64,000 nucleotides of DNA from Actinoallomurus spadix (GTDB taxonomy: Bacteria > Actinomycetota > Actinomycetes > Streptosporangiales > Streptosporangiaceae): assembly GCF_024055725.1 (NCBI RefSeq), contig NZ_JAMXMX010000004.1, forward strand, positions 248,001 through 312,000, in the 5' to 3' direction. Made by a program: the position numbers and the translations under genes. Positions 1 through 64,000 of the stretch are shown piece after piece. Position 1 is the stretch's first letter, and each line of letters opens with the position of its first letter. The notes beneath the pieces were generated by a model, which did no database searches, was not told the origin of the DNA, and saw only the letters and a program-made list of their open reading frames with translations.

Positions 1-653
1 TCGCTCTTCGCCGTGGACAGCAGTGTGGCGTGCATCCTCTTGAGCCGCCGGCTCGCGCGCCACTCCCGTTGCTGGATCGGCTTCACCCAGGCCGGGAACT
101 CGTACGGACTCGCGATGATCGGGAAGAGTGCCTCCAGCATCGCCTGCGCCGTCTCCGGGACGGCGGAGGCGTCCCGGGTGCCGAAGCAGAAGCGGGCGAC
201 CGACGCCGAGGTGACCTCCGCGAAGGTCGCCATCAGGTCGTCGACGCGGCGCCGCCGGCGCAGTCGCTCGGACAGTTTGCCGGCCGTCCCGGTGAGCCAG
301 CGCGCGTGGTCTTCGAGCATCTCGGCCGTCATGCCGACGATGGCCGTCCTCCGGGTGGACATCCACGCGTCGAGCTGCGCGGAACCCGGCGTCGCCGTGG
401 ATCTTCTTCGTCTCAGGTCGCGATCCAGGAAGTACGTCCGGTTGGTGTTCCGGAGTACGGCGTGGACCTCCTCAGGGCCCGTCACCAAGATGGCGCCCGG
501 CCAGAGCCGCACCACCGGCCCGTACCGGCGCGCCGTCTCGTAGAAGAATCCGAGCCGATCGTTCTTGTAGGAATGCACCGCGTCGGCGCGGTCGAGGTCA
601 AGGGCGGGTATCTCATCGATATTCCGCGTGGTCTTGCTGACGTCAACAGTCAT
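1..653 (-). CDS. Cytochrome P450, N-terminal part (cut by window edge)
   Basis: Starts at ATG 653 and stays open to base 1, so at least 217 residues are present and the 3' end lies outside. The visible residues have the P450 N-terminal layout: FFYETARRYGPVVRLWPG near residue 35, the beta-1 strand ILVTGPEEVHAVLRN, then FLDRDLRRR and a helical stretch up to the edge. The haem Cys loop and the ExxR motif would be beyond the edge. It lies 89 bp downstream of a 31-codon gene in the same direction whose product ends in aromatic residues, which is the arrangement of P450-modified RiPPs (biarylitides, atropopeptides). I infer that it cross-links that peptide. A P450 with an unrelated substrate remains possible. 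Confidence 0.85.
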   Translation of the reverse strand, partial: MTVDVSKTTRNIDEIPALDLDRADAVHSYKNDRLGFFYETARRYGPVVRLWPGAILVTGPEEVHAVLRNTNRTYFLDRDLRRRRSTATPGSAQLDAWMSTRRTAIVGMTAEMLEDHARWLTGTAGKLSERLRRRRRVDDLMATFAEVTSASVARFCFGTRDASAVPETAQAMLEALFPIIASPYEFPAWVKPIQQREWRASRRLKRMHATLLSTAKS

Positions 654-742
654 TGATCGACCAGTTTCCCAGCGAACCCGCTGATCACCGGATCGGCGCC
701 TCCCGCCGGGAGCAGGAAGGCGGGAGACGCCGGGCCCTCGGC

Positions 743-838
743 TTAATGCCAGATGTAGCTGGCGGGATGCTCCTTGATTCCCACCATGCGCGCGAGCTTG
801 AGAATCAAGCGACTGAGCGGGGACGCCTGCTTGGTCAC
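743..838 (-). CDS. Candidate RiPP precursor peptide, C-terminus ASYIWH
   Basis: A 31-residue gene that begins with GTG at 838 and ends with TAA at 743. The start is set by a strong ribosome binding site, GGAGGGAGG, 5 nt upstream. The peptide begins VTKQASPLSRLILKL, has an amphipathic basic leader with several K/R, and ends KEHPASYIWH. The C-terminal Tyr-Ile-Trp-His is the kind of aromatic core that P450 enzymes cross-link: biarylitide cores end YxH and tryptorubin-type atropopeptide cores contain YIWY. The next gene downstream is a P450. No protease or transporter gene is visible in this window; genes past base 1 could supply them. Function is inferred from context and the core motif. Confidence 0.72.
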   Translation of the reverse strand: MTKQASPLSRLILKLARMVGIKEHPASYIWH

Positions 839-874
839 TGCAACCTCCCTCCGCTTTCGAGCGGTACACAAATC

Positions 875-903
875 ACAGTAAAGCGCAGTCATATGGCCGT
901 CAA
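875..903 (-). promoter_or_regulatory. Promoter of the RiPP precursor gene
   Basis: On the minus strand TTGACG (898-903) is followed after exactly 17 nt by TACTGT (875-880), both close to housekeeping sigma consensus. Transcription would start near 868, giving a leader of about 30 nt before the GTG start at 838. Confidence 0.55.
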
Positions 904-936
904 TCGGCAAGCCGAATATCGGTATGCCTAGAATCG

Positions 937-2151
937 CTACTCGTGCGGGGGCGCGCACAGCGCGTCGTCGACCAGCGTGTTCTCGGCCTCTTCCACGCGC
1001 ACGACGTAGTCCTGCGATTCGGCGATGGCGCCCGTCATGGAGAGCGTGACGCTGCGCCGGCCGTCGGCGGTGACGCCGGTGGCGGTGATCCAGCCGGAGT
1101 CGCCGCCCTCGTGGCCCCAGTAGACGCCGCCGCACGACAGGGGGCGCGAGAAGAGCCCGAGTCCGTCACGGGCGCCCGGCATGAGCGGTTCGAACGCCGT
1201 GCCGACCGGGATGGTCCGCTTCATCTGCGCCAGTTGCGCCGGTCGCAGGAGCCGGCCGCCGAGCAGGGCGCGGAAGAACCGGTCGAGGTCGGCGGTGGTG
1301 GAGACGAGCCCGGCCTCTCCGTTGCCGGCCAGGCCGACCTGCTCGGTGACGTCGATGAGCGGTTCGCCGGGCTGCCATCTCTGGTAGGTCTCGGCATGGG
1401 GCCGGGGCAGCGTGGGGGACGCGCCCGGCCAGAAGGTGTGCTGGAGGCCGAGCGTCCGGACGATCCGGTCCCGTACCTCCTCGTGCCAGGGGTGCCCGGT
1501 GACCCGCTGGATGACCATGCCGAGCAGGGCGTAGCCGGTGTTGGAGTAGCTCCAGTCCGTGCCGGGCCGGAAGTCCGGCCGCTGGCGCATCGCCCGTGCG
1601 ACGAGCTGCTCGGCGGTGTAGGTGTCGTACCGGTGCTGGTAGAAGTCCTCCTTCGAGGTGTAGTCGGGGTAGTCGTCGTGAGTGCCGCTGGTGTGCTGGA
1701 GCAGGTGGCGGAGGGTGATCGCGCGGCCGTCGTTGCCGTTTCCGCGCACCACGCCGGGCAGCCATCGCTCGACCGTGTCGTCCAGGGAGAGCCGGCCCTC
1801 GCCGGCCAGCTGCAGGATCACGGTGGCCGTGAACGTCTTGGTGACGCTGGCGATCCGGAAGTAGCCGTTCGGAGGGACCGGCCGCCGGCTCGTCACGTCG
1901 GTGACGCCACTGGTGGCGGTGACGTTCCGGCCGTCAGAGGTGACCAGGCGGGCCTGCACTCCCGTCACGCCGAGTGCGGTGATCGCGTCGGCGTCGCGCC
2001 GGAGCCGGAACTGGTCGTCGTGCGATGGGGCGGCGCTCGCGCCGGGTGCCCAGCCGGCGGAGAGAGTGCCGGCGACGATGGCGGCCAGGGCCAGGTTCCG
2101 CCGGGTGGATCGGCCGCGGCGCCGCGATGGGCGCTTCGATGAACTCGTCAT
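937..2151 (-). CDS. Secreted class C beta-lactamase-family serine hydrolase (D-Ala-D-Ala carboxypeptidase type)
   Basis: 404 residues from ATG 2151. The N-terminus is a Tat-like signal (STRRNLALAA near residue 16, cleavable after GASA-AP about residue 41), so the enzyme acts outside the membrane. All three family motifs are present: nucleophile Ser102 in SVTK (SxxK, Lys105), Tyr202 in YSN, and HEGGDSG near the C-terminus (HxG). The family contains DD-carboxypeptidases, esterases and peptide hydrolases, and the sequence does not separate them. The gene is divergent from a two-component system starting at 2259, which could mean shared control. A longer reading from 2247 has no better start signal and would bury the signal peptide. 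Confidence 0.88.
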   Translation of the reverse strand: MTSSSKRPSRRRGRSTRRNLALAAIVAGTLSAGWAPGASAAPSHDDQFRLRRDADAITALGVTGVQARLVTSDGRNVTATSGVTDVTSRRPVPPNGYFRIASVTKTFTATVILQLAGEGRLSLDDTVERWLPGVVRGNGNDGRAITLRHLLQHTSGTHDDYPDYTSKEDFYQHRYDTYTAEQLVARAMRQRPDFRPGTDWSYSNTGYALLGMVIQRVTGHPWHEEVRDRIVRTLGLQHTFWPGASPTLPRPHAETYQRWQPGEPLIDVTEQVGLAGNGEAGLVSTTADLDRFFRALLGGRLLRPAQLAQMKRTIPVGTAFEPLMPGARDGLGLFSRPLSCGGVYWGHEGGDSGWITATGVTADGRRSVTLSMTGAIAESQDYVVRVEEAENTLVDDALCAPPHE

Positions 2152-2258
2152 GGTCGTTGACGCTAGGTCTGACCGGGGAAGGCGGGCGATACGGCGCTCT
2201 AGTAGGAAAAAGGGGTAGTTGGCTGTAGTGCCGGGCCCGGTCGCCATGGCGCAGACTC

Positions 2259-3422
2259 GTGCAGGTGAACGATCATCGTGCGGCCGACCGGCTGCCGGCG
2301 ATGGCGCGTGGTCTGGGCTATCTCCTGGCGAGCCTGCTCACCGCCGCGGTCGCCCTGCTCGCGCTGCCCGTGCTCCTCGTCCCGGCGACGGCCCGTGCCT
2401 GGGCGTCCTGGCATCGGCGCCGCGCCGACCGGCTGCTGCGCCGTCCGCGTTCCGGTCCTGTCCGTGCCGGGGCGTGGCGGGTCCTCGGGTGGCTGGGCGC
2501 GTACGTGGTGACGAGCCTGGTGTTCGGGCTCGTCGCGGTGGTGTGCGCGGGCAACGCGGTGGCCACGGCCGTCACGGTGCCCTTGTGGTGGGCGTTGCCC
2601 GCCGGCACCCGCGCGGGCGGCTTCGCCGCCGGTGTTCCGCTGACCGGATGGGGCACGGCGCTGACCCTGGGGACCGTGCAGTTCGTCATCTTCGCGGCCC
2701 TGACGTACGGGCTGGTTCCGCCGCTGGCGCGCCTGCACGCACGAGTCGGCGTCGCGCTGCTGTCCCCCTCGGCCGCCGACGTGCTGGCGCAGCGGGTGGA
2801 GACGCTGACCGAGACGCGGGCCGGCGCCATGAACGCGCACGGCGCGGAACTCCGCCGGATCGAACGCGACCTGCACGACGGCACCCAGGCCCGGCTGGTG
2901 GCCATCGCGATGCGGCTGGGCGTGGCCCGTGAGTCGCTGGGCGAGGACCCCGAGCTGGTGGGCAGGCTCCTGCGGGAGGCGCATGAGAACACCGAGGAGG
3001 CCATGACCGAGCTGCGCGAGGTGATCCGGACGATCTATCCGCCGATCCTCGCCGATCGCGGACTCGCCGGGGCGCTGACCGCCCTGGGGAGCCGGTCGGC
3101 CATCGGCACCACTCTCGACATCGGCGGCCTCGGCACGATCCCCGCCGCGGTCGAGGCCGTGGCCTACTTCACGATCGCCGAGGCGCTCACCAACGCCGCG
3201 AAGCACAGCCGGGCCACCGGGACGACGGTCCGGGTCGCCCGCGCCGGTGACCGGCTGTCGATCGAGGTCACCGACGACGGGATCGGCGGCGCCGACGAGA
3301 CGCTGGGCACCGGCATCGCCGGGATCCGTCACCGCGTCCTGGCGATCGACGGCACCGTACGGGTCCACAGCCCCGCCGGCGGCCCGACGACGATCACTGT
3401 GAGCCTGCCGTGCGCGTCGTGA
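2259..3422 (+). CDS. Membrane sensor histidine kinase (NarL/HisKA_3 type)
   Basis: About 387 residues. The first 160 residues hold hydrophobic segments (GYLLASLLTAAVALLALPVLLVP, a second near 75-105, a third near 130-160) forming the membrane sensor. The HisKA_3 helix IERDLHDGTQARL carries the phospho-acceptor His206, and the HATPase has the N-box EALTNAAKHS and the G-box DDGIGGAD. Start choice is uncertain: GTG 2259, GTG 2265 and ATG 2301 are all in frame and none has a strong ribosome binding site. It overlaps the response regulator by 13 nt, so the pair is translationally coupled. The signal is unknown; the adjacent exported hydrolase suggests a cell-envelope role, which is inference. Confidence 0.88.
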   Translation: MQVNDHRAADRLPAMARGLGYLLASLLTAAVALLALPVLLVPATARAWASWHRRRADRLLRRPRSGPVRAGAWRVLGWLGAYVVTSLVFGLVAVVCAGNAVATAVTVPLWWALPAGTRAGGFAAGVPLTGWGTALTLGTVQFVIFAALTYGLVPPLARLHARVGVALLSPSAADVLAQRVETLTETRAGAMNAHGAELRRIERDLHDGTQARLVAIAMRLGVARESLGEDPELVGRLLREAHENTEEAMTELREVIRTIYPPILADRGLAGALTALGSRSAIGTTLDIGGLGTIPAAVEAVAYFTIAEALTNAAKHSRATGTTVRVARAGDRLSIEVTDDGIGGADETLGTGIAGIRHRVLAIDGTVRVHSPAGGPTTITVSLPCAS

Positions 3423-4054
3423 TCGCCGAGGACAACGTCCTGCTGGCCAGCGGACTGGAACTCCTGCTGACCGCCAAGGGCTTCGACGTCGCCGCGATCG
3501 CGCAGGACGGCCCCGGATTCATCGCGGCCGTCACCGAGCACCGGCCGGACGTCACCATCGTCGACGTACGGCTGCCGCCGACGTTCCGTGACGAGGGCAT
3601 CCACGCCGCCCTCCACGCCCGCCGCCGGAATCCCGGGCTGCCGGTGCTCGTCCTCTCCCAGTACGTGGAGCAGCAGTACGCCGGCGAGCTGATCTCCGAC
3701 CGGCGCGGCGGCGTCGGCTACCTCCTCAAGGACCGGGTGAGCCGGGTGAGCGAGTTCGTCGACGCCCTGCGGCGGGTCGCCGATGGTGGCACCGTCATGG
3801 ACCCCGAAGTGATCGCGCAGCTCCTCACCCGTCACACCCACGACCCGATCGCCGACCTCACCCCGCGCGAACGCGAAGTGCTCGCCCTGATGGCCGAAGG
3901 AAGAGACAACGCCACCATCGCGGCCCGGCTCGTCATCACCGAGAACGCCGTCCACAAGCACATCGGCAACATCTTCGCCAAGCTCGGCCTCTCCCCCGCC
4001 GACAGCGGCCACCGCCGCGTCCTCGCGGTCCTCACCTACCTCAGCCGCCAGTGA
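3410..4054 (+). CDS. Response regulator, NarL/LuxR family
   Basis: 214 residues from a GTG that overlaps the end of the kinase gene. The receiver domain has the acidic pocket AEDN (residues 6-9), phospho-acceptor Asp52 in IVDVRLP, and the conserved Lys in YLLKD. The C-terminal LuxR helix-turn-helix runs from LTPREREVLALMAEG to IGNIFAKLGL. It is the cognate partner of the kinase at 2259-3422. Its targets cannot be read from the sequence; the divergent hydrolase gene at 937-2151 is the nearest candidate. Confidence 0.92.
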   Translation: MRVVIAEDNVLLASGLELLLTAKGFDVAAIAQDGPGFIAAVTEHRPDVTIVDVRLPPTFRDEGIHAALHARRRNPGLPVLVLSQYVEQQYAGELISDRRGGVGYLLKDRVSRVSEFVDALRRVADGGTVMDPEVIAQLLTRHTHDPIADLTPREREVLALMAEGRDNATIAARLVITENAVHKHIGNIFAKLGLSPADSGHRRVLAVLTYLSRQ

Positions 4055-4255
4055 GCCCGGCCTGAGTCGATCAACGGGACTACCATCGGCCGACCATGGG
4101 CCAGATGACGGTTTCACGAAGATGGGCGCTGGGCGGGATGTGCCTGGCGGCGACGGGACAGAACGCGCGACCTGGACGAAGCCCCGGCCACCGCGACGGC
4201 GAAGTGGCCACCGCGGCGGCGAACGCTGCCGGAGGGAAGAACGACGCTCAGCGGG

Positions 4256-5191
4256 TCACGCCCCGGGCTGGAGGCCTCGGCGCCAGGTGGGGTGTGCCGG
4301 GTGCCAGCCCAGTTCGCGCTTGGCCTTGGCGTTGGACGCGCCGCGCAGTTCGGTCATGAGCACGACGCCGGCCTCTCCGGCGGCCAGCCGTCCGACGAAC
4401 CGCGGTACGCGCATCGGTTTCCTGGCGCCCAGCATCGCCGCCAGTTCGGGCAGCCATTCGGTGACCGGGGCGGGGTCGTCGTCGACGATGTTGTAGACAC
4501 CGCGGTCGCCCTTCTCCACGGCTGCGACCGTGGCCTCGGCGGCGTCGGCGATGTGGACGAAAGACCACACCCCGCCGCCGTCGCCGACGACCGGGAACCT
4601 GCGCTTGCGGATCATCTCCAACTGCTCGGAGCCGGGTGCCATGGAGGTGCCGGGCCCGTAGAACGCGCCGTAGCGCAGCACGATCCCTTCGATCCACTCG
4701 GCGCCCAGCACGGCCTTCTCCAAGTGCTCGACCGCGGCGATCATCGAAGCCATCTGGCTGACCGGTGAGCGGTCCAGGGGGTCCTGTTCGGTCTTGACCG
4801 GCCCACCGGTCCGGGCGTAGGTGAACGCGCCGTTGCTCTGGGCCACGAACCGTCGTACTCCGGCGGCGCGTGCGGCCGCGAGCAGGTTGTCGGTGCCCTC
4901 GATCCGCAGCCGGTCGGTGGCGGCGAAGCTGCGTTCGAAGTGGCGGGTGTCGATGTGCCCGATGGCGGTCAGCTGGTTCACGATCACCTCCGGGGCCGCC
5001 TCGCGCACGGCCGCCTCGACCTGGGCCCGGTCGAGTGCGTCGGCGAGGACCGGCACCGCGCCCAGCTCCGCCGCCCTGGCCTTGGCGGAATCGCTGCGGA
5101 CCATGGCGAACACCTCGTGTCCCGCGTCGACCAGACGGGGCAGCAGTTCCGTGCCCATCGCCCCGGTCGCTCCTGCCACCAGAACTCGCAT
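4256..5191 (-). CDS. NAD(P)-dependent epimerase/dehydratase, partner of ECF41 sigma factor
   Basis: 311 residues, ATG 5191 with ribosome binding site GGAAGGGAG. The Rossmann motif GATGAMG follows the initiator (MRVLVAGATGAMG). An extended-SDR body follows, with FVAQSNGAFTY and the late catalytic-region Tyr-x-x-x. It resembles the NmrA/epimerase group. It sits 86 bp downstream of an ECF41-type sigma factor in the same direction. ECF41 factors are typically linked to one gene of a carboxymuconolactone decarboxylase, oxidoreductase or epimerase, so this is the expected target gene. Substrate unknown. A weak ECF41-like promoter (TGTCAGC at 5251-5257, CGGT at 5232-5235, 15 nt spacer) precedes it but is not a convincing match. 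Confidence 0.85.
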   Translation of the reverse strand: MRVLVAGATGAMGTELLPRLVDAGHEVFAMVRSDSAKARAAELGAVPVLADALDRAQVEAAVREAAPEVIVNQLTAIGHIDTRHFERSFAATDRLRIEGTDNLLAAARAAGVRRFVAQSNGAFTYARTGGPVKTEQDPLDRSPVSQMASMIAAVEHLEKAVLGAEWIEGIVLRYGAFYGPGTSMAPGSEQLEMIRKRRFPVVGDGGGVWSFVHIADAAEATVAAVEKGDRGVYNIVDDDPAPVTEWLPELAAMLGARKPMRVPRFVGRLAAGEAGVVLMTELRGASNAKAKRELGWHPAHPTWRRGLQPGA

Positions 5192-5277
5192 CGTCGGCTC
5201 CCTTCCTCTCCGGTTCGGTTTCGCCACTTGAACCGGATGGCCCGCCGATCGCTGACAGGATTCAGGCGTGATCCACG

Positions 5278-6219
5278 TCACATGACGAGCAGGGGCTCCC
5301 CGTGGTCGGCCGCCGCCCATTGCCCCGTCGCGCGTTCGAGCTTGTCGGGGTTCGCCTGAGTACGGCAGGCGGCGATGCCCTCGGCGGTGACCTCCAGGCA
5401 CATGATGGCGACGACCCGGCCTTCCGCGACGGCCACAATGGCGGGTTCGCCATTGGCGGTCCAGGCGTAGATCTCGGGCGTGCCGCCGACGATGGCGCGC
5501 TTGGTCTCGGCGGGCTTGAACAGGCCCCACACGAACTTCGCGACCGCGACGGCCCCCTCGAACGCCTTGGTGCGTGCCGGAACCTTCCCTCCGCCGTCAC
5601 CGATGGAGATGGCGTCCTTGGAGAGCAGGCGTACGAGCTCATCGGTCCGGCCGCTGGTGGCGGCCGCGAGGAACTCCTCGACGACCCGCCGGGCGGCGGC
5701 CTCGTCGATCTCGGTGCGGGCCTTGCCGTACGCGACATGCTTCTTGGCACGGTGGAAGATCTGCTGACTGGCCGCCTCGGTGATGTCGAGGATGTCGCCG
5801 ATCTCCCGGTGCGGGTAGTCGAAGGCCTCCCGCAGCACGTACACGGCCCGCTCGTTCGGGGACAGGCGTTCCATGAGGGTGAGGACCGCGTACGACACCG
5901 ATTCGCGCTGCTCGGCGGTATCGGCCGGGCCGAGCATCGGGTCCCCGGCGAGCAGCGGCTCGGGGAGCCATCGGCCCACGTAGGTCTCGCGGCGTACCCG
6001 CGCGGAGGCGAGCTGGTTGAGGCACAGGTTGGTGAGCACCTTCGTCAGCCACGCCTCGGGAACCTCGACGCGATCAGTGTCGGCGGCCTGCCAGCGCAGG
6101 AATGTCTCCTGCACGGCGTCCTGTGCCTCGTCCGCGGAGCCGAGGAGACGGTAGGCGATGGCCTCCAGACGCGGCCTCGACACTTCGAATCGGTCGACGT
6201 CGTCCGCCGTCAGAGGCAT
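5278..6219 (-). CDS. sigJ: ECF41-family RNA polymerase sigma factor (SigJ-like)
   Basis: 313 residues from ATG 6219. Region sigma2 (LEAIAYRLLGSADEAQDAVQETFLRW) and sigma4 (ERAVYVLREAFDYPHREIGDILDI) are followed by a C-terminal SnoaL-like domain. That domain has the two ECF41 signatures, DGGGK near residue 205 and NPDKL close to the C-terminus. In this family the extension acts as a built-in regulator instead of an anti-sigma factor, and no anti-sigma gene is seen here. Downstream lies the epimerase that such factors usually control. A longer start at 6270 is in frame but lacks support. Confidence 0.9.
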   Translation of the reverse strand: MPLTADDVDRFEVSRPRLEAIAYRLLGSADEAQDAVQETFLRWQAADTDRVEVPEAWLTKVLTNLCLNQLASARVRRETYVGRWLPEPLLAGDPMLGPADTAEQRESVSYAVLTLMERLSPNERAVYVLREAFDYPHREIGDILDITEAASQQIFHRAKKHVAYGKARTEIDEAAARRVVEEFLAAATSGRTDELVRLLSKDAISIGDGGGKVPARTKAFEGAVAVAKFVWGLFKPAETKRAIVGGTPEIYAWTANGEPAIVAVAEGRVVAIMCLEVTAEGIAACRTQANPDKLERATGQWAAADHGEPLLVM

Positions 6220-6412
6220 GACCTGATCATATCTCCCGCGCTGCCTCCGGCCGGCCACGGCCCTTCTCATGGAGCGAGGCCGTCCGTACAGCGATCACGC
6301 TGTCGAGCGGCGGCGGGGCGGCCGGGTGGAGCCCGGCCGACTAGAGTCCGCGTTGTGAAGGTGAGGGGCAGGCCGTTCGTCGGTAAGCGCCTTGATCGCA
6401 GAGGAGTGCGCA

Positions 6413-8140
6413 TTGTCCGGTGAAGGCCGCCGCGGGGATGCTTCGAAGCCGCGCCTGCGGCTGGACGAGCTTCTGGATGAACTCCAGGATCAGGTCACGC
6501 GAGTCCGCGGGGCACGGGACCGGGTCCACACCCTGCTGGACGCGGTGCTGGCGATCGGTTCCGACCTGGACCTGGACACGGTGCTGCACCGCATCGTGGA
6601 ATCGGCCGTCGCCCTGGTGGACGCCCGTTACGGAGCGCTGGGGATCGTGGGGGAAGAGGAGACGATCCAGCGGTTCATCACGGTCGGGATGGACGAGCGG
6701 ACCGTGACCGCCATCGGGCACTACCCGCGCGGGGAGGGCATCCTCGGGCTGCTCATCCGCGAGCCGGAGCCGCTTCGCCTGGCCGACCTGAGCGAGCATC
6801 CGGCCTCCGCCGGTTTCCCCGAGGGACATCCGCCGATGCACACCTTCCTCGGCGCGCCGGTGCGGGTGCGCGACGAGGTGTTCGGCAACCTGTATCTCAC
6901 CGACAAGCGCGACGGACGAGAGTTCGACGCCGACGATGAGGCGATCCTGCGCACACTCGGCGCGGCGGCCGGTGTGGCGATCGACAACGCCCGCCTGTAC
7001 GCGGACGCCCGCCACCGCGAACGGTTGCTCGGCGCCGGCACGGACCTGACCCGGTCCCTGCTGTCGGGCGTCGAGCCGGGGAAGGTGCTGCGGTCGCTCG
7101 CCGGCACGGTACGGGAACTCGCCGGGGCCGACCTGGTCACGCTGGCCGTCCCGGTCCCCGGGTCGGAGGACCTCGTGGTCGAGGCCGCGTCCGGCACCGG
7201 TGCGGAGAAGGTCCAGGGCCTGGTTCTGGAGACCACGACCCTGGCGGCGAAGGTGTACCGCACCGGTGAGCCGATCACCAGCGACGGCCTGTCGGCTGAT
7301 CCTCGGTCCCTCGGCGGCAGTGCCTCCCGCGTCGACCTCGGCCCGGCGTTCTTCACCCCGCTGGCCACGGGCGAGCGGGTCATGGGCGTGCTCCAGGTCG
7401 CCCGGGTGGCCGGTGGCGCGCCCTTCACGGAGGCGGCGCTCGAGATGATCTCCGGGTTCGCCGCCCAGGCCGCTCTCGCGCTGCAGGTCGCCGAGCACCG
7501 CCGTCACGCCGAGCGCATGAACGTGATGGAGGACCGTGACCGCATCGGCCGCGACCTGCACGACCTGGCCGTCCAGCGCCTGTTCGCCTCGGGGCTGAGC
7601 CTGCAGATGGTCTTCGGACGGCTGGCCGACCGTCCGGAGCTGGCCGAGCGCGTACGGCAGGTCGTCGACGACCTGGACGACACCATCAAGATCATCCGCT
7701 CTACCATCTACGCCCTCCACCAGCACGACGACGGCACCGGTGAGGCCGGTCTGCAGGCCCAGCTGATCTCCGAGGCCGAGCGCGCCGGCCAGACCCTCGG
7801 CTTCGCCCCCGCCCTGCGGATGACCGGCCTGCTCGACACCCGCGTGCCGCCTGAGTACGCCGAGCACCTGGTGGCCGTGCTGCGCGAGGCGCTGTCCAAC
7901 GTGGCCCGGCACGCCGGCGCCACCGCCGTGGAGATCGCCGCCGAGGTCACCGACACGCTGCTGAGACTCCGTGTCACCGACGACGGCCGCGGCATCGACC
8001 CGGCCGTCACCCGCCGGAGCGGCGTGTCCAACCTGCGGCATCGCGCCGAGCGACTCGGCGGCACCCTCACGCTCGGCCCGCACCGGCCGAGCGGCACCGT
8101 CGTGGAATGGGCCGTTCCGCTGCCGGAGACGGCCCCCTGA
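6413..8140 (+). CDS. DosS/DevS-like GAF sensor histidine kinase with haem-ligand His
   Basis: 575 residues from TTG 6413, chosen because GAGGAG lies 6 nt upstream; an in-frame TTG at 6392 has no such signal. Two GAF domains (about 45-195 and 210-365) are followed by HisKA_3 (RDRIGRDLHD, His383) and HATPase (EALSNVARHA, DDGRGID). GAF-A closely matches mycobacterial DosS/DosT, including GFPEGHPPMHTFLG. The His139 there aligns with the DosS proximal haem ligand His149, from my memory of that sequence. It is therefore probably a gas or redox sensor. No DevR/DosR regulator is adjacent, but DosR-box-like sites lie in the downstream block. Confidence 0.9.
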   Translation: MSGEGRRGDASKPRLRLDELLDELQDQVTRVRGARDRVHTLLDAVLAIGSDLDLDTVLHRIVESAVALVDARYGALGIVGEEETIQRFITVGMDERTVTAIGHYPRGEGILGLLIREPEPLRLADLSEHPASAGFPEGHPPMHTFLGAPVRVRDEVFGNLYLTDKRDGREFDADDEAILRTLGAAAGVAIDNARLYADARHRERLLGAGTDLTRSLLSGVEPGKVLRSLAGTVRELAGADLVTLAVPVPGSEDLVVEAASGTGAEKVQGLVLETTTLAAKVYRTGEPITSDGLSADPRSLGGSASRVDLGPAFFTPLATGERVMGVLQVARVAGGAPFTEAALEMISGFAAQAALALQVAEHRRHAERMNVMEDRDRIGRDLHDLAVQRLFASGLSLQMVFGRLADRPELAERVRQVVDDLDDTIKIIRSTIYALHQHDDGTGEAGLQAQLISEAERAGQTLGFAPALRMTGLLDTRVPPEYAEHLVAVLREALSNVARHAGATAVEIAAEVTDTLLRLRVTDDGRGIDPAVTRRSGVSNLRHRAERLGGTLTLGPHRPSGTVVEWAVPLPETAP

Positions 8141-8209
8141 CCGATCCCGGCGGCCGCGGAAACGACGAAGGGCCCGTCCGGCGCTGACGCCGGCCGTGCC
8201 CGGTGTGCG

Positions 8210-8250
8210 GTGAGGGAGAGCGCGTGCTCGCACCACGCGCTCTCCCTCAC
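8210..8250. terminator. Bidirectional terminator between kinase and doxX genes
   Basis: A perfect 17-bp inverted repeat (8210-8226 with 8234-8250, arm GTGAGGGAGAGCGCGTG) around a 7-nt loop, between two converging genes. There is no T-run, as is normal in high-GC actinomycetes. Confidence 0.8.
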
Positions 8251-8255
8251 CGAGG

Positions 8256-8822
8256 TCACTTGAGGATGGGGAGGCGGCGGACCAGTCCGGTCTTCGCCCA
8301 CCGGCGGCCCAGGCCGAGGGTGTCACCGGCGCCGACGAGGGCCAGGCCGATCACCAGCAGGGCGTAGATCAGGTGGTCGTCCATGAACGGGTTGTTGGCC
8401 GGAGGAAGGACGACACTCCACATCATGACCAGCATCGCCGCGCCCGCGGCCGCGGCGATCCGCATCCCGATGCCGAGCATCAGGGCGATGCCGATGCCGG
8501 CCAGGCCGAGCATGAACATCCAGTCCGCCCAGGCGGCGCCGGCGATGCCGTGGTAGAAGCCCTTCAGCGGACCGGCCGCCGAGAACTTCAAGAACCCCAG
8601 GGTCGGGTGGCCACCGTGAATCCACGCCTGCTTCGCGGCGGTCTCATGCCCCAGCCCGAACAGCTTGTCGACGAAGGCCCACAGGAACACGAAGCCCAGC
8701 GAGATGCGGGCCAGGGCCCACACGTAGCGGGCGGCGGGACGCTCGGTCACCGGCTCGGCGTGGAACGCGGGCAGGTGCAGGCGGTGGGTCGCGGGGCGGC
8801 GGTCGGTGACGGCCATCGTCAT
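8256..8822 (-). CDS. DoxX-family integral membrane protein
   Basis: 188 residues with four hydrophobic segments, starting about residues 33 (YVWALARISLGFVFLWAF), 100 (WMFMLGLAGIGIALMLGIGM), 120 (IAAAAGAAMLVMMWSVVL) and 150 (LIYALLVIGLALVGAG). This is the DoxX fold, related to quinol-oxidase subunits and to membrane oxidoreductases of redox stress. GAAGAGG precedes both ATG 8822 and ATG 8816; the longer start is used here. It is divergent from the alcohol dehydrogenase across a region with two DosR-box-like sites, and probably part of the low-oxygen block. Biochemical role not known. Confidence 0.82.
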   Translation of the reverse strand: MTMAVTDRRPATHRLHLPAFHAEPVTERPAARYVWALARISLGFVFLWAFVDKLFGLGHETAAKQAWIHGGHPTLGFLKFSAAGPLKGFYHGIAGAAWADWMFMLGLAGIGIALMLGIGMRIAAAAGAAMLVMMWSVVLPPANNPFMDDHLIYALLVIGLALVGAGDTLGLGRRWAKTGLVRRLPILK

Positions 8823-8917
8823 TCACCTCTTCCGAAGGGCGCCGGAGCCCTTCCGGCTACCTTCACTCAATCGCGAACCACCCCGCTCACCGCAGAGGCC
8901 AAAGCCGTACCGCCGAT

Positions 8918-8931
8918 GGGACCTTCGTCCC
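8918..8931. promoter_or_regulatory. DosR/DevR-box-like palindrome, site 1
   Basis: GGGACCTTCGTCCC matches the DosR dyad GGGACnnnnGTCCC in both half sites, inside the wider sequence GATGGGAC...GTCCCCGATC. It lies in the divergent doxX/adh control region, 95 bp from the doxX start. The known consensus is from mycobacteria; use here is inferred. Confidence 0.6.
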
Positions 8932-9026
8932 CGATCAACGTCGCCACGGGCGAGACGGGCACGGTCCACCGCGCAGGTCGCGGGCGGGACGCGTCCGGGC
9001 CGGTCGTGACCTTCACCCCCGGCGAC

Positions 9027-9040
9027 GGGACCTAAGCCCC
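9027..9040 (+). promoter_or_regulatory. DosR-box-like site 2
   Basis: GGGACCTAAGCCCC keeps the left half site and an imperfect right half, 73 bp upstream of the alcohol dehydrogenase start. Natural DosR boxes often have one degenerate half. It shares GGGACCT with sites 1 and 3. Confidence 0.42.
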
Positions 9041-9113
9041 TCCCGCGCTCCCTCCGGCGGCGAAGACGCTGACAGCGCAAGGTCAACCGACCGGACAGCG
9101 GGAGAGGATGGAC

Positions 9114-10154
9114 ATGCGAGCGCTCGTCTACCACGGACCGGGCCGCAAGGCCTGGGAGGACGTTCCGGACCCCCGGATCGTCGACGACACCGACGCCGTC
9201 GTCCGCGTCGACGCCGTCACCATCTGCGGCACCGACCTGCACATCCTCAAGGGCGACGTGCCGGAGGTGACGCCCGGACGGATCCTCGGCCATGAGGCCG
9301 TCGGCACCATCGAGGCCGTCGGCGCCGGTGTGCGGACCCGCAAGCCGGGCGATCGCGTGCTGGTCTCCTGCATCACCGCGTGCGGGACCTGCCGCTTCTG
9401 CCGGGAAGGCCGGTACGGGCAGTGCCTCGGCGGCGGTGGCTGGATTCTGGGCCACACGATCGACGGCACCCAGGCCGAACGCGTCCGCGTCCCGTTCGCC
9501 GACACCTCCACTCACCCGGTGCCGGACGGGGTCGCCGACGAGGAGATCCTCATGCTGGCCGACATCCTGCCGACCGGCTACGAGGTCGGCGTCCTGAACG
9601 GCGGCGTCCGCCCGGGCGACGTCGTCGCGGTCGTCGGATCCGGGCCCATCGGCCTGTCCGCCATCATGACGGCACGCCTGTTCAGTCCCGGTCACGTCAT
9701 CGCCATCGACCTGGCCGACAGCCGTCTCGAGGCCGCCAAGCGATTCGGCGCCGACATCACGATCAACAGCTCCCGGCAGGACCCGCTCGAGGTCGTCCAG
9801 TCGCTCACCGCCGGTCTGGGGGCCGACGTCACCGTCGAGGCCGTCGGGGTGCCGGCCGCCTTCGAGGACGCCGTCCGCCTGGTCCGCCCCGGAGGGCGCG
9901 TCGCCAACGTCGGCGTCCACGGCGAGCCGGTCACGTTCCACCTGGAGAAGCAGTGGATCCGGGACGTCACGATCACGACCGGCCTGGTCGACACCGGCTC
10001 CACGCCCACTCTGCTGCGCCTGGTCACCGGTCATCAACTCGACGCGGGCCAGTTCGTCACCCATCGATTCCCCCTGAGCGACTTCGACCGGGCGTACGAG
10101 GTGTTCGGCGCGGCCGGTGAGACCGGAGCGCTCAAGGTCGTCCTGACCCGGTGA
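9114..10154 (+). CDS. Zinc-dependent alcohol dehydrogenase (MDR superfamily)
   Basis: 346 residues. ATG 9114 is preferred over ATG 9108 because GGGAGAGG ends 6 nt before it. Catalytic-zinc ligands are visible: Cys in TICGTDLH and the HE pair in LGHEAVG. The structural-zinc lobe is present (CITACGTCRFCREGRYGQC), as is the nucleotide motif VVGSGPIGLSA. It would oxidise an alcohol or reduce an aldehyde with NAD(P). The SHOCT protein gene follows after 22 bp. Its position behind DosR-like boxes fits an anaerobic or stress role, as for adh genes of similar blocks in Streptomyces; the substrate is not known. Confidence 0.9.
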   Translation: MRALVYHGPGRKAWEDVPDPRIVDDTDAVVRVDAVTICGTDLHILKGDVPEVTPGRILGHEAVGTIEAVGAGVRTRKPGDRVLVSCITACGTCRFCREGRYGQCLGGGGWILGHTIDGTQAERVRVPFADTSTHPVPDGVADEEILMLADILPTGYEVGVLNGGVRPGDVVAVVGSGPIGLSAIMTARLFSPGHVIAIDLADSRLEAAKRFGADITINSSRQDPLEVVQSLTAGLGADVTVEAVGVPAAFEDAVRLVRPGGRVANVGVHGEPVTFHLEKQWIRDVTITTGLVDTGSTPTLLRLVTGHQLDAGQFVTHRFPLSDFDRAYEVFGAAGETGALKVVLTR

Positions 10155-10176
10155 CGCGTACGAAGGAGGAGATCCC

Positions 10177-10440
10177 ATGATGTACGGCGGCCACATGGGC
10201 GGCGGATGGGGCTTCGGCCTCATGACCACCGGCATGGTGCTGTTCTGGGCGCTGCTGATCGTCGGCGTGATCATGCTCGCACGGCACCTCGGCCGGACCG
10301 GGCGTCCGGCCGCGCCACCGCCCCGGCCCACGCCCGAACAGGTTCTGGCCGAGCGCTTCGCGCGCGGCGAGATGGACGTCGATGAGTACGTCGAACGCCT
10401 GGAGACCCTGCTGACCCACCCTCATCCGACCGCGACCTGA
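10177..10440 (+). CDS. Small SHOCT-domain membrane protein
   Basis: 87 residues, ATG 10177 behind AAGGAGGA. A Gly/Met-rich start (MMYGGHMGGGWGFG) leads into one transmembrane helix (MVLFWALLIVGVIMLAR). A proline linker follows, then a short C-terminal SHOCT domain (EQVLAERFARGEMDVDEYVERLETL). SHOCT domains help oligomerisation; no enzymatic role is implied. It lies between adh and ppdK and is probably co-transcribed with them. Confidence 0.85.
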   Translation: MMYGGHMGGGWGFGLMTTGMVLFWALLIVGVIMLARHLGRTGRPAAPPPRPTPEQVLAERFARGEMDVDEYVERLETLLTHPHPTAT

Positions 10441-10489
10441 GCGGCCGCGCGGGACGGAACGAGACGGTCACGGAACCGGAGGCACCACG

Positions 10490-13171
10490 ATGCGACGCTA
10501 CGTGTACGACTTCGCGTCCGGCAACAAGGACATGAAGGACCTGCTCGGTGGCAAGGGAGCGAATCTCGCCGAGATGACCAATCTCGGGCTTCCCGTCCCC
10601 CCGGGCTTCACCATCACCACCGAGGCGTGCCGCGCCTACATCACCTCCGGGTCCGAGCCGCCGGAGCTCCGCGACCAGTTGGTGACCCACCTGAAGGCGC
10701 TGGAGGAGCGGATGGGCCGGCGGCTCGGGCAGCCGGACGACCCCCTGCTGCTCAGCGTGCGTTCCGGGGCGAAGTTCTCAATGCCCGGCATGATGGACAC
10801 CATCCTGAACATCGGGCTCAATGACGCCTCCGTCACGGCACTGGCCGCGCGGGCGGGCGAGCGGTTCGCGTGGGACTGCTACCGGCGGCTCATCCAAATG
10901 TTCGGCACCACCGTGCTCGGGGTGGACGGCCGGCTGTTCGAGGCGGCGCTGGACGAGGCCAAGCGCGGCAAGGGCGTGGCCGGCGACCTGGACCTGGACG
11001 CCGGCGACCTGTGGGCGCTGACCACGACCTTCAAGGGGCTCATCGCCGAACACGCCGGCCGCCCGATGCCGCAGGACCCGTTCGAGCAGCTGACGCTCGC
11101 CGTCGGCGCCGTCTTCGACTCCTGGACCGGCGAACGGGCGCGGATCTACCGCAGGCAGGAACACATCCCCGACGACCTGGGCACCGCCGTCAACGTGATG
11201 GCCATGGTGTTCGGCAACGTCGGCATGGACTCCGGCACCGGCGTCGCCTTCACCCGCGACCCCGGCACGGGCCAGGCGGGCGTCTACGGCGACTATCTGC
11301 CGGACGCGCAGGGCGAGGACGTCGTCGCCGGCATCCGCGACACGGTCCCCCTGCAGGAACTCGAGAACCTCGACCCGCGGGCGTACCGGGAGCTCCTGCG
11401 CATCATGCGGGTCCTGGAGCAGCACTACCGGGACCTGTGCGACATCGAGTTCACCATCGAGCGCGGGAAGCTCTGGATGCTGCAGACCCGGGTCGGCAAG
11501 CGGACGGCGGCGGCCGCGTTCCGCATCGCGACGCAGCTCGTCGACGAGGGGCTCATCAACGCCGACGAGGCCCTGCGGCGCGTGTCCGGCGCGCAGCTCA
11601 TGCAGCTGATGTTCCCCCGCTTCGACCGGACCACGGCCGAGCCGATCGCCCGCGGCGTCAGCGCCTCACCCGGCGCCGCCGTGGGCCGCGCGGTCTTCGA
11701 CAGCCGTACGGCCGTGGAACGGGCCCGGGCCGGGGAGAAGGTCATCCTGGTACGGCGGGAGACCAACCCGGACGACCTCGCCGGGATGATCGCGGCGGAG
11801 GGCGTCCTCACCAGCCACGGCGGGAAGACCTCGCACGCCGCGGTCGTCGCCCGCGGCATGGGCCGCGCCTGCGTCTGCGGCGCCTCGGCGCTGGAGGTCG
11901 ACACCGACCGGAAGCGCTTCACCACCGCGGACGGCACCGTCGTGCACGAGGGCGACCTCATCTCGATCGACGGGTCCGGCGGGCAGGTCCACCTCGGCGC
12001 GGTCCCGGTGGTCCCGTCCCCGGTCGTGCGCTACTTCGACGGCGAGGCGGCCGAACCCGGCGACGAGCTCGTGGCCGCCGTCGCCCGGACCATGAAGCAC
12101 GCCGACGCGGTCCGGCGGCTCGGCGTCCGCGCCAACGCCGACACTGCGCAGGACGCCGAACGGGCCCGCCGGTTCGGCGCCGAGGGCATCGGGCTGTGCC
12201 GCACCGAGCACATGTTCCTCGGCGACCGGCGACGGCTCATCGAAGACCTCATCCTCGCCGAGACCCCGGAGGGTCGCCGGGAGGCGCTCGACGCGCTGCT
12301 GCCCCTGCAGCGGCAGGACTTCATCGAGATCCTGCGGGCCATGGACGGGCTGCCGGTCACGATCCGGCTGCTCGATCCGCCCCTGCACGAGTTCCTGCCG
12401 GACCTCACCGACCTGGCGGTCCAGGTCGCCCTCGATAAGGAACGCGGCGAGCCCGACGAGGACCGGGCCCGGCTGCTGCAGGCCGTCCGCCGGCTGCACG
12501 AGGAGAACCCCATGCTGGGCCTGCGCGGCGTACGGCTCGGGCTGGTCATCCCGGACCTGTTCGCGATGCAGGTGCGGGCGATCGGTGAGGCCGTCGCCGC
12601 CCGCCGGGCGCAGGGCGGCGACCCCCGGGCGCAGATCATGGTCCCGCTCGTCGCCGACGCCGCCGAGCTGCGCGTCATCGTGGCCCGGGCGAGGCGGATC
12701 CTCGCCGAGGTGGCCCCGGAGACGGGAGCCCGGGCACGGTGCCCGATCGGCACGATGATCGAACTGCCCCGGGCCGCGCTCACCGCCGGACGGATCGCCG
12801 AGGAGGCGGACTTCTTCTCCTTCGGCACCAACGACCTCACCCAGACGACCTGGGGCCTGTCCCGCGACGACGCCGAGAGCTCCTTCTTCGCCGCCTACCT
12901 CGACAAAGGCGTCTTCCCGGTCTCGCCCTTCGAGTCGGTCGACCGGGACGGCGTCGGCCGGCTCATCGAGCTCGCGGCACTGGAGGGACGTACGGCCCGG
13001 CCCGGCCTGGAACTCGGAGTGTGCGGCGAGCACGGCGGCGACCCGGACTCGGTGCGCTGGTTCCACACGGCCGGCCTGGACTACGTGTCCTGCTCGCCCT
13101 TCCGCGTGCCGGTCGCCCGGCTCGAGGCCGGCCGCGCCGCGGTCATCCGCGACGGCGGCGAGAACTCCTGA
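10490..13171 (+). CDS. ppdK: Pyruvate, phosphate dikinase
   Basis: 893 residues, full length for the family (about 870-900). It interconverts pyruvate, ATP and Pi with PEP, AMP and PPi. The N-terminal nucleotide domain starts [25 protein letters not shown]. The swivelling domain has catalytic His449 in [13 protein letters not shown], and the C-terminal PEP/pyruvate barrel has Cys845 in [10 protein letters not shown] and [13 protein letters not shown]. The reversible PPi-using enzyme is common in microaerobic or dormancy gene sets, which agrees with the neighbours. No adjacent PPDK regulatory protein gene (DUF299) is seen. Confidence 0.95.
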
Positions 13172-13202
13172 CGTCGACTCGGAGGACTCGGAGGAACGGC
13201 CC

Positions 13203-15857
<2,655 letters not shown>

Positions 15858-15885
15858 GAGGTACGAACCTCCAGGGCGGTGGCCG

Positions 15886-17835
15886 TCACACCGGCGACGG
15901 GGGCGTGGTGCGTGCGCTCCCGTCGCCGCCAGTGACGCTGAAGACCCCTCCGATCCGCCGGCGCGCCCGCGTCAGTCTCCAGGCCGCCTCACCGGGGTGC
16001 ACCCCCAGCGCCGCCTTCGCCTCGGCGAGCAGGTCGGCGTGGCGCAGGAACTCCCCGGACTCGATGCCGCGGGCCCACTGTCCGGAGTCTCGCGGGGCGG
16101 AGAAGTACTCGCTGATCGCCACGGCGACGTCGAGGAACGCGGCCAGCAGGGCACGCAGCGGATCGCCGTCGCCCGCGTCCCACGGGTTCCGCCCGGCGAG
16201 CCGGCGATGCAGGGGCGCCTCGTCGTCCTCGACGAGCCTGCGCAGTTCGAGCAGCGCGTCGATCTCGGAGCCGCGTCCCTCACCCGCCCGCCGCCGGATC
16301 GCCGCGTCGACGGCCGCCGTCACGTCCCGCCGGACGACGGTCTGCACCAGCTCCACGACGGCCACCGGCGCCTTACGGCGGTCCTGGATCGCGACGCAGG
16401 ACCGTGCGGTCCGGATCAGGTCCCGCGGCAGGCCCCCCGACCACGCATGACAGAACATCGCGGCCGGATAGGTGAACCGCGGTGAACGCCGCCTCAGCAG
16501 CTCATGCGACTCGTCCGCCCGCAGCCTGCGCATCTCGGTCACCGCGTCGAACACGGGATCGACGGCGTCCGGCATCGGCATACCGCAGGCCGCGAACCGC
16601 CGCGACGCGTCGTCCGGCACGGACATCACGAAGTGCACGCCTTCGATGTGGAACAGGTCCTTGATGTCGTTGATCACCCGATCCGCGTCGGCGATGCCGT
16701 CGAGTCCGTCGATCGCGACCACGATCCGGGCGCCCTCGCGTATCCGGTGCCCCCGTACGTAGCCGCGGAACTCCTCCGCCCATTCGGCCGGCCCGGGGTT
16801 ACGTTCCGTCCAGGTGGTCTGCTCGGAGAGCCCGACGGAAAGCCCCCAGCGGGTCAGCCCCGCGGTTCGTCCCCGCTGACGAGAACTACTACCCATGATC
16901 GTGTCGAGTTTCCGTGCCGCCCAGACGACGTCGGGGCCGAATCGGCGCGGTACGCGCGTCCGGCCGCGTTCGGAGAGCCGCACGCCACGGCTGAGGAGGA
17001 CCTGGCGGACGACGGCCCCGTAGATCACCCTGACGAACTGCCCCTCCCCCGCGTGTACGGGAGCGGGCAGGTAGACGCCGACCCACGAGGGTGACACGCC
17101 GCACAGCGACCGCAGGAGCGTGGTCTTCCCGATGCCCGGCGGTCCGGCCACCCCGACCGCCGAGGTCACATGGCCGCGCACCAGCGCCAGCGCCTCTTCG
17201 AAGCTCTCGGACCGGACGAGCGCCGGAGAGTCGAGTTCGACCAGGCTGGGCGCGCGCGTCCGAGGCAGGAACGCGCTGCGAACGCGTTCCTCCTCACGGT
17301 GAAGGATCTCCTTGACCATTCCCGTGATCTCCCCGATGGCCTCTCCGGCGATACACCGGCGGTACGTCTGTGTCTGCCGGCGGCCGATCCGGCCCGCCCA
17401 GGCCGCCAACACCGATCGCCGCAGGATCACCGTCACAAGGATCAGGAGACCCGCCGCCGCCCCGGCCGTTCTCAGGCCATGGGGGACAGGGGCGTGGCGG
17501 AGAAGAGAGGAGATCGCCGCCCCGGCGGTGGCGAACAGCACGAGTGACGCGGCTCCAATGACGAAGCCGCCCACCCCGTCCAGCGTGAAGCAGATCGAGC
17601 GCGCGATCCTGACGTACGTCTCGCCCCGGCGATAGACCTGGAGCGCGGGCCCGATGCGGCGGGCCAGTTCGGCGCGGCGGTTCCACACCTCTTCGTAGAC
17701 GGCGGCCGGCGCCACTGGGGCCGCCCCCGCGGTGTCCGTCAGCGCGGTCCGGGTGAAGAAGGCCAGCCGCAGGGGCGTGATCGGTTTCAGCGGATTGTCG
17801 GTTTCAGCCGTTGGCGTCAGGTAGAGGAGGGTCAC
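15886..17835 (-). CDS. Membrane-anchored P-loop NTPase (KAP/AAA-like)
   Basis: 649 residues from GTG 17835. Two hydrophobic segments (about 84-106 and 122-139) precede an ATPase domain with Walker A GPPGIGKTTL (231-240) and Walker B IVVAIDGLDGI (Asp376). An Arg-rich helical C-terminus follows. The order of membrane hairpin then P-loop resembles KAP-type NTPases and STAND-like ATPases. The substrate and partners are unknown. The weak ribosome binding site leaves the start uncertain by some codons. It runs against the P-type ATPase, with a shared terminator in its last codons, and lies downstream of the CBS-BON genes. Confidence 0.75.
   Translation of the reverse strand: MTLLYLTPTAETDNPLKPITPLRLAFFTRTALTDTAGAAPVAPAAVYEEVWNRRAELARRIGPALQVYRRGETYVRIARSICFTLDGVGGFVIGAASLVLFATAGAAISSLLRHAPVPHGLRTAGAAAGLLILVTVILRRSVLAAWAGRIGRRQTQTYRRCIAGEAIGEITGMVKEILHREEERVRSAFLPRTRAPSLVELDSPALVRSESFEEALALVRGHVTSAVGVAGPPGIGKTTLLRSLCGVSPSWVGVYLPAPVHAGEGQFVRVIYGAVVRQVLLSRGVRLSERGRTRVPRRFGPDVVWAARKLDTIMGSSSRQRGRTAGLTRWGLSVGLSEQTTWTERNPGPAEWAEEFRGYVRGHRIREGARIVVAIDGLDGIADADRVINDIKDLFHIEGVHFVMSVPDDASRRFAACGMPMPDAVDPVFDAVTEMRRLRADESHELLRRRSPRFTYPAAMFCHAWSGGLPRDLIRTARSCVAIQDRRKAPVAVVELVQTVVRRDVTAAVDAAIRRRAGEGRGSEIDALLELRRLVEDDEAPLHRRLAGRNPWDAGDGDPLRALLAAFLDVAVAISEYFSAPRDSGQWARGIESGEFLRHADLLAEAKAALGVHPGEAAWRLTRARRRIGGVFSVTGGDGSARTTPPSPV
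15893..15927. terminator. Hairpin between the P-type ATPase and NTPase genes
   Basis: GGCGACGGG (15893-15901) pairs with CCCGTCGCC (15919-15927) across 17 nt, just past the end of the plus-strand ATPase gene and inside the last codons of the minus-strand gene. Confidence 0.5.
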
Positions 17836-17988
17836 GTGTGCACCGCCGTCTCACAGGGCCGGTCGTCGTCGAAGCACTGGCCGCGGCCGGCCACGACCTC
17901 CGGCGACGCGCACCACTCGGGTCGGTGGATGAGCGCGGGTCCGCCCGGGTGGGGGCGGTCGCCCGCCGGGCCGGGCCCCGGCGGTCTC

Positions 17989-18657
17989 TTACGGGGCGAC
18001 GACGGGGTACAGGTCGTCGAGGCGGTATTCCAGGCGGGACGTCACGGACACGACGCCCTCGACCCGCCGTACCGCGTGCAGGAGCGTCGCGATCGACGAC
18101 CGGCGCTCGACGGTGCCCTGCACGGCCACGCGTCCCCGGTCGACGATGACGTCGAAGCGCCCCGGGTCGAGACGGAACCGGTCCGCGATGACCTCGGTGA
18201 GGATGTCGCCCTGGATGTCGGCGTCCGGGCGGGTGTAGACGCCCAGCAGGTCGGCGCGGCTGACGATGCCCACCAGCCGGCCGGTCAGCCCGTCGGTCAC
18301 CGGGAGCTGATTCACGTCGTGCCGGCGCATCGTGCGGGCGGCCTCCTGGACCGTCGTCGCCGGGGACACGGTGACCGGGGGAACGGTCATCAGCTCGGCC
18401 GCGGTCACCGCCTCGGCCTTCCGCTGGGCCCGCCGGTGGGCGGGGAGGACGTGGAAGTCCTCGGTCGCCGCCGGATCCGCCTCCTTACACAGCAGATCGC
18501 TCGTTGACACGACGCCGCGCACCTGCCCGGTGGAGTCCAGCACCGGCAGCGCCCGTACGCCGTCGCGGTACATGACCTCGACGATCTCCTTGAACGTCGT
18601 CTGCTCCCCCACCGACACCACGTCGGTCGCCATCACGTCTCTGACCTCGGTCCGCAT
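17989..18657 (-). CDS. CBS-pair plus BON domain protein
   Basis: 222 residues, ATG 18657. Two CBS repeats (residues about 8-65 and 90-145, with ALPVLDSTGQVRGVVS and QLPVTDGLTGRLVGIVS) bind adenine nucleotides in this family. A BON domain follows (about 150-215, VIVDRGRVAVQGTVERRSS). It is a close paralogue of the next gene upstream (18691-19368), with the same MRTxVxDxM start, and the two are 33 bp apart in one operon. They probably sense energy charge during stress; the partner is unknown. Confidence 0.88.
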   Translation of the reverse strand: MRTEVRDVMATDVVSVGEQTTFKEIVEVMYRDGVRALPVLDSTGQVRGVVSTSDLLCKEADPAATEDFHVLPAHRRAQRKAEAVTAAELMTVPPVTVSPATTVQEAARTMRRHDVNQLPVTDGLTGRLVGIVSRADLLGVYTRPDADIQGDILTEVIADRFRLDPGRFDVIVDRGRVAVQGTVERRSSIATLLHAVRRVEGVVSVTSRLEYRLDDLYPVVAP

Positions 18658-18690
18658 GGTCCTGTCTCCTCTTCTCCCCGCGCCCGCGGC

Positions 18691-19368
18691 TCAGTAGTAC
18701 TGCTGGAACGGGACGTGGTCGTCATCGTCGATCTCGTAGGCCAGGTCGTCCTGGACGGACACGACGCCCTCGACGTGGCGGACGGCGTGGATCAGCAGCG
18801 GTGTCTGAGAGCGCTTCTCCACGGTGCCCTTGACGGTGACGCGGCCGTCCCTGACGGCCACCTCGAACCGCGCCGGGTCCATGGCGAACGCGTGCGTGAT
18901 TACCTGGTTCACGACGTCCGCTCGGATGTCGGCGTCCGGCCGCCGGTAGACCGCCAGGACGTCGGCACGGCCCACGATCCCGATGAGGCGGCCGCTGTCC
19001 GGGTCCACGACGGGCAGCCGCCCGATCCGGTGCCGGCACATGGCCTGCGCCGCCTGCTCGACCGTCGCCGTGGCGGGCACGGTGACCGCCGGCGCGCTCA
19101 TGAGGTCCGCCGCGACGGTGCCGACGGCCTTGTGCTGCTCGCGGCGCCGCCCGGGACTGAGGTGGAACTCCTCACCGGCGTCCGGAGCGGCCTCCTTGAG
19201 CAGCAGGTCGCTCTTGGAGACGACTCCGCGCACCCCGCCGGTCCGGTTCAGCACCGGCACGGCGCTGACGTGCAGGCGGTGCATGACGTCGACGATGTCC
19301 TTGAACGGCGTCATCTCCTCGACCGCCACGACCGCGGTCGTCATGATGTCCTTCACCGTGGTCCGCAT
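18691..19368 (-). CDS. CBS-pair plus BON domain protein (paralogue)
   Basis: 225 residues. ATG 19368 is preceded by GGGAGGA, so it is preferred over an earlier in-frame start. The domain order matches the neighbouring copy: CBS (AVPVLNRTGGVRGVVSKSDLL), CBS (RLPVVDPDSGRLIGIVGRADVL), BON (VAVRDGRVTVKGTVEKRS). The tail is acidic and ends DDDDHVPFQQYY. The pair is a tandem duplication. A DosR-box-like sequence 62 bp upstream suggests membership of the hypoxia/dormancy group, where CBS and BON proteins are common. Confidence 0.88.
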   Translation of the reverse strand: MRTTVKDIMTTAVVAVEEMTPFKDIVDVMHRLHVSAVPVLNRTGGVRGVVSKSDLLLKEAAPDAGEEFHLSPGRRREQHKAVGTVAADLMSAPAVTVPATATVEQAAQAMCRHRIGRLPVVDPDSGRLIGIVGRADVLAVYRRPDADIRADVVNQVITHAFAMDPARFEVAVRDGRVTVKGTVEKRSQTPLLIHAVRHVEGVVSVQDDLAYEIDDDDHVPFQQYY

Positions 19369-19430
19369 CGGATCCTCCCGGGTCTTGGGCTCGGCAAGAC
19401 GAGCATCCAAGACGGCCGGGCGCCGCGGCA

Positions 19431-19444
19431 GTGCCCAAGGTCCC
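19431..19444 (-). promoter_or_regulatory. DosR-box-like site 3, upstream of the CBS-BON operon
   Basis: The minus strand reads GGGACCTTGGGCAC, with the same left half (GGGACCT) as the sites at 8918 and 9027 and a degenerate right half. It is 62 bp before the ATG at 19368. Confidence 0.35.
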
Positions 19445-19459
19445 GCCAACGGCGGGACC
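19439..19459. terminator. 9-bp inverted repeat after the monooxygenase gene
   Basis: GGTCCCGCC-AAC-GGCGGGACC is a perfect 9-bp stem with a 3-nt loop, 58 bp past the monooxygenase stop. It could terminate that gene. It also overlaps the DosR-like site, so a regulatory role is possible. Confidence 0.45.
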
Positions 19460-19516
19460 AGCGGCCGGAACGCGACAAAGGCGCGGTGACCCGGGCGGCC
19501 CGCCGTGGCGGTGCTG

Positions 19517-20755
19517 TCAGCGGTGTGCGGCCAGATGGCCCGCGAGGTGGTCGACGACCTCGCGGGCGTCGTCCTCGATCCCGTAGATGAAGGTGGACTT
19601 GCGCCGTCGCAGCACGGGGAGGCCCAGCGCGTACAGTCCCGGGCCGTCGACCACGCCGCCCTCGTGGCGCAGGCGGCCCTTCTCGTCGAGCACGGGGACG
19701 TCGAGCCATCGGTAGTCGGGCCGGAAGCCCGTCGCCCACACGATCGTGGCGATCTCGCCGCTCCTCAGGTCGAGCTGCAACCGTGTCGAGGCGGGCACCC
19801 GGGTGGGCGGGAAACGCTCGGAAGGAGCGACGTCGGCGTCGCGCCCGTTCCGGCGCGCCCACGCGTCGAACGTGTCCAGCAGACGCTCCATTTTGAGGTC
19901 CGCGAGCGAGAACACGTTGCGCAGGCCGCCGGAGAACAGGGCGCGCCCGTCGCGTACGGCCGCCCAGCGGCCCACGGGTTCGACTCCCATCGCGGTGAGC
20001 GCGTTGAGGTCGAGCGTCGCCCGCTCGGGGGTTCCGACGAGCTGGGGAGAGGGGAGCCGCCGGGCCCGTTCGAGGTCGTCGATCCGGTCGTACCGCTGAT
20101 CCCACAGACCGGAGGCGTCCATCCACCAGAGCACGTCGCGGCCGCGGTAGGTACGCGGCATTCGCACCTGCTCCCCCACCGAGATGGTCACCGGCCGGCC
20201 CGACCGGCGCAGTTCCGCCGCCAGCTGCACACCGGTCGCCGACGCCCCGACGACGAGCACACCGCCGTCGGGCAGTTCGGTGGGGCCGCGGTAGTCGAAC
20301 GGTGTCAGCTGCCGGATCGACGCCGGCACGGCGGCCGCGAGCCGCGGCACGGTCGGCCGGTTGCAGGCGCCGCTCGCGATGACGACCGTCCGGCAGCGGA
20401 TCTCGCCGCCGCCGGTCGTCACGTGGTACCCGTCGTCGGTAGGCCGCAGCGACGTGACGTTCGTCCCGGTCCGGACGGGAGCGCCGGTGACCTTGGCGAA
20501 CCGTTCGATGAACTCGGTGACCTCCGCCATCGTCAGGTAGCCGTCGGGGTCCGGGCCTTCGTAGTGATGGCCCGGCAGGCGGCTCTGCCAGTTGGGCGTG
20601 AGGAGCCGCAGCGAGTCCCAGCGTTCGTGGCGCCAGGAGTTCGCGACCTCGCCGCGTTCCAGGACGACGTGGTCGATCGACCGTTCGCCGAGGAAGTGAC
20701 TCGCGGCGAGGCCTGCGTGCCCCGCGCCGATGACGACGGTTGTGACGCGTTCGAT
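19517..20755 (-). CDS. FAD-dependent NAD(P)-binding monooxygenase (Trk/YUC-like)
   Basis: About 412 residues if initiation is at the ATC codon 20755-20753. The FAD motif VIGAGHAGLAASHFL starts about residue 9, followed by WRHERWDSLRLLTPNWQSRLPG, the second dinucleotide motif VVGASATGVQLAAEL, and the ATGFRPDY C-terminal motif. No ATG, GTG or TTG lies in frame ahead of the FAD motif. The first in-frame ATG (20530) would remove it. GAGGGG (minus strand, 20768-20763) sits 7 nt before the ATC and overlaps the osmC stop, so initiation at ATC, or a base change from ATG, is likely. Probably translationally coupled to osmC. Substrate unknown. Confidence 0.82.
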   Translation of the reverse strand: MERVTTVVIGAGHAGLAASHFLGERSIDHVVLERGEVANSWRHERWDSLRLLTPNWQSRLPGHHYEGPDPDGYLTMAEVTEFIERFAKVTGAPVRTGTNVTSLRPTDDGYHVTTGGGEIRCRTVVIASGACNRPTVPRLAAAVPASIRQLTPFDYRGPTELPDGGVLVVGASATGVQLAAELRRSGRPVTISVGEQVRMPRTYRGRDVLWWMDASGLWDQRYDRIDDLERARRLPSPQLVGTPERATLDLNALTAMGVEPVGRWAAVRDGRALFSGGLRNVFSLADLKMERLLDTFDAWARRNGRDADVAPSERFPPTRVPASTRLQLDLRSGEIATIVWATGFRPDYRWLDVPVLDEKGRLRHEGGVVDGPGLYALGLPVLRRRKSTFIYGIEDDAREVVDHLAGHLAAHR

Positions 20756-20766
20756 GGTGAGACCCC

Positions 20767-21315
20767 TCAGGCGACGTCGACGGTGACGTCCGTCGGGTTC
20801 GTCAGGGCGTCGAACACCGCGGAACGCTTCTGGGACTGGGCCACCAGCGCCTCGATCTCCTGCCGGGAGGCGTCCGCGTCGATGGTGAACGTCACCTTGA
20901 CGTCGGTGAAGCCGTTACGGACGTCGCTGTCGGCGCCGAGGATCCCGCGGATGTCGTGCCTGCCCTCGACCGTCGACTCGACCGAGCGGAGCTGGATGCC
21001 GCGGTTCTGCGCGACCGACGCCACGCCCGCCGTCAGGCAGGCGGCCAGGCCGACGAGGAGGTACTCGATCGGCGTGATGCCGTTGTCCTCGGCCGCGAAG
21101 ACCGCGGGGTGGTCGGCCTCGAACACCGACTCGGCCTTGTGACTCTGCTCCTGTCCGAGGCCGAAGAAGTCGCGGACCGTCGTGGTGCTGTGGACGCCGT
21201 TCTGCCACTTGGAGGAGGCCCGCCAGGTGAACTGGGCGGCCTCGGGGGCGCCCTTCAGCGCGTCGCGCGCCTCGAGCAGCGCCTGCACGTTGACTCCATT
21301 AGCGACCGTGGTCAT
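20767..21315 (-). CDS. OsmC-family protein
   Basis: 182 residues, ATG 21315. It has the OsmC fold signatures TPIEYLLVGLAACLTAGVASVAQNRGI with one Cys, and ESTVEGRHDIRGI. Classical OsmC/Ohr peroxidases use two Cys; I see only one here, so thiol peroxidase activity is doubtful and another OsmC-like role is possible. The monooxygenase begins immediately after its stop codon. It is divergent from metX, hinting at a sulfur or redox link. Confidence 0.85.
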   Translation of the reverse strand: MTTVANGVNVQALLEARDALKGAPEAAQFTWRASSKWQNGVHSTTTVRDFFGLGQEQSHKAESVFEADHPAVFAAEDNGITPIEYLLVGLAACLTAGVASVAQNRGIQLRSVESTVEGRHDIRGILGADSDVRNGFTDVKVTFTIDADASRQEIEALVAQSQKRSAVFDALTNPTDVTVDVA

Positions 21316-21402
21316 GTCGGGTGATGCCCTCTCGTCGAATTACTCACATTCCCGATGGGTTCGCTTGACAATACACCGACAGTGACGGGCACCATAGCCC
21401 CT

Positions 21403-22629
21403 GTGACGAATTCGGTTCCCCCACTCGCGGCCGGGTCGGCCGGCACGGTCGAGACGCGGTACCTCGACCTGCCGGAACCGGTACGCCTCGACTGCGGGCG
21501 TGAGCTGCACCCGGTTCGCGTGGCGTACGAGACCTACGGCGTCCTGTCCCCCGAGCGCGACAACGTCATCCTGGTGTGCCACGCGCTCAGCGGTGACGCC
21601 CACGCGGCGGGCTTCGCGAAGGCGCCGCCCGAGGAGAGCACCCGCGACGGGTTCGGGGCCGAGGACCGCGACGGCCCGGCCGTGAAGGGGCTCGGCTGGT
21701 GGGACGGGATGATCGGCCCCGGCAAGGCGTTCGACACCGACCGCTTCTTCGTGGTCGCAACTAACCTGCTCGGCGGATGCGGCGGGACGACAGGCCCGTC
21801 GTCGGTGGACCCGGCGACGGGCCGGCCGTACGGGCCGGACTTCCCCGTCATCACCGTCCCGGACATGGTGCGCACCCAGCGCGCGTTCCTCGACGCGCTC
21901 GGCGTCGAGCGGCTCGCGGCGGTGGCCGGCGGCTCACTCGGCGGCATGCAGGCGCTCGAATGGGCGGTCTCGTTCCCCGACCAGGTGGACGCCGTCGTGG
22001 TGATCGCCGGCACGCACGCCCTCCAGCCCCAGGGCGTCGCCTGGAACGCGATCGCGCGTGAGGCGATCCTGCGCGACCCGGCCTGGCAGGGCGGCCGGTA
22101 CCACGGGACGGGCCGCGCGCCCGACGCCGGCATGGGCGTGGCGCGGATGGTCGGCCACGTGACCTACCTGTCCGCACCGGCGCTGGAGGACAAGTTCGGC
22201 CGGCGACTGCAGTTCGCCGGCGACATCCGCTACACGATCAACGACCCGGAATTCGCCGTCGAGAGCTACCTGCGCCACCAGGCCGGCTCGTTCGTCAGGC
22301 GCTTCGACCCCAACACCTACCTCTACCTCTCCCGCGCCCTGACCTACTTCGACCTCGCCCGCCAGTACGGCGGCGGGTCGCTCGCGCGGGCGCTCCAGGG
22401 CGTATCGGCGCGGACGCTGCTGATCGCGTTCAGCTCCGACTGGCTGTATCCGCCGGCCGCGTCGAGAGAGATCGAGGAGGCGCTCCTGGCTTCCGGCAAG
22501 CCGGTCGAATGCCACGTGATCGACGCGCCGTACGGCCACGACTGCTTCCTCCTGGAGGAGGCGCGGCAGACCCCCATCATCCGCCGGTTCCTGAACAATC
22601 ACCGTCCGGCCCACGGCGGGACCGGATGA
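21403..22629 (+). CDS. metX: Homoserine O-acetyltransferase
   Basis: 408 residues from GTG 21403. It transfers acetyl from acetyl-CoA to homoserine, the first committed step of methionine synthesis. It is an alpha/beta-hydrolase fold with nucleophile Ser178 in GGSLGGMQALEW, and Asp/His in the C-terminal YGHDCFLL region. An in-frame ATG at 21355 lacks a ribosome binding site and lies before TTGACA (21365-21370). With a -10 near 21390-21395, transcription would start at the GTG itself, so a leaderless mRNA is likely. It is followed directly by metY. Confidence 0.92.
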   Translation: MTNSVPPLAAGSAGTVETRYLDLPEPVRLDCGRELHPVRVAYETYGVLSPERDNVILVCHALSGDAHAAGFAKAPPEESTRDGFGAEDRDGPAVKGLGWWDGMIGPGKAFDTDRFFVVATNLLGGCGGTTGPSSVDPATGRPYGPDFPVITVPDMVRTQRAFLDALGVERLAAVAGGSLGGMQALEWAVSFPDQVDAVVVIAGTHALQPQGVAWNAIAREAILRDPAWQGGRYHGTGRAPDAGMGVARMVGHVTYLSAPALEDKFGRRLQFAGDIRYTINDPEFAVESYLRHQAGSFVRRFDPNTYLYLSRALTYFDLARQYGGGSLARALQGVSARTLLIAFSSDWLYPPAASREIEEALLASGKPVECHVIDAPYGHDCFLLEEARQTPIIRRFLNNHRPAHGGTG

Positions 22630-22648
22630 CGTCGAGGAAGAGACCTTC

Positions 22649-23986
22649 GTGACCGACAGCCCTCCCCCCACCGAAGAGACCCGCGCGTTCGGGTTCGAGA
22701 CCCGGCAGCTGCACGCCGGGCAACGACCCGACCCGAACACGGGCGCGCGCGCCGTGCCGATCTTCCAGACGTCCAGCTACGTGTTCGAGGATCCCGAGTC
22801 CGCGGCGGCGTACTTCAACCTGCAGGAGTACGGCAACACCTACTCGCGCATCATGAACCCGACCGTCGCGGTCTTCGAGGAGCGCGTGGCGAACCTCGAA
22901 GGCGGCTGCGGCGCGGTGGCGTTCGCCAGCGGCATCGCCGCGCAGGCGGCCGCGCTGTTCACGCTGCTCCAGCCGGGCGACCACGTCGTCTCGTCGTCGG
23001 CGCTCTACGGCGGCACGGTGAACCAGCTCAAGCACCTGCTGCGCAAGCTGAGCGTGGAGCTGACGTGGGTCGACCCCGACGACCCGGACGCCTGGCGGCA
23101 GGCCGTCCGCCCGAACACGAAGGCGTTCTTCGGCGAGACCATCGGCAACCCCGCCGGGAACGTGCTCGACATCGAGACCGTCGCGGCCGTCGCGCACGAG
23201 CACGGCCTGCCGCTGATCGTGGACAACACGTTCGCGACGCCGTACCTGTGCCGCCCGATCGAGTGGGGCGCCGACATCGTGATCCACTCGGCGACCAAGT
23301 TCATCGGCGGCCACGGCACGAGCATCGGCGGCGTCGTCGTCGAGGCCGGCACGTTCGACTGGTCCAACGGCCGGTTCCCCGTGGTCGCGGCCCCGTCACC
23401 GGCCTACCACGGCCTGCGGTTCCACGAGACGTTCGGGACGTACGGCTACCTGATGAAGCTCCGGGCCGAGACGCTGCGCGACCTCGGCGCGGCCCTCGCG
23501 CCGTTCAACGCCTTCCTGTTCCTTCAGGGCCTTGAGACGCTGTCGCTGCGGATGGACCGGCACGTCGAGAACGCCCGGACGGTCGCGGCGTTCCTGGAGT
23601 CGCACGACCTGGCGTCGAACGTGACGTATCCCGGCCTGCCGGCGAGCCGGTACCGGCCGCTCGTCGACAAGTACCTGCCGCGCGGCGCCGGCGCGGTCTT
23701 CTCGTTCGACTGCGCCGGCGGCCGTACCGGTGGAACGGCGCTCATCCGCGGCCTGACGCTCTGGTCCCACCTGGCGAACGTCGGCGACGCCAAGAGTTTG
23801 GTCATCCATCCCGCCAGCACGACGCACCGGCAGCTCGGCGACCACGAGCTGCGCGCCGCCGGCGTCGGGCCGGGAACGGTGCGCCTGTCGGTCGGCACCG
23901 AGTCCGTCGACGATCTGATCTGGGACCTGGAGCAGGGCTTCACGCACGTCGCCGCGGCGGCGGCAGCGGAGGGGGCGACGGCATGA
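22649..23986 (+). CDS. metY: O-acetylhomoserine sulfhydrylase
   Basis: 445 residues, GTG 22649, 19 bp after metX. It is a Cys/Met metabolism PLP enzyme that makes homocysteine from O-acetylhomoserine and sulfide. PLP Lys217 lies in HSATKFIGGHG, with YSRIMNPT near the N-terminus and the long insert typical of O-acetylhomoserine enzymes. With metX it gives direct sulfurylation, without cystathionine intermediates. It overlaps the next gene by ATGA. Confidence 0.94.
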   Translation: MTDSPPPTEETRAFGFETRQLHAGQRPDPNTGARAVPIFQTSSYVFEDPESAAAYFNLQEYGNTYSRIMNPTVAVFEERVANLEGGCGAVAFASGIAAQAAALFTLLQPGDHVVSSSALYGGTVNQLKHLLRKLSVELTWVDPDDPDAWRQAVRPNTKAFFGETIGNPAGNVLDIETVAAVAHEHGLPLIVDNTFATPYLCRPIEWGADIVIHSATKFIGGHGTSIGGVVVEAGTFDWSNGRFPVVAAPSPAYHGLRFHETFGTYGYLMKLRAETLRDLGAALAPFNAFLFLQGLETLSLRMDRHVENARTVAAFLESHDLASNVTYPGLPASRYRPLVDKYLPRGAGAVFSFDCAGGRTGGTALIRGLTLWSHLANVGDAKSLVIHPASTTHRQLGDHELRAAGVGPGTVRLSVGTESVDDLIWDLEQGFTHVAAAAAAEGATA

Positions 23987-24465
23987 ACGATCTCACGCGG
24001 TACCAGGACGCCTCGGCGATCCAGCGTGTCCTGCACACGGCCAGGACGGTCGCCGTCGTGGGCCTGTCGGGCAACGAGCTGCGGGCCAGCCACTTCGTCG
24101 GCTACTACCTCAAGCGGCACGGCTACCGGGTGATCCCCGTGAACCCCCGCGAGACGCGGATCCTCGGAGAGACGAGTTACGCGAGCCTGTCCGACGTGCC
24201 CGAGACGGTGGACGTCGTGAACGTCTTCCGCGCGCCGGACGCGCTGCCGGGGATCGCGCGGGAGGCCGTGGCGATCGGCGCCGGCGCCCTGTGGTGCCAG
24301 TTCGGCGTCATCAACGAGGAGGGCGCGCGGATCGCGGAGGACGGCGGCCTGACGGTCGTCGTGGACCGCTGCATCAAGATCGAGCACGCACGCTACGTCG
24401 GCCGGATGCACTGGCTCGGTTTCAACACGCAGCGCATCACCTCGGTCCGCACCGGACTCCAGTAG
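23983..24465 (+). CDS. CoA-binding domain protein
   Basis: 160 residues, overlapping metY by 4 nt. It is a Rossmann-like CoA-binding fold (TVAVVGLSGNELRASHFVGYYLKRHGYRVIPVNP) with a GALWCQFGV segment and a conserved Cys in VVDRCIKIEH. Such small proteins commonly follow O-acetylhomoserine sulfhydrylase. The exact role is unknown. It ends the metX-metY operon. Confidence 0.88.
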   Translation: MNDLTRYQDASAIQRVLHTARTVAVVGLSGNELRASHFVGYYLKRHGYRVIPVNPRETRILGETSYASLSDVPETVDVVNVFRAPDALPGIAREAVAIGAGALWCQFGVINEEGARIAEDGGLTVVVDRCIKIEHARYVGRMHWLGFNTQRITSVRTGLQ

Positions 24466-24490
24466 CCGGGTCCCCGGCGGCATGCCGGTA

Positions 24491-24520
24491 CGGCCGGGCC
24501 GGCGATGGCCGGCCTGGCCG
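24491..24520. terminator. Terminator between the met operon and nucleoside hydrolase
   Basis: A 13-bp stem with one G-U pair (24491-24503 with 24508-24520; core GGCCGGC/GCCGGCC) and a 4-nt loop GATG, between converging genes. Confidence 0.7.
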
Positions 24521-24541
24521 ATGGTCCCCGGGCACTCCCGG

Positions 24542-25516
24542 TCAGGACAGCGTCTTCACGAAATCCTGCACGAAACGGGGCGCGTCCACCGAGGTCAGCA
24601 CCCGGGTGTCGGGCGTCCTCTCGTACGGGAACGCGGGCGGCAGCCCGTCGCTGGTCCGCATCAGCCGGGCGCGGGACGTGAAGCCGTCGCCGACCACGTT
24701 GACGGGGCCGTCGATCCATCCGGTCGCGTAGCCCGGATCCAGCAGCACCCCGGCGGCGAGCGGGTCGTGCAACGGGATGATGCGCCGTCCCCACTCGTTC
24801 TGGTAAAAGTCCAGGTAGGAGTCGAGGATCTCCACGGCGAACCGCGCGACCGGCGTGCCGGCCGCGCGCAGCGCCCCGATGGCCTGCTCGTCCAGGATGG
24901 TGCCCGCGGTGACGTTCACCCCGACGCTGACGAGCTCGTTGCGCGGCGCGGCGAAGACCAGCCGGGCCGCGGCCGGATCGTTGTCGATGTTGGCGTCGAT
25001 CATGCGCAGCACGCCGGGTTCGGCGTACGGGCCGGAGCCGCCCATGAGCACGACCGAGCGGTACTTCAGCAGCAGGTCCGGGTCGATCCGCAGCGCGAGC
25101 CCGAGGTTGGTCAGCGGTCCCAGGGCGAGCAGGTCGAGCTCGCCGGGCGCCTCATCGGCCAGCGTGACCAGCAGTTCGGCCGACGACTCGGCGGCCAGGT
25201 CCGGGACGGGCCGGAGGTAGCCGCGGTCGCCGAGCCCGTCCTTGCCGTGCACGTACGAGGCGATGTTCGGGCTGCCCTCCAGCGGCCCGGCCGCGCCCAG
25301 CGCGATCGGCACGTCCAGGCCGAGCAGCCGGGTCACGTAACCGATGTTGCGCACCGCGTCGTCGACGACGCAGTTCCCGTACACCGACGTGATCGCCACG
25401 ATCTCCGCGTCCGGGCGTCCCGCCAGGTACAGCAGCGTGTGGGCGTCGTCGATCCCGGTGTCGGTGTCGACGACCACCCGGCGTACCGGGCTCACCCGTG
25501 CCTGCCCGAAGCTCAT
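24542..25516 (-). CDS. Inosine/uridine-preferring nucleoside hydrolase family protein
   Basis: 324 residues, ATG 25516. The Ca2+/ribose pocket DTDTGIDDA is at residues 18-26, with VYGN, NIDNDP and HDPLAAG (HDP) further on. It cleaves a ribonucleoside to base and ribose. It overlaps a nucleoside importer permease by ATGA, at the end of a five-gene operon. The operon shares its operator with mtnD and mtnA, and the window contains mtnK but no MTA phosphorylase or nucleosidase. I therefore infer that it may hydrolyse methylthioadenosine to adenine and methylthioribose. Ordinary purine or pyrimidine nucleosides remain the default substrates of the family. Confidence 0.92.
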   Translation of the reverse strand: MSFGQARVSPVRRVVVDTDTGIDDAHTLLYLAGRPDAEIVAITSVYGNCVVDDAVRNIGYVTRLLGLDVPIALGAAGPLEGSPNIASYVHGKDGLGDRGYLRPVPDLAAESSAELLVTLADEAPGELDLLALGPLTNLGLALRIDPDLLLKYRSVVLMGGSGPYAEPGVLRMIDANIDNDPAAARLVFAAPRNELVSVGVNVTAGTILDEQAIGALRAAGTPVARFAVEILDSYLDFYQNEWGRRIIPLHDPLAAGVLLDPGYATGWIDGPVNVVGDGFTSRARLMRTSDGLPPAFPYERTPDTRVLTSVDAPRFVQDFVKTLS

Positions 25517-26373
25517 ACGGTGCGTTCCTTCCTGCGTCTTGTCGAGATGACGCGGGCCACGACGAGCACCGCGAGCGTGATGAGGTAGGGGGCGGCGTCG
25601 GCGGCCTGCTGCGGGAGCCCGGCGCCCTGCAGCCGGAAGCCGAGCGCCTCGGCGACGCCGAACAGCAGGCAGGCGCCGAGCAGCCGGTACGGGCTCGTCC
25701 CGGCGAGCATGACGGCCACCACCGCCACCCAGCCACGGCCGGCGCTCATGCCCTCGCTGAACAGCGTCACGTTGCCGAGCGAGAGCTGCGCGCCGCCGAG
25801 TCCGCACAGGGCTCCCGCGGTGAGGACGGCGGCGTGCCGGTATCCGGTGACCTTCAGGCCGAGCGAGCGCGCCGCCTCCGGTTCTCCCCCGAGCGCCCGC
25901 AGCCGCAGGCCCGAGCGGGTCCGGCGGAGCCAGAACGCGACCGCGGCGGTGAGGAGGAAGGCGACCGGCACCAGCGCCGACTGCGACGTGTACGGCAGGT
26001 CCGGCAGCCCTCTCAGATCCGGCGAGGAGTAGGTGCCACCGAGACCGAGGATGCGACGCATGAGGAAGGAGGTCAGCCCGAGCGCCAGCAGGTTGGTGCC
26101 GACCGCGACCACGATCGGTTCGGTGCCCAGCGACACCGCCGGTACGGACAGCAGCGCGGCGAACAGCACGGTCGCCACGACGGCGGCGAGCACGCCGAGC
26201 CAGGCGCTGCCGGTCTCGTGGCCGACCACCACGGCCGTGAAGGCGCCGCACAGCAGCTGGCCCTCCAGCGCGATGTTGAACACGCCGGCCGCCGCGCACA
26301 GCAGCCCGCCGAGCGCGGCGAACAGCACCGGCGCGGTCGCGGTGATGACCGAGCCGGCGAAGACGAGGTTCAT
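25513..26373 (-). CDS. ABC transporter permease, nucleoside/BMP type (second)
   Basis: 286 residues, ATG 26373, overlapping both neighbours by ATGA. It is a hydrophobic BPD_transp_2-type permease with about eight segments (VITATAPVLFAALGGLLCAAAGVFNIALEGQ at the N-terminus, GTNLLALGL, AVVAVMLAGTSPYRLLGACLLFG). GGLLCAAAGVFNIALEG is the signature of permeases paired with BMP-family binding proteins. With 26370-27431 it forms the membrane heterodimer. Confidence 0.92.
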   Translation of the reverse strand: MNLVFAGSVITATAPVLFAALGGLLCAAAGVFNIALEGQLLCGAFTAVVVGHETGSAWLGVLAAVVATVLFAALLSVPAVSLGTEPIVVAVGTNLLALGLTSFLMRRILGLGGTYSSPDLRGLPDLPYTSQSALVPVAFLLTAAVAFWLRRTRSGLRLRALGGEPEAARSLGLKVTGYRHAAVLTAGALCGLGGAQLSLGNVTLFSEGMSAGRGWVAVVAVMLAGTSPYRLLGACLLFGVAEALGFRLQGAGLPQQAADAAPYLITLAVLVVARVISTRRRKERTV

Positions 26374-27431
26374 GACCGCCTCAGCCTCCTCGCGGTGGCC
26401 AGGACGGCGACGAGCACGATGATCAGCCCTTCCAGCACCTGGGTGAGCTGACCGGGCACGCCCGCGTCGCGTTCCATCCCCTCGCCCCCCACCTGCAGCA
26501 CGGTCAGCAGCGCAGCGGTGACCGGCACCGCGCGCGGCCGCCCCGCGGCCAGCAGCACGGCGGCGACCCCGGTGAACGTGTAGCCGGGCGAGGTGAGTGC
26601 CCCGTCGACATAGCGGTACGGCTGCGCCAGCACGATCAGCGCCCCGCTCAGCCCGGCGAGCGCTCCGCCGGCCGCCAGCGACGACGTGGCCAGCCGGGCG
26701 ACCGGCAGCCCGCCGTAGCGAGCGAACTCCCGGCCCGCGCCGAGCGCCCGGATCTCGTAGCCGAGCACCGTCCCGCCGTCCACCCACAGCCAGGCCAGTG
26801 TGACCAGCAGGATGATCGGCAGCCCGGCCGTGACGTACTCCGACCCGCCCAGGGGAGGCAGTTGCGCGCGTTCCGGCAGCAGGGGCGTCTCGGCGATCCC
26901 AGTGCCCTTCTCGGCCAGCGGGAACCGCACGAGGTAGGAGGCGAGTGCCGTCGCGGGCGTGCTGATCAGCAGCGTGCCAACGATCGCCGGCAGCCCGAGC
27001 CGGGTGGCGAGCGGCCCGGAGATCCCGGCGGTGAGCGCGCCCGCGAGGACCGCCGCGACGAGCGCTCCGGCGACCGCGAGCACGCCCGGCAGGGGCATCT
27101 TCAGCGCCACGGCGGCCGCCGTGATTCCGCCGAGCGTGAGCTGCCCGTCGCCGCCCAGGTTGAACTCACCGGCCCGGAACGGGATCGCGAACGCCAGCGC
27201 CATGCCGAGCGTCGGCACGTAGGAGGCGATCGTGTACGACAGGTTCCCGCCGCCGATGGCCCCTCTGACCAGCGCGGGATACGCCGTGCCCGGCGACACC
27301 CCGGCCGCCGCCATGACCAGTGCCCCGAGCAGGGCGGCCCCGGCCACGGCCAGCACCGGCGGCGCCAGCACCACCCGCCGCAAGGCGTTCCGGGGCCGGC
27401 GCGTACGAACTCCGTCGGCGGTGACACTCAC
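26370..27431 (-). CDS. ABC transporter permease, nucleoside/BMP type (first)
   Basis: 353 residues from GTG 27431, overlapping the ATPase gene by GTGA. An N-terminal Arg-rich cytosolic tail is followed by eight to ten hydrophobic segments, and the motif IPFRAGEFNLGGDGQLTLGG typical of the larger YufP/RfuC-like permease subunit. It partners the permease at 25513-26373 and the ATPase at 27428-28930. Confidence 0.92.
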   Translation of the reverse strand: MSVTADGVRTRRPRNALRRVVLAPPVLAVAGAALLGALVMAAAGVSPGTAYPALVRGAIGGGNLSYTIASYVPTLGMALAFAIPFRAGEFNLGGDGQLTLGGITAAAVALKMPLPGVLAVAGALVAAVLAGALTAGISGPLATRLGLPAIVGTLLISTPATALASYLVRFPLAEKGTGIAETPLLPERAQLPPLGGSEYVTAGLPIILLVTLAWLWVDGGTVLGYEIRALGAGREFARYGGLPVARLATSSLAAGGALAGLSGALIVLAQPYRYVDGALTSPGYTFTGVAAVLLAAGRPRAVPVTAALLTVLQVGGEGMERDAGVPGQLTQVLEGLIIVLVAVLATARRLRRS

Positions 27432-28930
27432 GCGGCCACCCCGGTCATGGCGGCGCCGAGGGCGGCCTCGGTGGCCTCGGCCGCGGCGAACTCGGCGACC
27501 AGCCGGCCCTCGAACAGGACCAGGACGCGGTCGGCCAGGGCACGGACCTCCGACAGCTCGCTGGAGAGCAGCAGGACGGCCTGGCCGTTCTCGCGGGCCT
27601 CGGCGATCAGGGCATGGATCTGCTCCTGGGCGCCGACGTCCACCCCTTGGGTGGGTTCCTCGACGATGACGACCGGGGTCCGGCGGGCCAGTTCGCGCGC
27701 CAGTACCGCCTTCTGCGCGTTGCCGCCGGACAAGGTGGAGAGGGGGACGCCGGCCGACGCGGTGCGGATACCGAAGCGGGTCACCAGGTCGGCGGCGCGG
27801 GCCGCCACCGCCCGGCCGCGCAGGCCGCCGAGGGGGCCGCGCAGCTCGGGCGTGCGCTGATCGCCCATGACGAGGTTGCGGGCCAGGGACAGGGCGGGCG
27901 CGGTCGCCCGGCCGTCGCGGTCGTCCGGGACGTACGCCAGGCCGAGGCGGCGGCGGGTGGCCACGCCGGCCGACGTGACGTCGGCGCCGAGCAGTTCGAC
28001 CGTGCCCGTCGCGGGCCCCAGGCCGGTGAGGGCGTCGACCAGGGGACGCTGGCCGCTGCCCGCGACCCCGGCGATGCCGACGATCTCACCGGGCCGGACG
28101 CCGAAGGTGACGCCGGGGTCCTCGGTGTTCCCGAGGCGTACTCCGCGGGCTTCCAGGGCGTACGGCGCGTCCGGCCGCTCGCGCGGGCGCCGGGGTGCGG
28201 GGGCGAGGTTGCGGCCGATCATCGCGTGGACGAGTTCGGCCGCGGACGTCTCGGCGGTGACGAAGCGGCCGGTCACCTGGCCGTCGCGCAGCACCGTCAC
28301 CCGGTCGCTCGTCTCCAGGACCTCGCCCAGCTTGTGGGTGATGAGCAGGATCGAGGTGCCGGTCTCGGCCAGGGTGCGCAGCACCGCGAACAGCCGGGCG
28401 GCCTGCGCCGGCGTGAGCACCGAGGTGGGCTCGTCGAGGATGAGGATCTCCGCCTGCCGGTGCAGGGCCTTGAGCAGCTCCACGCGCTGGCGCAGCCCGA
28501 CCGGCAGGCCGCCGACCGGCGCCGAGGCGTCGACCGGCAGCCCGTAGCGCTCGGCGAGCTCGGTGACCCGGCGTACCGCCGAGGTCCGGTCGAGCAGCCC
28601 GCGGCGGGTGACCGGCTCGGCGCCGAGCACGACGTTCTCCGCCACGGTCAGCTCGGGGAACAGCCGGACCCGCTGGTGCACCATGCCGAGCCCGGCGGCG
28701 ATGGCGTCGGCGGGCGAGCGGAACCGGACAGGGCGGCCGTCGCGCAGCACGGTGCCCGCGTCGGGCCGGTACAGCCCGTACAGGACCGACATCAGCGTGG
28801 ACTTGCCGGCGCCGTTCTCGCCGACCACGGCGTGGATCTCTCCGCGCAGCACGGTCAGATCCACGCTGTCGTTGGCCAGGACCGAACCGAAGCGCTTGGT
28901 GATGCCGGACAGCTCGGCGGCGGGTGTCAT
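27428..28930 (-). CDS. ABC transporter ATP-binding protein, double-domain (nucleoside importer)
   Basis: 500 residues, ATG 28930 overlapping the binding-protein stop by one base. The N-terminal half has Walker A GENGAGKST and Walker B ILILDEPTSVL. The C-terminal half has a degenerate Walker A (GVAGSGQRPL, without the Lys) and signature LSGGNAQKAVLARELAR, which is usual for the second domain of BMP-type importers. It energises uptake of the ligand bound by the lipoprotein at 28930-29961. Confidence 0.93.
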   Translation of the reverse strand: MTPAAELSGITKRFGSVLANDSVDLTVLRGEIHAVVGENGAGKSTLMSVLYGLYRPDAGTVLRDGRPVRFRSPADAIAAGLGMVHQRVRLFPELTVAENVVLGAEPVTRRGLLDRTSAVRRVTELAERYGLPVDASAPVGGLPVGLRQRVELLKALHRQAEILILDEPTSVLTPAQAARLFAVLRTLAETGTSILLITHKLGEVLETSDRVTVLRDGQVTGRFVTAETSAAELVHAMIGRNLAPAPRRPRERPDAPYALEARGVRLGNTEDPGVTFGVRPGEIVGIAGVAGSGQRPLVDALTGLGPATGTVELLGADVTSAGVATRRRLGLAYVPDDRDGRATAPALSLARNLVMGDQRTPELRGPLGGLRGRAVAARAADLVTRFGIRTASAGVPLSTLSGGNAQKAVLARELARRTPVVIVEEPTQGVDVGAQEQIHALIAEARENGQAVLLLSSELSEVRALADRVLVLFEGRLVAEFAAAEATEAALGAAMTGVAA

Positions 28931-29961
28931 CAGGAGGCCGCGAGCGGGTCGGCGACCTTGATCCGGCCGGCCACGATATCGTCGCGGACCTGCTTGACCT
29001 TGGCGACCACGGCCGGGTTCGCGGCCACGGTGCAGCCCGAGGAGGCCAGGTCGGAGTCGAGTGCGGTCACCCCGACCCCGTTCTCGGCCAGGCCGTAGAC
29101 CTTGGATCCGCCGGTCTTTCCCGCGGCGACGTCCTTGATCGCGTTGTACTCGGCGACGTCGACGTGCTTGAGCACGTTGTCGATGACGTTGCCCGGGCTG
29201 AGCCTGCACTGGTTCACGTCCACGCCGAAGGACTTGAAGCCGCCCGCCGCGGCGGCCTGGAAGACGCCCGGGTTGCCGCCGGAGGCGGCGGCCTCGATGA
29301 CGTCGGCGCCCTTGGCGGACGCCAGGGTCTGAGCCTGCGCCTTGGCCCGGGCCGGGTCGCTGAAGGGGTTGCTGCCGCCGACGTACAGCGGCGTGCCGTT
29401 GGTCTGCGGGGCCACCGACTTCGCGCCGGCGAAGAACGGGTCGATCCAGCGGTGGATGAAGGGGGAGTCCAGCGCGGCGACCACGCCGAGCCGGTGATTG
29501 CCGCTCAGCCGACCGGCCTCGACCCCGGCGAGGTAGGCGGCCTCGTGCTCCTTGAAGGCCACGCAGGTCACGTTGGCGGGCTGCTTCTTCGGGCAGGAGT
29601 CGACCTCGAGGAACTGCTGGGAGGGGTGCTGGGCCGGGACGGTGGCGAAGACGTCGTCGAAGGAGAAGGAGACCCCGATGAGGACGGTCGGCCTGGCCCG
29701 GACCGCGGCGTCCACGTTCCGCGCGATGCTGGTCGGATCGTTGCTCTCGTAGAGCTTGAAGCTCGCCCCGAGTTCCTGCGCGGCCTTCTTGCCGCCCGCG
29801 ACGCTGAGCTGCAGGAAGCTGTCGGTGCCGACCGGCGTGGGGGTTATGAGGATCACCGACTTCGCGGAGCCCTTGCTGGAAGAGGCGGAGGTGCCGGAGC
29901 CGCCGCAGGCGGTCAGGAGGAGGGGAAGCGTGGCAGCGGCGACGACGAGGGCTTTGCGCAT
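28930..29961 (-). CDS. BMP-family substrate-binding lipoprotein
   Basis: 343 residues, ATG 29961. A lipoprotein signal (MRKALVVAAATLPLLLTAC, Cys19 in the LTAC lipobox) is followed by a PBP1/BMP fold (VILITPTPVGTDSFLQLS, GVEAGRLSGNHRLGVV, EAAASGGNPGVFQAA). BMP proteins such as PnrA bind purine nucleosides. It heads the operon lipoprotein-ATPase-permease-permease-nucleoside hydrolase. The in-frame ATG at 30027 would place the operator inside the gene and is rejected. Confidence 0.92.
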   Translation of the reverse strand: MRKALVVAAATLPLLLTACGGSGTSASSSKGSAKSVILITPTPVGTDSFLQLSVAGGKKAAQELGASFKLYESNDPTSIARNVDAAVRARPTVLIGVSFSFDDVFATVPAQHPSQQFLEVDSCPKKQPANVTCVAFKEHEAAYLAGVEAGRLSGNHRLGVVAALDSPFIHRWIDPFFAGAKSVAPQTNGTPLYVGGSNPFSDPARAKAQAQTLASAKGADVIEAAASGGNPGVFQAAAAGGFKSFGVDVNQCRLSPGNVIDNVLKHVDVAEYNAIKDVAAGKTGGSKVYGLAENGVGVTALDSDLASSGCTVAANPAVVAKVKQVRDDIVAGRIKVADPLAAS

Positions 29962-29996
29962 GGTTGTTCCGGTCCTTGCTCGAAGAATATGGACGG

Positions 29997-30026
29997 ACCC
30001 TATCAAACGAGTAGGAAAACTAGACA
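29997..30026 (-). promoter_or_regulatory. Promoter and operator-like dyad of the nucleoside uptake operon
   Basis: On the minus strand TGTCTA (30021-30026) and TAGGGT (29997-30002) are 18 nt apart. The spacer carries TTTCCTACTCGTTTGATAGG (29999-30018), a CCTA-n9-TAGG dyad. It is identical at 17 of 20 positions to the site in the mtnA promoter. The regulator is unknown. Confidence 0.55.
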
Positions 30027-30087
30027 TAGCGCTTTTCGATCGTCTACGGTCCGGCGGAACCGCTTCCGCCGAGTGAGGAGTACGACG

Positions 30088-30735
30088 ATGAAGGCGCGAT
30101 CGATCGCAATGGCGCTGGGACTGGTCGTGGCGGCCGGCACCTCGACGGCGGCGCCGGCCGACGCGACCACGGGTTCACGGGCCGAGTTCTTCGCCGCGAA
30201 CGAGACGTCCGGCAGCTTCGATCCGAACGACCCGGTGCTGAAGACCCGCCTGACCGCGTTCGCCCACCAGGTCGAGGGGATCATCCGGACCAACGGCGGC
30301 CGCCCCCACGGCTCGACGCTGCTCAACGGCACGTTCTGGGACTCCGGCCTGCAGAAGGCGGACTACGAGCGCTCCCGGGAGTTCCACGTCGACGGCGTGA
30401 CCCCGGTCGAGGTCCACGACATCGCGCACGTGCTGGCCGTGACGTACCACCAGCAGTCCGTCCTGACCTTCCGCTACCTGCCCCGCCGGTCGAAGGACGT
30501 GAACGCCGTGCAGGTCAAGGTGCCCGGGGTGTCGTTCCAGAAGCTGCACGACGTGATCCAGTCCGAGCCGGCCCTGGGCGAGGAACTGGGCGGCGGCTCG
30601 GTGACGCCCGGCGGCCGGCTGATCGAACTGGGCGCGGTGTCCGACCTCCCGCTGATCAAGCGGCTCGTCGCGGAGGTCGGCGCCGACTGGGCGCAGGCGA
30701 AGGTCGCCTACGGGGCATGGGAGTTCGTCGGCTGA
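30088..30735 (+). CDS. Secreted protein of unknown function
   Basis: 215 residues, ATG 30088 behind GAGGAG. A clear Sec signal (MKARSIAMALGLVVAAGTSTAAPADA, cleavage about residue 27) is followed by a soluble domain with no motif that I recognise. Notable are VEGIIRTNGGRPHGSTLLNGTFWDSG and HDIAHVLAVTYHQQSVLTFRYLPR. There is no Cys in the mature part. It is divergent from the nucleoside operon and convergent with mtnD. Its control region is shared with the nucleoside operon operator, so it might be co-regulated. Confidence 0.8.
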   Translation: MKARSIAMALGLVVAAGTSTAAPADATTGSRAEFFAANETSGSFDPNDPVLKTRLTAFAHQVEGIIRTNGGRPHGSTLLNGTFWDSGLQKADYERSREFHVDGVTPVEVHDIAHVLAVTYHQQSVLTFRYLPRRSKDVNAVQVKVPGVSFQKLHDVIQSEPALGEELGGGSVTPGGRLIELGAVSDLPLIKRLVAEVGADWAQAKVAYGAWEFVG

Positions 30736-30750
30736 CCGATCTCCTCCCGG

Positions 30751-30788
30751 CCCGGTCGTGGGCGAAGCCGGCGCCGTCCACGACCGGG
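30751..30788. terminator. Terminator between secreted protein and mtnD
   Basis: CCCGGTCGTGG (30751-30761) pairs perfectly with CCACGACCGGG (30778-30788), loop 16 nt, between converging genes. Confidence 0.7.
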
Positions 30789-30799
30789 AGCCCGGCGGG

Positions 30800-31381
30800 T
30801 CAGGCCCGGGAGGCCCGCCGGGCCACGATGGAGTCGAAGTCGGGAATCCGCTCGGCGATCGGGTCGCCGGTGAAGTCGCCGACCCAGCCGTCGTCGTCGT
30901 GGAAGAACCGGATCGCCGTGAAGTCGGGTTCGGTGCCCATGTCGAACCAGTGCGTCGTGTCGCGCGGAACCGTCAGCAGGTCGCCCGCCTCGCACAGGAC
31001 GGCGTAGACCCGGTCATTGACGTGCAGGTAGAAGATGCCGGACCCGCTGACGAAGTAACGAACCTCGTCGTCGTCGTGCGTGTGCTCGGACAGGAACTTC
31101 TCCCGCGCCGCCCGCGCCTTCGCCGGCCATTCGGGGCTGCCGTCCGGATGCAGCTGCGCGACGTCGACGAGGGTGTAGCCCTCTTCCGCGACGACGCGGT
31201 CGACCTGCTCGCGGTAGGCGTCGAGGATCTCCTCCTGCGAGCCGCCGTGCCCCTCGGCCACCGGCCACTGCCGCAGGACGACGTCGATCTCCTTCAGGAC
31301 CGCGGCGATCTCGCCGGCGTCCTCCGTCTCGAGCACCGTCGCGGGACGCTCCCCGTCGGTGTACACGCTCAGATGCGTCAT
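30800..31381 (-). CDS. mtnD: Acireductone dioxygenase
   Basis: 193 residues, ATG 31381. It is a cupin metalloenzyme: metal ligands in EHTHDDDEVRYFV (H, H, E) and the late His in TTHWFDMG. With Fe it makes the methionine keto-acid from 1,2-dihydroxy-3-keto-5-methylthiopentene; with Ni it gives the off-pathway products. It is the last step before transamination in methionine salvage. It is transcribed alone, divergent from the sugar importer and mtnK operon. Its promoter carries the operator-like dyad shared with mtnA. Confidence 0.94.
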   Translation of the reverse strand: MTHLSVYTDGERPATVLETEDAGEIAAVLKEIDVVLRQWPVAEGHGGSQEEILDAYREQVDRVVAEEGYTLVDVAQLHPDGSPEWPAKARAAREKFLSEHTHDDDEVRYFVSGSGIFYLHVNDRVYAVLCEAGDLLTVPRDTTHWFDMGTEPDFTAIRFFHDDDGWVGDFTGDPIAERIPDFDSIVARRASRA

Positions 31382-31413
31382 GCGCCGATTCTCCTTCAAT
31401 CAAGGCCGGATAA

Positions 31414-31443
31414 CCAGACTAACTCAGTATGGAAAGTGGACAA
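31414..31443 (-). promoter_or_regulatory. Promoter and operator-like dyad of mtnD
   Basis: The minus strand has TTGTCC (31438-31443), a 16-nt spacer, then TAGTCT (31416-31421). The site TTTCCATACT...AGTCTGG (31414-31435) overlaps the spacer and -10, a CCAnACT/AGTnTGG dyad related to the sites at 29999 and 38972. The divergent importer operon may use the same site. Confidence 0.5.
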
Positions 31444-31672
31444 AGTGGCCCATCCGTGGCTACGCTGCCGCCCGTGATCCCGCGACGGCTTCTCGTGGGG
31501 CGTCGCCACATCGATCTGATGAGAGTGGCCGGCGCCTCCTGTTGACCGGGCCGATCCCGGCCCGTCTCTCCCCTGGCGCTCCGCGCTCCCGTATGTTCCC
31601 CGCTCCGGAGCGCCGTCCCACTCCCCGCGCGCCGCGCTGCCCGCGGCCCACCGAACGAATGATGAGATCAAC

Positions 31673-32752
31673 ATGCGCACGACCCTCGTCGCCGTCGCCG
31701 CCGGCCTGCTCTCGGTGACCGCGCTCTCCGCCTGCTCGCAGAAGTCCCCCGGTACGCAGTCCGCCGCGGCGCCGACCGATACGAGCACGCACCGGCCGAC
31801 CGAGCAGGTCCCGGAGAAGTTCGCCAAGGGTGGGGTGCACATCGCCCTGGTCCGCCAGTTGTCCTCCGGCGACTACTTCGAGCAGTGGCTGGCCGGAGCA
31901 CAGGCCGAGGCGAAGGCCCTGAACGTCACCCTGGACGTGTCCAGCGGCGACGACAACAACGACAAGCAGGCCCTGAACCTGCAGCAGGCGGTCGGGAACA
32001 AGGCCGACGCCATCATCGTGGACCACGGCTTCGCCCAGACCATCCAGCCCGCGATCAAGAAGGCGGTGGACGCGAACATCCCGGTCGTCGCCTTCGACGT
32101 CGACCCGGGCACTCCCCAGGCCGTGACGCTCGATCAGGACGACCACCAGATCGCGTCGCAGGCGCTGAGCGTGCTGAAGCAGGACACCGGTGGCAAGGCC
32201 AAGGTCGTCTACGCCTACGTCGCCGGGTTCGCGCCGCTGGACCGTCGCAACGAGACCTGGACGCAGTTCAAGAAGGACAATCCCGGCATCGCACAGGTCG
32301 CCAAGATCGGCGTGGTGAACAGTTCCACCGCGTCCGCCGTCGCCGACCAGGCGAAGGCCGCGCTGCAGGCCCATCCGGACGTCACCGCGATCTTCGCGCC
32401 GTACGACGAGTTCGCCAAGGGTGCCACCCTCGCCGTGAACGAGCTCGGCCTGCAGAACAAGGTCAAGGTCTACGGCGCCGACGTCTCCACCGCCGACATC
32501 GGTGTTCTCACCGCGGCGAAGAGCCCCTGGACGGCCACCTCCGCGACCGACCCCGCCAACGTCGGCCGCGTCGCCGTACGGGCCGCGGCGCTGCGCGTCG
32601 CCGGACGGCAGGTCGCCACGGCGCTGAAGGTGCCGCCGACGCTCATCACCCAGCAGGCGCTGCGCGACCACGGCATCACCAACGTCCAGCAGCTCGCCGG
32701 TGCCTTCCCCGCCCTGGAGACCCCGGACGTGGCGCCCGTGCCATGGAAGTGA
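31673..32752 (+). CDS. Sugar-type ABC substrate-binding lipoprotein (probable methylthioribose)
   Basis: 359 residues, ATG 31673. Lipoprotein signal with lipobox LSAC (Cys20) and a periplasmic-binding-protein type 1 fold of the ribose/galactose group (HIALVRQLSSGDYFEQWLAGAQAEAKALNV, AIIVDHG, VVAFDVDPGT). It heads an operon that runs through ATPase and permease directly into mtnK with every junction overlapping. I infer methylthioribose as ligand; ribose-like sugars are the family norm. Confidence 0.92.
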   Translation: MRTTLVAVAAGLLSVTALSACSQKSPGTQSAAAPTDTSTHRPTEQVPEKFAKGGVHIALVRQLSSGDYFEQWLAGAQAEAKALNVTLDVSSGDDNNDKQALNLQQAVGNKADAIIVDHGFAQTIQPAIKKAVDANIPVVAFDVDPGTPQAVTLDQDDHQIASQALSVLKQDTGGKAKVVYAYVAGFAPLDRRNETWTQFKKDNPGIAQVAKIGVVNSSTASAVADQAKAALQAHPDVTAIFAPYDEFAKGATLAVNELGLQNKVKVYGADVSTADIGVLTAAKSPWTATSATDPANVGRVAVRAAALRVAGRQVATALKVPPTLITQQALRDHGITNVQQLAGAFPALETPDVAPVPWK

Positions 32753-34254
32753 CCCCGGTCGTCTCCGTCTCCGGGCTGTCGAAGCGGTACGGCGCCACCT
32801 GGGCGCTGCGTGACGTCAGCCTGGAGATCGCGCCCGGCGAGGTGCTCGGTCTCATCGGCGTCAACGGCGCCGGGAAATCCACCCTCATCAAGATCCTGTC
32901 CGGCGTGACCCGCCCGACGGGCGGCGAGATCCGCGTCGACGGGACGCCCGTGGACCTGCGCGACCCGCTGCGCGCCCAGGAGGCCGGTCTGCAGACCGTC
33001 CACCAGGACATCGACGCCGGAGTGGTGTCCGGCGCCGACGTCGCCGCGAACCTGACGCTCGACGCACTGGCACCGGGCCGGTCCGGTGTCTTCGTCAGCC
33101 GGGACCGTACCCGCGCCGCCGCCCGCGCCATCGCCGAGGCCGCGCGCCTCGACGTACCGCTGGACGCGCCCGTCGAATCGCTGCCCGCCGGTGTCCGCCA
33201 GCAGATCGTCATCGCGCGCGTGCTGTCCCGCCGGCCCCGCGTGCTCATCCTCGACGAGCCGACGTCCGCACTGTCCGCCGCCGAGATCCGCGTGCTGATC
33301 GCGATGGTGCGCCGGCTGGCGGCCGACGGCGTCGCCGTCCTGTACGTCTCGCACCGGCTGAGCGAGATCCAGGAGCTGTGCGACCGCGTCGCCGTGCTGC
33401 GCGACGGCGCGATCCGCCGGGTCTTCGCGACGCCGGTCGAGGGACCCCGGCTCGTCGAGGCGATGCTGGGCGGCGAGGTCGGTGCCCTGACGCACGAGGT
33501 GCGCGACGGCGGCGAGCCGGTGCTGCGGGCGACCGGCCTGCGCACCCGCCCGGGCGCCGCTCCCCTCGACCTGACGGTCCGCGCCGGCGAGGTCGTCGGC
33601 GTCACCGGGCTCGTCGGCTCCGGCAAGACCGAACTCCTCGAGCAGTTGTACGGTGCCCGGCCGCTCGTCTCCGGAGCCCTCGACCTCGACGGGCGCCCGT
33701 ACCGGCCCCGCGACCCCGGCGCCGCGGCCGCCGCCGGCGTCGCGTTCGTCGCGGAGGAACGAGAGGCCCAGGCGGTGCTGCCCGGCTGGTCCGTACGGGC
33801 GCACGTCACGCTCCCCCGGCTCCGCGACCACAGCCGGATCGGCCTGCTGTCCCGCCGGTCGGAGTCGGCGGCGGCCCGGCGGGTCATCGAGGTGTTCGGA
33901 GTGCGCGGCCCCGGACCGGAGGCCGAGATCGGCGCGCTGTCCGGCGGCAATCAGCAGAAGGTCGTCGTCGGCCGGTGGCTGGAGGGCCGGTGCCGGCTCC
34001 TCCTGCTGGACGAGCCGTTCCGCGGCGTGGACGTCGGCGCCCGCGCCGACATCGCCCGGCGGATCCGGGAGCGGGCCGGCGCGCTCGGGGTGGTGATCGC
34101 CTCGTCCGACCCGCAGGAGGTGCTCCAGGTCGCCGACCGGGTCATCGTCCTGCACGACGGCGTACGCACCGGGGAGGTGAGCGCCGCGGACGCGTCGGCC
34201 GACCGCCTGGCCACGCTCATGGCGGGCGGCGCCGATGAAGGAGGAGGAACGTGA
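32743..34254 (+). CDS. Sugar ABC transporter ATP-binding protein, double-domain
   Basis: 503 residues, ATG 32743, overlapping the lipoprotein gene by 10 nt. The first domain has Walker A GVNGAGKST and VLILDEPTSALS. The second has Walker A GLVGSGKTE, signature LSGGNQQKVVVGRWL and LLLDEPFRGVDVGA. This is the RbsA/MglA class. It works with the lipoprotein and the single permease gene on either side. Confidence 0.94.
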   Translation: MEVTPVVSVSGLSKRYGATWALRDVSLEIAPGEVLGLIGVNGAGKSTLIKILSGVTRPTGGEIRVDGTPVDLRDPLRAQEAGLQTVHQDIDAGVVSGADVAANLTLDALAPGRSGVFVSRDRTRAAARAIAEAARLDVPLDAPVESLPAGVRQQIVIARVLSRRPRVLILDEPTSALSAAEIRVLIAMVRRLAADGVAVLYVSHRLSEIQELCDRVAVLRDGAIRRVFATPVEGPRLVEAMLGGEVGALTHEVRDGGEPVLRATGLRTRPGAAPLDLTVRAGEVVGVTGLVGSGKTELLEQLYGARPLVSGALDLDGRPYRPRDPGAAAAAGVAFVAEEREAQAVLPGWSVRAHVTLPRLRDHSRIGLLSRRSESAAARRVIEVFGVRGPGPEAEIGALSGGNQQKVVVGRWLEGRCRLLLLDEPFRGVDVGARADIARRIRERAGALGVVIASSDPQEVLQVADRVIVLHDGVRTGEVSAADASADRLATLMAGGADEGGGT

Positions 34255-35282
34255 CCCTTGTGACCGATGGTTCGCCAGAGGCGCCCCCACGCGCCCCGGC
34301 GGCCGCGCGCCTCGCCACGGCCGGCTACCGGTACGGCCTGCTCGTGGTGCTGGTCGCGGTCACCGTGTTCTTCGGCGCGGCACGGTCGTCGTTCGCGACG
34401 TACGACAACCTGCTCATCGTGCTGCAGTCGGTGGCGATCGTGGCCATCGTCGCGCTCGGCGTGACCGTCTCGATGACCGCGGGCGGCTTCGACCTGTCCG
34501 TAGGCGCCAACGTGAGCTTCGTCGTCATGGTCACCGCCCTCGCGATGGTGCGGTTCGACCTGACCGGCGCGACCGCGATCGGAATCGGCCTGCTCGCCGG
34601 CCTCCTGGTGGCGGGCGTCAACGCGCTGCTCGTCGTGGTGGCCGGAGTACCCGACCTGATCGCCACGCTCGGCACCATGTTCCTGTTCCAGGGCCTGGCC
34701 CTGATCATCACCTCGGGCCAGTCGGTGTCCGCCGGGATGACGATCGGCGGCCGGCCCGCGCCCGGCCGGTACACCTCCGGTTTCACGTGGTTCGGCTCCG
34801 GGACGGTGGCGTCCGTTCCCGTACCCGTCATCGTCATGGCGCTGCTGGCGGTCGTCGCGTACGTCTTCCTGAACAACACCCGCTGGGGCCGGGCGCTGTA
34901 CGCCATCGGCGGCAACGCCCAGGCCGCCCGGCTCGCCGGGATCCGCGTCGGCCGCTACCGCGCGCTCGCCTACGCCGTGTCCGGGCTGTGCGCCGCCGTC
35001 GGCGGCATCCTCCTGTCCGCGCGGCTCGGCCGCGGTGACGTGGGCGCCGGCGACCCTTACCTGATGCAGGCCGTCGCCGCCGCGCTCATCGGGTTCGCCG
35101 TGCTCGGCGCCAACCGGCCCAACGTCGTCGGCACCGCCGTCGGCGCGCTGTTCATCGGCGTGGTCATCAACGGGCTGACCATGCTGAACGCCCCGTACTA
35201 CACGCAGACCTTCGTCCAAGGCGCACTGCTCGTCGTCTCCCTCGTGACCAGCTTCACCCTCACCCCAGGACGTCGCCGATGA
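34251..35282 (+). CDS. Sugar ABC transporter permease
   Basis: 343 residues from GTG 34251 behind AGGAGGAAC, overlapping the ATPase gene by 4 nt. It is an RbsC-like BPD_transp_2 permease with eight to ten membrane segments and motif SMTAGGFDLSVGANVSFV near residue 75. It probably forms a homodimer because only one permease gene is present. It overlaps mtnK by ATGA. Confidence 0.93.
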   Translation: MTLVTDGSPEAPPRAPAAARLATAGYRYGLLVVLVAVTVFFGAARSSFATYDNLLIVLQSVAIVAIVALGVTVSMTAGGFDLSVGANVSFVVMVTALAMVRFDLTGATAIGIGLLAGLLVAGVNALLVVVAGVPDLIATLGTMFLFQGLALIITSGQSVSAGMTIGGRPAPGRYTSGFTWFGSGTVASVPVPVIVMALLAVVAYVFLNNTRWGRALYAIGGNAQAARLAGIRVGRYRALAYAVSGLCAAVGGILLSARLGRGDVGAGDPYLMQAVAAALIGFAVLGANRPNVVGTAVGALFIGVVINGLTMLNAPYYTQTFVQGALLVVSLVTSFTLTPGRRR

Positions 35283-36493
35283 ACGACTACGAGATCCTCG
35301 ACATCGCCGCCGTGCCGGCCTACATCGCCGGCCGCCCGGCCCTCGCGAAACGGATCGACCCCGGCCGCGTCACCGCCGTCCGCGAGGTCGGCGACGGCAA
35401 CATGAACCTCGTGTTCGTCGTCGATGCGGACGGCCAGGGAAGCGTCGTCCTCAAGCAGTCCCTGCCGTGGGTCCGGATCGCCCCGGACTGGCCGGTGACC
35501 CCTGACCGCAACGGGTTCGAGGCGAACGCCCTGGCCGCGCACGGCGCGATGGCGCCCGAGTACGTTCCCGCCCTGTACGACGCGGACGAGGACCGGCACG
35601 TCATCGCGATGGAGGACCTGTCCGATCACCGGGTCTGGCGCGGCGCGCTCATCGACGGCCTGCGCCACGAGGGCGCGGCGGCCGACCTGGGCCGGTACGT
35701 CGCACGGGTCGCGTTCGGAACCTCGGTGTTCGGCCTGGACCCGGCCGACCAGAAGGCCGCACTCGCCCGCGCCGTCAACCCGGAGCTGTGCCGGATCACC
35801 GAGGACCTGGTCTTCACCGAGCCGTACATCCGGCACGAGCACAACAGCGTGCTGCCCGCAAACGAGGCCGACGTCGCCGCGTACGTGGGCGACCCGGCGG
35901 TCCGCGCGGCGATCGGCGCCGCCAAGCTGGCCTTCATGACGCACGCCGAAGCGCTCATCCACGGCGACCTCCACACCGGCTCCGTCCTGGTCCGGGCCGC
36001 GACCGGCACCACGCCGCGCTCGACCAGGGCGTTCGACGCGGAGTTCGCGTTCTACGGGCCGGTCGGCTTCGACCTGGGAGCGCTGTGGGGCAACTTCGTG
36101 CTGGCCGCCGCCCGCGCGACCGTCCTCGGCGCGGCGGACCACGCGGCCTGGGTGCTGCGGCAGGCGAGCGTGGCCTGGGACGCCTTCGAGGCGGAGTTCC
36201 GCGCGCTGTGGCCGGGGCGTGTCGACCCGCGGGTCTTCGGCGACGGGGTGCGCGACCGCTTCCTCGGCACGGTCCGCGCGGACGCCGCCGGGTTCGCCGC
36301 GGCGAAGGCGGCGCGGCGCGTCATCGGGTTCTCCAAGGTGGCCGACATCGAGACCCTGCCGGAGGCCGAACGGGCGGTTGCCGTGCGCGGCGTCCTCCGG
36401 TCCGCCCGGCTCCTCCTCGTCGACAGCCCGCGCCACACCGACGTACGGCGCCTGTTCGACGAGGTCGGCGACATCCTGGCCACGGTGGACTGA
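35279..36493 (+). CDS. mtnK: S-methyl-5-thioribose kinase
   Basis: 404 residues, ATG 35279. It has the APH-like kinase fold of MtnK: REVGDGNMNLVFVV (G-loop), SVVLKQSLPWVR (ATP Lys), HGDLHTGSVLV (catalytic loop) and FDAEFAFYGPVGFD (metal DxE). It phosphorylates methylthioribose at C1. It is fused in one operon to the sugar importer, a strong hint that the importer carries methylthioribose. A kinase route requires MTA to be hydrolysed, not phosphorolysed, which points to the nucleoside hydrolase nearby. Confidence 0.94.
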   Translation: MNDYEILDIAAVPAYIAGRPALAKRIDPGRVTAVREVGDGNMNLVFVVDADGQGSVVLKQSLPWVRIAPDWPVTPDRNGFEANALAAHGAMAPEYVPALYDADEDRHVIAMEDLSDHRVWRGALIDGLRHEGAAADLGRYVARVAFGTSVFGLDPADQKAALARAVNPELCRITEDLVFTEPYIRHEHNSVLPANEADVAAYVGDPAVRAAIGAAKLAFMTHAEALIHGDLHTGSVLVRAATGTTPRSTRAFDAEFAFYGPVGFDLGALWGNFVLAAARATVLGAADHAAWVLRQASVAWDAFEAEFRALWPGRVDPRVFGDGVRDRFLGTVRADAAGFAAAKAARRVIGFSKVADIETLPEAERAVAVRGVLRSARLLLVDSPRHTDVRRLFDEVGDILATVD

Positions 36494-36502
36494 TCTCCCG
36501 TA

Positions 36503-36534
36503 CGGCGGGCCGCCGGCGCTCCGGCGGCCCGCCG
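36503..36534. terminator. Terminator between mtnK and mtnB
   Basis: A perfect 14-bp stem (36503-36516 with 36521-36534, arm CGGCGGGCCGCCGG) and a 4-nt loop CGCT, between converging operons. Confidence 0.85.
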
Positions 36535-36536
36535 GA

Positions 36537-37169
36537 TCAGCGGGCGGTGGCGACGGTGTAGCCGAGAAGCCAGTCGAGGCACTCGGTCACATGGCGGGCG
36601 CGGGTCAGGTCCGGACCCCAGGCGTACAGGCCGTGGGAGGCGACGATGACCGCCGGAGTGCCCGCCTCGTACGCCTCCTCGAACCGGTCGCCGAGCTCGG
36701 CCATGTCCTGGCTGTTCGCGATCACCGGGACGACGACCTCGTCATCGTCGGCCCGGCGGCCGATGCCCTTCAGCATCTCCAGGTCGCGCAGCCGGACGCC
36801 GTCCGGCCAGTGGTGCCCGGCGACGACCGCGTTGAGGGAGTGCACGTGGACGACGGCGTCCGCGCCGGTCACCGCCGCCACGCGCGCGTGCAGCCCCGAC
36901 TCCGCGGAGGGCCGCAGTGACGCGAGGCCGTCGACGGCGACCGAGACGCCGGCGTCGTCGACCACCGCGATGTCGGAGGCGCGCAGTTCGCCCTTGTCGA
37001 GGCCGCTCGCGGTGACCGCGAGCCGCAGCGGGTCGCGACTCACGACCTCGGACAGGTTGCCAGATGTTCCGCGCATCCAGCCGAGCCCGGCGAAGCGTGC
37101 CGACTCGGCCGCCAGCCGGTCTCCGGCCGCCAGGACGTGGTCGAGCGCGAGCGTTTCGGTGAAGGTCAT
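36537..37169 (-). CDS. mtnB: Methylthioribulose-1-phosphate dehydratase
   Basis: 210 residues, ATG 37169, overlapping mtnC by ATGA. It is a class II aldolase fold with zinc ligands in VVHVHSLNAVVAG and a late His in ASHGLYAWG. It dehydrates methylthioribulose-1-P to the diketo compound. It is the third gene of mtnA-mtnC-mtnB. Confidence 0.93.
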   Translation of the reverse strand: MTFTETLALDHVLAAGDRLAAESARFAGLGWMRGTSGNLSEVVSRDPLRLAVTASGLDKGELRASDIAVVDDAGVSVAVDGLASLRPSAESGLHARVAAVTGADAVVHVHSLNAVVAGHHWPDGVRLRDLEMLKGIGRRADDDEVVVPVIANSQDMAELGDRFEEAYEAGTPAVIVASHGLYAWGPDLTRARHVTECLDWLLGYTVATAR

Positions 37170-37858
37170 GCGTGGTCCTCGAGACGGTCGAAGGAGTCGA
37201 TCACGGGGTGCGGGCCGAAGCCGGCCGTGGCGTTCGGTTCACCGGGGCGGGCGACGCCGACGGTCCGCCAGCCCGCGGCCGCGGCGGCGTCCAGCTCGGC
37301 GGGCACGTCGGACAGGAACAGCGTCCGCGCCGGCTCCGCGCCGAGCGCCTCGGCGATGCGCCGATAGGAGGACTCCTCACGCTTCGGTCCCGCGTTCACG
37401 GTGTCGAAGTAGTCCTCGACGTACGCGGACAGGTCACCAGCGTCACCGTGCCGGAACCACGGGCGCTGACTCGCCACCGAGCCGGAGGAGAACACCGCGA
37501 CGCGGATCCCCTCCGCCCTCCATCGCGCCAGGGCGGGCGGCACGTCCGCGAAGAAGTGTGAGGTGAGCTCGCCGGCCGCGAAACCGGCGGCCCAGATCTG
37601 CCCCTGCAAGGTCTTCAACGGCGTCGCCTTGACGTCCCCGTCCATCCAGCGGTGCAGCACGGCGACGACCTCCGCCGTCGTGGCGGCGCCGGTCTCCGCC
37701 CGGACCTGCTCCAGGGCCTCCTTCACCTGCGGACCGTCGGCGTGGGCCTCGATCCAGAGGCCCAGGCGCGGGCGCGCGTAGTCGTACAGGCCCTTGTGGA
37801 CGGCCTCGGTGGCGCTCGTCGTGCCCTCGATGTCCAGCACGATCCAGTCGGTCGTCAT
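37166..37858 (-). CDS. mtnC: Acireductone synthase (enolase-phosphatase)
   Basis: 230 residues, ATG 37858, overlapping mtnA by ATGA. It is a HAD hydrolase with motif I as DIEGTTS (nucleophile Asp near residue 9), motif II FSSGSVASQ, and VPAELDAAAAAGWRTVGVARPGE late. It enolises and dephosphorylates the diketo intermediate to the acireductone used by MtnD. Confidence 0.94.
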   Translation of the reverse strand: MTTDWIVLDIEGTTSATEAVHKGLYDYARPRLGLWIEAHADGPQVKEALEQVRAETGAATTAEVVAVLHRWMDGDVKATPLKTLQGQIWAAGFAAGELTSHFFADVPPALARWRAEGIRVAVFSSGSVASQRPWFRHGDAGDLSAYVEDYFDTVNAGPKREESSYRRIAEALGAEPARTLFLSDVPAELDAAAAAGWRTVGVARPGEPNATAGFGPHPVIDSFDRLEDHA

Positions 37859-38928
37859 CGCGACGTCCTCTCCTTCGGGAGCCGGTGGTCCGCGAAGTGG
37901 TCGGCGACCGAGGCGGGCTCGAAGACGCCGTTCTCGGTCACGATGCGGGTGACCAGCCGTGGCGGCGTGACGTCGAACGCCGGGTAGTAGCCGCGCGTGC
38001 CGGTGGCCGCGGTGCGGGTACCGAGGACGTGCAGCACGTCGTCGCCGTCACGGCGCTCGATGGCGACGTCCTCCAGGCGCGGCGCCTGCGGATCAGGGGC
38101 CTGCACCAGCGCGTAGAAGGGCACGCCGAACTCCCGCGCTGCCAGGGCGACGGCGAGGGTGCCCACCTTGTTGACCACGTGCCCGTCGAGGGTGACCCGG
38201 TCGGCCGCGGTCAGGGCGACATCCGCCAGGCCGTCGGCGAGCGCGGCCGGCACCATTCCATCGGTGATCACCGTCGGCTCGTAGCCGTACTCCACCAGCG
38301 TCGCCGCGGTCAGCCGCGCGCCCTGGAGGTACGGCCGGGTCTCGGTGCATACGAATTCCAGACGCTTGCCCGCGCGTTGCGCCGCCTCGACCGTCGCCAT
38401 CAGGTAGAAGTCGGCCCAGCAGTGGGTGAGCACCTTCGCGCCGTCGGGCAGCAGCGTCGCCGCGTGCACGCCGAGCGCGGCGCTGCGGGCCCGGTACTCG
38501 TCGTCGACGGCCGCCGCGCTGCGGATGACCGCGGCGGCGAGTTCCTCCCCGGAAGCGCCGGCCGACGGCCCGTCCACGGTGGCGTCGAGGATGGCGTGCA
38601 CGGCGTCACGGATGGCGTTGTTGGTCGGGCGGGTGGCGATGAGCCGTCGGCCCGCCCCGCGCAGTCTCCGGTCGGCGGCCTCAGGCTCCAGTCGCTCGAT
38701 CTCGCGGGCGGCGAGGACCATGCCGGCGGTGGTCGCGAAGAGCGGGCCGGAGCTCTGCGTGACCATGTCCTCGATCGCCACGGCGACGTCCTCGACCGAG
38801 GCGCACCGGACCCACCGCCGCTCGAACGGGAAGACCCTCCTGTCGAGGACCTCGACGCCCGCCTCGGTGATCTGCACGGAATCCGCGAGCGTCGGCCGGG
38901 GCGGCCTCTCCACGGCCGCGCCCGTCAC
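37855..38928 (-). CDS. mtnA: S-methyl-5-thioribose-1-phosphate isomerase (variant active-site segment)
   Basis: 357 residues from GTG 38928. It is an eIF2B-like fold with TRPTNNAIRDAV, CTETRPYLQGARLTA, the catalytic-region Cys in LTHC, and the acidic loop GADR-like TAADRVTLDGHVVNKVGT. The Cys segment reads THCWADFYLMATVEAA, where typical MtnA has THCNAGxLAT, so the pocket is unusual. The operon context (mtnC, mtnB) still supports the isomerase call. First gene of the salvage operon, with an operator-like site in its promoter. Confidence 0.9.
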   Translation of the reverse strand: MTGAAVERPPRPTLADSVQITEAGVEVLDRRVFPFERRWVRCASVEDVAVAIEDMVTQSSGPLFATTAGMVLAAREIERLEPEAADRRLRGAGRRLIATRPTNNAIRDAVHAILDATVDGPSAGASGEELAAAVIRSAAAVDDEYRARSAALGVHAATLLPDGAKVLTHCWADFYLMATVEAAQRAGKRLEFVCTETRPYLQGARLTAATLVEYGYEPTVITDGMVPAALADGLADVALTAADRVTLDGHVVNKVGTLAVALAAREFGVPFYALVQAPDPQAPRLEDVAIERRDGDDVLHVLGTRTAATGTRGYYPAFDVTPPRLVTRIVTENGVFEPASVADHFADHRLPKERTSR

Positions 38929-38965
38929 CCGTACACCCCTGCCACCTCAGGATTCACGAGGTGAG

Positions 38966-38994
38966 AGTGTATTTCCTACTTGTTCAATAGGCAA
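38966..38994 (-). promoter_or_regulatory. Promoter and operator-like dyad of mtnA-mtnC-mtnB
   Basis: The minus strand has TTGCCT (38989-38994), exactly 17 nt, then TACACT (38966-38971). The plus strand of the spacer carries TTTCCTACTTGTTCAATAGG (38972-38991), a CCTA-n9-TAGG dyad nearly identical to the one at 29999-30018. Confidence 0.6.
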
Positions 38995-39226
38995 ACCCAA
39001 GAATCTCGTGTCGCCCCGTCCCGTCCCTTCACCGGCCGGTCGGGGTCGCGTAGGCGCGCAGCGAGTGCACTCGTTCGGATCGCCGCTCAGTCGTAGGAGC
39101 GGCGATCATGCCGTCGCCATGGGCGCCGCCCGCTTCCGCGCCCAGTTGCTCAGGCAACCCGGAAGTGCAACGCAGGCGAGGAACGAATAGCCCCCGCACC
39201 GCCGTCAAAGGCTTCATCCTGGATGC

Positions 39227-40450
39227 GTGACGTCCTCTCAGGCAGCTGATCAGCAGCAGGCCAGGCCCGATATGCCGCAGGCACCAGAACACCCGACCTG
39301 GGAATCGTGGGGTGAACGTCTGCTCGCGAGCGAATCTGGATGCGCTGCCCTCGAGGTGTTGCGCTGGTTCTTTGGGCCTGACTATGTCCGACGACAGGTC
39401 GAACAACCGAGCGCCGCTCTCTGGCACGGTGATCTGTACCCTTCGATGGGCGAGTCAAGAGTCATCAGAGTTCTGGAGCTGGCCGGGCGCATCGCGGCAG
39501 TTCGTGAACAGCCGGGCATCGGAGCGCTTCGGCGGGAGGCATCGACGGACCGACAGGCCGGTTACTTCGCCCACCTTCGAGCGCTTCTGACCATAGCAGC
39601 ACCGCTGAGCATCGAGGGTTGGCGTATCGAGATCGCTCCACGGTCGCACGTCTCCGGGAGGAAACCGGACCTGCGTGCGTCACTTTCCGGTACGACCTTC
39701 GACGTCGAGGTCAAGCACTTGGGATACGACCAGGACATTCGAGGAACGAACGACTTCCACGACCGGCTGTTCCTGCGCAAGGTAGCGCTTGAGAACCGCC
39801 TCAGGAAAGGACTGTCGATCACCGGCGCGAATGTCTGCGATGCGCAAGAGCTCGATGCGTGGGCCGAACGGGTTGAGGCAGCGATTGCGATCGGCGCAAC
39901 CGCTGTCGACGGTCCCGGCGCCGGGCGGACACAGATTCTCGCCGACGAAAGTGGTCCGATGGAGGGCGCTCTCCTTGATGGGGATCTATGGGGACGTGTA
40001 GGGGTGGGCATCCAGCGGGCAGCTAAGCAGATTGACGGTGGGCACCGAGGTTGGGCCTTCATCGAAGACGCGGGGGCAGTGGCCTGGGCGACCCCATGGA
40101 GCAAGAAACCTCTGACCGCCAAGCTGAACAGTCTCATCGTCCCGATACGGCGGGAACTCGCCGCCGCGCCGCACCTTGCCGGCGTCGTTTTCAGTACGGC
40201 GCCGCGCAACGTCGGTGCGCCGGTGCTCGAGGAGACCGTCTGGTCTGAAGGGTGCATCGCCATACGGCGTGTGCTCTTGGGGATCCGCAGCCGCGAAACC
40301 TTCATCATCCGACGCGCCAGCCCCCAGCTCCCACTCCGCGGCATCAAGGGGATCCTCGGCCATGACGACGCTGTCGCGTTGTACCTCGCCTTCGATACCG
40401 AGGGACTCGCAGGGCGATTCACACAGCAGTACATGAGTTCGCGCCGATAA
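39227..40450 (+). CDS. Unknown protein with PD-(D/E)xK nuclease-like motif
   Basis: 407 residues from GTG 39227. I do not recognise the family. Around residue 148, SGRKPDLRASLSGTTFDVEVKHLG has the spacing of a PD-(D/E)xK core (PD, then ExK on the next strand), with a helical region before it. The C-terminal part (SLIVPIRRELAAAP, GVVFSTAPRNVG) is mixed alpha/beta. The gene has more A/T in third positions than the metabolic genes beside it and opens the accessory island, so it may be acquired. It stands alone, with no methylase or helicase next to it. Confidence 0.78.
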   Translation: MTSSQAADQQQARPDMPQAPEHPTWESWGERLLASESGCAALEVLRWFFGPDYVRRQVEQPSAALWHGDLYPSMGESRVIRVLELAGRIAAVREQPGIGALRREASTDRQAGYFAHLRALLTIAAPLSIEGWRIEIAPRSHVSGRKPDLRASLSGTTFDVEVKHLGYDQDIRGTNDFHDRLFLRKVALENRLRKGLSITGANVCDAQELDAWAERVEAAIAIGATAVDGPGAGRTQILADESGPMEGALLDGDLWGRVGVGIQRAAKQIDGGHRGWAFIEDAGAVAWATPWSKKPLTAKLNSLIVPIRRELAAAPHLAGVVFSTAPRNVGAPVLEETVWSEGCIAIRRVLLGIRSRETFIIRRASPQLPLRGIKGILGHDDAVALYLAFDTEGLAGRFTQQYMSSRR

Positions 40451-40605
40451 GGAACTCTGACGAAGGCTGGCGAGCGCCGACGAGCCGTCGCCGACCCGAC
40501 TCATCCTTCGGGGTCGGGCTTCGGACCCGAGCCCAGCACGACCGGACCGCTGCTCCGGAGCAGACGTACGTGCCGGGAAAGGGACGTCGATCGGCGTACG
40601 ACGGC

Positions 40606-41298
40606 TCATGCTCCGCCGTACTCGTTCCGTACCGCCTCGAACGCCGCGTGCACGGCGGCCGTTTCCGCGTCGGTGAGATCCATCGGCCGATGAGCGAAGG
40701 CGTTGCCCGTGACGTGGGTTTCCAGCCCCATCGCCTCGATGCTCGAGGTGAGCGCGCCGACGGCACGGAGCAGAAGGGAGATCGACTCTGTCGCCTGATC
40801 GACGTCCTGGTGAGCGTCGAACTCCTCGACCAGTCTCGTCAAACCTCGCAGCAAATCGTCATCGCGCGCGAGAATGCCGGTCGTAGGGTGCTTCGGGGCC
40901 GGGGAGTCGTCGTCCTGGAACGGCGAACGATGACGGAAACGGCCGTGGAGTGGCTCGCCCAGCGTGTCCAGGATGTCGTAGAGCCCGCCGTAGGCCCAGT
41001 CGATCCGCCAGCCCGGCCAGGTCTTGGCCATGACCGCCAGCACCGCCGCGCGGTAGCCGACGTCCCCGTCGCAGTGCGAGTACCAGAGCAGGCGCTGCTC
41101 GTCATGGTCGATCAGCGCGGCCGCCTCGCAGTCCAGTTCGTCCAGCCACCGGTCTTCGGACCGCTGCCCACGAGCGAACCGGGTGGCCGTCTCCGGGCCG
41201 GCGAGCAAATCCAGCTCCATGGAGTCCCCGCCCCACTGCGTGTAGCGACGCTCCCACGAACCACCGGCCTTCATGACGTAATGCGCACGAGAACCCAT
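40606..41298 (-). CDS. Uncharacterised actinomycete protein (WGGDSMELDLL family)
   Basis: 230 residues, ATG 41298. The start MGSRAHYVMKAGGSWERRYTQWGGDSMELDLLAGPE is distinctive. Later segments include LLWYSHCDGDVGYRAAVLAVMAKTWPGW and a C-terminal helical domain. No catalytic motif is evident. The first 15 codons and the upstream 45 bp recur at about 49468-49550 beside a transposase remnant. A perfect 16-bp palindrome lies just upstream. Function unknown. Confidence 0.8.
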   Translation of the reverse strand: MGSRAHYVMKAGGSWERRYTQWGGDSMELDLLAGPETATRFARGQRSEDRWLDELDCEAAALIDHDEQRLLWYSHCDGDVGYRAAVLAVMAKTWPGWRIDWAYGGLYDILDTLGEPLHGRFRHRSPFQDDDSPAPKHPTTGILARDDDLLRGLTRLVEEFDAHQDVDQATESISLLLRAVGALTSSIEAMGLETHVTGNAFAHRPMDLTDAETAAVHAAFEAVRNEYGGA

Positions 41299-41307
41299 GA
41301 ACTCGAT

Positions 41308-41323
41308 GTAATCATATGATTAC
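41308..41323. promoter_or_regulatory. 16-bp perfect palindrome upstream of the 40606-41298 gene
   Basis: GTAATCATATGATTAC is AT-rich and perfectly symmetrical, 10 bp before the ATG at 41298. The duplicate near 49519 keeps the left half but is altered on the right. It may be an operator or autoregulatory site. Confidence 0.45.
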
Positions 41324-41434
41324 GCGTTGCGATGCCGTATTCATCGGACGGACGATGATCCCGCTTATAGCGGCCACCGCCACGTCCTCGCGGCTTTCAC
41401 CCAACTCAGCCGCAGTAGACCTCGGTTCCTGAGG

Positions 41435-41700
41435 AAGAGAAACGGCGGGTCGGCCCTTCGTCGCAGAAGCCTTCCCGCCGCTCCCCCGGCGCGCCCCTGC
41501 CGACGGGTGACTAGGCCGCCGCTTCCAAGGAAGGGCTTACGCGCCCGGCGAGAGCTCTGGCGGCCTCGCGGACGACCCGAAAAGAGAAACGACGGGTCGG
41601 CCCTTTCGGCACACGGAGCCTTCCCGTCGTTCTCTCGCGCCCCTGCCGACGGGTGATTAGGCCGCCGCTTACGAGGAGGGGCTTACGTGCTTACCGAGTC
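41435..41700 (+). repeat. Two tandem copies (147-bp period) of a structured, covarying repeat
   Basis: Copy A begins about 41435 and copy B about 41582; each is about 115-120 bp and ends in GCTTACG(C/T)G...GAG. Both have the hairpin AGAGAAACGrCGGG...CCCGyCG. The arm changes GGCGGG/CCCGCC in A to GACGGG/CCCGTC in B, so pairing is kept. Both share CCCCTGCCGACGGGTGA and GGCCGCCGCTT followed by GGGCTTACG. No protein-coding frame is convincing. The 565 bp between genes here hold these repeats and otherwise nothing that I recognise. Strand is assumed from the downstream gene. Confidence 0.65.
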
Positions 41701-41863
41701 TAGCCAGGGCCTGCGGCCCCGTGCCACACTCGGCTCACAACTCCATAGAGAAGAGCCCCCCGGCTCCCTCATGGACGTTGCACCATTCCGACCAGGTGTG
41801 ACAAGAGGAGCCGGGGCTGATTACCCGGGTTCTTTGCGTTGCGCCTACGCATGAAGGAGCTTC

Positions 41864-42136
41864 ATGTTTCGGCACAGCAGGTCCCGGAAGATCAGCGCGG
41901 AAGAGGCTCAGCGCACCGCTGAGGTCGCCCAGTACGAGCACCGAGTCAAGATTTCGAAGTTCAAGACTCAGCTGATCGGCGAGGCGATGGTGAAGATCAG
42001 GGTCGCGTGCGGACTCGACGACGGGACCGGCAAGGTCCCAGCGAGCACGAAGTACGCAGTCCTGATCGCCGTAGGTGTGATGACCGACTTCGGAAAGATC
42101 ACCTCCCTTCTGCAGGCTCTACTCGGGGCCCAATGA
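41864..42136 (+). CDS. Small protein of unknown function
   Basis: 90 residues, ATG 41864 behind AAGGAG. A basic, charged N-terminal helix (SRSRKISAEEAQRTAEVAQYEHRVKISKFK) is followed by TGKVPASTKYAVLIAVGVMTDFGKITSLLQALLGAQ, whose end is hydrophobic and may be membrane-associated or a coiled oligomer. It lies downstream of the tandem structured repeats and upstream of a terminator-like hairpin. Family not recognised. Confidence 0.65.
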   Translation: MFRHSRSRKISAEEAQRTAEVAQYEHRVKISKFKTQLIGEAMVKIRVACGLDDGTGKVPASTKYAVLIAVGVMTDFGKITSLLQALLGAQ

Positions 42137-42150
42137 GACCCCCGGGGTTG

Positions 42151-42203
42151 CACCCTGATCGGCCCACACCGGCCAGGGTGAAGCCCTCCCGTCCTTGACG
42201 GGA
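42151..42203 (+). terminator. Hairpins after the small protein gene
   Basis: CACCCT...GGCC-loop-GGCC-AGGGTG (42151-42180, with a 4-nt bulge), then TCCCGTC-CTT-GACGGGA (42187-42203), 15 bp and more after the stop codon. Confidence 0.5.
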
Positions 42204-42251
42204 CGAGGCTGGTCCTCCCGCGGGTAACCACCCCCGTTGTGATGAGACCGC

Positions 42252-42309
42252 GTCTCCCTGCGATCTTTCGCCCAGCCACACGGCTGAACGAAACGAATCG
42301 CAGGGAGAC
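42252..42309. repeat. 13-bp inverted repeat with nested hairpin
   Basis: GTCTCCCTGCGAT (42252-42264) and ATCGCAGGGAGAC (42297-42309) are perfect complements. The 32-nt interval contains a smaller AGCC-acac-GGCT hairpin. It could be a terminator of the DUF397 gene or the trace of an element. Unassigned. Confidence 0.5.
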
Positions 42310-42382
42310 AACCATCTCCGCCCGGCCCTCGCCTCACGGCCGGCCGGCGCGATCGTGACCGCACGGACCGCGTCCGGATCGT

Positions 42383-42499
42383 TCAGCGGAGTTGCGCCAT
42401 CAGGGCGGCGGCCTCCCGCCTGGTCAGGGGTGCCACCTCAACACACGCTTCGTCGTTCACCGCGCCGCTGACTGAGCTCTTGCGCCACTGGACCGTCAC
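42383..42499 (-). CDS. DUF397 protein, very short
   Basis: 38 residues from GTG 42499, overlapping the XRE gene stop by GTGA. VTVQWRKSSVSGAVNDEACVEVA is the DUF397 core, followed by PLTRREAAALMAQLR. Typical DUF397 proteins are about 60-80 residues and have a longer tail (VRDSK...), so this one is shortened. DUF397 partners of XRE/DUF5753 regulators are thought to act with them in a toxin-antitoxin-like or developmental control pair. Confidence 0.72.
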   Translation of the reverse strand: MTVQWRKSSVSGAVNDEACVEVAPLTRREAAALMAQLR

Positions 42500-43314
42500 T
42501 CGAGGGCCTCCAATCGCCGTTCGATCAGGACGCGCGAGGCCGCGTCGGACGCCGCCTTCTGCCCGAGCAGGTCGAAGTCCATCCGGAACTCCTCGACCTC
42601 GTCGCACATCTCGATCAGCCGACCGCCCCGTGCTGCTCCAGCGTAGGCAATATCGCGCGAATCGATAGTGACGACACGGAAAGGACCGTCTTTACCGATA
42701 TGCGCGCCCGCGGACCGGGGAATGATCCGCACGGAGAGGCGCGGCCGTTCCATCAGGTCGAGCAGGTGACGGAGCTGCGCCCGCATGACCTCCGGTCCGC
42801 CGACACAGTCGTCCAGGACGCTCTCGTCGAGGAGCAGCCAGACGTGCGGCGGATCCGGCCGATCGAGGATCGCGGCCTGCCGCGCCAGTCGCGCTTCGAG
42901 GGTCTCCTCCGGATCGTTGGCGATGCTCCTGGCCCGCACCAGCGCCCGCGCGTATGCCTCGGTCTGAAAGGGAGGCGGGACGACCTGACCCTGATAGATC
43001 CGGATCACGAGGGCCATGGCCTCGTACGCGGTCATGGACTGCGCCCAGTCGGGAGTGTGGCCCTTGCGGGCGTACCAGAGCAGTAGCTCGAAGCGTCGGC
43101 CCGTCTGGAAGCGGTGGTCGAGGATCTTCGCCTGCCGTTCGTCGATCTTCCTGCGGCCCGCCTCGATGTTGCAGACCGTCGACGGCGCAGCAGTGGCGAT
43201 CTTCCCCCACTGCGCCAGCGAGAGGCCCTGCTTCTCGCGCTCCCACTGCAGCTGGTAGGCGAGCATGTGCCAGAGAGAGATCTGGGGGTTGAGCGGGTCT
43301 CGGGTGGTTCGCAT
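42496..43314 (-). CDS. XRE helix-turn-helix regulator with DUF5753 domain
   Basis: 272 residues, ATG 43314 behind GGGAGGGG. The N-terminal HTH (REKQGLSLAQWGKIATAAPSTVCNIEAGRRKI) is followed by a DUF5753 domain (PPPFQTEAYARALVRA, VWLLLDESVLDDCVGGPEVMRAQLRHLLDLMERPRLSVRIIP). The usual GLLQT motif is replaced by PPPFQTEAYA. It is paired with DUF397 by a 4-nt overlap, the common actinomycete BldB/Scr1-like module. Confidence 0.9.
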   Translation of the reverse strand: MRTTRDPLNPQISLWHMLAYQLQWEREKQGLSLAQWGKIATAAPSTVCNIEAGRRKIDERQAKILDHRFQTGRRFELLLWYARKGHTPDWAQSMTAYEAMALVIRIYQGQVVPPPFQTEAYARALVRARSIANDPEETLEARLARQAAILDRPDPPHVWLLLDESVLDDCVGGPEVMRAQLRHLLDLMERPRLSVRIIPRSAGAHIGKDGPFRVVTIDSRDIAYAGAARGGRLIEMCDEVEEFRMDFDLLGQKAASDAASRVLIERRLEALE

Positions 43315-43558
43315 CGCCCCTCCCGTACATCCCGAGTAACTGGTCTTACACGGAGAGTAGACGGGCTGCGAGCGCAGCGTGGCGCTTTTCCGAAAGGTCG
43401 CCCGAACAGGCACGGCGACCCCAGACGTCGGCCGATCTCCACCGCTCCAGACCGATCCACCCAACGACCTGGCGCCACACATCAGGACACGCTGAGTAGC
43501 GATTCGATCGCTCAATGCGAGGGGATGGTTGATCGCAAGCCTGAACTGAGGAGGGGCC

Positions 43559-44899
43559 ATGACCGCATTGTTCGACCCGGACCGGCTGCTCAGTACCGAC
43601 TCGACCGAGCGGGTCGCGCGGCGCCTGCCGCCCGTGGAGTTCGCCCGGCTGGCCGCCGCCGTGCGTGAGGCCGCCGACGCCGAGCGCCTCGTGAAGACCG
43701 AGAACGGCCGGACGGCGCCGTACCCGATGCTGGCGAGCCTCGTGCAGCTCACCGCCGACGCGGAACGGCACCTCGCCCGGCATGTGCCGCTGGTCGTGTC
43801 CGCGTGGCGGAAGGTGCTGCTCGCGCACCGTACGGACGCGCGGGTGCGGGACTTCCTCGCCGTGCCCGCCGTGCTCCGCGCGTGGGTGGACGCCGCGCCG
43901 ATCGGGGACTACCGCGTGGACTTCTGCCGCTTCGACCTCGTCGGCGGCGACGTGGCGACCGCGCGGGTGGTGGAGTTCAACGCGAACTGCCCCGGTGGCG
44001 TGCTGTTCACCAGCGCGTACGCGGCGCTGTGGCGGGACGTGCCGCCGGTACGGGACGTGCTGGAGGAGTGGGGCGTGGCCCGCACCCGGCTCGACGACCG
44101 CCATTGGTTCCCGGAGTTCCTGCGCACCGCCGTCGGGCCGGAGTGCGCCGACGGGCCCTTCGGCATCTTCCACAAGACCGGCGGCAACGTCCTCGAACTG
44201 GACAGGATGACCGACCTGCTCGCCGAGACCGGGCACAGCGCGGTCCGCGTCGACCCGGGCCTAGAGGACTGGCTGGCCCGCGACCTGCGCGCGGGCTACC
44301 TCAAGTACGGCGTGCAGCCGGTGCTGGCCGACATCGCGCGCTGGCCCGCGTTCCTCGACCGTGTCTCGTCGGGCAAGCTGCGGATCGCCAACCCGCTGGC
44401 GGGCCGCTGGATCGGCGACAACAAGCTGTGCCTCGCGCTGCTGTCCGACCCGCGCTTCTCCGGAATGTTCACGGCCGCCGAGCAGGAGGCGGTCGAGCGG
44501 CTGATCCCGTACAGCCGGAAGGTCGGCGACGGCGTCGAGCCCGCCGACCTGCTCGCCGACCGCGCCGGGTGGGTCGTGAAGGGCCCTTATGACACGCGTG
44601 GCAACAGCGTCTACGTGGGCTCCGAGCAGGAGGAGGACCGGTGGCGGACCGTCGTGCGCCGGGCCGCCGAGGACGGCTGGCTGGCGCAGCGTGCGGTGCC
44701 GGCGTATCGGCGGGAGTGGCAGGGCCGACCGTGCTACCAGGACCTGTCGATCGTGCTGCTGCACGGCGCGTGGGCCGGGTACACGTCCCGGATCAGTGAG
44801 TCGCTGCGCGTCAACGTCGCGCAGGGCGGCGGGCGGCAGGTCGTCTTCGGCCACCGTGACACCGACTGGGGCGCCGGTGAGCGACCGCCGATCGCGTGA
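43559..44899 (+). CDS. ATP-grasp-like (glutathionylspermidine synthase-type) protein
   Basis: 446 residues, ATG 43559 behind GAGGAGGGG. FCRFDLV...VVEFNANCPGGVLF and VVKGPYDTRGNSVYVG near the C-terminus resemble the ATP-binding strands and metal sites of glutathionylspermidine-synthase/circularly permuted ATP-grasp ligases. Such enzymes join a carboxylate to an amine using ATP. The gene is followed after 79 bp by an MFS exporter. I infer a small amide or peptide product that is exported; no other biosynthetic gene is adjacent. An XRE/DUF397 pair is divergent. Confidence 0.72.
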   Translation: MTALFDPDRLLSTDSTERVARRLPPVEFARLAAAVREAADAERLVKTENGRTAPYPMLASLVQLTADAERHLARHVPLVVSAWRKVLLAHRTDARVRDFLAVPAVLRAWVDAAPIGDYRVDFCRFDLVGGDVATARVVEFNANCPGGVLFTSAYAALWRDVPPVRDVLEEWGVARTRLDDRHWFPEFLRTAVGPECADGPFGIFHKTGGNVLELDRMTDLLAETGHSAVRVDPGLEDWLARDLRAGYLKYGVQPVLADIARWPAFLDRVSSGKLRIANPLAGRWIGDNKLCLALLSDPRFSGMFTAAEQEAVERLIPYSRKVGDGVEPADLLADRAGWVVKGPYDTRGNSVYVGSEQEEDRWRTVVRRAAEDGWLAQRAVPAYRREWQGRPCYQDLSIVLLHGAWAGYTSRISESLRVNVAQGGGRQVVFGHRDTDWGAGERPPIA

Positions 44900-44978
44900 C
44901 GCGCGCGCCGGTCTCCGGCGCGCGCGCGAGCAAGCATCGTCCGTACGCGGCTGCGCCGGGTCATGAGGGGAAACGCGC

Positions 44979-46268
44979 GTGACCAGGACACCGGCGAAGC
45001 GGCGGTCACTTTGGCGGCACCGGGACTTCCTCCTGCTGTGGGGCGGCCAGACGGTCAGTGACGTCGGCTCGGCGGTCACGGTCCTGGCGTTGCCGCTGAT
45101 CGCGGTATCCGTGCTCGGCGCGTCGACGTTCGAGGTCGGCGTGCTGTCGGCATCGGGCACGGTGGCGTACCTGCTCGTGGCCCTGCCCGCGGGCGCGCTC
45201 GTGGACCGGACCGTCAAGCACCGCCTGATGATCTGGAGCAACGCGGGTCGCGCGGTGGTGCTCGCCGGGGTGCCCTTCGCGGCGATCCTCGGCCATCTGA
45301 GCATGCCGCAGCTTTACGTGACCGCGCTGATCGCGGGCATCCTGACAGCCGTATTCGAGATCGCCTACCAGAGCTACCTGCCGATCCTGTTACGGCGCGA
45401 TCAGCTCGTCGAGGGCAACGGCAAGATCGGCATCACGAACTCGCTGTCAGATGTCGTCGGCCCGAGCCTCGCGGGCGGGCTGGTGTCGCTGCTGGGCTCG
45501 GCGGCGTACGCGGTGACGGCCGACTGCGTGTCGTTCGTGGTCAGCATCGTGTCACTTGTGTTGATCCGCGCCCCGGACCCCCCGCCGCGCGCCGGGGGGC
45601 CGCGCAAGACGATCGGCAAGCAGATCGCGGAGGGCTTCCGCTACGTGGCGGGGCACAGCGTCCTGCGCCGTGTGGCCGCCTGTGCCACCGTGTCCAGCCT
45701 GTTCAACATGACGCTGACGACCGTGCTGGTGGTGTTCCTCGCCCGCACGCTGCATGCTCACGCCGAGACCATCGGTCTCGTGCTCGGCCTCGGCAGCGCC
45801 GGCGGTGTCGCCGGCGCCTTCGCCGTCGGGCCGCTTTCGCAGCTGATCGGCTCCGCCAGGATGTTCTGGGCGGGCAAGCTGTTCCTTGGTGGCTTCGCGC
45901 TGCTGATCCCGTTCGCCGGCCCCCGCTGGGGCATGGTCCTTGTGTCGGCCGGGCTGTGCGCGACGACCGCCGGCGTCGTGATGTTCAACGTCTCCCAGGT
46001 CAGCTACCGGCAGGCCGTATGCCCCCCGGAACTGCTCGGGCGCATGAACGCCACCATGCGCTGGGCGATCCGGGGCGCCAAGCCGATCGGCGGCCTGCTC
46101 GGCGGCGTACTCGGTGATTGGATCGGCCTGCGAGAGACCCTGTTCATGGCGGCACTCGGCTCATGGCTGGCGGTGCTGTTCATCGTGCTCTCCCCGATCC
46201 GTCGCCTACGCGACATCCCGGTCCACGAGGCGTACGCGAAGAAAGCACCGCAACCCGCGGCGCCATGA
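44979..46268 (+). CDS. MFS transporter
   Basis: 429 residues from GTG 44979 behind GAGGGG. Twelve hydrophobic segments are expected; visible are FLLLWGGQTVSDVGSAVTVLALPLIAV, VAYLLVALPAGALVDR with the loop-2/3 basic motif (DRTVKHRLMI), and VVFLARTLHAHAETIGLVLGLGSAGGV. It is closest in pattern to the MFS_3/enterobactin-type exporters. It probably exports the product of the upstream ATP-grasp enzyme. Confidence 0.9.
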   Translation: MTRTPAKRRSLWRHRDFLLLWGGQTVSDVGSAVTVLALPLIAVSVLGASTFEVGVLSASGTVAYLLVALPAGALVDRTVKHRLMIWSNAGRAVVLAGVPFAAILGHLSMPQLYVTALIAGILTAVFEIAYQSYLPILLRRDQLVEGNGKIGITNSLSDVVGPSLAGGLVSLLGSAAYAVTADCVSFVVSIVSLVLIRAPDPPPRAGGPRKTIGKQIAEGFRYVAGHSVLRRVAACATVSSLFNMTLTTVLVVFLARTLHAHAETIGLVLGLGSAGGVAGAFAVGPLSQLIGSARMFWAGKLFLGGFALLIPFAGPRWGMVLVSAGLCATTAGVVMFNVSQVSYRQAVCPPELLGRMNATMRWAIRGAKPIGGLLGGVLGDWIGLRETLFMAALGSWLAVLFIVLSPIRRLRDIPVHEAYAKKAPQPAAP

Positions 46269-46659
46269 CGTCCGGCGTGTTCTCCCACGCTCCGGCCGCG
46301 GTCCCCGGCAGCTACGGCGTCCAAGGCATCTACGCCACCGGCCGGGCCGGTAGCGGCTCGTCGACTTCGCTGCACGCCGGCGGCAGGTCGCGTTGGAGGC
46401 TGTCCCCTCAGGAGGTACAAAGTCGCCGCTGGCGGGACACCCGCCCGCCTACATGCACTGGTTCGGTTACGGAGACCTCGACACAGTCCGGCCCATCGCC
46501 GCTGTAGGAGCTCTTACGCCAGATGCCGTTCTGGTTCAAACCTTGAGCCGGCGTCATCGATGCCTCGTCCTTGCGTTCAGTCTCGTCTTCCGCTGGCCAA
46601 CTGCTTGAGCATGATCAGCGAATCGTCTGGACTCAACGCTATAGCGCGTACATGGTCGA
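46269..46659. other. Degenerate stretch, no intact gene
   Basis: An ATGA-overlapping 80-codon frame starts at 46265, but its composition is not protein-like. Another frame near 46393-46510 reads EAVPSGGTKSPLAGHPPAYMHWFGYGDLDTV without a good start and may be a gene remnant. Nothing can be assigned. Confidence 0.4.
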
Positions 46660-46950
46660 AGCAGGATCTGGAGGGTGACGTTGGGGAGTTCGCCCAGCTC
46701 GATGAGCTGCTCGTACTGCGCACGCATGATCTCTGGTGATCCGATGCTCCGTTCCAGCACGGCCTGGTCCATCACGTTCCACAGCTCCAGCGGCCTCTCC
46801 CTGTGGCGTACGCGCTGACGCGCCAGGCGCACCTCGACCCGCCTTTCGATCTCGGCGGGCGGGTAGAGCGGCATGAGAGCCGAGCGGATGACCTCGCGGG
46901 CGTAGTCGGCTGTCTGCAACAGGCCTGTAGCAAGCCTGCTTCGCAGCCTC
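46660..46950 (-). pseudogene. DUF5753 remnant of an XRE regulator
   Basis: The minus strand encodes about 97 residues: RLATGLLQTADYAREVIRSALMPLYPPAEIERRVEVRLARQ and ELWNVMDQAVLERSIGSPEIMRAQYEQLIELGELPNVTLQILL. This is the middle of a DUF5753 domain with its normal GLLQT motif. The N-terminal HTH is missing, cut where the NmrA-like gene's promoter begins (about 46947). The C-terminus loses homology after LQILLRP. It is therefore a broken paralogue of the regulator type at 42496-43314. Confidence 0.75.
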
Positions 46951-46973
46951 ACATTTCTCCGGCCTGCGTCGTC
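46947..46973 (+). promoter_or_regulatory. ECF41-type promoter of the NmrA-like gene
   Basis: CCTCACA (46947-46953), 16 nt, CGTC (46970-46973). The published ECF41 target consensus is TGTCACA, 16 nt, CGTC, so the spacing and CGTC are exact and 5 of 7 bases of the -35 match. It lies 45 bp before the start codon at 47019. Confidence 0.6.
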
Positions 46974-47018
46974 ATGTTGGTGAGGGCAGCGACTGGCGCC
47001 CCGGAGCGGAGTGAGGAA

Positions 47019-47753
47019 ATGAAGGTTTTCATCGCTGGTGGGCGCGGCCGTGTCGGGTCCCGCCTCGCTGACAACTTGGAGGCCAAGGGCATCGAGGTGG
47101 TCTCGGGAGGACTTGAGGACGGGATCGACGTGATCTCGGGCAAGGGGCTCGCCGAGGCTCTCGTCGGAGTCGACACCATCGTGAACGTCCTCAACACCCC
47201 CCGGTTTGATGCGGAGGGGGCAATCTCGTTCTTCGAGGGAGCGATCAACAACCTGACTGCGGAGGGCAAGCGGGCAGGTGTGCGTCATCACATCGTGCTC
47301 TCCATTGTCGGCGTCGGGGAAGGAGACGCATCTGAGATCGGGTACTACCTCGGTAAGGTGGCGCAGGAGAAGGCCGTGCGATCCGCTTCGATCCCCGCCA
47401 CCATCATCCGGGCCACCCAGTTCCAGAGCTACATTCCTGTCCTCATTGACCAGCACACCATGGACGGAAAGGTTTTCGCTCCGAGGTCATTCATCCAGCC
47501 CGTCGAGCTGGACGAAGTCATCGAGCTGCTCGCCGAGGCTGTCACGACGCTGGAGCCGGGGAGTGTGGTCGAGATCGCTGGACCTGACCGGTTCTACCAC
47601 GACGACCTCTTCCGTGCCACTCTGGCCGATCGCGGAGACGATCGTGAGGTTGTGACCGTGGACGGACAGGAGCCCCTCGATGCCATGGTTCCGCGCGGCG
47701 CGTACCGGACAGGCACCGTGCGGTACCCGATTGCAGGGATCCCCACTGCCTGA
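47019..47753 (+). CDS. NmrA-like NAD(P)-binding oxidoreductase, ECF41 partner
   Basis: 244 residues, ATG 47019 behind GTGAGG. Atypical-SDR Rossmann motif GGRGRVGSRL follows MKVFIAG. NmrA-like body: VDTIVNVLNTPRFDA, GVRHHIVLSIVGVGEGDASEIGYYLGKVAQEKAVR (with YxxxK), TIIRATQFQSY. An ECF41-like promoter precedes it and an ECF41 sigma factor follows after 83 bp, the standard ECF41 arrangement. Substrate unknown. Confidence 0.88.
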   Translation: MKVFIAGGRGRVGSRLADNLEAKGIEVVSGGLEDGIDVISGKGLAEALVGVDTIVNVLNTPRFDAEGAISFFEGAINNLTAEGKRAGVRHHIVLSIVGVGEGDASEIGYYLGKVAQEKAVRSASIPATIIRATQFQSYIPVLIDQHTMDGKVFAPRSFIQPVELDEVIELLAEAVTTLEPGSVVEIAGPDRFYHDDLFRATLADRGDDREVVTVDGQEPLDAMVPRGAYRTGTVRYPIAGIPTA

Positions 47754-47836
47754 ATGCGATAGTGGAGAGAGGCGGGAACGTCTGACCGCCAGGCAATAGG
47801 TTAGGCGTGCCGCGCTCCAATGGGAAAGGGTACCCC

Positions 47837-48805
47837 ATGCCGGAAGATCTTCCTCTCGAATCCGCGGAGTTCGGAAAAGCCGAGCGTGATGAATCACGTG
47901 CTCTCGATTCGATCATGGCGGAGCGGCATCGTCTGCTGTCGCTAGCCTTTCGCATGATGGGCACCCTGGCCGATGCCGAGGACGTCGTGCAAGAGACATA
48001 TATGAGGTGGTACCGCCTTGAGCCCGAGAAACGCGACGAGATTGCCGCGCCTGCAGCATGGCTGATTCGAGTTGCGAGCCGCATCTCACTCGACCTGCTG
48101 GGTTCCGCGCGGGCGCGACGGGAGACGTACGTCGGGCAATGGCTGCCGGAGCCAGTTCCAGCTGACCTCTTCGCAGACACAGCCATTGCGCCGCTGAACT
48201 CCAGTCATCTCGCTGCTGATCCGCTCGAACGTGTCACCCTCGATGATGCCGTCAGCATGGCATTGCTGACGGTCCTCGAGGCCATGACCCCAGCAGAGCG
48301 AGTGACGTTCGTGCTGCATGATGTGTTCGGCGTCCCGTTTGACGAGATTGCTGGTGTCGTAGGTCGTTCAGCAGCAGCAGCAGCAAGGCAATTGGCAACG
48401 TCCGCACGCCGCCACGTTCGACGAGGAAGACGCGCACAGGTTTCTCCCCACCAGCATGATGAGGTTGTTCGAGCATTCCGTGGTGCAACTGTCAGAGGGG
48501 ACATCGAGGGCCTGCTCCGCGTGTTGGCTCCAGACGTCGAACTACGAGTAGACGGCGGCGGCTTCGTCAATGCCGCACCTCGGGTCATCCGTGGGTCGGA
48601 TCATGTAGCCCGGTGGTTCATGGGAGTGATGCGCAAGCAGCCCGCCCTCCGTCTTGAGCGACGCGACACAGCTGACGGTCTCGGATACATTCTTCGAAGT
48701 GAGGGGCGTCGATACGGAATGGTTACCTTTGACGTCAGTGATGAAGGCGTCACGAACGTGTGGCTGATGCTGAATCCAATGAAGCTAACAAATTGGTCAC
48801 TCTGA
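47837..48805 (+). CDS. Second ECF41-family sigma factor
   Basis: 322 residues. ATG 47837 is preferred over GTG 47807. Sigma2 (LSLAFRMMGTLADAEDVVQETYMRWYR) and sigma4 (ERVTFVLHDVFGVPFDEIAGVVG) are followed by a SnoaL-like extension with VDGGGFVN and a C-terminal NPMKL, a variant of the family motif NPDKL. More AT in third positions than the sigma factor at 5278-6219, and lying in the island, it is probably acquired. Its last codons overlap the start of the transposase remnant. Confidence 0.88.
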   Translation: MPEDLPLESAEFGKAERDESRALDSIMAERHRLLSLAFRMMGTLADAEDVVQETYMRWYRLEPEKRDEIAAPAAWLIRVASRISLDLLGSARARRETYVGQWLPEPVPADLFADTAIAPLNSSHLAADPLERVTLDDAVSMALLTVLEAMTPAERVTFVLHDVFGVPFDEIAGVVGRSAAAAARQLATSARRHVRRGRRAQVSPHQHDEVVRAFRGATVRGDIEGLLRVLAPDVELRVDGGGFVNAAPRVIRGSDHVARWFMGVMRKQPALRLERRDTADGLGYILRSEGRRYGMVTFDVSDEGVTNVWLMLNPMKLTNWSL

Positions 48806-49468
48806 TCGTTTTAGAGTGGTTTGAGCTGCGGATCTTGTACTCGACCGTCATGTACGTGCTGCGGACGGGTGTCGCCTGGCGCGATGTCCCCGCGGAGACC
48901 GTGGGCCGCTCCGGGGTGACGGCCTGGCGTCGGCTGCGGGACTGGACCGAGGCCGGTGTCTGACCCCGCCTACATGTCGTCTTGCTGGACGAGTTGCGCC
49001 GCGCCGGCCTGCTGGACCTCGACGACTGCGCGGTGGACGGCTCGCACATTCGGGCGCTCAAAGGGGGGATTGCACCGGCCCCTCGCCCGTTGACCGGGGC
49101 CGCCCCGGCTCCAAGCACCATCTGATCGTCGACCGTCACGGAATCCCGCTCGCCGTCACGCTCACCGGCGGCAACCGGCACGACGTCACCCAGCTTCTGC
49201 CACTGCCGGACACGGTCCCACCGATCCGGGGTCTGCGCGGACGTCCCCGCCGCAAGCCCCGGCGTCTGCACGCCGACCGGGGCTACGACTTCGACAAGTA
49301 CCGCCGCCTGCTGTGGAAGCGCGGCATCAAGCCCATGATCGCCCGACGCGGTGTCGCCCACGGCTCAGGACTGGGCAAGGTGCGTTGGGTGGTCGAGCGC
49401 GCCTTCGCCTGACTGCACCAGTTCAAACGACTCCGCACCCGCTACGAACGACGCGCCGACCTCCACCA
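48790..49468 (+). pseudogene. IS5-type transposase remnant
   Basis: Residues typical of IS5/IS427-like transposases are spread over several frames: VLRTGVAWRDVPAETVGRSGVTAWRRLRDWTEAGV, then a stop; LDDCAVDGSHIRALKGG, then a frame change; LIVDRHGIPLAVTLTGGNRHDVTQLLPL; LHADRGYDFDKYRRLLWKRGIKPMIARRGVAHG; GKVRWVVERAFA, a stop, then LHQFKRLRTRYERRADLHH. The N-terminus is missing. At least two in-frame TGA codons and one frameshift make it inactive. The right end abuts the copied gene start at 49468. I could not define terminal inverted repeats. Confidence 0.82.
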
Positions 49469-49550
49469 CGAACCACCGGCCTTCACGACGTAGTGCGCAC
49501 GAGATCCCATGGACTCCATGTAATCATATGGTCACGCAAAGAAAGGTCGT
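49468..49550 (-). pseudogene. Truncated copy of the 5' end of the 40606-41298 gene
   Basis: The minus strand reads MGSRAHYVVKAGGSW, then departs into transposase sequence and stops. The 15 codons and about 40 bp upstream match 41258-41345 with only scattered changes. It is a second copy of this gene whose body was lost when the IS element arrived. The flanking 49551-49704 holds nothing that I recognise. Confidence 0.72.
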
Positions 49551-49704
49551 ATTGGTGGGTGGCCTACCACAGAACGGCGTGAGCAGTACGCTGCCCGATC
49601 CTGGTCACCCATGCCTTCCATGGCCGCCTAGATCTGGACTCGTGTCCAGACGATGCGTTCAACAGGTTCGGTAGACGGCGCTCTGACTGGGCAAGGATCA
49701 CGTC

Positions 49705-49872
49705 ATGACGGGACAGGAACACTACGACGCGGCCGAACGCCTACTGGCCTCCGCCCGCGAACTGGACACCGACGAACCCGAACAGCAACAGGCCAGCCGA
49801 CGGTTGCACGCCGAAGCCCAGGTCCATGCCACGCTCGCCGTCGCCGACTACATCCGCAACCAGAAGATTTAA
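49705..49872 (+). CDS. Short hypothetical protein
   Basis: 55 residues, ATG 49705 with AGGA 8 nt before, stop TAA 49870-49872. Highly charged and helical (EHYDAAERLLASARELDTDEPEQQQASRRLHAEAQVHATLAVADYIRNQKI), probably one or two amphipathic helices. No known domain. It may belong to the island, next to the IS remnant. Convergent with the radical SAM operon, 27 bp away. Confidence 0.6.
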   Translation: MTGQEHYDAAERLLASARELDTDEPEQQQASRRLHAEAQVHATLAVADYIRNQKI

Positions 49873-49899
49873 GGACCGGTTCAGACCTCTAACGGCCGG

Positions 49900-50790
49900 T
49901 CAGGCGGACGTGAGGGGTGCCGCGCCCATAGGGTGCGGCACCCGCCACGGGCCGGCCGGGATCCGTTCGAGGACGCCGCCGGCGAAGACGTCGTACAGAC
50001 CGAGCGGCTCGAGGTGGACGTAGCCGATGTGGCAGTCGCAGACCGGGAGCGGGCAGGGGCGGGAACGCAGCGCGCCGCGGAACGATCCGTCGTAGAGGTT
50101 GCCGAGGACCTCCGGCACGAAGTGGCAGCGGCGCACGGTCCCGTCGCCGTCGACGGAGACCACGCTGTCCCCCGTCCGGCAGGGCAGGCCCCGGCTGGCG
50201 TGGGGGTGCCGGCTGTAGGCGAAGAGCGGGTCGATGGCGGTCCACTCGGCGGCCTCGGCATCGGAGTAGGCGTGCCCTTCGGCGGCGTTGACCCACAGGT
50301 AGGTCTCCGGCGGCAGGTCGGCGCGCAGCCGGCGGGCGTGCGGCAGGTGCTCGGGCAGCCCGACGACGCCCACGCTGTGCCGTACGTTCCGGTCGGCGAG
50401 CTCCCGGCACTTGCCGAGGAACCGTTCGTACGGCACCTGGCCGGGGTGGTACGTCGCCCACAGCGCGAGCCGGGACAAGTCCGCGGCGGCGGTCCAGTCC
50501 AGGCGGGCGCTGAGATTGGTCTGAATCGCGACGCGCTCCACGTGCGGCAGGTGGCTGAGCTCGGTCAGCGCCCGGCGGTACCAGGACCGGACGAGTCCCT
50601 CGCCCCAGGGCGTGAACAGGACCGAGACGCCGTGGGACTGCGCCGCCACCCAGGCGGTGAAGCGTTCGAGGGCGGCGCGGTCCGCGCGCAGCTGTTCCGG
50701 GGTGTCGCGCCGCTTGGCGAACGGGCAGTACGGGCAGTCGTAGTCGCAGCTCGCGAGCGGACCGCGATACAGGATCGTCAGGTGGTCCAT
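49900..50790 (-). CDS. STM4011-family radical SAM protein
   Basis: 296 residues, ATG 50790, overlapping the upstream gene by one base. The radical SAM cluster motif CDYDCPYC (CxxxCxxC) lies at residues about 15-22. A C-terminal Cys-rich segment (CRTGDS...RRCHF...CPLPVCDCHIGYVHL) suggests an auxiliary iron-sulfur site of SPASM/twitch type. It is the last gene of a five-gene set, STM4015-STM4014-STM4013-STM4012-STM4011. The reaction is unknown. Confidence 0.9.
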   Translation of the reverse strand: MDHLTILYRGPLASCDYDCPYCPFAKRRDTPEQLRADRAALERFTAWVAAQSHGVSVLFTPWGEGLVRSWYRRALTELSHLPHVERVAIQTNLSARLDWTAAADLSRLALWATYHPGQVPYERFLGKCRELADRNVRHSVGVVGLPEHLPHARRLRADLPPETYLWVNAAEGHAYSDAEAAEWTAIDPLFAYSRHPHASRGLPCRTGDSVVSVDGDGTVRRCHFVPEVLGNLYDGSFRGALRSRPCPLPVCDCHIGYVHLEPLGLYDVFAGGVLERIPAGPWRVPHPMGAAPLTSA

Positions 50791-52115
50791 CAGCGCGCCT
50801 CGTAGGTGTCCATGAGCGCCCGCACGCTCGGTGAGAACAGTGCCGGGCCGATCGCGTCGGAGTGGGCCAGGCCGTCCGGGGTGAGCCGGACGACTTCGCG
50901 CCGGTCCTCCTCCAGCCACCCCCGGTCCGCCAGGGCCGCCAGGTCGGGGGCGAAGTCGGCGTCCGGGTCCGTGCCGAATCGCCGCCGGTAGTCCGCCCGC
51001 CGCAGACCGGACGCCTGCAGCAGCGACTGGAGGAGATGACGGCGGCGCCGCTCGTCGTCGTCCAGCGCGAAGCCGACGCGGGCGTCCCCGAAGTCGCGGG
51101 TCTGGACGTACTCGCCGATGATGCCGCGTACGGCGCTCGCCGCGACGGCGTACTCGAATGAGTAGTGCAGTTGCTCGGTGTACGACCGGGCGCCGCAGCC
51201 TAGGCCGACCATGCCGTCGGTCTGGCAGCAGTATGTGGTGCCGCCGCCGTTCGTTCCGGCGGCCGGCCGCCGGAACATGCGCATGGACACCTGTTCGTAG
51301 CCGAGCCCGAGCAGGTGGTCGCGGCCGATCCGGTAGAGCTCCAGCCGCTGGTCGTCCCAGCTCCTCCCCTGCCGGCCGAGCCCGGTGAGCGGCCGGACGT
51401 ACAACGGGTAGAGGTACAGCTCCTCCGGCTCCCAGGACAGCGCCGCGTCGAGCGAGTGGAGCCAGGACGCGGGGCTCTGGCCGTCGATGCCGTAGATCAG
51501 GTCGATGTTGAGCGTGTCGAAGCCGACGGCGCGGATGCGGTCCAGCGCCGCCTCGACCTCGGCGCGCTTCTGCGGGCGTACGGCGGCGCGCGCCTCGGCG
51601 TCGACGAAGCTCTGCACCCCGATCGAGACGCGGGTGGCACCACGTTCGGCGAGCACCGTCAGCCGGTCGGTGGTGGCGGTCGCCGGGGACGTCTCGACGC
51701 TCAGCGGGATGTCCGTGAGGTCCGCGAACCGCCCGGCGAGGTCGCAGAGGCGTTCGAGCTCCGCCGCCGTCAGATAGGTGGGCGTGCCGCCGCCGAACGC
51801 GGCGGTGGCGAACGACGCCTCGCCCAGCGCGTCGCGTACGGCGCCGGCCTGGCGCTCCAGCGCGTCCAGGTAGGCGGTCGTCAACTCCTCGGGCGCGCCC
51901 GTACGCGTGAACAGGTTGCAGAAGCCGCAGCGCATCTCGCAGAACGGCACGTGCAGGTAGAGGAACAGCGCGTCGCGCCGCTCGGCCGCCCAGACGTCGG
52001 ACAGCCGGGGGCGCGGGGTGAGCGGCCGGTAGGCCGTCTTGTGCGGGTACGCGTAGACGTATCCCTGGTACGGGCGGGTCAGGTCGGGGGCCGCGGCCAT
52101 GCTCGGCGAGGTCAT
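50790..52115 (-). CDS. STM4012-family radical SAM protein (HemN/HemW-like)
   Basis: 441 residues, ATG 52115 inside an ATGA overlap. It is a HemN-like radical SAM protein with LYLHVPFCEMRCGFCNLF (CxxxCxxC) and AAFGGGTPTYL, the SAM-binding GGTP. The HemN-like C-terminal domain resembles coproporphyrinogen enzymes, but the cassette context makes haem synthesis unlikely. It works with the other four products in an uncharacterised pathway. Confidence 0.9.
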   Translation of the reverse strand: MTSPSMAAAPDLTRPYQGYVYAYPHKTAYRPLTPRPRLSDVWAAERRDALFLYLHVPFCEMRCGFCNLFTRTGAPEELTTAYLDALERQAGAVRDALGEASFATAAFGGGTPTYLTAAELERLCDLAGRFADLTDIPLSVETSPATATTDRLTVLAERGATRVSIGVQSFVDAEARAAVRPQKRAEVEAALDRIRAVGFDTLNIDLIYGIDGQSPASWLHSLDAALSWEPEELYLYPLYVRPLTGLGRQGRSWDDQRLELYRIGRDHLLGLGYEQVSMRMFRRPAAGTNGGGTTYCCQTDGMVGLGCGARSYTEQLHYSFEYAVAASAVRGIIGEYVQTRDFGDARVGFALDDDERRRRHLLQSLLQASGLRRADYRRRFGTDPDADFAPDLAALADRGWLEEDRREVVRLTPDGLAHSDAIGPALFSPSVRALMDTYEAR

Positions 52116-52900
52116 GTCAGCAGGAACTCCGCGTAGGGCACGGTCCACACGATCTCATGACCGATCCGGTGGCCCGTATGGCCGTCCTCGCCGTACGCCG
52201 TGCCGTGGTCGGAGCAGATGATGACGAGGCAGGGACGGCGCATCAGGGCGAACAGGCCGCCGATGTGCCGGTCGACGTACTCGAGGGCAGCGGCGTGGCT
52301 GGCCCGCGAGTCCTCTCCGCGCGCCGCGCCGGCCGCGTAGAACCAGTTCGGCTGGTGCAGCGCGGACACGTTGACCAGCATGAACAGCCGCCGGTCGGCC
52401 GGGAGGCCCGCGACCACGCGCTCGGCGCGGGCGATCTGGTGCTCCAGCGAACTCGGGTCGGTCACGCCGAACTCCGGCTCCCAGTGGCTCTCGGCGAACA
52501 GTCCGGGCAGCGCCGAGCCGAGCGGGCCCCGCTTGTTGAAGAACCCCACGCCGCCGATGCAGACCGTGTGGTATCCGGCCTGGGCCAGCCCGGCCGGCAG
52601 GTCCGCGGTGTCGAACACCCACGTGCCGGGCGCCGTCGTCTCGCTGCCGGCGAACTCGGCCGCGAAGAGCCGTGGGTGCGGACCGGGCCGGGCCGGGGTC
52701 GGCAGAAAGCCCGCGAGGAAGGCCGCGTGCGCCGCGTAGGTGAAGCTGCCCGGCGTGTGCCGCCGCTCCCACCTGCCGTCCGGCAGCACCGCCTTCAGGG
52801 TGGGCGTGCGCCCGGCCGCCATCGACTCGGCCGCGACGTCGTACCGGAGCGTGTCGAGGGTGACCAGCAGCAGGTCGTGGGTGCCCACGATGGCGTTCAT
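52112..52900 (-). CDS. STM4013/SEN3800-family sulfatase-like hydrolase
   Basis: 262 residues, ATG 52900, overlapping STM4014 and STM4012 by 4 nt each. It is an alkaline-phosphatase-superfamily metal hydrolase: DLLLVTLDTLRYDVA (metal Asp, nucleophile Thr position) and IICSDHGTAYGEDGHTGH (Asp-His metal ligands). No CxPxR sulfatase motif is seen, so a phosphoester or phosphoramidate hydrolase is as likely as a sulfatase. No signal peptide, hence cytosolic. Confidence 0.9.
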   Translation of the reverse strand: MNAIVGTHDLLLVTLDTLRYDVAAESMAAGRTPTLKAVLPDGRWERRHTPGSFTYAAHAAFLAGFLPTPARPGPHPRLFAAEFAGSETTAPGTWVFDTADLPAGLAQAGYHTVCIGGVGFFNKRGPLGSALPGLFAESHWEPEFGVTDPSSLEHQIARAERVVAGLPADRRLFMLVNVSALHQPNWFYAAGAARGEDSRASHAAALEYVDRHIGGLFALMRRPCLVIICSDHGTAYGEDGHTGHRIGHEIVWTVPYAEFLLT

Positions 52901-53988
52901 GTCGCGCACGCCGGAACCCTCCCGGTCAGGGCCGCGGCGACCTGGGCGGCGTAGGTGTCCAGGCCCTCGGCGGGGCCGCCCGGCAGGCCGGTCAGGCCCG
53001 GCAGCAGGTCGCCGAACGCGTTGACCTCCGCCACCGCCGGACGCCACCGGCCGGCGCCGATGAGCAGGTCGACGCCGACCATGAGGCTGCCGGGGAAGCA
53101 CGCCGCCGCTCGCTCGCAGACCTCCATCGCCCGACGCCAGCCGGGCTCGCCGAGCCGCTCGCGGACCGCGCGCAGATCCCCGCGCGCGCCGCCGAGGTGG
53201 AGGTTGGTCATGGGGTGGCGGCTGGTGCGCACGACCGCGTGCGTCGGCCGGCCCGCGACCACCACCACGCGCAGGTCGAAGACGCGGCCGCCGATCGAGG
53301 CCTTGGGCAGCCACGCCTCGACGTGCAGCCCGTCCGGCGCGAGCGCGTCGACGAGCGACGCGACCTCGCGTTCGTTCTCGTAGGAGCGGACGCGCAGCGA
53401 GTTGACCAGCGCGCCATGGGCGTCGCGGGCCGCTGAGGTGACCGCCTTGACCCGGCCGGGGGCCGCCTGCAGGGCGACCACCCCGGAGGCGGACGACCCG
53501 TGCGCCGACTTGACGAACACCCGGTACCGGCCGGTCTCCGCCATGCGGGCGCGCAGCTCGTCGTAGGAGTGCACGGGCGGCAGCGCCGGCGGCACGGGAA
53601 CGCCCGCCGCCGCGAGACGCGCGTGGCAGCGGCGCTTGTCGAACATCACCGCGATCTCGCCGGGGTCGCTGAGCGTCCGCGCCTCGCCGGCGGCGGCCGC
53701 GATCCGCCGGAGCCCGGCGGTGAAGGCGGCGTACCACCGCGCGTACCCGGTGGCACGCGCCGGATCCCCCGGCCCGCGCAGCAGCGCGGCCGTCTCCGGG
53801 TCCTCCCCGGGGGAGTCGACGCGCAGGAACGTGCCCGGCTCGACGTGGATCCGGCTCCCGCGCAGCACGTCCCGCCAGTCGACGACGTGCGGCTCGGGCA
53901 GGCCCCGGCCCCGGCAGGCGGCGGCGAACAGCGCCGCCCGCCGGCCGCCCGGAACGGCGACCACGGTGAAGGCCGTGTCCCGTGTCAC
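52897..53988 (-). CDS. STM4014-family ATP-grasp protein
   Basis: 363 residues from GTG 53988. Probable ATP-grasp ligase: RVFVKSAHGSSASGVVAL (ATP-binding strand) and LMVGVDLLIGAGRWRPAVAEVNAFGD (metal-binding Glu-Asn). RimK-like ligases attach amino acids to a carboxylate. It sits between the LRR protein and the hydrolase, with overlaps on both sides. In RiPP-like systems an ATP-grasp next to radical SAM enzymes would modify a peptide, but no precursor is obvious here. Confidence 0.88.
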   Translation of the reverse strand: MTRDTAFTVVAVPGGRRAALFAAACRGRGLPEPHVVDWRDVLRGSRIHVEPGTFLRVDSPGEDPETAALLRGPGDPARATGYARWYAAFTAGLRRIAAAAGEARTLSDPGEIAVMFDKRRCHARLAAAGVPVPPALPPVHSYDELRARMAETGRYRVFVKSAHGSSASGVVALQAAPGRVKAVTSAARDAHGALVNSLRVRSYENEREVASLVDALAPDGLHVEAWLPKASIGGRVFDLRVVVVAGRPTHAVVRTSRHPMTNLHLGGARGDLRAVRERLGEPGWRRAMEVCERAAACFPGSLMVGVDLLIGAGRWRPAVAEVNAFGDLLPGLTGLPGGPAEGLDTYAAQVAAALTGRVPACAT

Positions 53989-54914
53989 TCGTCGACCGCC
54001 ACGTAACGCCAGTCGCCGTCGGGCTTCTCCTGCTCGCTCAGGTCGACCGTGACGCCGGGCAGCGCCGCGCTGAACCGCTCGACCATCCGGTCGGTGAGGT
54101 AGTGGTGGTGCAGGTCGAGGCGCTTGAGGTGGGTGAGCGGCCGGCCGGACAGCAACGCCTCCGCACCCTCGTCCGTCAGGGTGCCCATGGCCAGGCTCAG
54201 CGACTCCAGCCGGGCCACGACCGGCGCGCCCGCGACCGCCGCCGCGATCTCGTCCTGGATCTCGCTGTCCTCCAGCCCGAGATGCCGCAGCGCGGGCAGC
54301 CGCTCTCCGCTCAGGATGGGCGCGAGGTCGGCCACGGTGGCGTCACCGCCGTAGTTCTCCACGCCGAGCCAGAGGTCGAGGTGCTCGAGGTTCGGCAGGT
54401 CACTGGCGGCCACCGCCCGTACGACGCTCGCGGGCAGGCCGCCCGACTCGAACCGCAGCACGGTCAGCGCCTCACTTTTGATCGGGTCCATGGTGAGCCC
54501 GGTGCCGCCGCGCACCTCCAGCCGCCGCAGGCCGGGGAACGCGGTGAACAGCGGCGTGATGTCGGAGTGCTCGATCCAGGAGATCTCCGCCTCGTCCGGC
54601 TCGATGTCCCCGAGGAACAGCGCGCGCAGCCGCGGCAGCCGGCCGGCCGCGTTGACCAGCAGATCCACGGGCTTCACATCGTTCTCGTCGTACGCGGCGC
54701 CCCAGAAGCCGATGATGAGGCTGGTCACCTGAGAGGTGTCGACCTTCTCGAAGAAGCGCTCGAACAGTCTGTCGAAGGCTCCTGCGTCGTAATCGATGGC
54801 GATCCGCCAGGCGGCGGACGCCACGGGCGGAAGCGGCTCCTCCGCTTCTTCGGCCGACAGGAAATCGACGACCGGAAGACCGTCGAACTCTGAGAGATGC
54901 TCGTCTACGGACAC
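53985..54914 (-). CDS. STM4015-family leucine-rich-repeat protein
   Basis: 309 residues from GTG 54914. LRR-type repeats are visible: LPRLRALFLGDI, FPGLRRLEVRGG, LPNLEHLDLWLG, LPALRHLGLEDSEI, LESLSLAMGTL, LTHLKRLDLHHHYL. The N-terminal region FEKVDTSQVTSLIIGFWGAAYDE is also typical of this family. It opens the cassette and probably serves as a binding or scaffold protein. A GAGGAAGGG lies 9 nt ahead of the start. Confidence 0.88.
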   Translation of the reverse strand: MSVDEHLSEFDGLPVVDFLSAEEAEEPLPPVASAAWRIAIDYDAGAFDRLFERFFEKVDTSQVTSLIIGFWGAAYDENDVKPVDLLVNAAGRLPRLRALFLGDIEPDEAEISWIEHSDITPLFTAFPGLRRLEVRGGTGLTMDPIKSEALTVLRFESGGLPASVVRAVAASDLPNLEHLDLWLGVENYGGDATVADLAPILSGERLPALRHLGLEDSEIQDEIAAAVAGAPVVARLESLSLAMGTLTDEGAEALLSGRPLTHLKRLDLHHHYLTDRMVERFSAALPGVTVDLSEQEKPDGDWRYVAVDE

Positions 54915-55060
54915 AGCCGGGAACCCTTCCTCATGGACGACGCGACAGATCTACCAGAGGGAGAGGACAGTCCGCCCGCTTTGGGACGACCTCACGGTGA
55001 GAGCGGGTGGCGGCCGGCGGAGGGATCCCCGAATCGCGGCCGGATCTCAGGGCCGCGAGG

Positions 55061-55279
55061 TCAGCCGCCGGTGACACGGTAGAGCAGGTAGAGGGCGATC
55101 AGCAGGCCGACCAGGAGCGAACCGGTACGGACGCTGCCGGTGATCCAGTCGCGGAGATCGGTGTTGGTGCGGGCTCGATGGTCGGAGAAGTGGTGGTGTG
55201 CGTCTCGTGCGCCCGCGTAGGTCCGGCCGATCGAAAAGCCGGCGGCCGCTCCGGCGAGGGCGACCATGATCCATACCAT
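55061..55279 (-). CDS. Small two-helix membrane protein
   Basis: 72 residues, ATG 55279 behind GGAGGGGAGGG. A first membrane helix at the N-terminus (MVWIMVALAGAAAGFSIG), a His/Asp-rich loop (DAHHHFSDHRA), then a second helix (GSLLVGLLIALYLLYRV). The family is not known. It lies upstream of the cassette but 146 bp from it, so co-transcription is uncertain. Confidence 0.6.
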   Translation of the reverse strand: MVWIMVALAGAAAGFSIGRTYAGARDAHHHFSDHRARTNTDLRDWITGSVRTGSLLVGLLIALYLLYRVTGG

Positions 55280-55608
55280 GGCGGGACCCTCCCCTCCTGG
55301 TCATTCGTCGGCGGATCGGTATCCGCCTCCACCACCGTGATACCTCTGCCGCCCGGTGCCCGGCAGGGCCCCTCGTCCCCGTACCGCCGGCCGAAGGTAC
55401 TCCTCGCCCGTGTTGACCCGGCGGCGGCGCCGGCTCACGACCTCGTGGCGGCGGACGGCTTCGCGCCGCCGACGGCGATGCCCGGCCCTCGTCCGCCCGG
55501 ACAGCGGCCGCAGCGGCGTGATCGGCGCTGCGGGAACCCGCCGGCGGGGACCGCGCGCCCGTCTCCGTCCGGTGACCGGGGCGGCACCGGGATCGCACGG
55601 GCGGCGGG
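55280..55608. other. 329-bp gap without a supported gene
   Basis: The stretch between the small membrane protein and the DUF2236 gene is Arg/Pro-rich in every frame, and no start with a ribosome binding site was found. I see no repeat or RNA motif. Confidence 0.5.
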
Positions 55609-56430
55609 TCACACCAGGGGGCGGCCGGCGCGGATGCGCCGGCGCACGTCCCACAGCAGGACGTTGAAGGGGAACCGGCGGAGCGCGACGGGCTGGAGGC
55701 GGGTCGTCACCCGGAGGACGGCGATGAGCCGGTCGAACCGGCGCTGGTCCCCGGCGTTCCACGCCAGGCCCATCGGCTCGCGGAACTCCGGCGGCAGGAA
55801 ACCCGTCGTGACGAATCGGTTGAACCCTCCCAGCAGCGTGCCGATCGGGCGGGGCAGGAACCGGAGGTCGGCCAGCCCCAGCAGATAGCGGCGTACCGGG
55901 TCGTCGATCGAGACGTGCCGCAGCTCCTCGCACCAGTACTTCTCGAACGCCTCACGATCGGCGGGCCAGTCCTGCGGCCGCACCTGAAGAGTGGTGCCCA
56001 GAGGCGCCGCGGACCGGTACAACCGGTCCCGTACCTCGGGCGTCAGGGGGCCGATGAACGCCTCGTAGGTGTCCTCCAGCCCCCGGTAGAGGCAGGCGGC
56101 GACCCAGAGCTGCAGGGCGGGGTCGAAGGCGTTGTAGGACACCGGGCTGGACGGGCCGGAGCGCACCTGCGCGTGTGCCCTGTTCACGGCCCTGCGGTAG
56201 GCGGCCTTGTCGTCCGGGCCGCCCAGGAGGGCGACGGCGAGGTAGGCGAAGGTCGTCCGCGCGCGTTTGATCGGGTGGCGGTCCAGCCTGCCGCTCTCCA
56301 CACGGCTCTCGATCACGCCGTGACCGACGCCGGGCCGGGCCAGCTGCATGATCACGTTGGCGCCGCCCGCCAGGAGCGCCGCTCCGACGATCGCCTCCTC
56401 GTTGAACGAAACCGGTTCGGTGGTCGGCAT
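55609..56430 (-). CDS. DUF2236/MpaB-type oxygenase
   Basis: 273 residues. ATG 56430 with GGGAG 5 nt ahead. It has the family pattern: GGANVIMQLARPGVGHGVIES near the N-terminus, HPIKRARTTFAYLAVALLGG, FDPALQLWVAACLYRGLEDTYEAF and WCEELRHVSIDDPVRRYLLG. Members (MpaB, rubber oxygenase catalytic domain) use haem b and oxygen, with the His residues in these helices. The natural substrate is unknown. It is divergent from a TetR regulator and an operator between them. Confidence 0.86.
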   Translation of the reverse strand: MPTTEPVSFNEEAIVGAALLAGGANVIMQLARPGVGHGVIESRVESGRLDRHPIKRARTTFAYLAVALLGGPDDKAAYRRAVNRAHAQVRSGPSSPVSYNAFDPALQLWVAACLYRGLEDTYEAFIGPLTPEVRDRLYRSAAPLGTTLQVRPQDWPADREAFEKYWCEELRHVSIDDPVRRYLLGLADLRFLPRPIGTLLGGFNRFVTTGFLPPEFREPMGLAWNAGDQRRFDRLIAVLRVTTRLQPVALRRFPFNVLLWDVRRRIRAGRPLV

Positions 56431-56445
56431 GGTCACTCCCGGGAA

Positions 56446-56471
56446 GATCTGGCAACGACTGTTTCCAGATC
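56446..56471. promoter_or_regulatory. Operator-like dyad between the DUF2236 gene and tetR
   Basis: GATCTGG...CCAGATC with inner AAC...GTT (56446-56456 with 56461-56471) makes a 26-bp dyad with 10 of 11 pairs and a 4-nt centre. It is in the 76-bp divergent region, the expected place for autorepression by the TetR protein. Confidence 0.6.
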
Positions 56472-56506
56472 AGAGTCCGGCTCGGGTGATCTGTCAAGAT
56501 GGCGTC

Positions 56507-57139
56507 ATGGCTCCTCCGGAGATGCGGGTCTACGGCGGCATGACCGGCGCCGATCGCCGGGCGGAACGCCGGGCGCAGCTGATCGAGGCGGGCCTCGACC
56601 TCCTGGGCGCCGCCGAAGAGGACCGGCTCACCGTGCGTCAGGTGTGCCGGCGGGCGGGACTGACCCCGCGCTACTTCTACGAGAACTTCGCCGACCGCGA
56701 CGACCTGGTGGCGGCCGTCCACGAGCACGTCGTGCAGACCATCGCCGCCGCCACGCTGGCCGCGGTCGAGGCCGCCGGCGAGCGCCCCGCGGCCAGGATC
56801 CGGGCCGGGCTCGAACAGCTCGTCCGCTCCGTGGCCGGCGACCCACGGCACGGACGGGTGCTGTTCTCCGTCACCCTGACCAACCCGCTGCTCGCGAGGC
56901 GGCGCCTGGAGTCCTCCGAATTCTTCGCGCGACTGCTCAGCGGACAGGCGCGCCGGTCCTACGGCATTCCCGACGGTCCCCGGCTCGAGCTGATCGCCCA
57001 GTTCCTCGTCGGCGGCCTGGCGCAGACGCTGACCGCCTGGCTGGCCGGCGCCATCGCGATGACCGAGGACGAGATCGTCGCGGAGTACGTGACCATCTTC
57101 ACCGCCCTCGCCGGCCGGGATCCGCGGACGTCCGGCTGA
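56507..57139 (+). CDS. TetR/AcrR-family regulator
   Basis: 210 residues, ATG 56507. The N-terminal HTH (LTVRQVCRRAGLTPRYFYENFADRDDLVAAV) is typical of TetR; the remainder is a helical ligand domain (GGLAQTLTAWLAGAIAMTEDEIV). It probably represses the divergent DUF2236 gene through the dyad in between. An earlier in-frame ATG (56348) lies inside the divergent gene and is rejected. Confidence 0.9.
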   Translation: MAPPEMRVYGGMTGADRRAERRAQLIEAGLDLLGAAEEDRLTVRQVCRRAGLTPRYFYENFADRDDLVAAVHEHVVQTIAAATLAAVEAAGERPAARIRAGLEQLVRSVAGDPRHGRVLFSVTLTNPLLARRRLESSEFFARLLSGQARRSYGIPDGPRLELIAQFLVGGLAQTLTAWLAGAIAMTEDEIVAEYVTIFTALAGRDPRTSG

Positions 57140-57203
57140 CCCTCACGTCTCACGCGGCGCGCGCACGGTGGCCGCGCACGGCCCAGGGCGGCCGCGCCCG
57201 GCG

Positions 57204-57401
57204 TCACTTGCTGGGCTCGGGGGCCTTGCAGGAGATCTTCGGATTCACTCCCGTGTAGTTGAGAGGACCGGCGATGATGGTGACCAGGAGCGTGCCCGCC
57301 TGGGAGCAGTTCTTCGGGCCGCTGCTGTAGTAGTGGCGCTGCCCGGCGGCGATCGCACCGATGATGAGCCACAAGAGGACGACGACCGTCGTGATTCTCA
57401 T
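57204..57401 (-). CDS. Small membrane-anchored protein of unknown function
   Basis: 65 residues, ATG 57401 behind GGAGTGAGG. An N-terminal hydrophobic helix (MRITTVVVLLWLIIGAIAAGQR) is followed by a small domain with two Cys (GPKNCSQAG...PKISCKAPEPSK) that could form a disulfide outside the membrane. This arrangement is known in uncharacterised actinomycete proteins. No partner is evident. Confidence 0.7.
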   Translation of the reverse strand: MRITTVVVLLWLIIGAIAAGQRHYYSSGPKNCSQAGTLLVTIIAGPLNYTGVNPKISCKAPEPSK

Positions 57402-57635
57402 CCTCACTCCAAGGACTGCGCCGGTCGGTGATCGGCGCCGAGGGGGCGCCGGGGGCCGACCACGTTCCGGCGGTGGGGGGCATGGACGCCGGGCTTGTAC
57501 CCAGATCTTGGGCGAATAGGCCGGTCGGGGCACCGCAGGGACCAGGCGTTGTTCACGGACCCGAGAGGAACGATTCACTCGTCGATCATCCGCAGCCGCG
57601 ATCGTACTGCCGGTATCGATCGACAAGGAGTGCTG

Positions 57636-59231
57636 ATGGCCGAGTCCCCGAACGAGTCACCCAACCAGGTCGCCCGGCGGCAGGTGCTGCGCGGACTGGG
57701 CGGCCTGGCCGTCGCCGCGCCCGTCCTGGGCCGGACCGGCAGCGCCGCCGCGCTGGTGACCACCCCGGACGAGGCCGGAGCACCCGCGCCGGAGCAGCTG
57801 CACCTGCAGTTCGGCGCGGACGCCGCCCACGAGATGGCGGTGTCCTGGGCCGCGCCGCAGCGGGTCCGCCGCCCGGTCGTCCGGCTCGGCAGGCGGGAGC
57901 ACGGGCTCGGGTTGGAGATTCCAGCCGAGGAGCGGGTCTACACCGAGGCCCTCACCGGGGAGACCGTCTTCACGTACCACGCGGTGCTGCCCAGGCTCGC
58001 CCCCGACACCCGCTACGAGTACCACGTGGCGCACCGGGGCGCGGCGCCGCTCAGCGGGTCCTTCCGCACGGCGCCGCACGGCCGCTCCAAGGGCTTCCGG
58101 TTCACCAGCTTCGGCGACCAGGCGATCCCCGCGAAGGTCGGCAAGGGGCTCGGCCCGGCGACGCCGAACGCCGGTTACATCGTCGACGCGGTGGAGAGGC
58201 TCGACCCGCTGTTCCACCTGCTCAACGGCGACCTGTGCTACGCGAACGTCAGTGACGCGCCGGTCCAGACGTGGCAGTCCTTCTTCAACAACAACCAGCG
58301 CTCCGCGCGCAACCGCCCGTGGATGCCGTGCGCGGGCAACCACGAGAACGAGGTCGGCAACGGCCCGGAGGGCTACCTGTCCTACCAGACCCGTTTCACC
58401 CTGCCGGGCAACGGGTCTCGGGAGTTCGCCGGCAACTGGTACGCCTTCACGGTCGGCCCGATCCGGGTGATCTCCATCAACAACGATGACGTGTGCCTGC
58501 AGGACGGCGCGTTCAGCGCCTACCGGCGCGACAACGTCCCCGGCTACACCGCGAAGGGGTACGACCCGTACATCCGCGGCTACAGCCGCGGCGCGCAGAA
58601 GGCCTGGCTGGAGCGGACGCTCCGCGCGGCGAGCGCGGACCCGGGCATCGACTGGATCATCGTCTGCATGCACCAGGTGGCGATGTCCTCGGCGCACTTC
58701 AACGGCGCGGACCTGGGCATCCGGCAGGAGTTCCTGCCCCTCTTCGACAAGTACGGCGTGGACCTCGTCGTCGCCGGGCACGAGCACCACTTCGAGCGGA
58801 CGTTCCCGGTCAAGGGCGTGCTGCCGGGCAGCTCGCTGCTCACCCCGGCGCCGCAGGACACCAACGCCTCCGTGATCGACACCACCAAGGGCGCCGTGCA
58901 CATGATCATCGGTGGTGGGGGGCACTCGTCCGCCACGCCGTGGTCGGCGTTCGACTCGCCGAACGACGGCGTCGTCATCTACGACGTCGGCCCCGGCGAC
59001 CCGACGAAGCAGCGCGCCTCCAAGACGGCCACCGAGCCCGCGCCCTGGTCGGCGTACCGCGACCTGCAGCGGCCGTACGGCTTCGCCGCGTTCGACTTCG
59101 AGCCGCACGCCCCGGGCGGGAAGACCGAGATCACCGTCACGCACTACGGCGCGGACCTCGGTTCCGCCGACTACCAGGAGCTGGACCGGTTCGTGCTCCG
59201 CAAGCCCCGCGGCGGCCACCACCGGCCGTGA
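57636..59231 (+). CDS. Tat-exported purple acid phosphatase-like metallophosphoesterase
   Basis: 531 residues, ATG 57636. Tat signal ARRQVLRGLGGLAVAAPVLG, then a fibronectin-III-like N-terminal domain (QLHLQFGADAAHEMAVSWAAP). The dimetal phosphoesterase has motifs FTSFGDQ, LNGDLCY, AGNHE, VCMHQVAMSS and VAGHEHHFERT. It should hydrolyse phosphomonoesters outside the cell. A large C-terminal lobe (GGGGHSSATPW) follows. An in-frame earlier start at 57495 has no export signal and is not used. Confidence 0.93.
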   Translation: MAESPNESPNQVARRQVLRGLGGLAVAAPVLGRTGSAAALVTTPDEAGAPAPEQLHLQFGADAAHEMAVSWAAPQRVRRPVVRLGRREHGLGLEIPAEERVYTEALTGETVFTYHAVLPRLAPDTRYEYHVAHRGAAPLSGSFRTAPHGRSKGFRFTSFGDQAIPAKVGKGLGPATPNAGYIVDAVERLDPLFHLLNGDLCYANVSDAPVQTWQSFFNNNQRSARNRPWMPCAGNHENEVGNGPEGYLSYQTRFTLPGNGSREFAGNWYAFTVGPIRVISINNDDVCLQDGAFSAYRRDNVPGYTAKGYDPYIRGYSRGAQKAWLERTLRAASADPGIDWIIVCMHQVAMSSAHFNGADLGIRQEFLPLFDKYGVDLVVAGHEHHFERTFPVKGVLPGSSLLTPAPQDTNASVIDTTKGAVHMIIGGGGHSSATPWSAFDSPNDGVVIYDVGPGDPTKQRASKTATEPAPWSAYRDLQRPYGFAAFDFEPHAPGGKTEITVTHYGADLGSADYQELDRFVLRKPRGGHHRP

Positions 59232-59326
59232 CGAAGCCACCGCCGGCTCCTGTCCGATCGGCCGGTTCCGACCGAGCCGATCGGCGGTTATGGGAAGGCC
59301 GCTCAGGGATGCGAGGATGGTCCGCT

Positions 59327-60157
59327 ATGAGCGGAGCGGCGGGACTCGACGGGGATGACGCAGCGGTGCCGGCGGATCCACGGGAGGACGACGTGCCGGA
59401 GGCCCCCGCTCAGGACGAGTGGGCGGCGCCCGGCGGGTCACCGCCCGAACAGCCGGGCCCGCACCCCCGGCCGTACGGACTCCCGCCCGGGCAGCCGTAC
59501 GCCGCCGCGCCGGGGCCCTACGGCGGCCCGCCTCCCGGGCCGTACGGGGCTCCGGGCCAGGGGTGGCACGGCGCCCCGCCCGCGGGGCCGCCGCCGTATC
59601 CACCCGGCCGGCCGCACCCGGCCTACGGCCCTCCCGCGCCGATGGACCCGACCCTCGCCGAGTGGTGGCAGCGCCTCGTCGCCCGGATCGTCGACGGCCT
59701 CATCCTCCTCGTCGTCACGGCGCCCCTGCTCATCTGGTACTTCTCCTGGTACCTCCACAAGATCAGGGACGTCCTCCCGTCCGACCCGGAGGGCGAGGAG
59801 CCGCCGATCGGCCGGCTGCTGCACGTGGAGGTCAGGCTGATGGGCTACAGCCTGCTGGTCGGGCTGGTCAGCGCGCTCATCGCCTTCGGCTACGAGGCGG
59901 TGGCGACCGCCCGATGGGGCCGGACCCTCGGGAAGCGGGTCATGCACATCAAGGTCGTCGCGCTGGCGGACCGCGGCGCGATCAGCGGGGGCACCGCCGT
60001 CAAGCGCGCCGCGATCTACACGCTCGCGCCGCAGGTCCCCTCCGCCGGCGGCCTCTTCGCCCTGCTCAACGTGCTGTGGCTGCTCTGGGACAAGCCGTAC
60101 CGGCAGTGCCTGCACGACAAGATCGCCCACACGGTCGTCGTCAAGACCCGGCTCTGA
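59327..60157 (+). CDS. RDD-family membrane protein with Pro/Gly-rich N-terminus
   Basis: 276 residues, ATG 59327. The N-terminal 100 residues are low-complexity (PYGLPPGQPYAAAPGPYGGPPPG). An RDD domain follows (WWQRLVARIVDGLILLVVTAPLLIWYF with R and D, LVGLVSALIAFGYEAV, GRTLGKRVMHIKVV, KRAAIYTL). RDD proteins act in ion or small-molecule transport or as membrane partners; a specific role is not given. Confidence 0.88.
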   Translation: MSGAAGLDGDDAAVPADPREDDVPEAPAQDEWAAPGGSPPEQPGPHPRPYGLPPGQPYAAAPGPYGGPPPGPYGAPGQGWHGAPPAGPPPYPPGRPHPAYGPPAPMDPTLAEWWQRLVARIVDGLILLVVTAPLLIWYFSWYLHKIRDVLPSDPEGEEPPIGRLLHVEVRLMGYSLLVGLVSALIAFGYEAVATARWGRTLGKRVMHIKVVALADRGAISGGTAVKRAAIYTLAPQVPSAGGLFALLNVLWLLWDKPYRQCLHDKIAHTVVVKTRL

Positions 60158-60180
60158 CCGGAACCGTCGCGGGGCCGACC

Positions 60181-60225
60181 CGCCGCACCCTGGCGACGGG
60201 ACTCGCCCGTCGCCAGGGTGCGGCG
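60181..60225. terminator. Strong bidirectional terminator
   Basis: A perfect 20-bp stem (60181-60200 with 60206-60225; arm CGCCGCACCCTGGCGACGGG) and 5-nt loop ACTCG, between the converging RDD and EF-hand genes. Confidence 0.88.
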
Positions 60226-60251
60226 CGCACGCGTGACCGGCGCGGCCGGGA

Positions 60252-60485
60252 CTACGAACCGAGTTCGGGGAGGTTCTGGGCCAGCGGTACGAACTCGGCC
60301 GCCGACAGCAGCCCGTCGCGGTTGGTGTCGTACTGCACGAACAAGGCCCTGATGAGCCCCGACAGGTCGTTCACCTCGGCCGCCGGGAACATCCCCGCGA
60401 TCGCCGCGGTCACCTCGTCGACGGTGAGCCGCCCATCCCCATCGGTGTCGTACCGAGCGAACACCGCCTCGTACTGATCGGACAT
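60252..60485 (-). CDS. EF-hand calcium-binding protein
   Basis: 77 residues, ATG 60485. Two EF-hand loops, DTDGDGRLTVDE and DTNRDGLLSAAE, with the Ca2+ ligands at positions 1, 3, 5 and 12. The helices between them are short. Small calmodulin-like proteins of this sort (CabA/CabD type) are typical of actinomycetes and buffer or sense calcium. Confidence 0.92.
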   Translation of the reverse strand: MSDQYEAVFARYDTDGDGRLTVDEVTAAIAGMFPAAEVNDLSGLIRALFVQYDTNRDGLLSAAEFVPLAQNLPELGS

Positions 60486-60807
60486 GATTCCCTTCCACCA
60501 GAGCGACCGTGGTCCCCGATCGTAACGATCCCCGGGAGAAGGACCGTCCTCAGGCGGAAAGAAGCCGTCTTTCACGTTCGCCCGTCTTCGGGCATGGCCG
60601 GAATCAGCCAGGCGCCCCACCGGCCTCCCCGCGAACCCGCAGGTCGGCCGGTGATCGGTGGCGGATCCCCCGATGAGAGCGCAGACCCGCGGGCAGCGCG
60701 CGCCTCACGGGTCTTCTGGCGCTCGACGCGCCGAGTTATGTTGCAGGCCACAACATATGCCCGGCGTGCCGCGAATGTCCGCAGAGTCCCTGTCGACGGA
60801 GAGCCCG

Positions 60808-62061
60808 ATGACGACGCTTCGAACACCCGCGGTCCTCGCCGCGACCTGTGCCGTGCTCCTGGCCTCCGCGACCGCGGCGAGCGCCTCACCGCCCCGCCCC
60901 GCGCCCCCGTCGATCACCGTGACCGAGTCCGCGCTGGAGGGCGTCCACGGCACCTCCCCCGACGCGACCGTGCGCAACGTCCTCACCGTCACCGCCTCCG
61001 GCACCCGGCTGCGGGTGCGGCTGAGCAACCCGTTCGGCGACGGCCCGGTGAACGTCCGATCGGTGTGGGTGGGCCTCCAGCCCTCCCCCGGCTCACCGGC
61101 GCTCACGCCGGGCTCGGACCATCGCGCCACGATCGGCGGCGCGAAGACCGCCGCCATCGCCCGGGGCGCCGCCGTCTGGACCGACCCGATCCCCCTTCGC
61201 GTCCGGCCGGGCGACCACGTCTCGGTGAGCGTCTACGCGCCCGGCGCCCCCGTCGACGACCACACCTTCCCGCCGCCGGAGACCGACACTCCCGGCTCGT
61301 TCCTGTCGGCGGCCGCGGGCGACGCGGGGTCGGACGTGACCGGTACGGCCTTCGGCGAGTTCCGGCCGGGCACGCTGTGGTGGGCCGACGCGGTCAGCGC
61401 CGTGTCGGCGGCACGCGGCACGATCGTCGCGCTGGGCGACTCCATCACCGACGGCTACAACGCCGTGGGCGGCGGCCCGCGCTGGACCGACGTGCTCGCG
61501 CAGCGGATCGACGCGCTGCCGCCCGGCCGGCGGCTCGCGATGGCCAACGCCGGGATCAGCGGCAACACGGTCAGCGTCCAGCCGAACCCCTACGACCCGA
61601 CGGGACAGTGCTGCGGGCCGCCCGCTCCCGAGCGCCTGGACCGCGACGTCCTGTCCCTGCCGGGCGTCCGCTACGTCCTGCTGCTCGAGGGCACCAACGA
61701 CATCGGCGGCGGGACGTACGCGCCGCCCGCGCCGGCCCGGCAGGTCATCGGCGCGATGCGCGGCATCGCCGCCCGCGTGCACCGGGCGGGGCACCGGATC
61801 GTCGGCGCCACCATCCTGCCGATGTGCAACACGGCCGGCAGCGCCCAGGAACGGACCCGGCTCGCGGTGAACGCCTGGATCCGGACATCCAGGACGTTCG
61901 ACGCCGTCCTGGACTTCGACGCCGTCCTCCGCGACCCGGACGACCCCACGGTGATCTACGCGCCCTGGCGTTACGACTGCTACCACCCGAACGCCACCGG
62001 GGACCTGCGGCTCGGCCGGTCGATCGACCTGTCGGTGTTCGGCCTGCCCGCCACCCGCTGA
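60808..62061 (+). CDS. Secreted SGNH/GDSL-family hydrolase
   Basis: 417 residues. ATG 60808 is chosen for its GGAGAG ribosome site and the following Sec signal (MTTLRTPAVLAATCAVLLASATAASA). A beta-rich N-terminal domain precedes the catalytic SGNH domain: block I GDSITDG (Ser), block II NAGISGN, block III GTNDIG, and block V DCYHPN (Asp-His). It resembles extracellular lipase/esterases and rhamnogalacturonan-acetylesterase-like enzymes. Substrate unknown. Confidence 0.9.
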   Translation: MTTLRTPAVLAATCAVLLASATAASASPPRPAPPSITVTESALEGVHGTSPDATVRNVLTVTASGTRLRVRLSNPFGDGPVNVRSVWVGLQPSPGSPALTPGSDHRATIGGAKTAAIARGAAVWTDPIPLRVRPGDHVSVSVYAPGAPVDDHTFPPPETDTPGSFLSAAAGDAGSDVTGTAFGEFRPGTLWWADAVSAVSAARGTIVALGDSITDGYNAVGGGPRWTDVLAQRIDALPPGRRLAMANAGISGNTVSVQPNPYDPTGQCCGPPAPERLDRDVLSLPGVRYVLLLEGTNDIGGGTYAPPAPARQVIGAMRGIAARVHRAGHRIVGATILPMCNTAGSAQERTRLAVNAWIRTSRTFDAVLDFDAVLRDPDDPTVIYAPWRYDCYHPNATGDLRLGRSIDLSVFGLPATR

Positions 62062-62092
62062 CGACGGCGACGGCGGCGGCCGGCCGCCGCCG

Positions 62093-62566
62093 TCAGCCGC
62101 CGGCCTCGGTGGTGGCGTCAAGGCGCGCGAGCACCTGGTCGGACACCTGCCGGAGCATCGCGAGCTGGTCGCGGGTGAGCTCGTCGAGGAACAGGCGTCG
62201 TACGGTGTCGACGTGCCCCGGGGCGGCGGCGACGATGGCCCGCCGGCCCGCGTCGGTCAGCGCGACGACGGCGCCGCGGCCGTCCTCGTCGCACTCCTCA
62301 CGTGCGACGAGGCCGCGGCGCTGCATCCGGGTGAGGTGGTGGGACAGGCGGCTCTGCTCCCACTGCAGGCCACGCTGCAGTTCGAACGGCCGTAGCCGCC
62401 CGTCCGGGGCGTCGGTGAGCTGGACGAGCACCTCATAGTCGGCCAGTGAGAGACCGGAGTCCGCCTGCAGTTGCCGGTTGAGCCGGGCGGACAGCCGCCC
62501 GTGCATGCGGATGAACGCACGCCAGGCGCGCTGCTCCTCGTCGTCGAGCCATCGGGTGGCGCTCAT
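62093..62566 (-). CDS. MarR-family regulator
   Basis: 157 residues, ATG 62566. Winged HTH: GLSLADYEVLVQLTDAPDGRLRPFELQRGLQWEQSRLSHHLTRMQRRGLVAREECDEDGRG with the wing. It is divergent from the pirin gene, with two palindromes in its promoter region, so it probably autoregulates and represses pirin. One Cys (EECDEDGRG) could sense oxidation; this is speculation. Confidence 0.92.
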   Translation of the reverse strand: MSATRWLDDEEQRAWRAFIRMHGRLSARLNRQLQADSGLSLADYEVLVQLTDAPDGRLRPFELQRGLQWEQSRLSHHLTRMQRRGLVAREECDEDGRGAVVALTDAGRRAIVAAAPGHVDTVRRLFLDELTRDQLAMLRQVSDQVLARLDATTEAGG

Positions 62567-62585
62567 GAGCCTCACCTTAGCGTGA

Positions 62586-62603
62586 TCAATGACACGTCAT
62601 TGA
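62586..62603. promoter_or_regulatory. MarR operator-like palindrome 1
   Basis: TCAATGAC-AC-GTCATTGA, 8-bp arms, in the divergent marR/pirin region close to the marR start. Confidence 0.6.
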
Positions 62604-62614
62604 ACGAGGAAATA

Positions 62615-62628
62615 TATGACGTGTCATA
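62615..62628. promoter_or_regulatory. MarR operator-like palindrome 2
   Basis: TATGAC-GT-GTCATA, 6-bp arms sharing TGACrYGTCA with palindrome 1, with centres 27 bp apart. Confidence 0.6.
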
Positions 62629-62642
62629 AGGGTTGGGCGGCC

Positions 62643-62660
62643 TAGATGATGCATCATCTA
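62643..62660. promoter_or_regulatory. Perfect 18-bp palindrome before the pirin gene
   Basis: TAGATGATGCATCATCTA is fully symmetrical, 30 bp from palindrome 2 and 30 bp before the pirin ATG. Its core ATGATGCATCAT differs from the TGACGTCA type, so it may bind another factor. Confidence 0.5.
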
Positions 62661-62689
62661 CCTGGAAGATCGGACTGAGAGGCCCTGTC

Positions 62690-63457
62690 ATGAGCACCCC
62701 GGTGACACCGCGGATCGACATCCGCCACGCGGACGACCGCTACAAGACCGAGATCGGCTGGCTCGACTCGAAGCACTCGTTCTCCTTCGGCCACCACCAC
62801 GACCCGCGCAACACCCACCACGGTCTGCTGCTCGTCAACAACGACGACGTGGTCACGCCCGGCATGGGCTTCGAGACCCACCCGCACCGTGACATGGAGA
62901 TCGTCACCTGGGTCCTCCGCGGGTCGCTGGTCCACCAGGACTCCACCGGCCACAACGGAGTGATCTACCCCGGTCTCGCCCAGCGGATGAGCGCCGGCAC
63001 CGGCATCCTGCACTCCGAGAAGAACGACTCCTGGCACCTGCGGGGCGAGCGGCACGACGAGCCGGTGCACTTCGTCCAGATGTGGGTGGTGCCCGACGAG
63101 GCCGGCATCACCCCCGGGTACGAACAGCTCGAGATCGACGAGAAGCTGCTGTCCTCCGGCACGCTCGTGCCCGTCGCCTCCGGGATGGAGCGGCACGACG
63201 GCGAGGCCGCGATCCGGATCAAGAACCGGTACGCCGCGCTGTACGCCGCCCGTCTGGCACCCGGCCAGAGCGTCGAACTGCCCGACGCGCCGTACCTGCA
63301 CCTGTTCGTGCCACGCGGCGCCGTGAACCTGGAGGGCGCCGGTCCGCTCGGCACGGGTGACGCCGTGCGCTTCACCGCCGTCGGCGGGCAGCGGGTCACC
63401 GCGACCGAACCCGCGGAGATCCTGGTGTGGGAGATGCACGCCACCATCGCCGCCTGA
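62690..63457 (+). CDS. Pirin-family bicupin protein
   Basis: 255 residues, ATG 62690. N-terminal pirin motifs: FSFGHHHDPRNTHHGLLLVNNDDVVTPGMGFETHPHRDMEIVTWVLRG, with His/Glu metal ligands (HPHRD), and HSEKN in the same cupin. Pirins are iron proteins; some have quercetinase activity, others are redox co-regulators. Controlled divergently by the MarR-type gene, and followed after 110 bp by a VOC protein. Confidence 0.92.
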   Translation: MSTPVTPRIDIRHADDRYKTEIGWLDSKHSFSFGHHHDPRNTHHGLLLVNNDDVVTPGMGFETHPHRDMEIVTWVLRGSLVHQDSTGHNGVIYPGLAQRMSAGTGILHSEKNDSWHLRGERHDEPVHFVQMWVVPDEAGITPGYEQLEIDEKLLSSGTLVPVASGMERHDGEAAIRIKNRYAALYAARLAPGQSVELPDAPYLHLFVPRGAVNLEGAGPLGTGDAVRFTAVGGQRVTATEPAEILVWEMHATIAA

Positions 63458-63567
63458 TCACCCGGCCGCCTGATCATGGAAGCCGCGCAGGACCGCCCGC
63501 GGGCGGGAGTCCACCGCCCGCCCCCCGGGCAGGGAACCCACACCACCACCCGGATCCGGAGGAGACC

Positions 63568-64000
63568 ATGACCGACACCCCGACCGACCTCGCCGCGCTG
63601 GAGGCCGAACGGCGCCGCATCCGCGCCGCCCATCTCCGCCCCGCCGCCGAGCGTCCCCGGTCCACGGCGCGCGGGCTCCACCACACCGCGCTGATCAGCG
63701 GCGACGTGGAGCGTACCGTCCGCTTCTACCAGGACGTGCTGGGCTTCCCGCTCACCGAGCTGATCGAGAACCGGGACTACCCCGGCTCCTCGCACTTCTT
63801 CTTCGACATCGGCAACGGCAATCTGCTCGCCTTCTTCGACTTCCCCGGGCTCGACCTCGGCCCGTACGCCGAAGTCCTCGGGGGCCTCCACCACTGCGCG
63901 ATCTCGGTGGAGCCCGCGCGCTGGGAGGAGATCGTGCGCCGCCTGGACGACGCCGGCGTCGAGCACGTCGTCCACAGCGAGGTCTCGGTCTACTTCCGGG
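63568..64000 (+). CDS. VOC/glyoxalase-family protein (cut by window edge)
   Basis: 144 residues visible, ATG 63568 behind GGAGGAG. RGLHHTALISGDVERTVRFYQDVLGFPLTELIENRDYPGSSHFFFDIGNGNLLAFFDF and GGLHHCAISVEPARWEEIVRRLDDAGVEHVVH are the two betaalphabetabetabeta units with metal His/Glu ligands. It belongs to the glyoxalase/bleomycin-resistance/dioxygenase superfamily. The 3' end lies past base 64000. Confidence 0.9.
   Translation, partial: MTDTPTDLAALEAERRRIRAAHLRPAAERPRSTARGLHHTALISGDVERTVRFYQDVLGFPLTELIENRDYPGSSHFFFDIGNGNLLAFFDFPGLDLGPYAEVLGGLHHCAISVEPARWEEIVRRLDDAGVEHVVHSEVSVYFR

Follow-up and report, generated by a model that had tools for sequence, protein, structure and literature searches.

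Near the first base of a 64,000-nucleotide stretch of the Actinoallomurus spadix genome (referred to here as the window), a very short open reading frame with an aromatic C-terminus lies directly ahead of a cytochrome P450 gene. We asked whether this pair is a RiPP locus, whether it belongs to a described family, and which residues the P450 would join.

The peptide gene, its P450 and their relatives

The features of the locus and its flanking genes, in window coordinates, are:
743..838, minus strand: precursor peptide gene, 31 aa, MTKQASPLSRLILKLARMVGIKEHPASYIWH, GTG start, stop included (ORF reading and conservation)
844..852, minus strand: Shine-Dalgarno GGAGGGAGG of the precursor gene (sequence; equivalent sites lie ahead of the three relatives' genes)
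875..903, minus strand: promoter-like hexamers TTGACG (903-898), N17, TACTGT (880-875) (sequence; by-eye match at A. soli)
695..731, minus strand: hairpin between the precursor and P450 genes (folding; present in 4/4 members of the window's clade)
1..653, minus strand: cytochrome P450, N-terminal part (Pfam; ATG at 653, 422 aa overall)
937-2247, minus strand: beta-lactamase-family serine hydrolase (PF00144)
2259-3422 and 3410-4054, plus strand: sensor histidine kinase / response regulator-like divergent pair (by eye)

An earlier note had described a 31-codon gene ending in ASYIWH with a strong ribosome binding site and a P450 next to it, and we confirmed this arrangement: the gene reads from 838 to 743 on the minus strand, with an intergenic gap of 89 nt before the P450 gene. 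The latter extends 616 nt (with stop) past the window's first base, to G000:C44:247385, and its product matches Pfam PF00067 at E=5.7e-39. Both strands of the 64-kb window hold 29 Shine-Dalgarno-preceded ORFs of 20-45 aa, and only the precursor ends in [YH]xW within its last seven residues; ten 64-kb first-order Markov sequences, read on one strand each and containing 10-19 such ORFs per sequence, yielded none. The same note had given the gene its own promoter, TTGACG-17-TACTGT. These hexamers were located, and by eye the A. soli peptide gene is preceded by TTGACG/TACCGT at the same spacing, but similar hexamers were not found by eye inspection ahead of the KC06 peptide gene.

We found a short peptide gene just upstream of a homologous P450 in Actinoallomurus soli (MAKQASPLSRVIHKIARTVGIKEHPASYAWV; P450 83% identical to the window's), Actinomadura sp. 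KC06 (MIKHASLIGRVRHTFARWVGIREHPATHYWL; 65%) and a plasmid of Nocardia sp. NBC_00511 (MSRRLLYVAARLIGAKTRVRKYIWDVS; 43%), the Nocardia peptide being paired with its P450 by position and motif. The four P450s form a clade at 100/100 support in a 19-P450 tree. The peptides of the window, A. soli and KC06 share 15 invariant columns of 31, and dN/dS for the precursor is approximately 0.23 against KC06 and 0.49 against A. soli (NG86, over only 30 codons). A profile of these three peptides matched once in each of G000, G009 and G274, with no match in G149. At strict cut-offs the P450 search returned 3 of 341 family genomes and the identical three in 345 order genomes, while a three-row P450 profile at a strict cut-off, run on 394 class genomes, returned the window's genome only. 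A scan of one genome per species (84,980 species), driven by two short peptide patterns that distant relatives escape, returned A. soli, KC06 and an Agrobacterium P450 fragment (33%, residues 232-396) that we dropped as unrelated. The Nocardia pair was absent from that scan and was found by tblastn on plasmids, which bears out that the pattern-driven scan overlooks distant relatives. Since the species scan and plasmid tblastn together gave just three close relatives, the window's clade appears rare. The earlier remark that such a gene is too short for annotation pipelines was borne out in Nocardia, where the peptide gene has no CDS in the (incomplete) PLSDB table.

The genes upstream of the pair are common to the window and A. 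soli, and the next downstream gene that they share is approximately 3 kb more distant in the window's genome. At least the genes at 937-2247 and 2259-3422 are retained beside the locus in A. soli. With KC06 and Nocardia the window has nothing in common across the stretches compared but the P450 and the peptide gene, indicating that the pair is the unit; the minimal two-gene P450 RiPP locus proposed from the window alone is thus upheld by homologous peptides that precede homologous P450s in three relatives. The idea that the PF00144 serine hydrolase is a dedicated leader peptidase common to these loci was rejected: of the loci compared with the window's, A. soli has it next to the pair, and KC06 and Nocardia do not. 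No peptidase gene is common to the loci compared.

Our data indicate that the two genes very probably form a RiPP locus with a leader-bearing precursor and a P450 macrocyclase (a "cyptide" locus), probably with a Tyr28-Trp30 ring and a peptide freed by a protease. The precursor would probably be made in excess of the P450, given its strong Shine-Dalgarno and the hairpin after its stop. The P450 would bind the leader, in which the motif A-R-[LM]-[VI]-G is the putative recognition element. As conservation and published relatives suggest, the enzyme would then oxidatively couple the side chains of Tyr28 and Trp30, removing 2 H and closing a ring of three residues, and a host protease may then free a short cross-linked peptide, e.g., SYIWH or YIWH.

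Comparison with described P450 RiPPs

We next compared the locus with described systems. The earlier note had seen a resemblance to biarylitides and atropopeptides while assigning the locus to neither. The resemblance holds in kind, but the defining features of both families are missing, and the locus is neither. Like atropopeptides (tryptorubin), it is a two-gene P450 locus with an aromatic C-terminus, and YIW also occurs within AWYIWY. A KSLK-type motif is a feature of atropopeptide precursors (PMC11450843); it is present in 7/7 reference precursors (WYIWY-stop pattern) and absent from the peptides of the window and its three relatives. The atropopeptide xWxx pattern places Trp at core position 2, and the window's only Trp is the penultimate residue. 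By blastp, 6 of 7 reference P450s align with the window's over just 102-128 C-terminal aa, and for the seventh (L042) the ORF used was probably in the wrong frame. Within one genus, 7 of 150 genomes had tryptorubin-type (AWYIWY) precursors (L038-L044), and the alignable P450s of these loci carry a divergent heme motif, PFGHxxERCWG.

With biarylitides the locus shares a three-residue aromatic-x-aromatic target, and the variants MKYIW and MKYLW occur in Actinomadura (PMC13417212). A biarylitide precursor has approximately five residues with aromatics at 3 and 5, whereas the window's has 31 aa and a leader conserved in its relatives. P450Blt retains Glu238 and Ser239 in the I-helix (PMC10929621), where the window's P450 has Gly250-Ile251-Pro252. 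No entry named P450Blt or BytO was among the best 60 of 369 PDB sequences.

Cittilins, represented by L017 and L018 from the same searches, also have a short leader peptide, one P450 and an intervening hairpin (L017), but they differ in having a YxYY core and a P450 of another clade with E-T-T in its I-helix. The L017 peptide matches the cittilin model NF038373 (4.1e-16), which serves as a positive control, and the window's peptide gives no match to it.

Aminopyruvatides (ApyO/ApyA) resemble the locus in their aromatic-x-aromatic motif near the C-terminus (YLY in ApyA). YLW is found in 2 of 53 ApyA-type precursors, a YLW variant is shifted by -2 Da when treated by ApyO, and this enzyme needs a basic residue upstream of its target motif (PMC13192836). 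The apy cluster adds enzymes (MNIO and others), while the window's relatives share two genes only. Among NCBIfam models, the window's P450 scores best against RiPP cross-linking ApyO, at 110.5 bits, far under the NF050147 cut-off of 525 bits, and next against pentalenene oxygenase, at 71.4; membership in this family was rejected on that cut-off. The ranking of NCBIfam models says little, since the P450s of L015 and of the true cittilin locus L017 match the albaflavenone synthase model best.

Compared by description, the closest likeness is to the cyptides roseovertin, rubrin and lapparbin and to MpoB, with which the locus shares a short leader-bearing precursor beside one P450. In the broad sense of the term the locus is a cyptide, as a short precursor with conserved aromatics lies directly beside a P450 gene. 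Tyr-Trp links are known in lapparbin (Tyr C6-Trp N1') and rubrin (Tyr C6-Trp C7') (PMC12299652), and MpoB reportedly cross-links YPW (cited in PMC13383641), with Pro where the window's core has Ile between Tyr and Trp. Y-x-W as a P450 target is therefore already known, from YPW, MKYIW/MKYLW and ApyA-type YLW. In the accessible parts of the P450 RiPP literature searched, we found no description of the core SYIWH, its leader or the P450 clade, and the titles listed for Actinoallomurus RiPPs include no P450 peptide. We conclude that the locus is real and conserved and that it adds to the leader-bearing P450 macrocyclase RiPPs a member that is possibly undescribed, although it may sit in earlier survey lists.

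The novelty of the locus would fall if MpoB/YPW or lapparbin SlpB, YxW cyptides already catalogued, were its orthologue, or if a published P450 RiPP list contained it. This is possible, if somewhat unlikely, and agrees with the mechanism given above. Published surveys cover 1,057 P450 RiPP clusters in 11 categories, with 19 new groups named cyptides (PMC12299652), and the action of MpoB on YPW is in print (cited in PMC13383641); the rarity of the window's P450 clade, with its three close relatives, is at most an indirect point against it.

Core residues and the probable bond

The four cores are SYIWH (window), SYAWV (A. soli), THYWL (KC06) and KYIWDVS (Nocardia). An aromatic-x-Trp motif is present in 4/4; the first aromatic is Tyr in three of them, while KC06 has His there and Tyr at x. 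Conservation of the aromatic terminus had been set as a test, and the homologue search upheld it in part: aromatic-x-Trp is constant, whereas the final His of the window's peptide is not kept in the relatives and the Tyr is His in KC06. Since aromatic-x-Trp is constant, chemistry common to the clade must involve Trp30, whose simplest partner is the aromatic residue two positions ahead of it. On conservation and on the published relatives, the bond probably joins the side chains of Tyr28 and Trp30. In KC06, with His in the Tyr position and Tyr directly before Trp, the bond may differ.

The earlier note had left the choice among a Tyr-Trp, a Tyr-His and a Trp-His link. In the same kind of locus, a link through His31 (Tyr28-His31 or Trp30-His31) has a precedent in roseovertin, whose P450 links Trp C7' to His N-tau (PMC12299652), and the window's own peptide does end in His. 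However, A. soli, despite a P450 that is 83% identical, has Val in place of His31; KC06 has Leu, and Nocardia lacks the residue, with Asp-Val-Ser after the Trp, while Trp is kept in 4/4. Because the terminal His is not conserved, the Tyr-Trp member of the prediction is favored; links through His are improbable as shared chemistry and, if real, would by sequence be private to the window's species.

It is more improbable still that the P450 alters the peptide without a side-chain cross-link, e.g., by Tyr hydroxylation or nitration. Loss of cross-linking has a precedent among RiPP P450s in RufO, which nitrates a peptide of the biarylitide type (PMC12186263, PMC13417212). Against this, Trp is retained along with its partner aromatic, and a one-residue modification would not need both. 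Furthermore, the I-helix of the window's P450 does not carry the acid-alcohol pair of ordinary oxygenases, a loss that would be expected to disfavor oxygenation. The Tyr28-Trp30 cross-link thus stays the preferred reading.

Wider loci, the hairpin and the I-helix mark

At E<=1e-40, a profile of the four P450s gave matches in 13 of the 341 family genomes. In all 13 an aromatic-ended peptide gene precedes the P450, with a [YH]..W core in 12 and a cittilin-like YVYY in one. The further cores in the family are RYIYWPYHHGK (2 genomes), MYTYWNF[FW]N (3), KYPYWPYHYDK, AYPFYWG, RYHWATPTG, RYHWAW and the cittilin-like PYVYY; the peptide finder demanded aromatic residues near the C-terminus, and RYHWAW (L045) was chosen by eye from the unfiltered list. 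At E<=1e-38, 394 class genomes gave seven matches: besides the window and RYHWATPTG, already seen in the family, these were two cittilin loci (PYSYY) and three that by eye have no convincing peptide. Ten representative [YH]..W precursors can be aligned on two elements, the leader motif A-R-[LM]-[VI]-G, which some of them carry, and a subsequent Y-(x)-W; full invariance in this alignment is limited to Met1 and Trp30, and Tyr28 occurs in 9/10.

Six loci from genus g39 of the window's family (L029, L030, L034-L037) carry the cores YIYWPYHHGK, YTYWNFFN/NFWN and YPYWPYHYDK, with a leader motif similar to the window's and an identical I-helix mark. Their long aromatic cores could hold two rings. At L032 (1295-1369, G108, in the P450's orientation) the precursor is MTALKKFLRDVRAARTGAYPFYWG and the P450, with I-helix ASQEMP, sits on a long branch; this is possibly a further separate class. 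At L033 (1282-1365; G023, window's family) a cittilin-like precursor ending in TTPYVYY precedes a P450 with SGYETT.

The 13 [YH]..W P450s group with moderate support (88/89) in the 19-protein tree, which leaves out all seven atropopeptide P450s and L013b, and three cittilin-type P450s fall outside the group. When the seven atropopeptide rows are included (27 proteins), the deep order is not resolved (59/0) and 6 of 7 atropopeptide P450s lie far away. Overall similarity tells these P450s apart poorly: identity to the window's P450 is 29-32% for peptide-less/ordinary P450s and 28-32% for the nine more distant [YH]..W P450s. Bit scores against it are 125-147 for [YH]..W and 105-127 for cittilin-type P450s, which overlap, and 52-114 for peptide-less ones. 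An AlphaFold model from three alignment rows was unusable (pLDDT 37.6).

A strong stem follows the precursor stop in 7 of 12 loci folded, namely 4/4 of the window's clade (z -1.9 to -5.3, mononucleotide shuffles) plus L015, L045 and L017. The idea that every [YH]..W locus has this hairpin was rejected: none was seen in L029, L030, L034 or L032, and in L033 it lies further downstream. The window's hairpin is followed by no T-run. It likely raises precursor over enzyme. Alternatively, translation of the short ORF might serve only to regulate an ordinary P450, with the ORF acting as a leader or attenuator peptide, as a hairpin between the two genes might suggest. This is scarcely credible given the protein-level conservation of the ORF (dN/dS 0.23 vs KC06), the aromatic core and ARxxG that it has in common with precursors of other P450 RiPP loci, and the grouping of the P450s with those of these loci.

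Alignment of the canonical I-helix site, [AG]GxET[TV], separates the P450s. In 13/13 [YH]..W P450s, which include near-copies and represent approximately five lineages, the Thr is lost and a Pro is adjacent; the acid is lost in 11 of these, Nocardia and L032 retaining Glu. Glu-Thr is retained in 3/3 cittilin-type P450s (E-T-T) and in 4/4 peptide-less P450s (L016, L019, L020, L013b), whose status was assigned by eye; at L016 and L019 the finder had listed ORFs, but these overlap other reading frames. Six atropopeptide P450s also have no Glu-Thr at this site in a doubtful alignment that leaves out L042.

Beyond Nocardia, 14 plasmid records contained 15 P450 places, of which we examined six picked before their I-helices were seen. 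One of the six bears the mark (AAQGAP; Streptomyces sp. NBC_00161, L052), and MAKKISFIVSRVFGRSGDMAGYYNYR lies upstream of it. The five others, with ETT, ETT, DTT, DTS and ETV, have no acceptable upstream peptide gene by eye; at L056 an ORF overlapping the P450 start has an N-terminal YLW, and at L057 one ORF ends in HH. The NBC_00161 precursor gene lies at L052:1774-1854 on plasmid unnamed2 and has no CDS in the (incomplete) PLSDB table; an MFS transporter gene directly follows the P450 locus. Since this Pro-bearing P450 follows a Y-x-Y peptide, a restriction of the mark to Trp-containing cores was rejected, and this small test suggests that the mark tracks RiPP P450s of such kind and not Trp itself. 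We found no description of the Thr-loss/Pro mark in the available parts of the literature on the I-helix or its threonine in P450 RiPP cross-linking.

As a tentative and on balance doubtful extension, these loci may belong to a large unrecognized macrocyclase branch that can be recognized from the enzyme (xG[VI]P for [AG]GxETT, with ARxxG leaders). Its P450s would be radical couplers poor at oxygenation and would tolerate Tyr or His opposite an invariant Trp.

The locus adds one leader family and a four-member P450 clade to the P450 macrocyclases. The 31-codon genes of such loci escape gene callers, and the I-helix mark offers an enzyme-only handle on precursors too short to find by their own sequence, one that is testable on any genome set. 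The natural core series YIW, YAW, HYW and YIW asks which residue pairs one enzyme clade joins. If the reading of a larger branch is true, the Actinomadura HYW core would bear a His-Trp or adjacent Tyr-Trp bond undescribed at such spacing.
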